This document shows, one piece after another, positions 1 through 30,928 of a stretch of DNA of 30,928 bases; positions within the stretch are counted from its first letter, which is position 1; every line of letters begins with the position of its first letter. The notes beneath the pieces were generated by a model that did not search any database, was not told where the DNA came from, and saw only the letters and a program-made list of their open reading frames with translations. Made by a program: the position numbers and the translations under genes. The stretch covers positions 1 through 30,928 of IMG/VR virus record IMGVR_UViG_3300042866_000128, one strand, 5' to 3'. Source of the DNA: a virus.

Positions 1-133
1 ACGAAACCAAGTAGTAAAAGACATAAAGTCAACAGGTGTAAAAATGCACCAGTACAACATAGATAGGTTCTTATCTAAAAAACCAGTATCAATTGATACA
101 CTAAAAAAGATAGAGCGTTATGTATGTACAGAG
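1..133. repeat. Left copy of terminal direct repeat (contig closes on itself)
   Basis: Bases 1-126 are identical to 30796-30921. Bases 127-133 align with 30922-30928 but differ at 127, 130 and 133. The two copies lie in the same reading frame of one small HTH gene, and all three differences are third-codon-position changes that keep Cys, Thr and Glu. This is what a circular or terminally redundant genome looks like after assembly, giving a unit of 30,795 bp. Synonymous divergence at the end suggests that a closely related variant contributed the right end. A true physical terminal repeat cannot be excluded from sequence alone. Confidence 0.9.
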
Positions 134-157
134 ATGCAATTAACATACAACCGTTAA
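2..157 (+). CDS. Small Cro/CI-like helix-turn-helix protein, C-terminal part (gene spans contig ends)
   Basis: The frame enters at base 2 and stops at 155-157. Joined to the part beginning at 30737 it gives a protein of about 71 residues. The middle, with motifs such as VVKDIKSTGV and RFLSKKPVSIDTLKKIERYV, has the length and spacing of a Cro/CI-type HTH: a first helix, a recognition helix ending in RFL, then a helix starting TLKKIE. It should bind DNA as a small repressor or activator; its operator is unknown. It is the last gene of the early transcription unit and is followed within 10 bases by a terminator. The HTH call rests on pattern only. Confidence 0.7.
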   Translation, partial: RNQVVKDIKSTGVKMHQYNIDRFLSKKPVSIDTLKKIERYVCTEMQLTYNR

Positions 158-162
158 ACTAT

Positions 163-196
163 ATCCCTCGTCATATTGTCGGGGGATTATTTTTTT
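163..196 (+). terminator. Rho-independent terminator ending the early operon
   Basis: An 8-bp stem (163-170 with 180-187, one G:T pair) with a 9-base loop is followed by a T-rich tract containing seven consecutive T. It lies just after the HTH gene and just before the sigma-factor gene, so it separates early from late transcription on the circular map. Confidence 0.8.
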
Positions 197-208
197 AACC
201 TATATTTA
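176..208 (+). promoter_or_regulatory. Putative late promoter upstream of the sigma-factor gene
   Basis: TATATTTA at 201-208 differs by one base from the Bacteroidota -7 form TATATTTG. A TTG at 176-178 lies 22 bases upstream, near the distance expected for the -33 element. The predicted transcript would start about 10-15 bases before the ATG at 226. The box overlaps the downstream side of the preceding terminator. The match is imperfect, so this is only a candidate. Confidence 0.4.
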
Positions 209-225
209 CACTGTAAACTAAACGC

Positions 226-768
226 ATGAGTAACAAATGGTCAGATATATTATGCAGACATCATAAAGAATGGGTAGACATTGTCCGTTCATTTGGTGAG
301 TCTAACTTTGCTGAAGACATCGTACAGGAAATGTACATACGTTTCTACGATAGTAACTCAGGAAGCAAGTGCATAACGGAAGCTGGTGAACCTAACCGAG
401 CTTATATTTGGATAAGTTTAAAAAACACTTATCTAACATACGTCAAACAGAAGAACAAGTACTGCAAAGTAGACATTGACGAGATTAGGAACTTATCTTA
501 TGAAGATATTGACCAGCAGAAACACGAATCCTACGATGTCCTAACCACTAAGATAAAAAAAGAGATTAACTCATGGCATGAATATGACCAAATGCTGTTC
601 AGTTTATACTCTACCAGCTCAGATTCAATGAGAGACATAAGTAAAGGAGCTAATATTTCACTGTCATCAATCTTCAACACGCTCAAGAACTGCAAAGCAA
701 GGCTGAAAGAGAACGTAGGAGAGCATTACGAGGACTATCTGAATAAAGACTATCACTTAATAAAATAA
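226..768 (+). CDS. ECF-like RNA polymerase sigma factor
   Basis: At 180 residues this has the size and layout of an ECF (group 4) sigma factor. Residues about 8-45 look like region 2, with the helix AEDIVQEMYIRF (29-40), the usual DxxQExF-type core-binding signature. Residues about 115-165 look like region 4, an HTH with ISLSSIFNTLKNCKARL. The region 2 to 4 linker is acidic. It would redirect host RNA polymerase, plausibly to phage late promoters, since it is the first gene of the late unit and sits directly ahead of the packaging genes. An alternative is a DNA-binding protein using a sigma-like fold for another task such as packaging. ATG 226 is the first start after the terminator. Confidence 0.75.
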   Translation: MSNKWSDILCRHHKEWVDIVRSFGESNFAEDIVQEMYIRFYDSNSGSKCITEAGEPNRAYIWISLKNTYLTYVKQKNKYCKVDIDEIRNLSYEDIDQQKHESYDVLTTKIKKEINSWHEYDQMLFSLYSTSSDSMRDISKGANISLSSIFNTLKNCKARLKENVGEHYEDYLNKDYHLIK

Positions 769-773
769 AACCA

Positions 774-1184
774 ATGGAGAAGAAAAAACGAAAGAGACGT
801 ACTAAAGCAGAAATTCAAGCTCAAGTACAGAAACCCGAATCTCAAGGACTAGGAGACACAGTAGAGAAAGTACTAGAGGCTACAGGAATAGCTAAAGTAG
901 CTAAATGGATTCTAGGAGAAGATTGTGGATGCGATGAGCGTAAAGCAAAGTTAAACGAGTTGTTCCCATACAAGAAACCGCTTTGCCTAGAGGAAGACGA
1001 ACACCAATATCTAACAGAGTTTTTCTCTACAATGACAGAGAGAATAAAACCAACTCAGCAAAAGCAGTTATTAAAGATATACAACCGTATCTTTCAAGAG
1101 AGAAATGAGCCATCAACGTGTTCATCATGCTGGGTTAACTACTTGAATAAGCTACGCAAAGTGTACGACCAATATAACGATTAA
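774..1184 (+). CDS. Conserved phage protein with basic N-terminus and CGCDxRK motif
   Basis: I recognise the type but not a function. The N-terminus is very basic (MEKKKRKRRTKAE), followed by a predicted amphipathic segment (about 27-47, with GLGDTVEKVLEATGIAKVAK) and a CGC-DERK-KLN motif at about 52-60. The second half is helical with a CSSC pair near residue 118. The cysteines could bind metal or form a disulphide. Comparable proteins with a CGCD motif are known to me from Bacteroidota phage genomes, usually near terminase. The gene follows the sigma factor after 5 bases and precedes the next gene by 3 bases, so it is co-transcribed. A nucleic-acid role is possible given the basic end, but unproven. 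Confidence 0.7.
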   Translation: MEKKKRKRRTKAEIQAQVQKPESQGLGDTVEKVLEATGIAKVAKWILGEDCGCDERKAKLNELFPYKKPLCLEEDEHQYLTEFFSTMTERIKPTQQKQLLKIYNRIFQERNEPSTCSSCWVNYLNKLRKVYDQYND

Positions 1185-1187
1185 GAT

Positions 1188-1406
1188 ATGCCGATACCAA
1201 AACCAAAACCAGCAGAAAGTAAAGAGGAGTTTGTATCTCGATGTATGGCAGACGATACAATGAACTCAGAATATAAAGACGAAAAGCAGAGAGCTGCTAT
1301 ATGTTATTCTACTTACGATGAACAGAGACTTACAGAAATCAGAGAAATGTTATCGGGACTACAGAAAGACGAATACATCCCAATTGAACAGAGAAAAAAG
1401 AAATAA
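1188..1406 (+). CDS. Small protein with phage 'F-RC-...-QRAAIC' motif
   Basis: 72 residues. After a Pro/Lys-rich start it carries the pattern FVSRCM...EYKDEKQRAAICY. This Cys-containing motif recurs at the C-termini of some phage head proteases and in stand-alone small phage proteins; here it is stand-alone. Its exact function is not known to me. The two cysteines about 20 residues apart may matter structurally. It starts 3 bases after the previous stop and lies in the run of small genes leading to the terminase genes. Confidence 0.65.
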   Translation: MPIPKPKPAESKEEFVSRCMADDTMNSEYKDEKQRAAICYSTYDEQRLTEIREMLSGLQKDEYIPIEQRKKK

Positions 1407-1482
1407 GCAAAGAGCTAAAGACCATGTACGCTATTGGTTTTTTAAAGACACTGCATTTGAAAGATTAAACCCTGAAGAATAA
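1318..1482 (+). CDS. Possible small basic ORF overlapping the upstream gene
   Basis: A 54-codon frame from ATG 1318 to TAA 1480-1482, overlapping the preceding gene in another frame. The C-terminal 30 residues (NKQRAKDHVRYWFFKD then TAFERLNPEE) look protein-like and fill the otherwise empty 78 bases before the next ATG, which starts two bases after this stop. A shorter version could start at TTG 1384. The real start is uncertain. It could instead be a frameshifted extension of the upstream 72-residue product. Confidence 0.4.
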   Translation: MNRDLQKSEKCYRDYRKTNTSQLNREKRNKQRAKDHVRYWFFKDTAFERLNPEE

Positions 1483-1484
1483 AA

Positions 1485-1697
1485 ATGTTTGAAGAACAAC
1501 TACAAGAGATAATAGAACACATCCTAGCTCAATATGATGGTTACTGTTTTGTAATAGGTAAAGCAAACTTAGAAGCTGCTGGAGACATTAACGAGTATAT
1601 GGGATATCCTGTAATCTATTCACCACTTGTAGAGAAGACGGATGAAACCGTTTATTTTGTACCAATGACAAGTCACTTTATAAACACGAACAACTAA
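1485..1697 (+). CDS. Hypothetical small protein upstream of terS
   Basis: 70 residues, no family recognised. The N-terminal third is an amphipathic helix (EEQLQEIIEHILAQY), followed by a mixed alpha/beta-looking stretch with no cysteine cluster or signal peptide. Its stop precedes the TerS start by one base, so the two are probably translationally coupled. Its position between the sigma factor and the terminase suggests a packaging or early-late accessory role, but nothing in the sequence proves it. Confidence 0.6.
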   Translation: MFEEQLQEIIEHILAQYDGYCFVIGKANLEAAGDINEYMGYPVIYSPLVEKTDETVYFVPMTSHFINTNN

Positions 1698-1698
1698 T

Positions 1699-2151
1699 AT
1701 GGAAAAGAAAAAAGTAGGAAGACCAAGAAAGATAGAGTCACCTGAACAACTACATGAAATATTCAAAGCATACAAAACGTATGTAAAGGAAAACCCAAGA
1801 TACAAATACACACTATCTCATAGAACAGGAGATATGGTTCCTGAACCTTTAGAATGTCCGCTCACAATGGAAGGCTTTGAAGTGTACTGTTGGCAGAAGT
1901 TTGACCTGAGTGTTAATCATTATTTCGATAATCAGAAGAACGCATATGAAGAATTTTGTACCATCTGCCATAATATAAAGAGAGAAATACGCAACGACCA
2001 AATCTCAGGAGGTATGGTAGGACAGTATAACGCATCAATTACACAGCGTTTAAACAACCTAAAAGAACAGGTAGAAAACACGAACATCGAACAGCCATTA
2101 TTTAACTTGAATGAGTTTAAAGATAACGACAGCGATAAGGAAAATCTATAA
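1699..2151 (+). CDS. terS: Terminase small subunit (DNA-packaging protein)
   Basis: 150 residues. It opens with KKKVGRPRKIESPEQL, the basic GRPRK start common in phage small terminases, followed by helices (F..Y..Y....NP), a TMEGFEVYCWQKFDLSV segment that fits a small DNA-binding helical module, and a C-terminal coiled region. The family (gp3-like DNA-packaging protein) selects the phage DNA and presents it to the large terminase. Its 3' end overlaps the TerL start by 41 bases in another frame, typical of a coupled terS-terL pair. Confidence comes from both the sequence type and the neighbour. Confidence 0.8.
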   Translation: MEKKKVGRPRKIESPEQLHEIFKAYKTYVKENPRYKYTLSHRTGDMVPEPLECPLTMEGFEVYCWQKFDLSVNHYFDNQKNAYEEFCTICHNIKREIRNDQISGGMVGQYNASITQRLNNLKEQVENTNIEQPLFNLNEFKDNDSDKENL

Positions 2152-3274
2152 GCTAGAAAAACGCATTAAGATTATTCAAGGCGGAACGAGTGCTGGTAAG
2201 ACGTTTGGAATTATTCCTGTACTTATAGACAAAGCTGCTAGGACTGCTGGAATGGAAATAAGCATAGTAGCAGAATCTATTCCACATCTACGAAGAGGTG
2301 CGCTCAGAGACTTTGAAAAGATAATGAAGTGGACTGGTAGATTCTTTGAAAGTAACTTCAATAAGACGCTACTAAAATACGAATTTGCAAACGGTTCGTT
2401 CATTGAGTTCTTTAGTGCAGATGACTCAGCAAAGTTGAGAGGAGCGAGAAGGGACATCCTGTACATAAATGAGTGTAACAATGTGACCTTTGAGTCTTAC
2501 AATGAGCTTTCTATCCGTACACGAAAAGAGATATTCTTAGACTTTAACCCAGCTAATGAGTTTTGGGTACACACCGAACTAAAAGACGAACCTGACGCTG
2601 ACTTTATAATCCTAACCTACAAGGACAACGAAGCCTTAGACCAATCCATAGTAGACCAAATAGAAAAGAACAAGCTAAAAGCTGAGACTTCATCTTACTG
2701 GCGTAATTGGTGGTTAGTATATGGTGAGGGTCAGGTAGGAATGTTAGAAGGAGTTGTATTCTCAAACTGGAAGACAATAGACACAATACCAAAAGAGGCA
2801 AGGCTTATCGGAATAGGCTTAGACTTTGGATACACGAACGACCCTACATCAATTATAGAAATCTACACTCACAACGGACAGAGGATAGTAAACGAACTTG
2901 CTTACCGTACAGGAATGCTGAACTCGGACATAGCTAAAATCTTACCTAAGAATGTAGTAGTCTATGCTGATAGCGCAGAACCTAAATCAATAGATGAGAT
3001 AAGACGCTACGGAATAAACATCAAAGGAGTAACCAAAGGAAAGGATTCGATTAATTACGGTATTGATGTCATGCAAAGAAACGAATACTTAGTAACGTCA
3101 AGCAGTACTAATCTAATCAAAGAGCTTAGGTCATATTGTTGGGACACTGATAAGACAGGAGTCAGGTTAAACAAACCAGTTGGAGGTAATGACCACGCTA
3201 TTGATGCGTTCAGGTATCATGAAATGGAAACTTTAGGTATAAATAGTCACTACGGAAAGTACCATGTAAGGTAG
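2111..3274 (+). CDS. terL: Terminase large subunit (ATPase and nuclease)
   Basis: 387 residues, a compact TerL. Walker A is GGTSAGKT (24-31). Walker B is DILYINE (about 115-121), with Glu as the likely catalytic carboxylate. A motor-domain motif LDFNPANEFW follows. The RNase H-like nuclease domain has GLDFGYTNDPTS (D238), YADSAEP (D287) and GNDHAIDAFRY (D361), the expected acidic triad. It drives ATP-dependent DNA translocation into the prohead at the portal and cuts the concatemer. The ATG at 2111 lies inside terS; starting later would lose the residues just before Walker A. The assignment is secure. Confidence 0.95.
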   Translation: MSLKITTAIRKIYKLEKRIKIIQGGTSAGKTFGIIPVLIDKAARTAGMEISIVAESIPHLRRGALRDFEKIMKWTGRFFESNFNKTLLKYEFANGSFIEFFSADDSAKLRGARRDILYINECNNVTFESYNELSIRTRKEIFLDFNPANEFWVHTELKDEPDADFIILTYKDNEALDQSIVDQIEKNKLKAETSSYWRNWWLVYGEGQVGMLEGVVFSNWKTIDTIPKEARLIGIGLDFGYTNDPTSIIEIYTHNGQRIVNELAYRTGMLNSDIAKILPKNVVVYADSAEPKSIDEIRRYGINIKGVTKGKDSINYGIDVMQRNEYLVTSSSTNLIKELRSYCWDTDKTGVRLNKPVGGNDHAIDAFRYHEMETLGINSHYGKYHVR

Positions 3275-3280
3275 CAAGGT

Positions 3281-3312
3281 ACAAAAACACGAATTAAAGT
3301 TAATTAATTATG
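3281..3312 (+). repeat. AT-rich leader repeat, copy 1 (before tail chaperone gene)
   Basis: This 32-base leader ending in the ATG at 3310 closely resembles 18356-18387, which ends in the ATG at 18385. The last 15 bases (agttaattaattatg) are identical and the upstream part shares an ACAAAA.ACACG.ATTA pattern with single-base indels. It may be a translation leader or part of a late promoter. Other genes in the window have only weaker versions. Confidence 0.5.
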
Positions 3313-3996
3313 AAGGTAACAATAGACGTTCCAAGCAGTTTAGCAGATATTACTTTAGAGCAGTATCAATATCTCATGTCAATTCAAGACGAGAATGATT
3401 CTGAGGACTTTGCTTCTAGAAAGTTGATAGCTTGTCTGTGTAAGATTCCTTTGTCAGATGTGTTAAAGATTCAGTACACGTCAATTATAGAGCTACTAGA
3501 AAAGTTCAACGCTATTTTCAGGGAGGATAAATTCCTTATTCAGAGATTTGAGTTGGGAGGTGTAGAGTTTGGTTTTGTTCCTGAGTTGGAATCTATCTCA
3601 TTTGGTGAGTATATAGATGCTGAGAAGTATTTAAGTGATTGGTCGACAATGAATAATGCTATGGCAGTTTTGTACAGACCAGTAGTCAAACGAAAAGACG
3701 AAAAATACACAATAGAAGACTACCATACTTCAGCTACTTATGCAGAGGTAATGAAAGCAATGCCATTGAATGTAGCTTTAGGCGCTCAGGTTTTTTTTTG
3801 GAATTTAAAAAGAGACTTGTTACTCGCTACGATGGATTATTTAGCGGAGGAGCTGACGGAGATTCCTCAGGAGATTATAGCGCAACATCTGTCTTTGCCC
3901 AAAGATGGGGGTGGTATCAATCAGTATATCAGCTCTCTCAAGGAGATGTTAGAAGATTTGACGCAGTTACCGCTTTACCGCTCCATCAGTGTTTAA
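3310..3996 (+). CDS. Tail assembly chaperone, short form (gpG-like)
   Basis: 228 residues, the zero-frame product. The N-terminal half contains TLEQYQYLMSIQD and SISFGEYIDAEKYLSDW, a pattern I associate with Bacteroidota phage tail assembly chaperones. The last 65 residues, from FFWNLKRDLLLATMDYL onward, lie beyond the slippery run at 3791-3799 and are still protein-like, so both frames appear to be used. In the lambda model gpG and gpGT bind tape measure and tail-tube subunits and set up tail assembly. A second product arises by -1 shift (see 3798-4067). Function is inferred from the frameshift architecture and from position in the tail block. Confidence 0.75.
   Translation: MKVTIDVPSSLADITLEQYQYLMSIQDENDSEDFASRKLIACLCKIPLSDVLKIQYTSIIELLEKFNAIFREDKFLIQRFELGGVEFGFVPELESISFGEYIDAEKYLSDWSTMNNAMAVLYRPVVKRKDEKYTIEDYHTSATYAEVMKAMPLNVALGAQVFFWNLKRDLLLATMDYLAEELTEIPQEIIAQHLSLPKDGGGINQYISSLKEMLEDLTQLPLYRSISV
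3790..3800 (+). promoter_or_regulatory. Slippery site for programmed -1 frameshift (nine T)
   Basis: Zero-frame codons across the run are GTT TTT TTT TGG. A one-base slip back continues as TTG GAA TTT into the frame that ends at 4067. The run is T3791-T3799. Two U-rich codons in tandem allow re-pairing in the -1 frame, as at lambda G/T-type sites. A run of nine T could also cause RNA polymerase slippage, giving the same mixture of products. A sequencing homopolymer error is a third possibility. Confidence 0.7.
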
Positions 3997-4067
3997 CGTA
4001 TTTGACATTTGAAAAGGAAAGGGTAACGCTAGAGAATAACGAGATTAAAAGACAAATGAAAAGATGA
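3798..4067 (+). CDS. Tail assembly chaperone, -1 frame extension (T-like part of GT fusion)
   Basis: This frame has no convincing ATG of its own (TTG 3798 is the first codon after the slip). It is read as the C-terminal 89 residues of a fusion of about 252 residues with the first 163 residues of the upstream gene. The segment RWGWYQSVYQLSQGDVRRFD, then LPLHQCLTYLTFEKE, is a strong match in style to the C-terminal half of phage tail chaperones with a Trp-rich helix. Its TGA overlaps the ATG of the next gene (ATGA at 4064-4067), whereas the zero frame stops 68 bases earlier. Translational coupling therefore favours genuine use of this frame. Confidence 0.75.
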   Translation: MEFKKRLVTRYDGLFSGGADGDSSGDYSATSVFAQRWGWYQSVYQLSQGDVRRFDAVTALPLHQCLTYLTFEKERVTLENNEIKRQMKR

Positions 4068-4516
4068 AAGCATACACATACTTACTAGAGGAATTAAAAG
4101 CAGAGATTGAAACTATCCCAATGGTGACTACGGTTACTCAGGGAGGACTAGATGACATCGACAATTACAAACAGACTTTATTCCCTTTGGTTCACATTAT
4201 AGTAAATAGCGTAACAGCTTCATCTAACACGTTTACGTTTAATGTTAGTATCATTTCGATGGATGTAGTAGACATAGCAAAAGACGAAACTACAAATATC
4301 TTCTACGGCAATGATAATGAGATAGACGTATTGAATACTACAATGGTTATTTTAACACGAATAATTGAGGTATTAATAAGAGGTGAGCTATCTAGAAAAA
4401 TGGAGATAGTAGGTACTCCTAATATGCAGCCATTTACAGAAAGATTTGAAAACTACCTAGCTGGTTGGACTGCGACAATGGATATAATTGTCCCTAACGA
4501 CATGAGCATTTGCTAA
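4064..4516 (+). CDS. Conserved tail/neck protein, possible tail terminator
   Basis: 150 residues. The N-terminus (AYTYLLEELKAEIETIP) is helical and is followed by beta-rich sequence with the pattern YKQTLFPLVHIIVNSV and FNVSIISMDVVD. This type of protein recurs in Bacteroidota phages beside the tail chaperone. The size and alpha/beta layout suit a tail terminator or tail-completion protein, but I see no diagnostic motif. It starts by ATGA overlap with the chaperone -1 frame, and its stop overlaps the next start (TAATG), so it sits inside a coupled tail module. Confidence 0.65.
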   Translation: MKAYTYLLEELKAEIETIPMVTTVTQGGLDDIDNYKQTLFPLVHIIVNSVTASSNTFTFNVSIISMDVVDIAKDETTNIFYGNDNEIDVLNTTMVILTRIIEVLIRGELSRKMEIVGTPNMQPFTERFENYLAGWTATMDIIVPNDMSIC

Positions 4517-5046
4517 TGATGACAGGACAGCAAATAAGGAAAGAGTTAGAGAAGTTTCAGAAGTATGTTATTTCTCAGGCTAGAGCTAATTTAACACGGT
4601 TAAAAAAGAACTCCTCTAAGAATCTTTATGATAGTTTAAAGGGTCAAGTTACCTATAAGAAAGGTGATTACACTGTAGAAATTGAAATGGAGTACTACGG
4701 ACTATTCGTAGATAAAGGAGTAAGTGGTACAGATAAAACCTATAGTGGAACTGACTATGTTTATAAAGAAGGTAAACAAAATGCACCTAGTCCTAGACAC
4801 TTTGACAAGTGGGTAGTGAAACGAGGGTTAGCACCTAGAGATGCAAAAGGTAAATTTATCACTAGAGATAGTTTAAAGTTTGCTTTGTCAAGGCACATAC
4901 AGAAAAACGGTATAGCTCCAAGTTTGTTTTTGACTAAACCATTTGAAGCAGCGATGAGAAGATTACCACAGGATGTAGTCACAGCATACGGAATAGATAT
5001 AGAGGCTTGGATGAGCGCAACAGTAGAAAAAATAAATAGAAAATAA
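4516..5046 (+). CDS. HK97 gp10-like tail-completion/neck protein
   Basis: 176 residues from ATG 4516, which overlaps the previous stop as TAATG. A TTG two codons upstream is less likely. Basic N-terminal helix (EKFQKYVISQARANL), then a beta section with EMEYYGLFVDKGVSGT, and near the end FLTKPFEAAMRRL. A sequence of the type YG.FVDKGVSGT...R.FLTKPF is characteristic of the HK97 gp10/neck-protein group that joins tail tube to head. The stop overlaps the following ATG. The family is inferred from the motif and context. Confidence 0.65.
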   Translation: MMTGQQIRKELEKFQKYVISQARANLTRLKKNSSKNLYDSLKGQVTYKKGDYTVEIEMEYYGLFVDKGVSGTDKTYSGTDYVYKEGKQNAPSPRHFDKWVVKRGLAPRDAKGKFITRDSLKFALSRHIQKNGIAPSLFLTKPFEAAMRRLPQDVVTAYGIDIEAWMSATVEKINRK

Positions 5047-6119
5047 TGGCAAGAATATTCGCACGGTCACCGTACATAATCAACATAGACGAACTGAATC
5101 AGTCAGGTTCTAAAATTGATTTGACTATTTGGCAAGGTTCAGGTTCTGCACCTATGAATCCGACATACATACTTTCAAAGGATTCTCCATCTACGACAAA
5201 CACGCAGACGGTTTACAACATATCTCCGTACATTCAGGAGTTTCTTAACCATAACACGAACCAATCTATCTACAATGGATTTATTAGCACTCCTGTAGCA
5301 CAATGGGTAAATGTGAAAGTGACCAAATACAAAAAGAATTTAGCTGGAGTTTATTCTTTGCTTGGCACTGAAGATTTTAAAGCATATAACGGTTACGGAT
5401 TATTTGTAGAGGGTTACAACCCACAGCAGACAAGTTGGTTTTTACCTGAGGGAACTTACAACTATTACTACAATCCAAACGCTGACTTTTTTAACAACCC
5501 ATTAGATAGAGTTGGACATTTAACACTTGAGGCTATTAGTGGATGGAAGATAAAATATACTAACCTAGTAACAGCAGCTACATTTACAATTCCATTTACC
5601 ACAACAAGGGTTACAGATGTTTATAGAGTACCACAAAGTTACTATTTAGATGGATGTACTACAGAGCTTTTAAACGCTTCGGATGTTGTTCAGGCTACTT
5701 GGGTATTTAGACCAGTTACAGAATGTAGATATGAACCTGTAGTAATTGACTTTGTAAATAAGTTAGGAGCATGGCAGAGAGAGTTTTTCTTCAAGGCTTC
5801 ATTTGATGACATAGAGGTAAAGTCTAATGCTTATAATTTAATGATGGCGAACTCAGTTAACTATTCTGTAGTTCAAGGTCAGCGTAAAGACTTTAATGTA
5901 AATGCTTCACAGAAAATTAAGGTTAATACTGGTAGTGTAACTGAAAACTACTACGATATACTTACAGATTTAATTATGAGTGAGCGTATTTTAGTTAACG
6001 GCTTACCAGCTACAATAAAGACAAAAGGACTTTCTAAGCTAAAAGGTGTAAATACGAAAGACTCAAATTACACTTTAGAGTTTGAATACGCTTACAACAC
6101 AATTAACAACGTCATCTAA
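5046..6119 (+). CDS. Tail structural protein of Bacteroidota phages
   Basis: 357 residues, beta-rich and aromatic-rich, without signal peptide or membrane segment. The first 65 residues contain repeated beta strands (DLTIWQGSG, YNISPYIQEFLNH). The second half has VIDFVNKLGAWQREFFFKAS, a conserved-looking WQREFFF signature I associate with Bacteroidota phage structural proteins. It lies between the neck protein and a 781-residue structural protein with one-base stop/start overlaps on both sides. It likely belongs to the distal tail or baseplate, because it precedes the tape measure in the tail block. The precise component is not determined. Confidence 0.65.
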   Translation: MARIFARSPYIINIDELNQSGSKIDLTIWQGSGSAPMNPTYILSKDSPSTTNTQTVYNISPYIQEFLNHNTNQSIYNGFISTPVAQWVNVKVTKYKKNLAGVYSLLGTEDFKAYNGYGLFVEGYNPQQTSWFLPEGTYNYYYNPNADFFNNPLDRVGHLTLEAISGWKIKYTNLVTAATFTIPFTTTRVTDVYRVPQSYYLDGCTTELLNASDVVQATWVFRPVTECRYEPVVIDFVNKLGAWQREFFFKASFDDIEVKSNAYNLMMANSVNYSVVQGQRKDFNVNASQKIKVNTGSVTENYYDILTDLIMSERILVNGLPATIKTKGLSKLKGVNTKDSNYTLEFEYAYNTINNVI

Positions 6120-8464
6120 TGAAAAGAAGCGTACAGATATATATAGAAGGTGAACGAATAGAGCTGTTTAATGACGAAGAAATTCAGGTTAACTCATCTG
6201 TTCAGAATATCAATGACTTAGACAAGGTAAAGACGGACTTTTCACAGTCTTTTACTGTCCCAGCATCACCTATAAACAACGCTATCTTTCAACACTTCTA
6301 TCAAAACGAAGTTAACTCTACTTTAAATTACAGTTCTCGTAGAGATGCGTATATAGAAATAGATAACATTCTATTTAGGAAAGGAAAGGTTCAGCTTGAA
6401 AAGTCGGACATAAAAAATCTAGCTACTGATAGCTACACGATTACTTTTTACGGAGAAGTTACAAAGCTAAAAGACCAGTTCGGGGAAGATAAACTTTCTA
6501 TGCTAGATTACTCAGCTTACAGTCACGTTTACTCAGGTGCTGAAATATTGAATAGAATAACTGACTTAGGGATGGACTACGATGTTCGTTATCCTTTAAT
6601 TTCATCTAGAAGAGTATGGCAATACAATGAACCTACAACTCCATTAGACAACATTGATACAAACACTGGTAGGATAGACTACACAGAGCTGTTTCCATCT
6701 CTTAAAGTGGAAAAAATATTCGAGGCTATACAGTCAACATATGGAGTAACATTTGAGGGTAGCTGGTTACAAAGTGAGCAGTTTCAAAAGTTATTCTTAA
6801 TGTGTAAAAACACAAACCAGTTTACCTTTTTAACTCCATCTGAACGAGTAGATATAACTAATGATATTAACACGTCTTCATTTGTAGCTGACTCAGTTAG
6901 CAATTTTATTTCCTATCCTTTTGATTATAATCTATTATCTTCAGGTGGAACTATACTCTATCACGTTTTAACATTTCGAGTATTATCAGTAACTACTTTT
7001 GATGACTACTACATTGACGTATATAAAAACGGAGTTTTAGTTAATACCATTAGTGGTAGTGGTGTAAATGACTATTATATAGAGACTATAAACACATCTG
7101 CTTTTGGTGTTCAAACAGAGATGTATTTTGAAGTAAAGGCTTCAGCAGAGTTAACTATAACTTGTGATTTGTATAACGAGTATTACGGTGGTTCAGCTAC
7201 GTCTGCTCCTACATTACAGCAAACGTATGTAGTAGACTGCGCTCCTGTTGTTATGTCGGGAGATGTCAATTTATCTACTAATATGCCTGACATTAAAGTA
7301 GCAGATTTTGTCTCAGGAATAATTAAACAATTTAACTTAACGCTTTATCCTGTATCTGACAACAGATACTATTTAGAGCCTTTAGAAGATTGGTATGCTA
7401 GAGGTACTATCTACGACATTACGGAGTACACTACTACAGATGACATAGAAGTTAAGAGAGTACCACTGTATAAAAAAATAGATTTCAACTATCAAAAGTC
7501 GGAATCATTTATGAACAATGCTTTCTTAAGATTCTTTAACAGAGCCTATGCAAACTTGAACTACAACTTTAATGTAGATGCTAATGACTATACTATTCAA
7601 GTTCCTTTTGAGCAGCCTTTGTTTAACAAATTTACGGGTACAAATATTCAAGTAGGTTACTTTTTAAAAGACTCACCTAACTATGAACCATACGTTCCTA
7701 AACCAGTTCTACTGTATTACAATGGAATGATAGATATAGTAGCTGACGATTTTAAATTTGATGACGGATTTATAATTTACAACGTAGGTAACTATGCTTT
7801 ATTTGGTCAAGACCTAAGGACTCAAAACGGTGAGTTGTATTCTTTGTGTTGGGGTTCAGAAGTCTCATCTTACTACCAGCAAGTTATTGACATGGGCGTG
7901 TACAAAACTTATTACTCTGACTACCTACAGAATCTGTACAACAATAAAAACAGATTGGTAACTGTAAAGACTGTACTTCCGTTGAGAATACTTACTGATT
8001 TAAACTTAAACGACAGAATAGTTATTCGAGATAAGAGATATGTAATAAATGATATGAAATCAAACCTAGTAAATGGTGAGGTGACGTTTACTTTATTGCA
8101 CGATTTTAGAGCGTTAAGGAGAGAGAAATTTATACAACCATCAATAGACGTTAACACGGTAGTTGTAGGTGTTAACATAATGGATGGAGTTGTTTCAGGA
8201 GATATAGATATTACAGGAACAGGAGTTATATCTGTTACTCCTAATACATTTACAAGTGATACTACAGTAACTTTTGAGTTACCACCATTTACAGGAGGCT
8301 TATTTAATGTAGTTGGTGAGGATGCTACATTCATAAGTGATGAGAGCGGAGAAGATACTTTGATAAACGAGGATAGTTCAACTGATTCATTTGAGATTCC
8401 TGTAAACTATACGTTTACGGATGGCAGTACTGATACAGAATACATTTTAATTTCAAGAGCATGA
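6119..8464 (+). CDS. Large tail-tip/baseplate-type structural protein
   Basis: 781 residues. It starts with a beta-rich domain (VQIYIEGERIELFNDEEIQV, then KTDFSQSFTVPAS) that resembles conserved N-termini of Bacteroidota phage tail proteins. The centre is Tyr- and Asn-rich. The last 100 residues (about 675-781) look like a separate Ser/Thr/Gly-rich beta domain (ITGTGVISVTPNTFTSD), perhaps Ig-like and exposed. The size and gene pairing with the preceding protein suggest a tail hub or adhesin. The gene order is reversed relative to most siphophages, where such proteins follow the tape measure. Its stop overlaps the next start as ATGA. Confidence 0.65.
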   Translation: MKRSVQIYIEGERIELFNDEEIQVNSSVQNINDLDKVKTDFSQSFTVPASPINNAIFQHFYQNEVNSTLNYSSRRDAYIEIDNILFRKGKVQLEKSDIKNLATDSYTITFYGEVTKLKDQFGEDKLSMLDYSAYSHVYSGAEILNRITDLGMDYDVRYPLISSRRVWQYNEPTTPLDNIDTNTGRIDYTELFPSLKVEKIFEAIQSTYGVTFEGSWLQSEQFQKLFLMCKNTNQFTFLTPSERVDITNDINTSSFVADSVSNFISYPFDYNLLSSGGTILYHVLTFRVLSVTTFDDYYIDVYKNGVLVNTISGSGVNDYYIETINTSAFGVQTEMYFEVKASAELTITCDLYNEYYGGSATSAPTLQQTYVVDCAPVVMSGDVNLSTNMPDIKVADFVSGIIKQFNLTLYPVSDNRYYLEPLEDWYARGTIYDITEYTTTDDIEVKRVPLYKKIDFNYQKSESFMNNAFLRFFNRAYANLNYNFNVDANDYTIQVPFEQPLFNKFTGTNIQVGYFLKDSPNYEPYVPKPVLLYYNGMIDIVADDFKFDDGFIIYNVGNYALFGQDLRTQNGELYSLCWGSEVSSYYQQVIDMGVYKTYYSDYLQNLYNNKNRLVTVKTVLPLRILTDLNLNDRIVIRDKRYVINDMKSNLVNGEVTFTLLHDFRALRREKFIQPSIDVNTVVVGVNIMDGVVSGDIDITGTGVISVTPNTFTSDTTVTFELPPFTGGLFNVVGEDATFISDESGEDTLINEDSSTDSFEIPVNYTFTDGSTDTEYILISRA

Positions 8465-8619
8465 TAACAGACATTTTAAATATGCTACGGATTGACGATT
8501 TCTACGGAAAATCGGAAAACATAGAGATAGCTAAAGGTAAGTACAAGCTACCTACAACGGTAAAAGATGTATTTAAACAAGCGAAGAGAGAAAGAAAATA
8601 CAAAAAGACGGTTAACTAA
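8461..8619 (+). CDS. Small basic protein between tail-tip and tape measure genes
   Basis: 52 residues from ATG 8461. The start overlaps the previous stop (ATGA) and the stop overlaps the tape-measure start (TAATG), a strong sign of a real coupled gene despite its length. The N-terminus ITDILNMLRIDDFYGK is helical, and the C-terminus is very basic (KQAKRERKYKKTVN). No family is recognised. It could be a tail-assembly accessory factor binding the tape measure, but this is only context. Confidence 0.65.
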   Translation: MITDILNMLRIDDFYGKSENIEIAKGKYKLPTTVKDVFKQAKRERKYKKTVN

Positions 8620-11084
8620 TGGAAAAGCACACGATAAACATAGACGTAAACACTCAGAAAGCTAACTTAGATGTAGACAAGTTAGACAAGAATTTAACTG
8701 AGTTAGACAAGACCGTTGAGAACCTAGCGGACACTATGGACATGGACTTAGGTGCTGCCATATCCGAGATAGAAGACAAGCTAACACAACTTGCAGTACA
8801 AGGTAAACAAAACACGGAAGAGTTTAAGAGCCTAGCTAAAGAAGCTGGTAGGTTAAAAAGTGTTATTGCTGAAGTAGATGCACAGGTAGAGTTCTTTGCT
8901 GTTACCAATGCAGACGTAGGACAGAAAATCGGACTACTAGAAGACCAAATGTATCGTATGGCAGTAGCTGGAGATACTACTTCTGCTGAGTTTAGAAAGA
9001 TACAAGCTGAAGCTGCTGCGTTAAAGCAGTCAGTAATTCAGGTGGACATGGCTTTAGACGGTATGGCTATGACTACATCACAAAAACTTACAGGAGCGTT
9101 AGGTGGTGCTGCTGGTGGGTTTGCTGCTGCTCAAGGTGCTATGACTGCTTTCGGTGGAGAGAGTCAAAAAGTCAATGAAGCTATCTTAAAGGTTCAAGCT
9201 GCTATGGCACTGACTCAAGGTATTGATGCTATTAAACAAGCACAACCCGCTTTTCTTGGACTTAGAAATACAGTTGTTACTACCTTTCAAGGAATGACTG
9301 CCGCTAGTAAAGCATTTATGGTTGCTGGTGTTGGTTTATTGCTTTTAGGAATACAGCAACTTGTCACTAACTGGGAGAAAATATCTGAGGCTTTAGGAGG
9401 TGCTACTGCTGCTCAACGAATAAACAACAAAGCACAGCAAGAAGCAACTGCGTCAATTAGTAAAGAATTGAGTGCTGCGGATAAATTAGGAGTTTCACTA
9501 AAAGACGAAACCATAAGCAGACAGCAGAAGGTGAAATTAATAAAGGAATTTCAAGCTGCCTATCCTGGTCTTTTATCTAACATCAATTTAGAAAAGGATT
9601 CAATCGCAAGTATAAACAAGCAACTAGGTGATAACATCCAACTACTTCAACTTCAGGCTGAAGCTAAAGCACTAGCAGCTATAAGAGAGGAAACTTACAC
9701 TAAAAAGTCTAAGCTACAACTTCAACTACAACAAGAAGCAATAGAGAATGCAAGTAACGCTACTATTACCTACGGAGAAAGTGCTGAAAATGGATTCTTA
9801 GGATTTAATAGTGCTGCAGAAAATGCTGCTAACGCATCTAAAAAACTGTCAGATTTCAATAATAACTCTACGAAAAGTTTAGATAGACAAATCAAATCCA
9901 TTGACCAATCTGAAAAATCTTTATTAAAAAAGATAGACGCTTTAAAAAAGACAGGAGCAGCTACTGGTGAACTGACTGCTGAGGAACAGAAAGCAGCAGA
10001 CAAGGCTAAACAAGCAGAGGAAGAAGCAAAAAGAAGACGAGAACAAGCTAGAGAAGAAGCAAAAAGAAGACGAGAACAAGCAGAGCAAGAACGAAAAGAC
10101 GCTTTACAAAAATTAACGGAAGCACAAACAGCATTTGATGAGCAAGAGCGAACTCGTTACATGACTGAACAAGCAAAGGAAAAAGATGCTGTAGAACAAA
10201 AATACAAAGAGCTTTATGCCATTGCTGAAAAGTATAAACAAGACGTTACTAAACTAAAAGAAAACGAAAAGAACGAGCTTAACGCAATTAACACAAAATA
10301 CGCTCAGGAAGAACTAACTGCTGAAGCAGATAAACAAGCTAAGTTAGCAGAATTTCAAAAACAAGCAAATGAAGAAGCTGCACAACGTGAAGAGGATTTC
10401 TTTGAATCATACAGACAAGCTACATTATCACAGCAACAGTTAGAGATAGACGCAGCTAGAGAGAAATGGGATGTATTAATAGCAGACGCTGAAAAATACG
10501 GAGCTGATACTACTATTTTAAAAACTAAACAAGAAAAAGAACTAGCTGATATTGACAAAAAATACAAAGAAGAACAAGCCGCAAGAGAAAAGGCATTAGC
10601 AGACCAAAGAATAGACGCTGTTAAAGGTGGTTTAGATGCCATCGGACAACTTGCTGGAGCATTTGCTGGTAAGAGTGAAAAGTCACAGCGTAGAGCGTTT
10701 AATGTTCAGAAAGCTGCTGGTATTGCATCTGCTACTATTGACACTTATAAATCTGCTCAAGCTGCTTTTGCTTCTGCTGGTAACCCAATATTAGGAGCTG
10801 TATTTGCTGCTATTGCTGTAGCTGCTGGTATTGCTAACATTGCTAAAATCTCAAAGACTAAATTTGAAGGTGGAGGAGGTGCTGCTGCTGGAGGAGGCGT
10901 TTCTGTTCCGTCAAGTGGTGCAGCTGGTTCTGTAACTACTCCTGAATTTAACATAGTAGGAGGTAACACGGCTAACCAACTAGCTGGACTAGGTCAGCAA
11001 CCAGTACAAGCGTATGTAGTAAGTAACGAAGTAACAACTGCTCAGAGCTTAGATAGAAACAGAGTACAAAACGCAACATTATAG
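8619..11084 (+). CDS. Tail length tape measure protein
   Basis: 821 residues, the longest gene. The N-terminus is coiled-coil rich (NLTELDKTVENLADTMD). A hydrophobic segment lies at about 232-247 (FMVAGVGLLLLGIQQLV). A highly charged helix with a tandem 11-residue repeat EEAKRRREQAR sits at about 467-490, and long Lys/Glu/Ala coiled coil follows to about 660. The C-terminus holds Ala-rich hydrophobic helices, then a Gly-rich hinge and a short conserved-type tail (PVQAYVVSNEVTTAQSL). This layout is typical of tape measures, which set tail length and assist DNA entry; a length of 821 residues suggests a tail on the order of 100 nm by the usual rule of about 0.15 nm per residue. Confidence 0.9.
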   Translation: MEKHTINIDVNTQKANLDVDKLDKNLTELDKTVENLADTMDMDLGAAISEIEDKLTQLAVQGKQNTEEFKSLAKEAGRLKSVIAEVDAQVEFFAVTNADVGQKIGLLEDQMYRMAVAGDTTSAEFRKIQAEAAALKQSVIQVDMALDGMAMTTSQKLTGALGGAAGGFAAAQGAMTAFGGESQKVNEAILKVQAAMALTQGIDAIKQAQPAFLGLRNTVVTTFQGMTAASKAFMVAGVGLLLLGIQQLVTNWEKISEALGGATAAQRINNKAQQEATASISKELSAADKLGVSLKDETISRQQKVKLIKEFQAAYPGLLSNINLEKDSIASINKQLGDNIQLLQLQAEAKALAAIREETYTKKSKLQLQLQQEAIENASNATITYGESAENGFLGFNSAAENAANASKKLSDFNNNSTKSLDRQIKSIDQSEKSLLKKIDALKKTGAATGELTAEEQKAADKAKQAEEEAKRRREQAREEAKRRREQAEQERKDALQKLTEAQTAFDEQERTRYMTEQAKEKDAVEQKYKELYAIAEKYKQDVTKLKENEKNELNAINTKYAQEELTAEADKQAKLAEFQKQANEEAAQREEDFFESYRQATLSQQQLEIDAAREKWDVLIADAEKYGADTTILKTKQEKELADIDKKYKEEQAAREKALADQRIDAVKGGLDAIGQLAGAFAGKSEKSQRRAFNVQKAAGIASATIDTYKSAQAAFASAGNPILGAVFAAIAVAAGIANIAKISKTKFEGGGGAAAGGGVSVPSSGAAGSVTTPEFNIVGGNTANQLAGLGQQPVQAYVVSNEVTTAQSLDRNRVQNATL
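10020..10081 (+). repeat. 33-base tandem repeat inside the tape measure gene
   Basis: A 29-base unit at 10020-10048 recurs exactly at 10053-10081, a period of 33 bases or 11 residues (EEAKRRREQAR). Eleven residues is a recognised period for right-handed coiled coils. The exact identity at DNA level suggests recent duplication, one way tape measures change length. Confidence 0.85.
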
Positions 11085-11104
11085 ACATTAAAAGTTAAAA
11101 GGTT

Positions 11105-11677
11105 ATGAAGATAGTAGAAATGGTTTTGAATGAAGAGATAGACAGACAAGGCGTGTATGCTGTATCTGTAGTTAACTCACCAGCAATAGAGGAAGATTGG
11201 GTAGCTTTAAACCGTCAATACGTAGAGCTTAAATCTGTAGATGACGAGAAGCGAATATTGATGGGTGCAGCATTAGTTCCTAACAAACAGATTTACCGTA
11301 AAGACAAAGAAAACGGTGAGTTCTACATCTACTTTTCTAGTCAAACAATTCGTAAAGCCTCAGAGCTATTCTTAAAGCGTAACAAGCAGAATAACGCTAC
11401 CTACGAACACATGAAAGAGATAGACGGAATGAGTGTAGTAGAGAGTTGGATAATCGAAGATGAGGACAAAGATAAATCTAAACTGTACGGATTCAGTTTG
11501 CCTGTAGGTACTTGGATGATATCCATGAAAGTAGACAATGACGAGGTTTGGAGTAAGGTTAAGGAAGGTGAGATTAAAGGCTTTAGTATCGAGGGATATT
11601 TTGAAAGTAAGACTGAGCTATCAAAAGACGAATCTGTTCTAGATGAAATTGTAAACATTCTTAAATCAATCCAATGA
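11105..11677 (+). CDS. Prohead maturation protease (XkdF-like serine protease)
   Basis: 190 residues. The central block MGAALVPNKQIYR (53-65), YFSSQTIRKASELFL (76-90), TYEHM with H102, then LYGFSLPVGTWMISMKV (127-143) and GEIKGFSIEGYF (155-166), matches the XkdF-type putative phage serine protease family. H102 and S161 are the likely catalytic pair. It would cleave scaffold and capsid subunits during head maturation. Scaffold and capsid genes follow within 2 kb, which supports the role. It is placed after the tape measure rather than after the portal, which is unusual. Confidence 0.85.
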   Translation: MKIVEMVLNEEIDRQGVYAVSVVNSPAIEEDWVALNRQYVELKSVDDEKRILMGAALVPNKQIYRKDKENGEFYIYFSSQTIRKASELFLKRNKQNNATYEHMKEIDGMSVVESWIIEDEDKDKSKLYGFSLPVGTWMISMKVDNDEVWSKVKEGEIKGFSIEGYFESKTELSKDESVLDEIVNILKSIQ

Positions 11678-12360
11678 GCAGACGGTTTATAAATAGTCAG
11701 TTTACTACTCAGGTTCAAGACGTAACTCCTGACGTAAAAGAGTTGAGCGTACCTGAAGAGGGAGCGTTAATAATGTGTGAGGGTATTTTGTATGTTGGAA
11801 TAGACAATGAATGGCAAAGACTTAGCACTGGCTTTATACCTACCACTACGAACTACGGATTATTTGCACAGACTGGAGATAGCGTAGCAGTAACAGCAAC
11901 TACTACAGAGACTACAATTATTAATGGAGGCGTAGGTACTTTATCTGTACCAGCAAATGGATTTAAAGTAGGTGATACATTCAGAGCAGATTTCGCTGGA
12001 CAAATGTCAGCAAAGAATGGAGATACTCTTCGTATTAGAGTAAAAGCTGGTTCTGTTGTGTTAGCTGATAGCGGAATACAAACAATGCCGTCTACTACTA
12101 ATGCTGTTTGGTCATTGTCTTTAGATTTCACTATTCGTCAAATAGGAGGAGCTGGAATTGCTTCTGTCGTGACTATTGGTAACTTCTTACACCTTAAACA
12201 ATCGAATAATACTTCTGAGGGATTTGGTTTTAACACGGTCAACAATACTACGTTTAATACTACAATTTCTAACACGCTAAACGTCACTGCACAGTGGAGT
12301 AGCAACTCTGCTTTAAATAGTATTTACTCGGATGTATTCGTTTTAAATAAAGTGTACTAA
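11674..12360 (+). CDS. Virion surface protein with conserved beta domain (spike/decoration type)
   Basis: 228 residues. An N-terminal tag of about 50 residues (CEGILYVGIDNEWQRLS) leads into a beta-sandwich-like region starting YGLFAQTGDSVAVTATTTET, with GVGTLSVPANGFKVGDTF and IRQIGGAGIASVVTIGNF. I recognise this as a domain common in environmental phage virion proteins, often at the C-terminus of head fibres or spikes. It is predicted to be an exposed jelly-roll-like module. It overlaps the protease gene by 4 bases and precedes a small Cys protein with one-base overlap. Its exact place on the particle is unknown. Confidence 0.65.
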   Translation: MSRRFINSQFTTQVQDVTPDVKELSVPEEGALIMCEGILYVGIDNEWQRLSTGFIPTTTNYGLFAQTGDSVAVTATTTETTIINGGVGTLSVPANGFKVGDTFRADFAGQMSAKNGDTLRIRVKAGSVVLADSGIQTMPSTTNAVWSLSLDFTIRQIGGAGIASVVTIGNFLHLKQSNNTSEGFGFNTVNNTTFNTTISNTLNVTAQWSSNSALNSIYSDVFVLNKVY

Positions 12361-12548
12361 TGAAAACAGAAAGCAAAACATCACCACAGAACTCAGGAAG
12401 AGGCTGCCTATGCGAAGACGAAACCTACCATATAGACTGTTGTGACGGTAGCCTACAAGCTCAGGGCATCGGTTCACTAGAAGGACAAGGAGACGTAGTA
12501 TTAACACAAGAGATAGTAGAGCGTAATATCATACGTTCAAATGGATAA
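12360..12548 (+). CDS. Small Cys-rich conserved phage protein
   Basis: 62 residues with Cys16, Cys18, Cys27 and Cys28 in the arrangement RGCLCEDETYHIDCCDGSLQ, followed by AQGIGSLEGQG. I have seen this type of tiny protein in the structural operons of Bacteroidota phages, but no function is known to me. Four closely spaced cysteines suggest a metal-stabilised or disulphide-stabilised minidomain. The start overlaps the previous stop by one base. Confidence 0.65.
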   Translation: MKTESKTSPQNSGRGCLCEDETYHIDCCDGSLQAQGIGSLEGQGDVVLTQEIVERNIIRSNG

Positions 12549-12584
12549 AAATGCAACAAATAAAAACCAAATAGTTAATAAGTT

Positions 12585-12986
12585 ATGAATAAAAGTGTAT
12601 TAGAAAAGTTGAGCAAGTTTGAAAAAAACGTAGAACTTGCTGAAGTAAAGGTAGATTTGGCTGTAACTGACGAGGTAGCATCTAAATTAAAAAATATCAA
12701 TGATATTTTGAAAATCGCTAACGACTCAAACAATAAAGTTGTAAAGTTAGCTGAGCAATTAAATGCTGCTTATAAAAAGTCTGCTCCTTATGTTAATTAT
12801 AGTAAGACTATGGGTAAGCAAATTGACGGGTTATATAAAAACCTAGAGAAATTAGCTAAAGAATTAGGTGTTAACATACAGTCTACAGATGCGTTTAAAG
12901 GCATTCAAGATGCTTATCAGTTTTTAGGGCAAATTGAGGACGCAATGTCTAACATGAAAAATGCAATTTCAACAATAGGTAAATAA
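12585..12986 (+). CDS. Helical protein upstream of scaffold, function unknown
   Basis: 133 residues, almost entirely predicted helix with heptad-like leucines (SVLEKLSKFEKNVELAEVKV and LKNINDILKIAND), Lys/Asn/Ala-rich and without cysteine. No family recognised. It lies one base before the scaffold-like gene and directly in the head block, so an assembly or internal head role is plausible. Similar helical small proteins beside scaffold genes exist in many phages, but the sequence alone does not settle it. Confidence 0.65.
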   Translation: MNKSVLEKLSKFEKNVELAEVKVDLAVTDEVASKLKNINDILKIANDSNNKVVKLAEQLNAAYKKSAPYVNYSKTMGKQIDGLYKNLEKLAKELGVNIQSTDAFKGIQDAYQFLGQIEDAMSNMKNAISTIGK

Positions 12987-12987
12987 T

Positions 12988-13575
12988 ATGAAAGCAAACG
13001 AAGCAATCAAACAAATAAAAACATTACTCGGTCTAGAGACTGAAGTTAAGTTAGCACAAGCACGTCTATTAGACGGTACAACAGTTATCGAAGCTGAAGT
13101 ATTTGAAGCTGGTATGGAAGTATTCATCGTAACAGAAGAAGGTAATGTTCCTATGCCTGTAGGCGAGTACGAAATGGAAGGTGGTGAACTTATTCTTGTA
13201 GTAGAAGAGGAGGGAATCATTGCTGAAATCAAAGAGAAAGTTGAAGAGACTGAAGAAGAAGAAGAAACTCCAGCTCCTGAAGCTGAGACAGAAGTAGTAG
13301 AGGAAGAGATGAGTGAAGAAACTCGTCAGCCTAAGAAAACTATTGAGTCTATTATCAAAGAAACTCTTTTCTCTGAAATTGAAAAAATCAAAGCAGAAAA
13401 CGAAGAACTTAAAGCTGAACTAGCTGCTCTTAAAAATGCTACTGAGTTAAGCGCTGTAGAAGATATTAAGCCTATCCAGTACAACCCTGAGAACGAGCAA
13501 AAAGCTGAGGTATTTAAGTATGCTAAAAACCGTTCTATGTCTTCTTTAGACAGAGTATTAAATAAATTGAAATAA
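12988..13575 (+). CDS. Scaffolding-type head protein
   Basis: 195 residues with two parts. The first (about 1-80) is a beta-rich module (VKLAQARLLDGTTVIEAEVF, VPMPVGEYEMEGGELILVV). It is followed by a long acidic low-complexity linker of Glu, Thr, Ala and Pro (about 84-115), then a coiled coil (SEIEKIKAENEELKAELAAL) and a basic C-terminus (NRSMSSLDRVLNKLK). Acidic linker, coiled coil and a basic capsid-binding tail immediately before the major capsid gene are the hallmarks of phage scaffold proteins. The protease upstream would degrade it. Similar proteins precede capsid genes in other Bacteroidota phages. Confidence 0.75.
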   Translation: MKANEAIKQIKTLLGLETEVKLAQARLLDGTTVIEAEVFEAGMEVFIVTEEGNVPMPVGEYEMEGGELILVVEEEGIIAEIKEKVEETEEEEETPAPEAETEVVEEEMSEETRQPKKTIESIIKETLFSEIEKIKAENEELKAELAALKNATELSAVEDIKPIQYNPENEQKAEVFKYAKNRSMSSLDRVLNKLK

Positions 13576-13592
13576 ATCTTAAATTAAATAAA

Positions 13593-14546
13593 ATGCCAAC
13601 ATCATTAGACATTACAACTACTTACGCTGGTGAATCAGCTGGTAAGTACATTGGTGCAGCGTTATTGAGCGCAAACACTATCGAAAACGGAGGTGTTACC
13701 GTAATCCCTAACATCAAGTACAAGCAAACAATGAAGCGTTTCGACAGTACTTCTTTAGTTGCTGACGCTACTTGTGACTTTACTGCTACAGGAGAAATCA
13801 CTTTGACTGAGCGTGTTCTTGAGCCTAAAGAATTGCAAGTTAACGCTCTTCTTTGTAAGAAAGATTTCCGTTCTGATTGGGATGCGGTTTCTATGGGTTA
13901 CTCTGCTTATGACAACCTTCCTCCATCATTCCAACAATTCTTAATTGCTCGTATGCTTGGACAAGTTTCTGAAGCTACTGAATTGTCTTTGTGGGGTGGT
14001 GCTACTGCAACAGCTGGAGAATTTGACGGATTGTTTACTCAAGCATTAGCTGAAGCTGGTACAGGTATTCCTGTAGGACAGTCTGTAGGTGGTGTTGCTG
14101 TAGACGCTACTAACGTAATTGACGAAATGGGTAAAGTAGTTGACGCTCTTCCTTCTCGTTTGTACGGTAAAGAAGGTTTGAAAGTATATGTTTCTCAAAA
14201 CGTAGCTAGAGCTTATGTTCGTGCATTGGGTGGATTTGCTGCTGCTGGTGTTGGTGCTGCTGGTACTAACGCACAAGGTACACAATGGTACGGAATGGGG
14301 TCAGGTTTGTCTTTTGACGGAGTATCTATCTTTGTTGCAAACGGACTTTCTAACAACCAAATGTTAGCTACTACTACTGATAACTTATTCTTCGGTACAG
14401 GTATCTTAAATGATGCAAATGAGGTTAAGTTGATTGATGAAGCTATGATTACAGGTTCACAAAACGTACGTTTCGTTATGCGATACACTGCTGGTACTCA
14501 AATTGGTATCTTGGAAGATTGTGTAATCTATGACACTACTCTATAA
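13593..14546 (+). CDS. Major capsid protein (HK97-fold type)
   Basis: 317 residues. It begins with TTTYAGESAGKYIGAALLSA and contains VLEPKELQVNALLCKKDFRSDW, FQQFLIARMLGQVSEATELSLW (extended spine-helix type), a Gly/Ala-rich middle, and a C-terminal region with NLFFGTGILNDANEVKLIDE. This arrangement is that of the Bacteroidota phage major capsid proteins of HK97 fold, and the strong terminator right after it fits a highly expressed gene. Codons are dominated by preferred forms such as GCT and GGT, unlike the neighbours, consistent with high expression. Packed after scaffold and protease, it forms the icosahedral shell. Confidence 0.85.
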   Translation: MPTSLDITTTYAGESAGKYIGAALLSANTIENGGVTVIPNIKYKQTMKRFDSTSLVADATCDFTATGEITLTERVLEPKELQVNALLCKKDFRSDWDAVSMGYSAYDNLPPSFQQFLIARMLGQVSEATELSLWGGATATAGEFDGLFTQALAEAGTGIPVGQSVGGVAVDATNVIDEMGKVVDALPSRLYGKEGLKVYVSQNVARAYVRALGGFAAAGVGAAGTNAQGTQWYGMGSGLSFDGVSIFVANGLSNNQMLATTTDNLFFGTGILNDANEVKLIDEAMITGSQNVRFVMRYTAGTQIGILEDCVIYDTTL

Positions 14547-14564
14547 TTAATTAATAAACCAAAG

Positions 14565-14599
14565 AAGGGGAGGGCGGTCTAACTTCCCTCCCTTTTTTA
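14565..14599 (+). terminator. Rho-independent terminator after the capsid gene
   Basis: GGGAGGG-type stem (14565-14574) pairs with CCCTCCC-type sequence (14586-14595), with an 11-base loop, and the T-run 14593-14598 overlaps its base. It probably lets some polymerase through, giving more capsid mRNA than downstream mRNA. Confidence 0.85.
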
Positions 14600-14614
14600 T
14601 AAAACAAAAAAGAT

Positions 14615-15169
14615 ATGGCTTGTGATATTTCAAACGGTAGATTAGAAGCGTGTAAAGACGGAATCTCAGGATTAGATGCTATCTACTTTATTAACTACGG
14701 GATTAACTACCCTACAGACGTTACTTTCTCTTCAGGAGTAGGTTTAGAAGACGTTATTACAGATGTAGCTGGTGTTACTGACTTGTACAAGTGGGAATTG
14801 AAAGGTGCTAACTCATTCGAGCAGACTATTCAAACTTCACGTGACAACGGAACTACTTTCTTTGAGCAAACTATTGTAGCTCAGTTCAAAGTTCTTGACC
14901 CTACAACACACAAAACAGTTAAGTTGTTAGCTTATGGACGTCCTCACGTTGTTGTGCGTACACGTTCAGGAAACTACTTCTTAGCTGGTCTTGAAAGAGG
15001 ATGTGATGTAACTGCTGGTACTATCTCTTCGGGCACGTCCATGGGTGATTTTAATGGTTACAATTTGACTCTGGTAGCCATGGAGAATTTACCAGCGCCT
15101 TTCTTGGACTGTAACGATGAGACTACGTTAGCTGCTGTATTTGGTGGTGCTACAATCATTACTACTTAA
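14615..15169 (+). CDS. Major tail (tube) protein
   Basis: 184 residues. It starts MACDISNGRLEACKDGISGL and contains FEQTIQTSRDNGTTFFEQTI, HKTVKLLAYGRPHVVV and GNYFLAGLERGCDVTAGTI followed by GYNLTLVAMENLPAPFL. This pattern is the one I associate with the tail tube subunit of Bacteroidota siphophages. It has its own terminator, like the capsid gene, as expected for an abundant virion protein. Its position between capsid and portal is not standard. It should stack as hexameric rings around the tape measure. Confidence 0.75.
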   Translation: MACDISNGRLEACKDGISGLDAIYFINYGINYPTDVTFSSGVGLEDVITDVAGVTDLYKWELKGANSFEQTIQTSRDNGTTFFEQTIVAQFKVLDPTTHKTVKLLAYGRPHVVVRTRSGNYFLAGLERGCDVTAGTISSGTSMGDFNGYNLTLVAMENLPAPFLDCNDETTLAAVFGGATIITT

Positions 15170-15186
15170 GATACCAATAGGTTAAA

Positions 15187-15218
15187 AAGGAGGGAGGCAA
15201 TTAGTCTCCCTTTTTTTA
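15187..15218 (+). terminator. Rho-independent terminator after the tail tube gene
   Basis: GGGAG (15192-15196) pairs with CTCCC (15206-15210), extended by A:T and G:T pairs on the outside, with a 9-base loop and seven T (15211-15217). It is the second of two attenuator-like terminators bracketing the abundant tail tube gene. Confidence 0.85.
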
Positions 15219-15254
15219 TTTCAAAACAATTCAGCGCTTTTAAGTTATTAATAT

Positions 15255-15617
15255 ATGATAGTAACAACGTCAGACGCTGAGGTTAAGACATTCAGCTTAG
15301 TATTAAAAGACCCTGTAGTCACAAAGTGTGTACTTAGGGATGACTCACGCAACGTTTACTTTTTATATGATGTAGAAGGTGTGACTGAAGAGGAGTACTA
15401 CTATTCAGTTGAGGTAGACATAACAGACGATTTGCTTAATAACCGAGTTTACGACTTTAAGCTACTAAATGACGAAGACGAAATAATCTATTACGACCGT
15501 CTTTTTGTTACTGACATTCCAGCAAATGAATTTAGCGTTAACAAGCTACCAAATGGAGCAAGTATATACGTCTCACATAGTAGCGATAACGAATACATAA
15601 CTTATGGACAACAATAA
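15255..15617 (+). CDS. Conserved protein upstream of portal, function unknown
   Basis: 120 residues, acidic and beta-rich (FSLVLKDPVVTKCVLRDD, FYDVEGVTEEEYYYSVEV-like strands) with no recognised domain. It overlaps the portal start by 14 bases, so the two are probably coupled. The beta-sandwich-like makeup could suit a small virion protein or a chaperone for the portal. I cannot identify it beyond being part of the head gene block. Confidence 0.6.
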   Translation: MIVTTSDAEVKTFSLVLKDPVVTKCVLRDDSRNVYFLYDVEGVTEEEYYYSVEVDITDDLLNNRVYDFKLLNDEDEIIYYDRLFVTDIPANEFSVNKLPNGASIYVSHSSDNEYITYGQQ

Positions 15618-17343
15618 TTTCAACGTCAAGTTCATTGAACTTGCTAAATACGAAACTCCAGTAATCACAGAAGGCAAACGTGAGGACTGGGTAATGTATG
15701 GCGAGGACAATAACTACTTCCAGTATTTAATTGACAGATACACTTATTCTCCTACCAACAACGCAATCATTAACAACATAGTTAAGTTGGTTTACGGTAG
15801 AGGATTAAACGCTTTAGATGCGTCTAAAAAGCCTCAGCAGTATGCTCAGTTTATGACCATGTTCAATAAGGACTGTGTTCGTAAAATGATTATGGACTCT
15901 AAGATGCTTGGACAGTTTGCAATCCAAGTACATTACTCTAAAGACCATTCAGTAGTTAAGAAAGCGTATCATATACCTATACAGCTTTTAAGACCTGAGA
16001 AGTGTAATAAAGACGGTGAAATCGAAGCCTACTATTACTCGGACAACTGGGAAGACACTAAAAACTTTCCTCCTAAAAGAATCCCATCTTTCGGAACGTC
16101 AAAAGAGCAAGTAGAAATACTATACATTCGACCGTATTCTGTAGGTATGAAGTACTTCGCTTTGGTTGACTATCAAGGAGCTTTACCGTATGCAGTTTTA
16201 GAGCAAGAGATATCTGACTATCTAATCAACGAGGTTCAAAACGGTTTCTCAGGAACTAAGGTAATTAACTTTAACAACGGACTACCACCTGAGGAGGAGA
16301 TGGATGCTGTAGAAAGAAAGGTTCTAGGCAAATTGACTGGTTCAAAAGGTAAACGAGTGATAGTATCATTTAATCACTCAGAAGCTCAAAAGACTACCGT
16401 AGATGACATTCCGTTAAATGATGCACCTGAACACTATACATACCTTTCAGAGGAATGTATGCGTAAAATAATGCTAGGGCATAACGTTACGTCTCCTTTA
16501 CTATTTGGTATCAGCAGTAGCAACGGATTTAGCTCTAATGCAGATGAATTACAGAACTCGTTCATTCTATATTACAATATGGTTATCCAACCATACCAAG
16601 ATTTGATAATTGAGGCTATTGACCGTGTATTAGCAGTTAACGGTATCAGCTTAAAGCTGTATTTTGAGACGTTAAAACCTTTGGAATTTACTGACCCTAG
16701 CGGAAAGGTAGAAGAACCTACAGAACTCAGCTCTTTAGACAACGAAGTAGCAAGAGATTTAATCGCATTAGGAGAAGATGTGCCTGACAACTGGCTACTA
16801 ATAGACGAATCTCCTGTAGATTACGATAACGATGACGCAGAAAACGAACTACTAAAAGGAGAAAAGAAGTCTTTATTAAGCAGATTGGTTGAGCTTGTTA
16901 GCACAGGTACAGCTAGACCTAACTCAAATAGTGAACAAGACGACACTGTAGAAGGTGTTAAGTTCATTACACGATACGTTTACGCTGGTGAGACTACAGA
17001 CAAAAGCAGACCGTTCTGTAAAAAAATGATTGACGCTAAAAAAGTCTATCGTAAAGAGGACATTTTGCAGATGAGTAACCAACCAGTTAATGCTGGATGG
17101 GGAGCTAGGGGTGCTGATACTTATAACATTTGGTTCTATAAAGGTGGTGGTAACTGCCATCACAGATGGAACAAGCAAGTTTATGCCGCATTTGAAGGTA
17201 CAGGAATAGATGTTAACTCACCAAAGGCAAGACAAATAGCAGTAAGAAAGGCAGAGAAGTTCGGATATGTAGTTAAGAATGACCCTAAAGTCTCTACACT
17301 TCCTAAAGATATGCCTAATAACGGATTTTTACCTAAAGAATAA
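15604..17343 (+). CDS. Portal protein with fused C-terminal Cys/His domain
   Basis: 579 residues. The first 400 are portal-like: YGEDNNYFQYLIDRYTYSPT, NIVKLVYGRGLNA, a long alpha/beta body, and GISSSNGFSSNADELQNSFI in the stem/clip area. Residues about 452-540 form a separate module: YAGETTDKSRPFCKKM, then VNAGWGARGADTYNIWFYKG and GGNCHHRW. Its Cys, His-His and Trp pattern recalls the C-terminal part of MuF-type minor head proteins, so this may be a portal-MuF fusion. The portal is the DNA entry/exit ring and binds TerL. It lies downstream of capsid and tail tube, unlike the usual terminase-portal order. Confidence 0.8.
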   Translation: MDNNNFNVKFIELAKYETPVITEGKREDWVMYGEDNNYFQYLIDRYTYSPTNNAIINNIVKLVYGRGLNALDASKKPQQYAQFMTMFNKDCVRKMIMDSKMLGQFAIQVHYSKDHSVVKKAYHIPIQLLRPEKCNKDGEIEAYYYSDNWEDTKNFPPKRIPSFGTSKEQVEILYIRPYSVGMKYFALVDYQGALPYAVLEQEISDYLINEVQNGFSGTKVINFNNGLPPEEEMDAVERKVLGKLTGSKGKRVIVSFNHSEAQKTTVDDIPLNDAPEHYTYLSEECMRKIMLGHNVTSPLLFGISSSNGFSSNADELQNSFILYYNMVIQPYQDLIIEAIDRVLAVNGISLKLYFETLKPLEFTDPSGKVEEPTELSSLDNEVARDLIALGEDVPDNWLLIDESPVDYDNDDAENELLKGEKKSLLSRLVELVSTGTARPNSNSEQDDTVEGVKFITRYVYAGETTDKSRPFCKKMIDAKKVYRKEDILQMSNQPVNAGWGARGADTYNIWFYKGGGNCHHRWNKQVYAAFEGTGIDVNSPKARQIAVRKAEKFGYVVKNDPKVSTLPKDMPNNGFLPKE

Positions 17344-17840
17344 TGGAGGCTTTACTAATAACAAGAAACGACTTAGTTAAATTGACTGCGTTAGGAGGTA
17401 ACGTAGATACTGATAAATTCATTCAGTTCATCAAAATAGCTCAAGACATACACATACAAAACTATCTTGGTACAAGACTACTAGAGCGCATCAAAGACGA
17501 TATAGTTGATGACACACTAGCAGACCCATATTTAAGCCTTTTAGAGACGTATGTAAAGCCTATGCTTATTCATTGGGCAATGGTTGAGTATTTACCATTT
17601 GCAGCTTACACAATAGCTAATAAAGGCGTTTATAAACACAACTCAGAGAATGCTTCTAACGTTGAAAAAACGGAAGTAGATTACTTAGTAGAAAAAGAGC
17701 GAGACATAGCACAGCATTACACACAGAGGTTTATTGACTTTATGTGTAATTACTCAGCTCAATTCCCTGAGTACAACACAAATAGTAACGGTGAAGTTTC
17801 ACCTAGTTCAAACAATTACTTTTCAGGATGGCACATTTAA
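17343..17840 (+). CDS. Head-tail connector (DUF6712-like)
   Basis: 165 residues, mostly helical: LLITRNDLVKLTALGGNVDT, FIKIAQDIHIQNYLGTRL, then VKPMLIHWAMVEYLPFAAY. This order of helices with an IHIQNYLGT motif is typical of the DUF6712/gp6-like head-tail connector proteins of Bacteroidota phages. It would form the adaptor ring under the portal, which is the gene immediately upstream (one-base overlap). The C-terminal 25 residues are Ser/Asn-rich and probably flexible. Confidence 0.75.
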   Translation: MEALLITRNDLVKLTALGGNVDTDKFIQFIKIAQDIHIQNYLGTRLLERIKDDIVDDTLADPYLSLLETYVKPMLIHWAMVEYLPFAAYTIANKGVYKHNSENASNVEKTEVDYLVEKERDIAQHYTQRFIDFMCNYSAQFPEYNTNSNGEVSPSSNNYFSGWHI

Positions 17841-17926
17841 AGATTTACAAGCCTAAACAAGACAACGTAGTTAAATTAATGGTTTACCTTAACTCTATTA
17901 AAAATGGCGGTAAAAAAGATAAGTGA
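17828..17926 (+). CDS. Possible tiny protein bridging connector and fibre genes
   Basis: 32 residues from ATG 17828 to TGA 17924-17926, sequence beginning AHLKIYKPKQDNVVKLMVYL. It overlaps both neighbours (13 bases with the connector, 23 with the following gene) and fills the gap of 63 bases. It looks protein-like and is basic, but the length gives little statistical support. No family recognised. Confidence 0.45.
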   Translation: MAHLKIYKPKQDNVVKLMVYLNSIKNGGKKDK

Positions 17927-18356
17927 ATTTACACAAGCGAACAATGTAAACAACCTTGACTTAGTATTAATCAGTCAGGAGGACTCAGGTAACTATGAAA
18001 GCAAGTATGCAGAAAGTTCTGCTTTACGTTCAATTGGTGCATATACGTTTGTTTGTGGTATTAGTCAAAATGGTACTTCAGCTCCTAACTTGACAGATAA
18101 CTTTAACAACTACGGAGACTCTCCAGTAGCTACATATATTGGTGTTGGTGAGTACAAAATAACAGGTTTCAACAACTTACTTACTCCAGCTACTCACATA
18201 GAGATTAATCTAAACGCATTGCCTACAACAGACCATATAAGAACGGATTATATAGATAGTGACACTATTGCAATAAGAACTACCGTCTCAGGAACGCCAG
18301 CAAATGGCGTGATGAATGTAGACGGTTTGTACCTTAAAGTAACTACATACATATAA
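17904..18356 (+). CDS. Virion protein with fibre-type N-terminal anchor
   Basis: 150 residues. The start AVKKISEFTQANNVNNLDLV, then ISQEDSGNYESKYAE, resembles the short N-terminal anchor found on many phage tail fibres and spikes (KKISEL.Q...L...D.....Q.G...K). The rest is a beta-rich domain with ATYIGVGEYKITGFNNL. It is followed by two further small fibre-like proteins, so it may belong to the receptor-binding assembly. No enzymatic motif is seen. Confidence 0.6.
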   Translation: MAVKKISEFTQANNVNNLDLVLISQEDSGNYESKYAESSALRSIGAYTFVCGISQNGTSAPNLTDNFNNYGDSPVATYIGVGEYKITGFNNLLTPATHIEINLNALPTTDHIRTDYIDSDTIAIRTTVSGTPANGVMNVDGLYLKVTTYI

Positions 18357-18387
18357 CAAAACACGGATTATTAGTTAATTAATTATG
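18356..18387 (+). repeat. AT-rich leader repeat, copy 2
   Basis: Second copy of the leader seen at 3281-3312. The last 15 bases before and including the ATG at 18385 are identical to those at 3298-3312. See the finding on this pair. Confidence 0.5.
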
Positions 18388-18597
18388 AGCAATACAATAG
18401 GATGGGGAGAAGGTGCAATAAACAACACTATTAGTTGGGGTGATTCTGCGTCTAATTCTAATGGATATGGTAGTGTATATACTACTTCATGGAGTGGAGA
18501 AACTGATTTGGTTAACGGAGTATCAATTCTAACTGTAGATACTACATCTTATAAAGCTGATTCTACTATGTTAACTGCTGATATATATTACATTTAA
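18385..18597 (+). CDS. Small Gly/Ser/Trp-rich virion-type protein
   Basis: 70 residues with near-repeats: NTIGWGEGAINNTISWGDSA, so the unit NTI-W-G occurs twice in 20 residues, followed by GYGSVYTTSWSGETDL. Such N-T-I-G-W-G proteins occur in Bacteroidota phages near the fibre genes, function unknown to me. The repeats suggest a short beta-structured virion component. It has a strong AT-rich leader and is followed 10 bases later by the fibre gene. Confidence 0.6.
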   Translation: MSNTIGWGEGAINNTISWGDSASNSNGYGSVYTTSWSGETDLVNGVSILTVDTTSYKADSTMLTADIYYI

Positions 18598-18607
18598 AAT
18601 ATAAAAA

Positions 18608-19342
18608 ATGGCTAAACAAACAATAAACGTAGGTACTACTGCAAACGATGGCACAGGAGATGCTCTGCGTAATGCCTTTATAAAATCAAACTCGAACTTT
18701 GATGAGTTATACGATGGCAAACAAAATTCACTCACTTTAACCACAACTGGAACAAGCGGAGCGGCTACGTTAGTGGGTTCTACTTTGAATATTCCGCAAT
18801 ATAGTGGGGGTGCAAGTGGATTGCAAGGAATACACGCTTTAGTACCTTTAGCAAGTGGTGAACAAACAAACTCAGCTGTAACTACACAATCAATGTCATC
18901 ATCAGCGATGGTTGCAAATAGATTGTACGCTTATCCATTTATTCCAGCTCAAAATATTACAACATCAAACCTTTATATCAATGTTCAAGGTTCTTTGGCT
19001 GGTTCATTAGCAAGAATTTTAATTTATTCTGATTTGAATGGAAGACCAGACCAAAAACTTTACGAAAGTTCAAATTTAGATTGCTCAACAAATGGTCAAA
19101 AAACAGCAACAACAACATTTAATTTTGTGGCTGGTACAAGATATTGGCTTACACTTCACTCTTCATCAACTCAAACATTAAGTTCATTTGCAACTACATC
19201 TCTAATTAATATAAAAACAACTTTAATATCAATGGGAGTATATTATTATGATGCTCCAACTTTTGGAAGCGCACCAACAACATTTTCAATTGTAGGAACT
19301 CAAAGTACAGCAGCACCATTTATAGGAATAACTAAAGCATAA
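18608..19342 (+). CDS. Candidate tail fibre/receptor-binding protein
   Basis: 244 residues. The first 30 residues contain INVGTTANDGTGDALRNAF (5-23), then NSNFDELY, a recurrent N-terminal motif of phage fibre and spike proteins. A short collagen-like/Gly linker region (about 45-75, with LNIPQYSGG) joins it to a beta-sandwich-like C-terminal domain of about 170 residues with aromatic and Thr-rich strands. Part of this gene from about 18,800 on is more AT-rich and uses different codons (CAA and AAA runs), which suggests exchange of the receptor-binding domain. It would contact the host surface. Confidence 0.65.
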   Translation: MAKQTINVGTTANDGTGDALRNAFIKSNSNFDELYDGKQNSLTLTTTGTSGAATLVGSTLNIPQYSGGASGLQGIHALVPLASGEQTNSAVTTQSMSSSAMVANRLYAYPFIPAQNITTSNLYINVQGSLAGSLARILIYSDLNGRPDQKLYESSNLDCSTNGQKTATTTFNFVAGTRYWLTLHSSSTQTLSSFATTSLINIKTTLISMGVYYYDAPTFGSAPTTFSIVGTQSTAAPFIGITKA

Positions 19343-19345
19343 ATT

Positions 19346-19501
19346 ATGGCACAAGTAAGAAACGAAATATACGATGACAACGGACTTATAAGAGTTGAGT
19401 ATATCGAAGTAGAAGAGCCAACGGCAGAGGAGTTAGTAGCAGAAAAAGAAGCTCAATTGTTAGCTTTGTACGAAGAGTTAAAAGCACTTAAAGGAGAGTA
19501 A
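19346..19501 (+). CDS. Small acidic protein after the fibre gene
   Basis: 51 residues from ATG 19346 to TAA 19499-19501. Sequence begins AQVRNEIYDDNGLIRVEYIE and ends in a Leu/Glu/Ala coiled-coil helix (LLALYEELKALKGE). The gene lies 4 bases after the fibre stop and 3 bases before the holin-like gene, leaving no other coding option in this gap. Its place suggests a fibre chaperone or a small lysis accessory protein, but no family is recognised. Confidence 0.65.
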   Translation: MAQVRNEIYDDNGLIRVEYIEVEEPTAEELVAEKEAQLLALYEELKALKGE

Positions 19502-19504
19502 CCG

Positions 19505-19735
19505 ATGACAGCAATTACCTTTCTTGACCTAATTAAAAAAAACGGAGTTAGCGGATTACTGGCAATAGGACTTTTCTACACTAACGAAAGGCTCAATAAG
19601 GTAGAACAAGAGTTATATAGATGCTACGATAAAATGAGCGCATATAACGAGGTTGGTAATCGTTATCCTAAAGGATTGGATTACTACGCTGTAATACCAA
19701 AAGAAATAGCAATAGAGCAAAAAAAACAAGCGTAA
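19505..19735 (+). CDS. Holin-like small membrane protein (BhlA type)
   Basis: 76 residues. Residues about 4-25 form one hydrophobic segment (FLDLIKKNGVSGLLAIGLFY) followed by charged coiled coil (TNERLNKVEQELYRCYDKM). A single N-terminal membrane helix then a helix with an ERL...E.L..CY pattern is the plan of BhlA/UviB-type holin-like proteins. It sits two genes before a probable lysis enzyme. It would sit in the inner membrane and help release that enzyme. An AAAGGAG lies about 9 bases before the ATG, unusual for a Bacteroidota leader but within upstream coding sequence. Confidence 0.6.
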   Translation: MTAITFLDLIKKNGVSGLLAIGLFYTNERLNKVEQELYRCYDKMSAYNEVGNRYPKGLDYYAVIPKEIAIEQKKQA

Positions 19736-19987
19736 ATGGCTTTAAAAAGTACAGAAAGGCGTGTGGATGAACTTGAAATAAACAAGCAAGATGCTTTAGT
19801 TTCAGGTGAAAATATACGCACTGTTAATGGTGAAAGTATTTTAGGCGAAGGTGACATTGAAATATTAGCTGCTGCTGTGTGGGGAAGTATAACAGGTAGA
19901 CTAGCAGACCAATTAGATTTAAAAGCAGCACTAGACTCAAAGGTTAATACAGGAGGCAATATAACTGCCGACATGACACGCATTTAA
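19736..19987 (+). CDS. Small protein with fibre-type 'NGESILGEGDI' motif
   Basis: 83 residues. After a short coiled coil (ERRVDELEINKQDALVSG) it has IRTVNGESILGEGDIEIL and WGSITGRLADQLDLKAALDSK. Both motifs are frequent at the joints of phage tail fibre and spike proteins, where they form short trimeric beta/coil adaptors. Here they stand alone, between the holin-like gene and the lysis candidate, with a 1-base gap to each. It may be a truncated fibre part or an adaptor that completes the fibre. Confidence 0.6.
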   Translation: MALKSTERRVDELEINKQDALVSGENIRTVNGESILGEGDIEILAAAVWGSITGRLADQLDLKAALDSKVNTGGNITADMTRI

Positions 19988-19988
19988 T

Positions 19989-20531
19989 ATGGTTAGAGCA
20001 TATAAAGATAAAGAGCTTTTAGATAGAGTTAAAAGCCTTGTTAATTTTCAGTACGTTCCGCATGACGTTTGGATTCTCGGAGTAAGGTCTAACGAAGACT
20101 TGACTGACAAGTACGATGACAAGTTCTATGTGTTCAAAGGTGAGCAGTTTTTAATGGTAGCTGCTGGAACTACAAACAAAGGTTTAAAAGGAACTGCTGT
20201 TATGATGGCTGATATGTGGCACTACGACTGTTATCGCTACGGACTTCATAAAGGCAAGATGCCAGCTCTACGTCAGGTCAAAGGCATTCCATATACAAGA
20301 GACTTTGATAAAGACGGTAAAACAGATGTAGTAGGAGAAGTATATACTAACAATATATACATGAACTTTCACGGTTCTACTTATAACTTTGGTTCAGCTA
20401 ACGTATCTCCTCGCATTGGTGGGTGGTCAGAAGGCTGTCAAGTAGTTCAGAACAACGCACACTACGAAAGAATCATTAAACTCTGCAAGAATCAAAAGAG
20501 CGTATCTTACTGCCTCATAAATGAATTTTAA
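19989..20531 (+). CDS. Candidate endolysin with YkuD (L,D-transpeptidase)-like SEGC motif
   Basis: 180 residues. The C-terminal half has NFHGSTYNFG with H128 and then GGWSEGCQVV with S147 and C150. A His followed by SxGC is the catalytic signature of the YkuD L,D-transpeptidase fold, in which Cys is the nucleophile. Phage proteins with this motif are taken to attack peptidoglycan cross-links or stem peptides. The N-terminal half (VRAYKDKELLDRVKSL) may be a substrate or wall-binding domain. No signal peptide is seen, which agrees with release through the neighbouring holin-like protein. Enzyme activity is inferred. Confidence 0.65.
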   Translation: MVRAYKDKELLDRVKSLVNFQYVPHDVWILGVRSNEDLTDKYDDKFYVFKGEQFLMVAAGTTNKGLKGTAVMMADMWHYDCYRYGLHKGKMPALRQVKGIPYTRDFDKDGKTDVVGEVYTNNIYMNFHGSTYNFGSANVSPRIGGWSEGCQVVQNNAHYERIIKLCKNQKSVSYCLINEF

Positions 20532-20545
20532 CGCACTCTACATAT

Positions 20546-20575
20546 TTTTCGGTATATTGCTTCCGAATTATTTTA
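20546..20575 (+). promoter_or_regulatory. Small hairpin between lysis gene and next CDS
   Basis: TTCGG (20548-20552) pairs with CCGAA (20563-20567) around a 10-base loop and is followed by TTATTTT. It could be a weak terminator or a leader structure. The loop holds a poor match to a -7 box, so a promoter here is doubtful. Confidence 0.3.
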
Positions 20576-20598
20576 ACAACCTTTTAAAACGCTTAAAA

Positions 20599-20832
20599 AT
20601 GGCTAAGAAAAAGAAAAAAGACTTAGACGTCAATATCGACACTAAGAACATTGACATTAAGATTTCACGAAAAGACGGTAAATTAAAAGCAGAGATAGAT
20701 ACTCCTATCATTGACGCACAGATAACAAAAGACGAAGTAAACGGACTTGACGTAGACGTAACAGTAGACGAGAAAGCTCCAAAAGTATTAGGTAATATCA
20801 TAGCTCGTATTATTAAGAAAGCTAGAGGATAA
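20599..20832 (+). CDS. Small basic beta-rich protein of unknown function
   Basis: 77 residues from ATG 20599. It starts AKKKKKDLDVNIDTKNIDIK and continues with alternating charged and hydrophobic strands (IKISRKDGKLKAEIDTP, VNGLDVDVTVDEKAP). The same frame is open further upstream to ATG 20521, which would add 26 hydrophobic residues (NALYIFFGILLPNYF) and make a membrane-anchored form overlapping the lysis gene. I prefer 20599 because of the AT-rich leader and hairpin before it. Its stop overlaps the next start (TAATG). No family recognised. Confidence 0.6.
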   Translation: MAKKKKKDLDVNIDTKNIDIKISRKDGKLKAEIDTPIIDAQITKDEVNGLDVDVTVDEKAPKVLGNIIARIIKKARG

Positions 20833-21689
20833 TGCAAGTTATAAAGCACTCTCGTAACATCCACGAATTAGTAGTAGATGGTAACGAGGCACAGGTAGCT
20901 ATGCTATCAGATATCCATTGGGACAACCCACATTGTGACTGGGACTTACTCCGTAAACATCTAGACTACTGCGTAAAGCATAATATTCCTGTAATGGTAA
21001 ACGGGGACTTTTTCTGCATGATGCAGGGGCGCGGCGATAATCGTAGGAACAAATCTGAGATAAGACCTGAACATAATAACGCTAGGTACTTAGATTCTAT
21101 CGTAGAGACTGCTGTAGAATGGTGGTCACCTTATGCACATATATTAACCGTGTTAGGCTACGGAAACCATGAGACTGCTATCATTAAGTTTCAAGAAACA
21201 GACTTACTACAGAGATTTGTTGACCTACTTAACTACAAGAACGGTTCTAACGTACACACTGGAGGTTATGGTGGTTGGTTCTTTATCCGTCAGAATTTAA
21301 CAACTACACAACGCAAATCAACTAAGGTTAAATACTTTCACGGCTCAGGTGGTGGAGGTGTAGTTACTAAAGGAGCGTTGAACCTTACTAGAGCTTTAGA
21401 GATGTTTGAAGGCATGGATGTGTTCACTATGGGTCACATTCACGAGAACGCTGCTAGAAATGACGTTAGAGAGCAAGTACATACACATCCAAAAAGCGGA
21501 CACTCTGTAGAGCATAAACGAATACATTTAATGCTTACAGGAACGTACAAAGAAGAGTATCAGGATGGATTTAGCGGATGGCACGTTGAAAGAGGCGCAC
21601 CACCAAAGCCATTAGGGGGCAGAATATTAAAGATACACACACCTTTTCACGATAAAACAATCGTAGATAGCACTCAGTTTCCAATTTAA
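20832..21689 (+). CDS. Calcineurin-like metallophosphoesterase
   Basis: 285 residues with the full set of metallophosphoesterase motifs: SDIHWDN (D27, H29), NGDFF (D59), GYGNHE (N112, H113), FHGSG (H170) and MGHIHE (H202, H204). These ligands form a two-metal centre that hydrolyses phosphodiesters or phosphomonoesters. The substrate is not predictable; nucleases, cyclic nucleotide phosphodiesterases and protein phosphatases share this fold. It is the last gene of the late unit, after the lysis genes and before a strong terminator. There is no signal peptide, so it should act in the cytoplasm. A counter-defence or nucleic-acid role is possible. Confidence 0.85.
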   Translation: MQVIKHSRNIHELVVDGNEAQVAMLSDIHWDNPHCDWDLLRKHLDYCVKHNIPVMVNGDFFCMMQGRGDNRRNKSEIRPEHNNARYLDSIVETAVEWWSPYAHILTVLGYGNHETAIIKFQETDLLQRFVDLLNYKNGSNVHTGGYGGWFFIRQNLTTTQRKSTKVKYFHGSGGGGVVTKGALNLTRALEMFEGMDVFTMGHIHENAARNDVREQVHTHPKSGHSVEHKRIHLMLTGTYKEEYQDGFSGWHVERGAPPKPLGGRILKIHTPFHDKTIVDSTQFPI

Positions 21690-21692
21690 TTG

Positions 21693-21700
21693 TATATTTG
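21693..21700 (+). promoter_or_regulatory. Isolated TATATTTG box before the late terminator
   Basis: An exact TATATTTG lies four bases after the phosphoesterase stop, but there is no TTTG about 20 bases upstream. A transcript from here would be only about 50 bases long before it reaches the terminator at 21733. It may be chance or the start of a very short RNA. Confidence 0.25.
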
Positions 21701-21732
21701 AGCATTCCAATTTTTCATAGATTCTTGCTTTA

Positions 21733-21756
21733 GCCCCTAGAAATAGGGGTTTTTTG
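21733..21756 (+). terminator. Strong terminator ending the late operon
   Basis: CCCCTA (21734-21739), a GAAA tetraloop, TAGGGG (21744-21749), then six or more T. This perfect stem with a stable GNRA loop follows the last late gene by about 45 bases and separates it from the early promoter. Confidence 0.9.
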
Positions 21757-21793
21757 TTTCCCGATAAAAAAAAATGTTGAAAAAGTTTGTTTT

Positions 21794-21826
21794 TTTGTTG
21801 ATATATCAAAATAAGTATTATATTTG
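21794..21826 (+). promoter_or_regulatory. Early promoter (Bacteroidota consensus)
   Basis: TTTG (21794-21797), a 21-base spacer and TATATTTG (21819-21826). This fits the established Bacteroidota primary sigma consensus (TTTG about -33, TAnnTTTG about -7). The transcript should start near 21832, about 20 bases before the first small ORF of the early region. It is the best promoter in the window. Confidence 0.8.
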
Positions 21827-21850
21827 CATATAACATTAAAGCAAAACACA

Positions 21851-21919
21851 ATGAAAAGACGAGTATTTTTAGCATGGGTAATCCTTACAGTATTAATCGG
21901 TTTAATTGAGCAGATATGA
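21851..21919 (+). CDS. 22-residue single-span membrane micro-protein
   Basis: ATG 21851 to TGA 21917-21919. The sequence starts KRR and continues with one hydrophobic helix (VFLAWVILTVLIGLI), ending EQI. It is the first ORF after the early promoter and its stop overlaps the ATG of the next gene as ATGA, a sign of translational coupling. It could be a leader peptide that only opens translation of the next gene, or a small membrane-acting early protein such as a host-takeover or superinfection factor. No homology is claimed. Confidence 0.5.
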   Translation: MKRRVFLAWVILTVLIGLIEQI

Positions 21920-22191
21920 TTTGTTTAGATTGTCAGGGAGAAGGTACAATAGAATACCTTAAAGAATGTGGTAGGTCAGCATCTGACTGCTGCGGTGGAT
22001 GTTTTCAAACAGAGAAGTGTGAAACGTGTTACGGTTACGGAGATGTCACAGCAGATTTAGGTGACGAACTCGGACAACGCTACGAAGACATAATTAAGTC
22101 AGCATCTGTAAACTATGCAGCACACGAAAAGCTGATTCAGAGCTTAGAGAATGAATTATTTGAACACCTTAAATACGAAAGATACAGATGA
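21916..22191 (+). CDS. DnaJ-type zinc-ribbon small protein
   Basis: 91 residues. The N-terminal 42 residues hold CLDCQGEG (C3, C6), C18, C25, C26, C29 and CETCYGYG (C35, C38). CxxCxGxG pairs are the hallmark of the DnaJ cysteine-rich zinc domain. The C-terminal half is a helix. It probably binds one or two zinc ions and interacts with protein or nucleic acid. Stand-alone DnaJ-like zinc proteins are common in phage early regions with unknown function. It starts by ATGA overlap with the membrane micro-protein. Confidence 0.7.
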   Translation: MICLDCQGEGTIEYLKECGRSASDCCGGCFQTEKCETCYGYGDVTADLGDELGQRYEDIIKSASVNYAAHEKLIQSLENELFEHLKYERYR

Positions 22192-22388
22192 AAAAGATAA
22201 CCATGAGAAAGTATCATATAACGTACTTTTTAAAACGAGGCGATTTAAACGCTTCTGACGAGACTTTACTAAGTGGGATTACTATAGATGCCACAGACGT
22301 ATTAAAAGCCGTTGAGATGTACTCTAAATTAGTAATTCAGGATGGTTTACCAGCACTTACAGAAATCAAATACATTATTGAACTATGA
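22188..22388 (+). CDS. Small hypothetical early protein
   Basis: 66 residues, no family recognised. The composition suggests a small alpha/beta fold (KYHITYFLKRGDL, then DVLKAVEMYSKLVIQDG). It overlaps both neighbours by 4 bases (ATGA type), so it is co-translated in the early block. There are no cysteines or membrane segments. Confidence 0.6.
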   Translation: MKKITMRKYHITYFLKRGDLNASDETLLSGITIDATDVLKAVEMYSKLVIQDGLPALTEIKYIIEL

Positions 22389-22576
22389 GACTAATGAAAT
22401 TCTTTAGACGATGGATGTTTAAACACAGCGCAGATAACGTGACCGAGTTTGTGATAGTTGTTAAAGACAAGGAACTGGCTCATGTAAGGGTTGAAAAGAC
22501 GAATAACAAGAATGTAACCACCCATTCGTTGTATATTGACAATAAACTAATCAAACAAAAAGTATATGAAAGATAG
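22385..22576 (+). CDS. Small hypothetical early protein, basic
   Basis: 63 residues. The start is strongly basic and aromatic (RLMKFFRRWMFKH), followed by beta strands (NVTEFVIVVKDKELAHVRV). No recognised family. It overlaps the next gene by 11 bases. The basic amphipathic start could bind membrane or nucleic acid; nothing more can be said. Confidence 0.6.
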   Translation: MRLMKFFRRWMFKHSADNVTEFVIVVKDKELAHVRVEKTNNKNVTTHSLYIDNKLIKQKVYER

Positions 22577-22754
22577 CATAGTAGAAAGCGTTAGAGACAA
22601 GTACAAAGAGCGCTCAGAAAAAGGTATTGAAAAGTACGGAAAGACGTTAGACCGAAATGACCTACTGGTCAAGGAGTGGTTGAACCATTTACAGGAGGAG
22701 CTGATGGATGCGACTCTTTACATTGAGAAGTTAAAAACTAAATTAGATAAGTAA
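22566..22754 (+). CDS. Small conserved phage protein (KYG-TL-R-DL / EELMDA type)
   Basis: 62 residues, helical. The pattern KYGKTLDRNDLLVKEWLNHL followed by QEELMDATLYIEKLK is widespread in phages, mostly annotated hypothetical. EELMDA..Y resembles a helix of MazG-like all-alpha NTP pyrophosphatases, but the protein is too short for a full domain. The one-base stop/start overlap with the next gene supports the frame. Function unknown. Confidence 0.65.
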   Translation: MKDSIVESVRDKYKERSEKGIEKYGKTLDRNDLLVKEWLNHLQEELMDATLYIEKLKTKLDK

Positions 22755-23008
22755 TGTTAGACAATCAAATCAAAATTGTGGCGAGTGTTTCGATACTTCC
22801 AGTGATAGCAGACTTCCTTGAAGACCTAGTAGAGGATAGAGAGTTTGAGAGGAGTGCAAAGATGCACGTAAACAACTTAATTGCTCAGATTAGAAAGTTA
22901 GATGACCGTGTTTTAAACGGTGCTAACATGGAAGCAATGGAGCAGCAAATAGGAATCCAACAGGCATTTCGCCAATGGGTTTTACAAAATGTAGAACACA
23001 AATTGTAG
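22754..23008 (+). CDS. Small helical early protein of unknown function
   Basis: 84 residues, predicted all helix: SILPVIADFLEDLVED, SAKMHVNNLIAQIRKLDDRV, QQAFRQWVLQNVEH. No metal or catalytic motif is seen. Proteins of this plan are common near replication genes in Bacteroidota phages. The gene starts at the stop of the previous one and is followed after 4 bases by a membrane micro-protein. Confidence 0.6.
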   Translation: MLDNQIKIVASVSILPVIADFLEDLVEDREFERSAKMHVNNLIAQIRKLDDRVLNGANMEAMEQQIGIQQAFRQWVLQNVEHKL

Positions 23009-23012
23009 AATT

Positions 23013-23123
23013 ATGACAGAAGATTTAGCTTTATTCTTTGGTGCATTCTGTTTAGGTGTATCAGTAGGAATGTGGATGGGTATGAAATTTTGGGAATATT
23101 TTGGAGGTAACGAAGATAAATAA
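23013..23123 (+). CDS. 36-residue single-span membrane micro-protein
   Basis: ATG 23013 to TAA 23121-23123. After TEDLA a Gly-rich hydrophobic segment (LFFGAFCLGVSVGMWMG) spans the membrane, followed by a charged C-terminus. It lies 4 bases after the previous stop and 14 bases before the next ATG. GxxxG-like spacing (G..G.S.G) could allow helix packing. It is the second membrane micro-protein of the early block. It may act on the host envelope, but no function is known. Confidence 0.55.
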   Translation: MTEDLALFFGAFCLGVSVGMWMGMKFWEYFGGNEDK

Positions 23124-23137
23124 TAAAAACAAGAACT

Positions 23138-23557
23138 ATGAATGGTAAGTTAGGAGTAAATAGAGCTATATTGTGTAAGATTACTGGTATCAGCAACTTT
23201 GAAATGTCCGATTTTTGGGATGTATGCCCGTACACTTTTGAAGGATGGGAAAGACAAACACGAAAGCGTGAAATATTATTTTGGCGTAACGTTGGGATGC
23301 TATACGCTTATCTAAGCGGTTACACTCTAGAAAAAGCTGGTAAAATGTTTCACAGAGACCACGCCACAGTAATTCATAGTATTAAATCAATTGTAACAGC
23401 TTATGAAGGATGGGGACACATTGAGCTAGTTGACATTATAAACACGATTAAAAACTACCAATTAATCAATGTAAACCAATCTCATGATGTCGGAGTCAAT
23501 TATGCTGTTAGCCAAGTTATTTTAGATTCAATGATGGCTGATATAATAGAATTTTAA
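23138..23557 (+). CDS. DnaA domain IV-like DNA-binding protein
   Basis: 139 residues. Residues about 51-85 (GMLYAYLSGYTLEKAGKMFH, then RDHATVIHSIKSI) match the HTH of the DnaA C-terminal domain, where RDHxTVxHA is the signature that contacts the DnaA box. There is no AAA+ module, so it is only the DNA-binding part. The N-terminal 50 residues are Trp/Arg-rich. It could mark the phage origin, compete with host DnaA for its boxes, or act as a regulator. The early-region location, before the replication genes, fits the first two options. Confidence 0.75.
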   Translation: MNGKLGVNRAILCKITGISNFEMSDFWDVCPYTFEGWERQTRKREILFWRNVGMLYAYLSGYTLEKAGKMFHRDHATVIHSIKSIVTAYEGWGHIELVDIINTIKNYQLINVNQSHDVGVNYAVSQVILDSMMADIIEF

Positions 23558-23599
23558 TAAACAGTTTACTTGACATAAAACAAATTAGAAAATTATAGT

Positions 23600-23607
23600 T
23601 ATATTTG
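23600..23607 (+). promoter_or_regulatory. Promoter -7 box upstream of structured RNA
   Basis: Exact TATATTTG followed by C, as in the early promoter at 21819. Transcription would start near 23611, which is where the first stem of the structured RNA begins. No clear TTTG is found at -33; a TTGACA lies further upstream at 23570-23575. Confidence 0.6.
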
Positions 23608-23610
23608 CAG

Positions 23611-23705
23611 AACGGTTCGCTTCCACAATATAGAACCATAAAAAAAGTTATTGACCCTGTCAATGAAGTAGAAGTGGAAGCCTACGGATTTGATAGGGTT
23701 TTTTT
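23611..23705 (+). ncRNA. Pseudoknotted structured RNA with intrinsic terminator, upstream of HNH gene
   Basis: Between a promoter-like box and a seven-T run lie several complementary segments. Stem A: 23614-23618 with 23633-23637 (5 bp). Stem B: 23668-23671 with 23682-23685 (4 bp). Stem C: 23654-23663 with 23690-23699 (10 bp, one G:T), followed by T23699-T23705. The loop of A (23619-23626) is perfectly complementary over 8 bases to the loop of B (23674-23681), giving a loop-loop pseudoknot. A competing hairpin TTGAC/GTCAA (23651-23663) uses the 5' side of C. It may be a small RNA of about 95 nt or an attenuator for the HNH gene. No known RNA family is recognised. Confidence 0.6.
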
Positions 23706-23723
23706 ATGCTTAAAAAATTTAAA

Positions 23724-24254
23724 ATGGAAGAAATTTGGAAAGACATTCCTGAATACGAAGGTTTGTATCAAGTGAGTAATTTAGGAAGAGTTAAGAGTTT
23801 GCCTAAAGAATGGATAAGTGGAAATGGAACTATTAGAAGACATAATGGTAAGATTTTAAAAGCTGGTTCAAATAGTGGTGGGTATTTAATGGTTAATTTG
23901 TGTAAGAATTCGAAATGTAAACAATTTTGGATACATCAATTAGTTGCAGTAATTTTTTTAAATCATACTCCTTGCGGACTTAAACTTGTTGTTGACCATA
24001 TAAACGATAACCCATCTGATAATAGAGTTGAAAATTTACAAATTGTAACACATAGATATAATGTTTGTAAAACTCAAGGTAAATATTCAAGTCAGTACAA
24101 GGGGGTTTATTGGAATAAAGCAGCAAAAAAATGGAATTCGTGTATTAAAATAAACAAAAAACAAAAATATTTAGGTCGTTTTACAGACGAATACGAAGCA
24201 CATCTAGCATATCAAAACGCATTAAAACAAATAGAAAATGAGCGGTTGGATTAA
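23724..24254 (+). CDS. NUMOD4-HNH-AP2 homing endonuclease
   Basis: 176 residues from ATG 23724; the frame is open to ATG 23706, but that abuts the T-run of the upstream terminator. The NUMOD4 motif [20 protein letters not shown] (3-22) is followed by an HNH core: H71, then [18 protein letters not shown] with D91, H92 and N104. At the C-terminus is an AP2-like DNA-binding domain ([36 protein letters not shown]). Such enzymes cut a target site and spread by copying themselves in. It is free-standing, more AT-rich than its neighbours, and lies between two replication genes, so it is probably an inserted mobile gene. It overlaps the next start by 17 bases. Confidence 0.9.
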
Positions 24255-24876
24255 ACTACATCGGTCTTTAAAAGATTGGGAGTGGTACGATGACCATAAC
24301 GCAACTAGGCTGCTTTTGCATTTGCTTGTGTCAGTAAACTATGAAGATAAACAATGGAAAGGTCAAACTGTTAAAGCTGGTTCAATGATTACCAGTTGGG
24401 AAAGTTTAGCTAAGGAAGTTGGCTTATCAGTTAAGCAAATTAGGCTATCTATGAGCAAGCTAGAAAGCTCAAAAGAAGTAGTAAGATTTACGACAAACAA
24501 ATGGCAAGCAGTAACCCTAGTAAAATGGGACAAACTGCAAGGCTGCGACAGTAAACAGGGCAGTCAAAGGGGTAGTCAAAGGGCAACAACTAAAGAATAT
24601 AAAGAAATAAAGAAAGATATATATAGGAGCTTCGCTCAATTGTCTATATCTAAAATTGAATTTGAAAAGCTATCTGAAGAATACACTAAAGAACAAATTG
24701 ACAGTACACTAGATGACATTGAAAACTACAAGGATAACAATAAGTATAAATCTTTATATTTGACAGCTAACAAATGGTTAAAAAGGAATTATCCTAAACA
24801 ACCTGATAAACTACCACTAGACCAACTAGACCCATTGGTAAGAAAAGCAATTGAACTCGGATATGAAAAATACTAA
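24238..24876 (+). CDS. DnaD/O-like replication initiation protein
   Basis: 212 residues. The N-terminus [20 protein letters not shown] and the following winged-helix region ([20 protein letters not shown]) are the usual opening of phage replication proteins of the DnaD/lambda O-like type. After a Gln/Ser/Thr-rich linker at about 100-120 comes a helical C-terminus with [12 protein letters not shown], seen in this group for contacting helicase. It should bind the origin and load the replicative helicase. The helicase-like ATPase is the next gene, with a 14-base overlap. Confidence 0.75.
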
Positions 24877-25795
24877 AGGACAACATTTAAAATACTTACT
24901 AGACTATCGTAACGGCAAAATAAAGCAAGGTCTAGGACTTGACTGCTACATGGATGAGTATTTACGATTTAAACCTAAACAACTAAATATTATTCTAGGT
25001 CACGACAACGTAGGAAAGACATACTGGATAAATTGGTACTTTCTATCACTTGCACTAAAACACGGAGTAACATTCTGTTTATGGTCAGGAGAGAATCAAT
25101 ATGGACAGATTCTACGAGACATGATACAAATATACACTGGTAAGAATTTCAAAGAGCTTTCAGAAATGGAGATACGAAATTACTCAGCGTACATAGAGCA
25201 GTATTTTGAATTTGTGGACAATAGCAAACTGTACAAACCAAACGAGCTGCTGAAGGTATTTAAGGAAACAGAATGTGATGCTTGTTTGATTGACCCATAT
25301 ACAGGACTTGACCGTGAAATGGGTTACGAGGGTAACTACAAGTTTTTGAACATGGCTAGACAGTTTGTGAATGAAACAGGAAAGACTTTGTACATAAACA
25401 CGCATCCAAACACGGAAAGCGGTAGAAGTGGGAATATTTACCCTGACAGCCATAATTGGAAAGGACATCTTAAACCACCAATGAAAGACCACATTGAGGG
25501 AGGTAAAGCTTTTCTAAACCGATGTGATGATATGTTTGTAATCCACAGGCTAATAAAACACGAATCAATGAAATATGTAACTTTGATTTCAGTAGAGAAG
25601 ATTAAAGACACGGACACTGGAGGAAAGATAACAGCAATAGATGACTTTGTATTTTGTGATTTTAATAGCGGTAAAGGCTTTCAGATAGGAGGAACTGACC
25701 CATTACGAAACTACCGACCTAAACCACCAAAACAAACAGAAATACAAATAAACAACAGCTTGAATTACGTCAAACCAAGTGATTGTCCATTTTAA
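24863..25795 (+). CDS. DnaB/RecA-type ATPase (replicative helicase candidate)
   Basis: 310 residues from ATG 24863; a TTG four codons upstream is less likely. Walker A is GHDNVGKT (46-53) in [18 protein letters not shown]. Walker B is [10 protein letters not shown] with D144. Further motifs include LWSGENQ (about 75) and YINTHPN, where the His is a sensor-like residue. The shape matches the RecA-like ATPase of DnaB/RepA-type phage helicases without the N-terminal DnaB collar. It probably unwinds phage DNA together with the initiator upstream. A RecA-like recombination ATPase remains possible. Confidence 0.75.
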
Positions 25796-25806
25796 AAACA
25801 AGAATT

Positions 25807-26106
25807 ATGATAAATGAATTAGACCATTTACTAAGCCAAACACAAGTAAGCGCAATAATAGGCAGCTTATCAATGGAGTTAAAGAGACTAGAGCAGTTAA
25901 ACGAACCAAAATACGAACCTTTCAGAATAGGCACAAAGAAACACATAGAAGAAATGAAAGAGGTATTGATGCACTTGTTCGTCTCTGAGAAGGAATTAAA
26001 TACCTTAAAAAGCGTAAACTACAACCTACACCGTGAAAACATGGAACTCTCAAGAAAGGTTGAGCAATTGGAAATAATGAACAATAATCTAATGAATGGA
26101 ATCTAA
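25807..26106 (+). CDS. Small coiled-coil protein
   Basis: 99 residues from ATG 25807, preferred over an upstream TTG that would overlap the ATPase gene. Almost all helix, with a long C-terminal coiled coil (VNYNLHRENMELSRKVEQLE). No catalytic motifs. It is translated into the NinG gene with a one-base overlap, so it belongs to the replication/recombination block. It carries the leader tttaaaaacaag before its start. Function unknown. Confidence 0.6.
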   Translation: MINELDHLLSQTQVSAIIGSLSMELKRLEQLNEPKYEPFRIGTKKHIEEMKEVLMHLFVSEKELNTLKSVNYNLHRENMELSRKVEQLEIMNNNLMNGI

Positions 26107-26624
26107 TGCCACGATGTAAAAACTGCAAGGAGAAATTTGAGCCTCTACGCTTTAACCAAAAGTACTGCATGAATGAGGAGTGTGTTCGTGTTTGGGTAGA
26201 AACCGAAAAGGAAAAGCAATGGAAGGCTAAAAAAACACGGTTGAAAAAAGAACTGATGAGTTTACAGGACTGGTTGAAACTTGCTCAGATGACGTTTAAC
26301 AAATGGATTCGCCATAGAGATAAAGGAATGAGCTGTATTTCATGCGGAAATGAGCCTAAAAAAGCAAACGCTGGACATTATTTTTCACAAGGCGGTCATT
26401 CAAACGTCAGGTTTAACGAAGACAACGTACACTTACAATGTGAACACTGCAACAGTTATCTAAGCGGTAATTTACTGAACTACCAAATAGGAATCGAAAA
26501 GCGTATAGGAGGCGAAAGATTAATTGCTCTGCATGAACAAGCGCACACTACCAAAAAATGGACTATTCAAGAGCTAAACGAAATAATCGAAACGTATAAA
26601 AAGAAGCTAAAAGATGGAATATAA
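26106..26624 (+). CDS. ninG: NinG/Rap recombination endonuclease
   Basis: 172 residues. N-terminal zinc site C4, C7, C21, C26 (PRCKNCKEKFEPLRFNQKYC), a helical middle with SLQDWLKLAQMTFNKWIRHR, then CISCG (C77, C80), ANAGHYFS with H91, and LQCEHCN (C112, C115). This is the full NinG pattern of lambda, where the protein (Rap) cuts branched DNA such as recombination intermediates. It supports recombination-dependent replication together with ERF and the exonuclease downstream. It overlaps the next gene by 11 bases. Confidence 0.9.
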   Translation: MPRCKNCKEKFEPLRFNQKYCMNEECVRVWVETEKEKQWKAKKTRLKKELMSLQDWLKLAQMTFNKWIRHRDKGMSCISCGNEPKKANAGHYFSQGGHSNVRFNEDNVHLQCEHCNSYLSGNLLNYQIGIEKRIGGERLIALHEQAHTTKKWTIQELNEIIETYKKKLKDGI

Positions 26625-26970
26625 CAATGACTTTAGATACGATTTAAAAGTAGGTAAAGTATATGAGCATAAACTTGCAGCGCTACTAGGTAATAAAATA
26701 GAAGTAAAGCGAGATTTTAAATGCTTAGATACAGGAAACATATTTGTTGAATACGAAAGCAGAGGTAAGAAATCAGGAATAAGCATAACAGAAGCTGAGT
26801 ATTGGTGCTACTGGCTATCAGATTATCACTTTTTTATGGTAGAGACTGAACGCTTAAAGACCATTTGCCGTAATTACTTTAACACAAAACGAGATACAAT
26901 AGGCGGAGATAGTAATACCAGCAAAGGTATTTTAGTGCCATTGAAAATATTTTTTGAGAATAAGTATTAA
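26614..26970 (+). CDS. Putative PD-(D/E)XK-type nuclease
   Basis: 118 residues. The core GNKIEVKRDFKCLDTGNIFV, then EYESRGKKSGISITEA, has an E-x-K motif in beta strands, followed by YWCYWLSDYHFFMVETERLK. This fits the small Holliday-junction-resolvase-like PD-(D/E)XK nucleases of phages. Its partners are NinG upstream and ERF/exonuclease downstream, so a DNA-end or junction-processing role is likely. The active-site acidic residue preceding the E-x-K is not certain. It could also be a non-catalytic relative. Confidence 0.55.
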   Translation: MEYNNDFRYDLKVGKVYEHKLAALLGNKIEVKRDFKCLDTGNIFVEYESRGKKSGISITEAEYWCYWLSDYHFFMVETERLKTICRNYFNTKRDTIGGDSNTSKGILVPLKIFFENKY

Positions 26971-26985
26971 TTATTGAATAATTGT

Positions 26986-26993
26986 TATATTTG
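26986..26993 (+). promoter_or_regulatory. Promoter -7 box upstream of recombination genes
   Basis: Exact TATATTTG followed by C, in a 44-base intergenic gap. The transcript would start near 27000, which excludes the upstream start at 26982 and fixes the next gene's start at ATG 27015. No convincing -33 TTTG at the expected distance. Confidence 0.6.
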
Positions 26994-27014
26994 CGTATAA
27001 CAAAAGCAAGAAAA

Positions 27015-27164
27015 ATGAAGAATTATCTAGTAAATTACAGAGCTTTTTACGATGGTAAATGGCGCAAAGCAGTGAAAGTAGTAGCTGCATACAGTGAATT
27101 AGATGCCTATGTAAAGGCGGACATATGGCAACAATTAATAATCAACATAAAAGCAGAACAATGA
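27015..27164 (+). CDS. Small hypothetical protein before ERF
   Basis: 49 residues from ATG 27015; the earlier in-frame start at 26982 lies within the promoter. The sequence is beta-then-helix (NYLVNYRAFYDGKWRKAVKV, then DAYVKADIWQQLI). Its stop overlaps the ERF start as ATGA (27161-27164), supporting the frame and translational coupling. The pattern resembles small DUF-type phage proteins, but no name is certain. Confidence 0.6.
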   Translation: MKNYLVNYRAFYDGKWRKAVKVVAAYSELDAYVKADIWQQLIINIKAEQ

Positions 27165-27748
27165 AAAAGAAAGAACAAACATTTGAAGAGGTATTAGACG
27201 TTATCAACCCTATTACACCAGTAGTAGAAGAACCAACAGTAGTAGGTAACATCTATCAAAAGCTATGGAGAGCTAAACAAGAAATCGGTAAGGTAGTTAA
27301 GGGTAACGACAATCCGTTTTTTAAAAGCCGCTACGCTGATTTAAACACCATTTTAGAAGCTGTTGAGCCATCCCTATTTAAACACGGTCTTATCTTATTA
27401 CAGCCTTGTGTAGATAACATTGTAGAATCACAGATAATAGATTGTGAGACTGGTGATATGGTTACTTCATCTTTGGTACTACCTGAGATTACAGACCCAC
27501 AGAAAAAAATTGCGTCTGTATCTTACTACCGCAGAGCTACCGTTCAAAGTCTTTTGAGTTTACAGGCAGTAGACGACGACGGAAACACGGCTACCGAAGC
27601 TATTAAAACACAAAAGCCATCTATTACAGATGAGCGTTTAAAAGGTGCTATCACTTCTATACTGTCAGGTAACTACTCAGTAGACCAGTTAAAGGCACAA
27701 TTTCAATTAACTCAGGCGCAGTTGAACTACTTAAACTCGAAACTATGA
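27161..27748 (+). CDS. erf: ERF-family single-strand annealing protein
   Basis: 195 residues from ATG 27161 (ATGA overlap), preferred over an in-frame ATG 36 bases upstream. The core NIYQKLWRAKQEIGKVVKGN, then NPFFKSRYADLNTILEAVEP (51-70) and HGLILLQP, is the ERF signature; the SRYADLN block is the most conserved part of the family. These proteins form rings and anneal complementary single strands. Paired with an exonuclease two genes downstream, it makes a phage recombination module. The C-terminus (about 145-195) is a variable helical tail. Confidence 0.9.
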   Translation: MKKKEQTFEEVLDVINPITPVVEEPTVVGNIYQKLWRAKQEIGKVVKGNDNPFFKSRYADLNTILEAVEPSLFKHGLILLQPCVDNIVESQIIDCETGDMVTSSLVLPEITDPQKKIASVSYYRRATVQSLLSLQAVDDDGNTATEAIKTQKPSITDERLKGAITSILSGNYSVDQLKAQFQLTQAQLNYLNSKL

Positions 27749-27930
27749 ATCCAAAGGAAAAAGCAATAGACCTATTCAATAAGTACTTTGACTTGGTAGA
27801 AGCATATAGCGCAGAGCAGCAGCACGAGAATGCACGTTTAGCAGCATTGATAGCTGTTGATTTAATCCTAAGCGAATTTTATGCTGATGAATACTATACA
27901 CTAGTTAAAAAAGAATTAGAAAAGATATGA
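27745..27930 (+). CDS. Small conserved phage protein between ERF and exonuclease
   Basis: 61 residues, all helix: KEKAIDLFNKYFDLVEAYSA and AALIAVDLILSEFYADEYYT. This small protein, with the pattern ALIAVDLIL.E, is frequent in Bacteroidota phages and prophages; its function is not known to me. It overlaps both neighbours by 4 bases (ATGA), so it is translated together with ERF and the exonuclease and may assist them. Confidence 0.7.
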   Translation: MNPKEKAIDLFNKYFDLVEAYSAEQQHENARLAALIAVDLILSEFYADEYYTLVKKELEKI

Positions 27931-28604
27931 AAGACTTAAAAATTAGATGTTCAGCAATAGGTAAGATAATGACTTCCCCTCGTTCAAAAGGGGAGGTTCT
28001 ATCTGCCACTACAAAGACGTACATTAAAGAGCTTGTACTAGAACACAAATACGGAATAAAGAAAGAAATCAATTCACGTTACTTAGACAAAGGAAACCAA
28101 GTAGAAGACATGGCTATTGAATTAGCAGAACAGGCTTTAGATTTAGGTTTTGTGTTTAAGAACGAGTTGTTCTTTGAAAACGACCATTTGACTGGTACTC
28201 CTGACATAATCACGGACACATTAATTGTAGACGTTAAGTCAAGCTGGAACGGTACTACGTTTCCAATGTTTGAGGATGAACTGCCTAACAAAGACTACTA
28301 CTGGCAGCTTCAGGGTTACATGGATTTGACTGGTAAGCATAACGCTATTGTTGCCTATTGCCTAGTTGATACACCTGAAGACATCGTATTAGACGAAATA
28401 AGACGTGTAGCATGGGCAAAGAAAGAGCTTGAGCCATCGGAAGAAACGGAACACGATGTACGTTCACAGCATGAGTTTAGCCACATACCAAAAGACAAAC
28501 GAGTTAAAGCGTTCTTGGTAGAAAAAGACGAACACGCTATATGGCAAATAAAAGAACGAGTAGAACAATGCAGAGAATATTACACGGAACTATGGAACAA
28601 GTAA
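27927..28604 (+). CDS. YqaJ/lambda-exonuclease-like recombination exonuclease
   Basis: 225 residues. Motifs: IRCSAIGKIMTSPR near the start, DKGNQVEDMAIELA with E60, TGTPDIITDTLIVDVKSSW with D93, D102 and K104 (PD-(D/E)XK), then YYWQLQGYMDLTGK with the Gln of the YqaJ motif. This is the phage exonuclease that resects duplex ends to leave single strands for the ERF protein. ERF plus this enzyme forms the standard synaptase-exonuclease pair. The length is normal for the family. Confidence 0.85.
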   Translation: MKDLKIRCSAIGKIMTSPRSKGEVLSATTKTYIKELVLEHKYGIKKEINSRYLDKGNQVEDMAIELAEQALDLGFVFKNELFFENDHLTGTPDIITDTLIVDVKSSWNGTTFPMFEDELPNKDYYWQLQGYMDLTGKHNAIVAYCLVDTPEDIVLDEIRRVAWAKKELEPSEETEHDVRSQHEFSHIPKDKRVKAFLVEKDEHAIWQIKERVEQCREYYTELWNK

Positions 28605-28753
28605 GCGCTGTAGAATGGCTTGAAAAGGAAATAGGACTGAATAATATGGGTGATTTTTTAAAGGATAAAATCAAACAAGCGAAAAAAATAGAAAAGGCAG
28701 AATTAGAAAAACTAAAAGACTTTGACACATGGAAGGAATGGAAAAACAGTTAA
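28592..28753 (+). CDS. Small EWL-motif protein, paralogue 1
   Basis: 53 residues from ATG 28592, chosen because MEQVSAVEWLEKEIGL aligns with the two paralogues downstream. Longer in-frame starts exist at 28541 and 28568, deeper in the exonuclease gene. The motif VEWL, a helix, then IKQAKKIEKAELEKL recurs in the genes at 28738 and 29452. It overlaps the exonuclease by 13 bases and the next gene by 16. Function unknown. Confidence 0.65.
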   Translation: MEQVSAVEWLEKEIGLNNMGDFLKDKIKQAKKIEKAELEKLKDFDTWKEWKNS

Positions 28754-28968
28754 CAGCAGTAGAATGGCTTAATAGTGAAGTTGAAAGACTAACCACAAAA
28801 GCTGGTATACATTTATCGTGGGAAATGATGGATAGCATAATAAGACAAGCCAAACAAATGGAGAAAGAGCAGATAATGGATGCTTTTAATGATGGCATAA
28901 ATGACGAATGCATAGGTGGAAATAAATTACCAGAACAATACTACAACGAAACCTTTAAATCAGAATAG
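28738..28968 (+). CDS. Small EWL-motif protein, paralogue 2
   Basis: 76 residues from ATG 28738; an ATG three codons upstream (28729) is an alternative. MEKQLTAVEWLNSEVERL, then IIRQAKQMEKEQIMDAFNDG, and the ending YYNETFKSE. The ending ETFKSE is shared with paralogue 3, including the DNA (25-base exact repeat at 28948-28972 and 29647-29671). These helical small proteins are frequent in Flavobacterium phages and prophages. Function unknown. Confidence 0.7.
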   Translation: MEKQLTAVEWLNSEVERLTTKAGIHLSWEMMDSIIRQAKQMEKEQIMDAFNDGINDECIGGNKLPEQYYNETFKSE

Positions 28969-28972
28969 AATG
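28948..28972 (+). repeat. 25-base exact direct repeat, copy 1 (ETFKSE stop/start junction)
   Basis: Identical to 29647-29671. In both places it encodes the last residues of an EWL-motif protein, the stop TAG and the ATG of the following, unrelated gene. A shorter form (cagaatagaatg) occurs at the junction near 30051-30062. It marks duplication or recombination boundaries in this cassette. Confidence 0.9.
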
Positions 28973-29212
28973 AGAAAAGTAAAATACATTAGAACAAAAG
29001 ATGATGAAATAATCATTTTTGGAGAAATTATGCAACATAGCGATTTTAGGAATTTCAATCCTATTTCGGCAGGTTTTATTTCATTTGGAATAAACAAAGA
29101 TGGTAATCCGACTTGCAGTTGTTATGGGGAAAGTTATTCATTAAACATGGAAAGCAATCCTGAAGAAGATACCATGTTGGCAAAAAGACAATTAGGACTA
29201 TCTTTTTGGTAA
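28970..29212 (+). CDS. Small hypothetical protein in accessory cassette
   Basis: 80 residues from ATG 28970, one base after the previous TAG. Mixed alpha/beta, with VKYIRTKDDEIIIFGEI and NPTCSCYGESYSLNM (CSC pair), ending LAKRQLGLSFW. The opening pattern of small beta strands is common in Flavobacterium phage accessory genes, but no function is recognised. The gene is bounded by repeat-like junctions on both sides. Confidence 0.65.
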   Translation: MRKVKYIRTKDDEIIIFGEIMQHSDFRNFNPISAGFISFGINKDGNPTCSCYGESYSLNMESNPEEDTMLAKRQLGLSFW

Positions 29213-29218
29213 TTAACC

Positions 29219-29239
29219 TTTAAAAACAAGTAAAATGAA
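29219..29239 (+). repeat. 21-base exact repeat, copy 1 (leader before 29235 gene)
   Basis: tttaaaaacaagtaaaatga plus A is identical to 29436-29456. Here it is non-coding leader ending in the ATG of the next gene; in the second copy it encodes the C-terminus FKNK, the stop and the following ATG. Confidence 0.9.
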
Positions 29240-29450
29240 AGAAAAACCTAAACAAGAAACACTTGAAGAAGCTGCTCAAAGCATAGCAATACATTGTAAT
29301 GGTATTTTTATCCCAGGTGCTGAATGGCAAGCTGAAAGAATGTATAGTGAGGAACAAGTTTTATATATTTTAAATGAATTACACAAAAGCCCTCACGCAT
29401 TAATGGATGTAAGTCTTAAAGAATGGTTTGAACAATTTAAAAACAAGTAA
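29235..29450 (+). CDS. Small hypothetical protein (EWQAERMYSEEQV type)
   Basis: 71 residues. KPKQETLEEAAQSIAIHCNG, then PGAEWQAERMYSEEQVLYIL and the C-terminal KEWFEQFKNK. This pattern is widespread in Flavobacterium phages and prophages as a small hypothetical protein. It is helical and acidic in the middle. It sits within the accessory cassette between two EWL-motif genes. Function unknown. Confidence 0.7.
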   Translation: MKEKPKQETLEEAAQSIAIHCNGIFIPGAEWQAERMYSEEQVLYILNELHKSPHALMDVSLKEWFEQFKNK

Positions 29451-29456
29451 AATGAA
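29436..29456 (+). repeat. 21-base exact repeat, copy 2
   Basis: Second copy of 29219-29239. It covers the end of the upstream gene (FKNK, stop) and the start of the downstream gene. Confidence 0.9.
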
Positions 29457-29667
29457 GAAACAAACAACAGTTGAGTGGTTAGTTGAGCAAACACCAGTAG
29501 AATGGTTGGTACAACAACTAAGAAATGGCAAGGTGTTTAATGATGATTTAATTAACCAAGCCAAAGAAAAAGAAAATAAACAAAATCAATTTTGGTGGGC
29601 AAAAGGATGGAATGACGGACATCTATCTACACTACAAGAAAATACAGAAACCTTTAAATCAGAATAG
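29452..29667 (+). CDS. Small EWL-motif protein, paralogue 3, internally duplicated
   Basis: 71 residues from ATG 29452, one base after the previous stop. It has the motif twice in tandem: TVEWLVEQTPVEWLVQQLRN, then LINQAKEKENKQNQFWWAKG, and it ends ETFKSE like paralogue 2. The doubled VEWLV suggests a short internal duplication. Being the third copy of this small family within 1.1 kb, it supports a local gene amplification. Confidence 0.7.
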   Translation: MKKQTTVEWLVEQTPVEWLVQQLRNGKVFNDDLINQAKEKENKQNQFWWAKGWNDGHLSTLQENTETFKSE

Positions 29668-29671
29668 AATG
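29647..29671 (+). repeat. 25-base exact direct repeat, copy 2
   Basis: Second copy of 28948-28972, again at the junction between an EWL-motif gene and the next gene. Confidence 0.9.
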
Positions 29672-30058
29672 GATAAAGAATTTGTGCCTTATGAGTTGGC
29701 TTTAAGAATGAAGCAACTTGGATTTGATGAACCTTGTTTAGCAAGTTGGAATTTGTTTACAAATGAGTTAAACTACAATGGATACCCATCAACTTTTCAA
29801 AGTGAAGATGTATTGCAATTACCAACCTACTCACAAGCATTTAGGTGGTTTAGAGAGAAGTATAATATAGATGCTTGGGTACAACCATTTATGAGGGAAA
29901 AGAACGGTACACCTTTTTTACCAGATGAGTCTTATGGTTATTGGATATTTAAGGATGGAGTATATGTTACTGATGAAGTTGATTTTTTAAATACAGAAGA
30001 AGCCGAACTTGCTTGTCTTGAAAAGTTAATTGAAATTGTTGAAAGTAAAACAGAATAG
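29669..30058 (+). CDS. Conserved Bacteroidota phage protein (PYELALRMKQLGFDE type)
   Basis: 129 residues from ATG 29669. The start KEFVPYELALRMKQLGFDEP and the middle LPTYSQAFRWFREKYNIDAW are a well-conserved pair of blocks in a very common small protein of Bacteroidota phages and prophages, function unknown to me. The C-terminal part (TDEVDFLNTEEAELACLEKL) is a helix. It is likely monomeric and cytoplasmic, with no membrane or signal segment. It lies in the accessory cassette. Confidence 0.75.
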   Translation: MDKEFVPYELALRMKQLGFDEPCLASWNLFTNELNYNGYPSTFQSEDVLQLPTYSQAFRWFREKYNIDAWVQPFMREKNGTPFLPDESYGYWIFKDGVYVTDEVDFLNTEEAELACLEKLIEIVESKTE

Positions 30059-30059
30059 A

Positions 30060-30281
30060 ATGGCAAAAGTAACAATAGAATTTGACAGCATCGAAGACAA
30101 GCACGAAATGGAGATGTGTTTGAACGGAATGAAGTGGTATTTATTAGCATGGGAATTAGACCAATATTTGCGCAACAGACTAAAACACGAAGACTTATCT
30201 GAAGATGCTTACAAGGCACTAGATGAGGCAAGGGATAAACTGCATGAGTTAAGAAGGGAAGATAATTTAAGTTTTGATTAA
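30060..30281 (+). CDS. Small conserved helical phage protein
   Basis: 73 residues from ATG 30060, one base after the previous stop; an in-frame ATG at 30030 would overlap the upstream gene. VTIEFDSIEDKHEMEMCLNG, then WELDQYLRNRLKHEDLSEDA and a helical C-terminus. This is a common small phage protein with an ELDQ.LR pattern near its centre. Function unknown. It is followed by a 202-base non-coding gap, the longest gap in the early region. Confidence 0.7.
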   Translation: MAKVTIEFDSIEDKHEMEMCLNGMKWYLLAWELDQYLRNRLKHEDLSEDAYKALDEARDKLHELRREDNLSFD

Positions 30282-30283
30282 CT

Positions 30284-30410
30284 AAGTAGGCAGCGAGTGT
30301 TGGATTTCCAGCAGAGGTAATAAAAAACTACCTTTTGAGTTGCTTACTTTATACCCGATAAGGTAATCAAGTATAGAAACACGAATAATTTATACCTTTC
30401 AGGGTGTAGC
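30284..30410 (+). ncRNA. Structured intercistronic RNA: three-way junction plus long-range hairpin
   Basis: Domain 1 (30284-30349): an 11-bp closing stem (30284-30294 with 30339-30349, two G:T pairs) encloses a 6-bp hairpin (30298-30303/30308-30313, loop ATTT) and a 5-bp hairpin (30315-30319/30329-30333), a three-way junction. Domain 2 (30351-30407): a 6-bp stem (30351-30356/30402-30407) and, across a symmetric internal loop, a second 6-bp stem (30360-30365/30393-30398). It lies in a 202-base gap ahead of the DUF736-like gene. No tRNA, hammerhead core or known riboswitch was recognised. Confidence 0.5.
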
Positions 30411-30436
30411 ATTAAAAAACAGTAAATAATTTAAGG

Positions 30437-30460
30437 CTAATCGCCGAAAAACCGATTTAG
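30437..30460 (+). promoter_or_regulatory. Hairpin 24 bases before the DUF736-like gene
   Basis: CTAATCG (30437-30443) pairs with CGATT-AG (30453-30460, one bulged T), loop of 9 bases. It is not followed by a T-run, so it is not a terminator. It is close enough to the ATG at 30484 to affect translation. Confidence 0.4.
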
Positions 30461-30483
30461 TAATCAAATAATAACAAAGTAAA

Positions 30484-30735
30484 ATGGAAAAAGTAAACAA
30501 AGGAGCAATCTTTAAAAACAAGCAAAAGACGAACGAAAAACATCCTGACTACAGAGGGAAGATTAACTGGGGTGGTACAGAGATAGAGGTATCAATGTGG
30601 GTTAACGAAGCTAAGAGCGGAGAGAAATACTTTGCTGTAAGTCTTCAAGAACCATACAACAAAGACAACGTAACTACAACTCTTAAAAATACATCTGAGA
30701 AGCTACAGGATTTAAATGACGGACTTCCTTTTTGA
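30484..30735 (+). CDS. DUF736-like small protein
   Basis: 83 residues. GAIFKNKQKTNEKHPDYRGK and INWGGTEIEVSMWVNEAKSG, then KYFAVSLQE, match the beta-barrel-like DUF736 small proteins found in phages and mobile elements (GALF.N..K....PDY.G......G.....AW......G..Y.SL). A role in nucleic-acid binding is likely for such an OB-like fold. One base separates it from the HTH gene. The preceding structured RNA may regulate it. Confidence 0.75.
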   Translation: MEKVNKGAIFKNKQKTNEKHPDYRGKINWGGTEIEVSMWVNEAKSGEKYFAVSLQEPYNKDNVTTTLKNTSEKLQDLNDGLPF

Positions 30736-30736
30736 T

Positions 30737-30928
30737 ATGTATATAAAAGACGAACAGTTAAGAAAAGACTTGAGTATGATACTGCTAACGAAAACACGAA
30801 ACCAAGTAGTAAAAGACATAAAGTCAACAGGTGTAAAAATGCACCAGTACAACATAGATAGGTTCTTATCTAAAAAACCAGTATCAATTGATACACTAAA
30901 AAAGATAGAGCGTTATGTATGCACTGAA
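30737..30928 (+). CDS. Small Cro/CI-like HTH protein, N-terminal part (continues at base 2)
   Basis: ATG 30737, two bases after the previous TGA begins its last base; the first 64 codons run to the window end without a stop. Residues 1-20 are YIKDEQLRKDLSMILLTKT after Met; the HTH follows at about 23-60. The last three codons (tgc act gaa) are the synonymous equivalents of tgt aca gag at 125-133. The rest of the gene is at 134-157. Likely a small transcription regulator. Confidence 0.7.
   Translation, partial: MYIKDEQLRKDLSMILLTKTRNQVVKDIKSTGVKMHQYNIDRFLSKKPVSIDTLKKIERYVCTE
30796..30928. repeat. Right copy of terminal direct repeat
   Basis: Bases 30796-30921 equal 1-126; bases 30922-30928 differ from 127-133 at three positions, all silent in the HTH gene. 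See the left copy. Confidence 0.9.

Follow-up and report, generated by a model that had tools for sequence, protein, structure and literature searches.

The window analysed here, 30,928 nucleotides of viral DNA (IMG/VR record IMGVR_UViG_3300042866_000128, positions 1-30928), looks like most of a tailed-phage genome of about 31 kb, and its genes include those for a terminase, a portal protein, a tape measure protein, a DnaD-like loader, a primase/helicase-like protein, NinG, an Erf-like annealing protein and an exonuclease. On the plus strand, a gene with a DnaA C-terminal HTH domain is followed by a promoter, a compact predicted RNA and a T-run, behind which lie a homing-endonuclease gene of the HNH type and a DnaD-like helicase-loader gene (Table 1). 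The start of the endonuclease gene is 18 nt past the T-run, and an in-frame ATG is also found at 23706. The GC skew near the element shows no turning point.

Table 1. Features of the RNA element and its neighbouring genes, in window coordinates.
Feature	Position	Strand	Basis or remark
Gene with DnaA C-terminal HTH domain	23138-23557	+	just upstream of the RNA
-7 promoter box TATATTTG, TAnnTTTG type of Bacteroidota	23600-23607	+	sequence; also in relatives
Predicted transcription start	about 23611-23614	+	from position of the -7 box
Hairpin A, GGTTC 23614-23618 / GAACC 23633-23637	23614-23637	+	sequence and RNAfold
Kissing strand 1, GCTTCCAC	23619-23626	+	partner is 23674-23681
A-rich linker	23638-23652	+	3' end overlaps the possible competing hairpin, where its 5' arm begins
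Possible competing hairpin TTGAC/GTCAA, 23651-23655 with 23659-23663	23651-23663	+	sequence
Terminator stem C, GACCCTGTCAA 23653-23663 / TTGATAGGGTT 23690-23700	23653-23700	+	encloses hairpin B
Internal loop between B and C, TGAA / GGAT	23664-23667 / 23686-23689	+	sequence
Hairpin B, GTAG 23668-23671 / CTAC 23682-23685	23668-23685	+	sequence and RNAfold
Kissing strand 2, GTGGAAGC	23674-23681	+	in hairpin B loop, after two unpaired A
Terminator T-run, 7 T	23699-23705	+	sequence
NUMOD4-HNH-AP2 homing-endonuclease gene	23724-24254	+	first slot after the leader; homologues begin at 23724
DnaD-like helicase-loader gene	24238-24876	+	follows the HNH gene; replication operon

The -7 box is of the TAnnTTTG type, which is the -7 consensus of Bacteroidota, Flavobacterium included (PMC7366714, PMC10309648). 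Direct reading of the window confirmed the architecture proposed in an earlier note on this DNA, namely two hairpins whose loops match over eight bases, a stem C and a run of seven T behind a promoter. The loop of hairpin A comprises 14 nt, made up of the 8-nt kissing strand and AATATA, and it can form eight Watson-Crick pairs with the loop of hairpin B, while stem C contains 10-11 bp, one or two of them G-U. Both hairpins and stem C are present in the minimum free energy structure as well as in the centroid structure calculated by RNAfold. Folded without the pseudoknot, the window RNA has a predicted energy of -24.9 kcal/mol (z = -3.0), a value as low as which was reached by 0 of 200 shuffled sequences, and the kissing duplex alone is predicted at about -12.3 kcal/mol. 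Inspection by eye for a short leader peptide within the RNA revealed none that is conserved, the reading frames differing among relatives.

Relatives were collected with scans that fixed the promoter and hairpin A. The pattern of viral scan 1 was limited to TTTG, the GTTC...GAAC stem and, within loop A, AC and A-TATA, and it left free the first six loop bases and everything 3' of hairpin A; scan 2 used the stem GTTAC/GTAAC. Together the two scans returned at least 171 matches, and among the matches listed 160 have an 8-nt partner downstream. For scan 1, a fully pairing 8-mer with at most one G-U was found in 112 of the 122 matches listed (fetched loci included; the 112 count the window twice, as it was fetched again), with the partner strand sitting 33-40 nt downstream of the hairpin A pattern in the matches listed. 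In the other 10 a full match is absent or is G-U-rich only. The earlier note had named loss of the eight-base pairing in homologues as grounds for refutation. We looked for such loss and found the pairing kept: among the matches listed, all eight pairs hold in 81 of 81 unique elements from scan 1, compared with a mean of 8.1 and a maximum of 16 after re-pairing, and the kissing pairing is present in 49 of 49 from scan 2. Across the 81 elements there are 21 different strand pairs.

In an alignment of 44 elements from the matches listed, the kissing helix is 100% paired (44/44) and hairpin B 94% paired. Two-sided changes were observed at six of the eight kissing pairs, and the other two (A-U and C-G), whose 5' side was set by the search pattern, are invariant. 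The covariation score of the whole structure is 0.486 versus 0.176 for shuffled data (0 of 500 as high), and when the partners are slid by 1-3 columns the score is at most 0.174, as against 0.486 in the true register. Given this alignment, RNAalifold picked the kissing helix as its only helix. Stem C is under-counted here, as MAFFT places it one or two columns out of register in part of the rows, and it is visible sequence by sequence outside the alignment. The stem of hairpin A changes in a compensatory manner among relatives (GTTC/GAAC, GTTAC/GTAAC, GGTTA/TAACC, TGTAC/GTACA and ATCGC/GCGAT), and a T-run of at least four is found in 113 of the 118 unique relatives among the matches listed. 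Upstream of IMG/VR relatives of the HNH protein this arrangement is frequent, but with entirely different kissing strands, such as GAGTCTCA/TGAGACTC in L122, GGCTCGAC/GTCGAGTC with one G-U in L131, CGTCTCAC/GTGAGACG in L140, GCTCTCAC/GTGAGAGC in L152 and CGTCGAAA/TTTCGACG in L129.

A descriptor made up of promoter, hairpin A, kissing helix, hairpin B, stem C and TTTT was run over related loci totalling 5.1 Mb, where 42 matches scored at least 25, and over 3.0 Mb of Markov-1 shuffles, where 0 did. Since the descriptor demands complementarity, this comparison demonstrates abundance above chance rather than unbiased covariation; an earlier, simple descriptor without the promoter was too loose. 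Many of the records are fragments and sequence relatedness inflates the counts, and the conclusions about pairing are independent of the exact numbers. One sequence alone could match by chance within an ordinary terminator, but an 8-bp match that persists in every unique relative listed, in 21 sequences, and that is absent from the shuffles leaves this explanation a negligible likelihood, and we consider it ruled out by the covariation and the empty shuffles. Judged by comparison of the sequences, the kissing helix is real, and a compact pseudoknotted RNA reaching from the promoter to the terminator, as the note had envisaged, is supported by both sequence and covariation.

In the main subtype the kissing strand abuts stem A and is followed by 6 nt (ATTATA, AATATA or ACTATA), and loop B consists of 2 nt and then the partner strand, which runs directly into stem B. 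Spans of 6 nt and 2 nt over an 8-bp helix would agree with the rules for H-type pseudoknots on loops that cross the shallow and the deep groove. Subtype 2 has an 8-nt loop A of which 7 nt are kissing (L129, L146, L183 and L280). Between B and C, most elements have TGAA/GGA or AGTA/GAAA as the internal loop. AGTA/GAAA occurs in either orientation and was seen in the terminator hairpins of L043, L018, L425, L183, L226:2394 and others; AGUA/GAA is the classical sarcin-ricin (loop E) signature. A less conserved part of the element is the hairpin TTGAC/GTCAA, for which a role as an on/off switch had been suggested. The window does contain this hairpin, but it is only weakly conserved: in 69 relatives the mean pairing is 5.18 versus 4.78, with 0 of 500 re-pairings as high, whereas the count of relatives with at least four pairs falls within the re-paired range. 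An altered form of this hairpin is found in many relatives, for example TTAAC/GTTAA or TTAAG/CTTAA, and statistically both an anti-terminator conformation and the proposed switch have weak support.

The note had linked the RNA to the HNH gene, and this special tie did not withstand a wider sample. When first genes were taken from the listed promoter and hairpin A matches, with the window's own HNH excluded, only 2 of 57 representative proteins are HNH proteins. The other first genes encode DUF6291 proteins, DnaD-like loaders, primases, helicases, matches to primosomal or O-like replication families and DNA methyltransferases, or are small ORFs; the predicted functions downstream are mostly in replication. 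DnaA-HTH-like genes are also found upstream of the RNA in L011, L018, L026 and L030. In L030, the upstream 84-aa protein is nearly the same as that of the window and the RNA is nearly identical, and yet no HNH gene lies behind it; inspection indicates a DUF6378-like gene and a thymidylate-synthase-like gene in that place. Similarly, L026, L011 and L018 have kept the RNA after a DnaA-HTH-like gene without an HNH gene. An HNH-specific attenuator or an HNH-guide RNA would suit the short distance between the RNA and the HNH start in the window, and the RNA does precede many HNH relatives. However, most elements found without HNH bait have other genes behind them, and these four loci retain the RNA on its own. 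We consider an HNH-specific function very improbable and largely refuted by the bait-free samples and L030. The HNH gene of the window thus appears to be a passenger whose link to the RNA is incidental. As the note held, it is not the IscB neighbour of a HEARO-type RNA, the ORF being composed of NUMOD4, HNH_3 and AP2. The slot after the leader (23706-24254 in the window, and its counterparts in L030, L026, L122 and L226) looks like a variable cargo position, with contents that include HNH genes, DUF6378-like and thymidylate-synthase-like genes, orphan ORFs of 58-70 aa and methyltransferases.

The distance between the element and the next gene is closely constrained. Among the matches listed, an ORF begins within -25 to +50 nt of the T-run in all 113 of the 113 unique elements with enough sequence (17.5% for random sense positions and 18.6% for other T-runs), and between +10 and +25 nt in 77 of the 113 (3.6% and 5.5%, respectively), commonly at 16-25 nt. 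A second TAnnTTTG between terminator and ORF was found in 0 of the 113 listed elements, the gap being mostly 25 nt or less. The layout of an attenuator is therefore present, with a promoter, a leader, a G+C stem with a U-run and then a gene. This order and the fixed spacing, as well as the kissing helix, the stems and the independence from HNH genes, are established at the level of sequence. Given that there is no other promoter in the gap, expression of the operon from here needs read-through of the terminator, and with a promoter, an RNA, a terminator and a start codon about 20 nt further on, a conditional or metering terminator is the most economical reading.

A small RNA and an attenuator had both been offered as readings in the earlier note, and both are sensible for a structured RNA that extends from promoter to terminator. 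We favor a cis-acting leader RNA of Bacteroidota phages that serves as an attenuator or metering terminator, a reading to which we assign a probability of roughly two in three. Since the RNA ends in a stop signal ahead of replication genes, the leader probably throttles them. According to this model, transcription would start at the TAnnTTTG promoter, the RNA of about 95 nt would form hairpins A and B and terminator stem C, and loops A and B would kiss through 8 bp. About 20 nt ahead of the operon's first gene, RNA polymerase would then meet an intrinsic terminator, which it would have to pass for the operon, most of whose putative functions are in replication, to be expressed. Termination would presumably be partial or regulated, and kissing may alter the termination decision, although there is no topological conflict between stem C and the kissing helix, and kissing therefore need not control termination. 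With respect to the signal, the leading candidate is the RNA once released, or else a factor from phage or host, which might tune read-through as infection proceeds; the downstream genes vary too much to suggest one ligand.

An autonomous small RNA gene with leaky termination, placed in a compact genome, would show close spacing too. The terminated transcript of about 95 nt could act in trans on a protein or on RNAs, in which case its position would reflect compact layout, and it has the full anatomy of a small RNA gene, with a promoter at its 5' end and an intrinsic terminator at its 3' end, together with compact conserved tertiary elements (the kissing loops and the AGTA/GAAA or TGAA/GGA internal loop). 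However, an independent RNA needs neither tight spacing nor the absence of a second promoter, nor a place directly before an ORF such as all 113 listed elements have, and in the rest of the same phage DNA the 8-mers of its loops do not occur clearly more often than expected (strand 1, 2 occurrences versus 3.3 expected; strand 2, 9 versus 4.6). We regard an autonomous small RNA as rather unlikely. Processive antitermination, in which the leader would modify RNA polymerase to pass its own and later terminators as put RNA does in phage HK022, is consistent with paired hairpins at the extreme 5' end of an operon that must be transcribed through a terminator. On the other hand, put RNA is not known to have kissing loops or to be directly followed by a terminator, and we consider this mechanism quite improbable.

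A further alternative arises from the diversity of the loops. Between near-identical elements, the kissing strands differ by paired changes at several sites (L416/L446, which are identical outside the kissing strands, L417/L437, and L456/L520, which are 99% identical), and in pairs at 95% identity or more, changes per site amount to 0.106 in the kissing strands versus 0.022 in the rest of the element. Because these changes are paired multi-site jumps, a role in specificity is possible. Tight clusters contain a single loop sequence in 26 of 29 cases and only four switches were counted, so that diversifying selection is not proven. Two copies with different loops are found in records L488, L490, L502, L507, L226 and L129; in the first four, which are related phages, the copies lie about 1.7 kb apart and have the loops GTCTTCAC and CGTCTGAC. 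To our knowledge, no antisense transcript is known for the element. Terminated RNAs made from many genome copies might exchange loop pairing with nascent leaders and so provide replication control with specificity, copy-number feedback and mutual interference between phages whose loop sequence is the same. The position at replication genes, the many kissing sequences, the paired switches and the two-copy records are in keeping with such control, and there is a precedent in prophages for RNA-based replication and incompatibility (PMC7157519). Against it stand the predominance of single-loop clusters, the small number of switches, and the fact that differing loops within a record are also expected from the overall diversity. 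We hold this proposal to be doubtful; it can coexist with the attenuator reading, as a special case of it. That the RNA constitutes an RNA-only system of replication control and mutual exclusion in non-integrated Bacteroidota phages, with a shared loop code leading to interference in trans, seems distinctly unlikely. If the loops were indeed a specificity code, they would represent an RNA-based form of competition between phages.

Several known systems resemble the proposed attenuator in part. The plasmid attenuators of pT181 and pIP501 and the RNAI/RNAII pair of ColE1 are examples of antisense-RNA control through loop-loop kissing, and they share with the element a leader of a replication gene, an intrinsic terminator, recognition loops and the kissing interaction itself; the partner there is a separate antisense RNA, whereas here both strands are in one sense RNA. 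Engineered attenuators of the pT181 type have reportedly been studied as well. The C4 RNA of phage P1 and the CI RNA of phage P4 are small phage RNAs in operon leaders that act through complementary segments of their own transcript, but their complementary targets are found at other places in the leader or near a start codon, and not in a second hairpin loop. Purine and other kissing-loop riboswitches likewise combine loop-loop kissing with a terminator; the present RNA, in contrast, has no three-way junction, its hairpin A is outside the terminator stem, and there is neither a common downstream pathway nor an Rfam match. HEARO (omega RNA) is comparable in lying beside an HNH ORF, as the RNA does in the window, and differs in that the neighbor here is not IscB, the association is optional and Rfam gives no match. 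Extrachromosomal mycobacterial prophages have RNA-based origins, in which a noncoding RNA initiates replication and bears on compatibility (PMC7157519). Those are temperate actinophages, whereas the element described here is a leader of a protein gene and is rare in hosts.

Scanning with all 4227 models of Rfam 15 produced no match in the window, only weak chance matches at E >= 2, and there were none in 18 loci and none at E <= 1 in five further loci. The covariance model of C4 antisense RNA was among those giving no match. Membership in a known Rfam family was rejected, as no score reached the gathering cut-off, in agreement with the initial impression of an undescribed family. We found no description of the element in the open-access literature surveyed. 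Model R1, which is based on RNAalifold, has base pairs for the kissing helix alone, and its training set was a single subtype; it would therefore probably miss the subtype with the 8-nt loop A. With this model, 48 of 50 viral records (phage records of about 30 kb) have one match each. In host chromosomes the element is rare: at E <= 0.001 a match was found in 1 of 399 Flavobacteriaceae genomes, a lower bound because the filters are strict and only one subtype is modelled. BLAST searches of cultured phages with three variants of the RNA found a real element only in the snusmum phages (E = 0.1), and in snusmum6-1, cultured on Flavobacterium sp. LMO6, it precedes a helicase gene; this isolated phage is one in which the element is testable. 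Many Bacteroidota viruses appear to have a kissing-loop RNA of about 95 bases in the stretch that separates a promoter from the first replication gene. The element represents a well-supported family of structured RNAs that Rfam lacks, in Bacteroidota phages, where gene regulation is little known, and it would provide a concrete regulatory point before their replication genes.

Other structured leaders were seen in the same material. A second type, covarying and pseudoknotted, lies upstream of NUMOD4/HNH-type genes at L128:630, L130:2506, L135:2891, L138:2900, L206:2391, L211:2390, L222:2397, L234:2385, L378:3411, L575:2156 and on the minus strand of L501 (12510, a coordinate of the reversed locus), and also in Polaribacter phage P12002L (L203, about 2925-3020). 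It had no Rfam match in the subset scanned. Its parts are a TAnnTTTG promoter, a P1 stem ending in a T-rich run, an inner hairpin with a TAATTA-like loop, and a strand of 7-8 nt inside P1 whose complement lies directly ahead of the start codon. A repeat of this partner strand (5-7 nt) follows at a distance of about 12-14 nt in 10 of 11 elements. A descriptor for this leader gave 17 matches, a few of them family-1 or stray, versus 0 in shuffles, and the downstream genes look like HNH endonucleases in 7 of the 7 cases checked. Finally, at L179:1424-1530, in front of an HNH gene and with a promoter of the TATAAT type, GTCGAGATAGT and ACTATCTCGAC match over 11 bp and so join the transcript start to the loop of a terminator hairpin, the same logic in a different topology.
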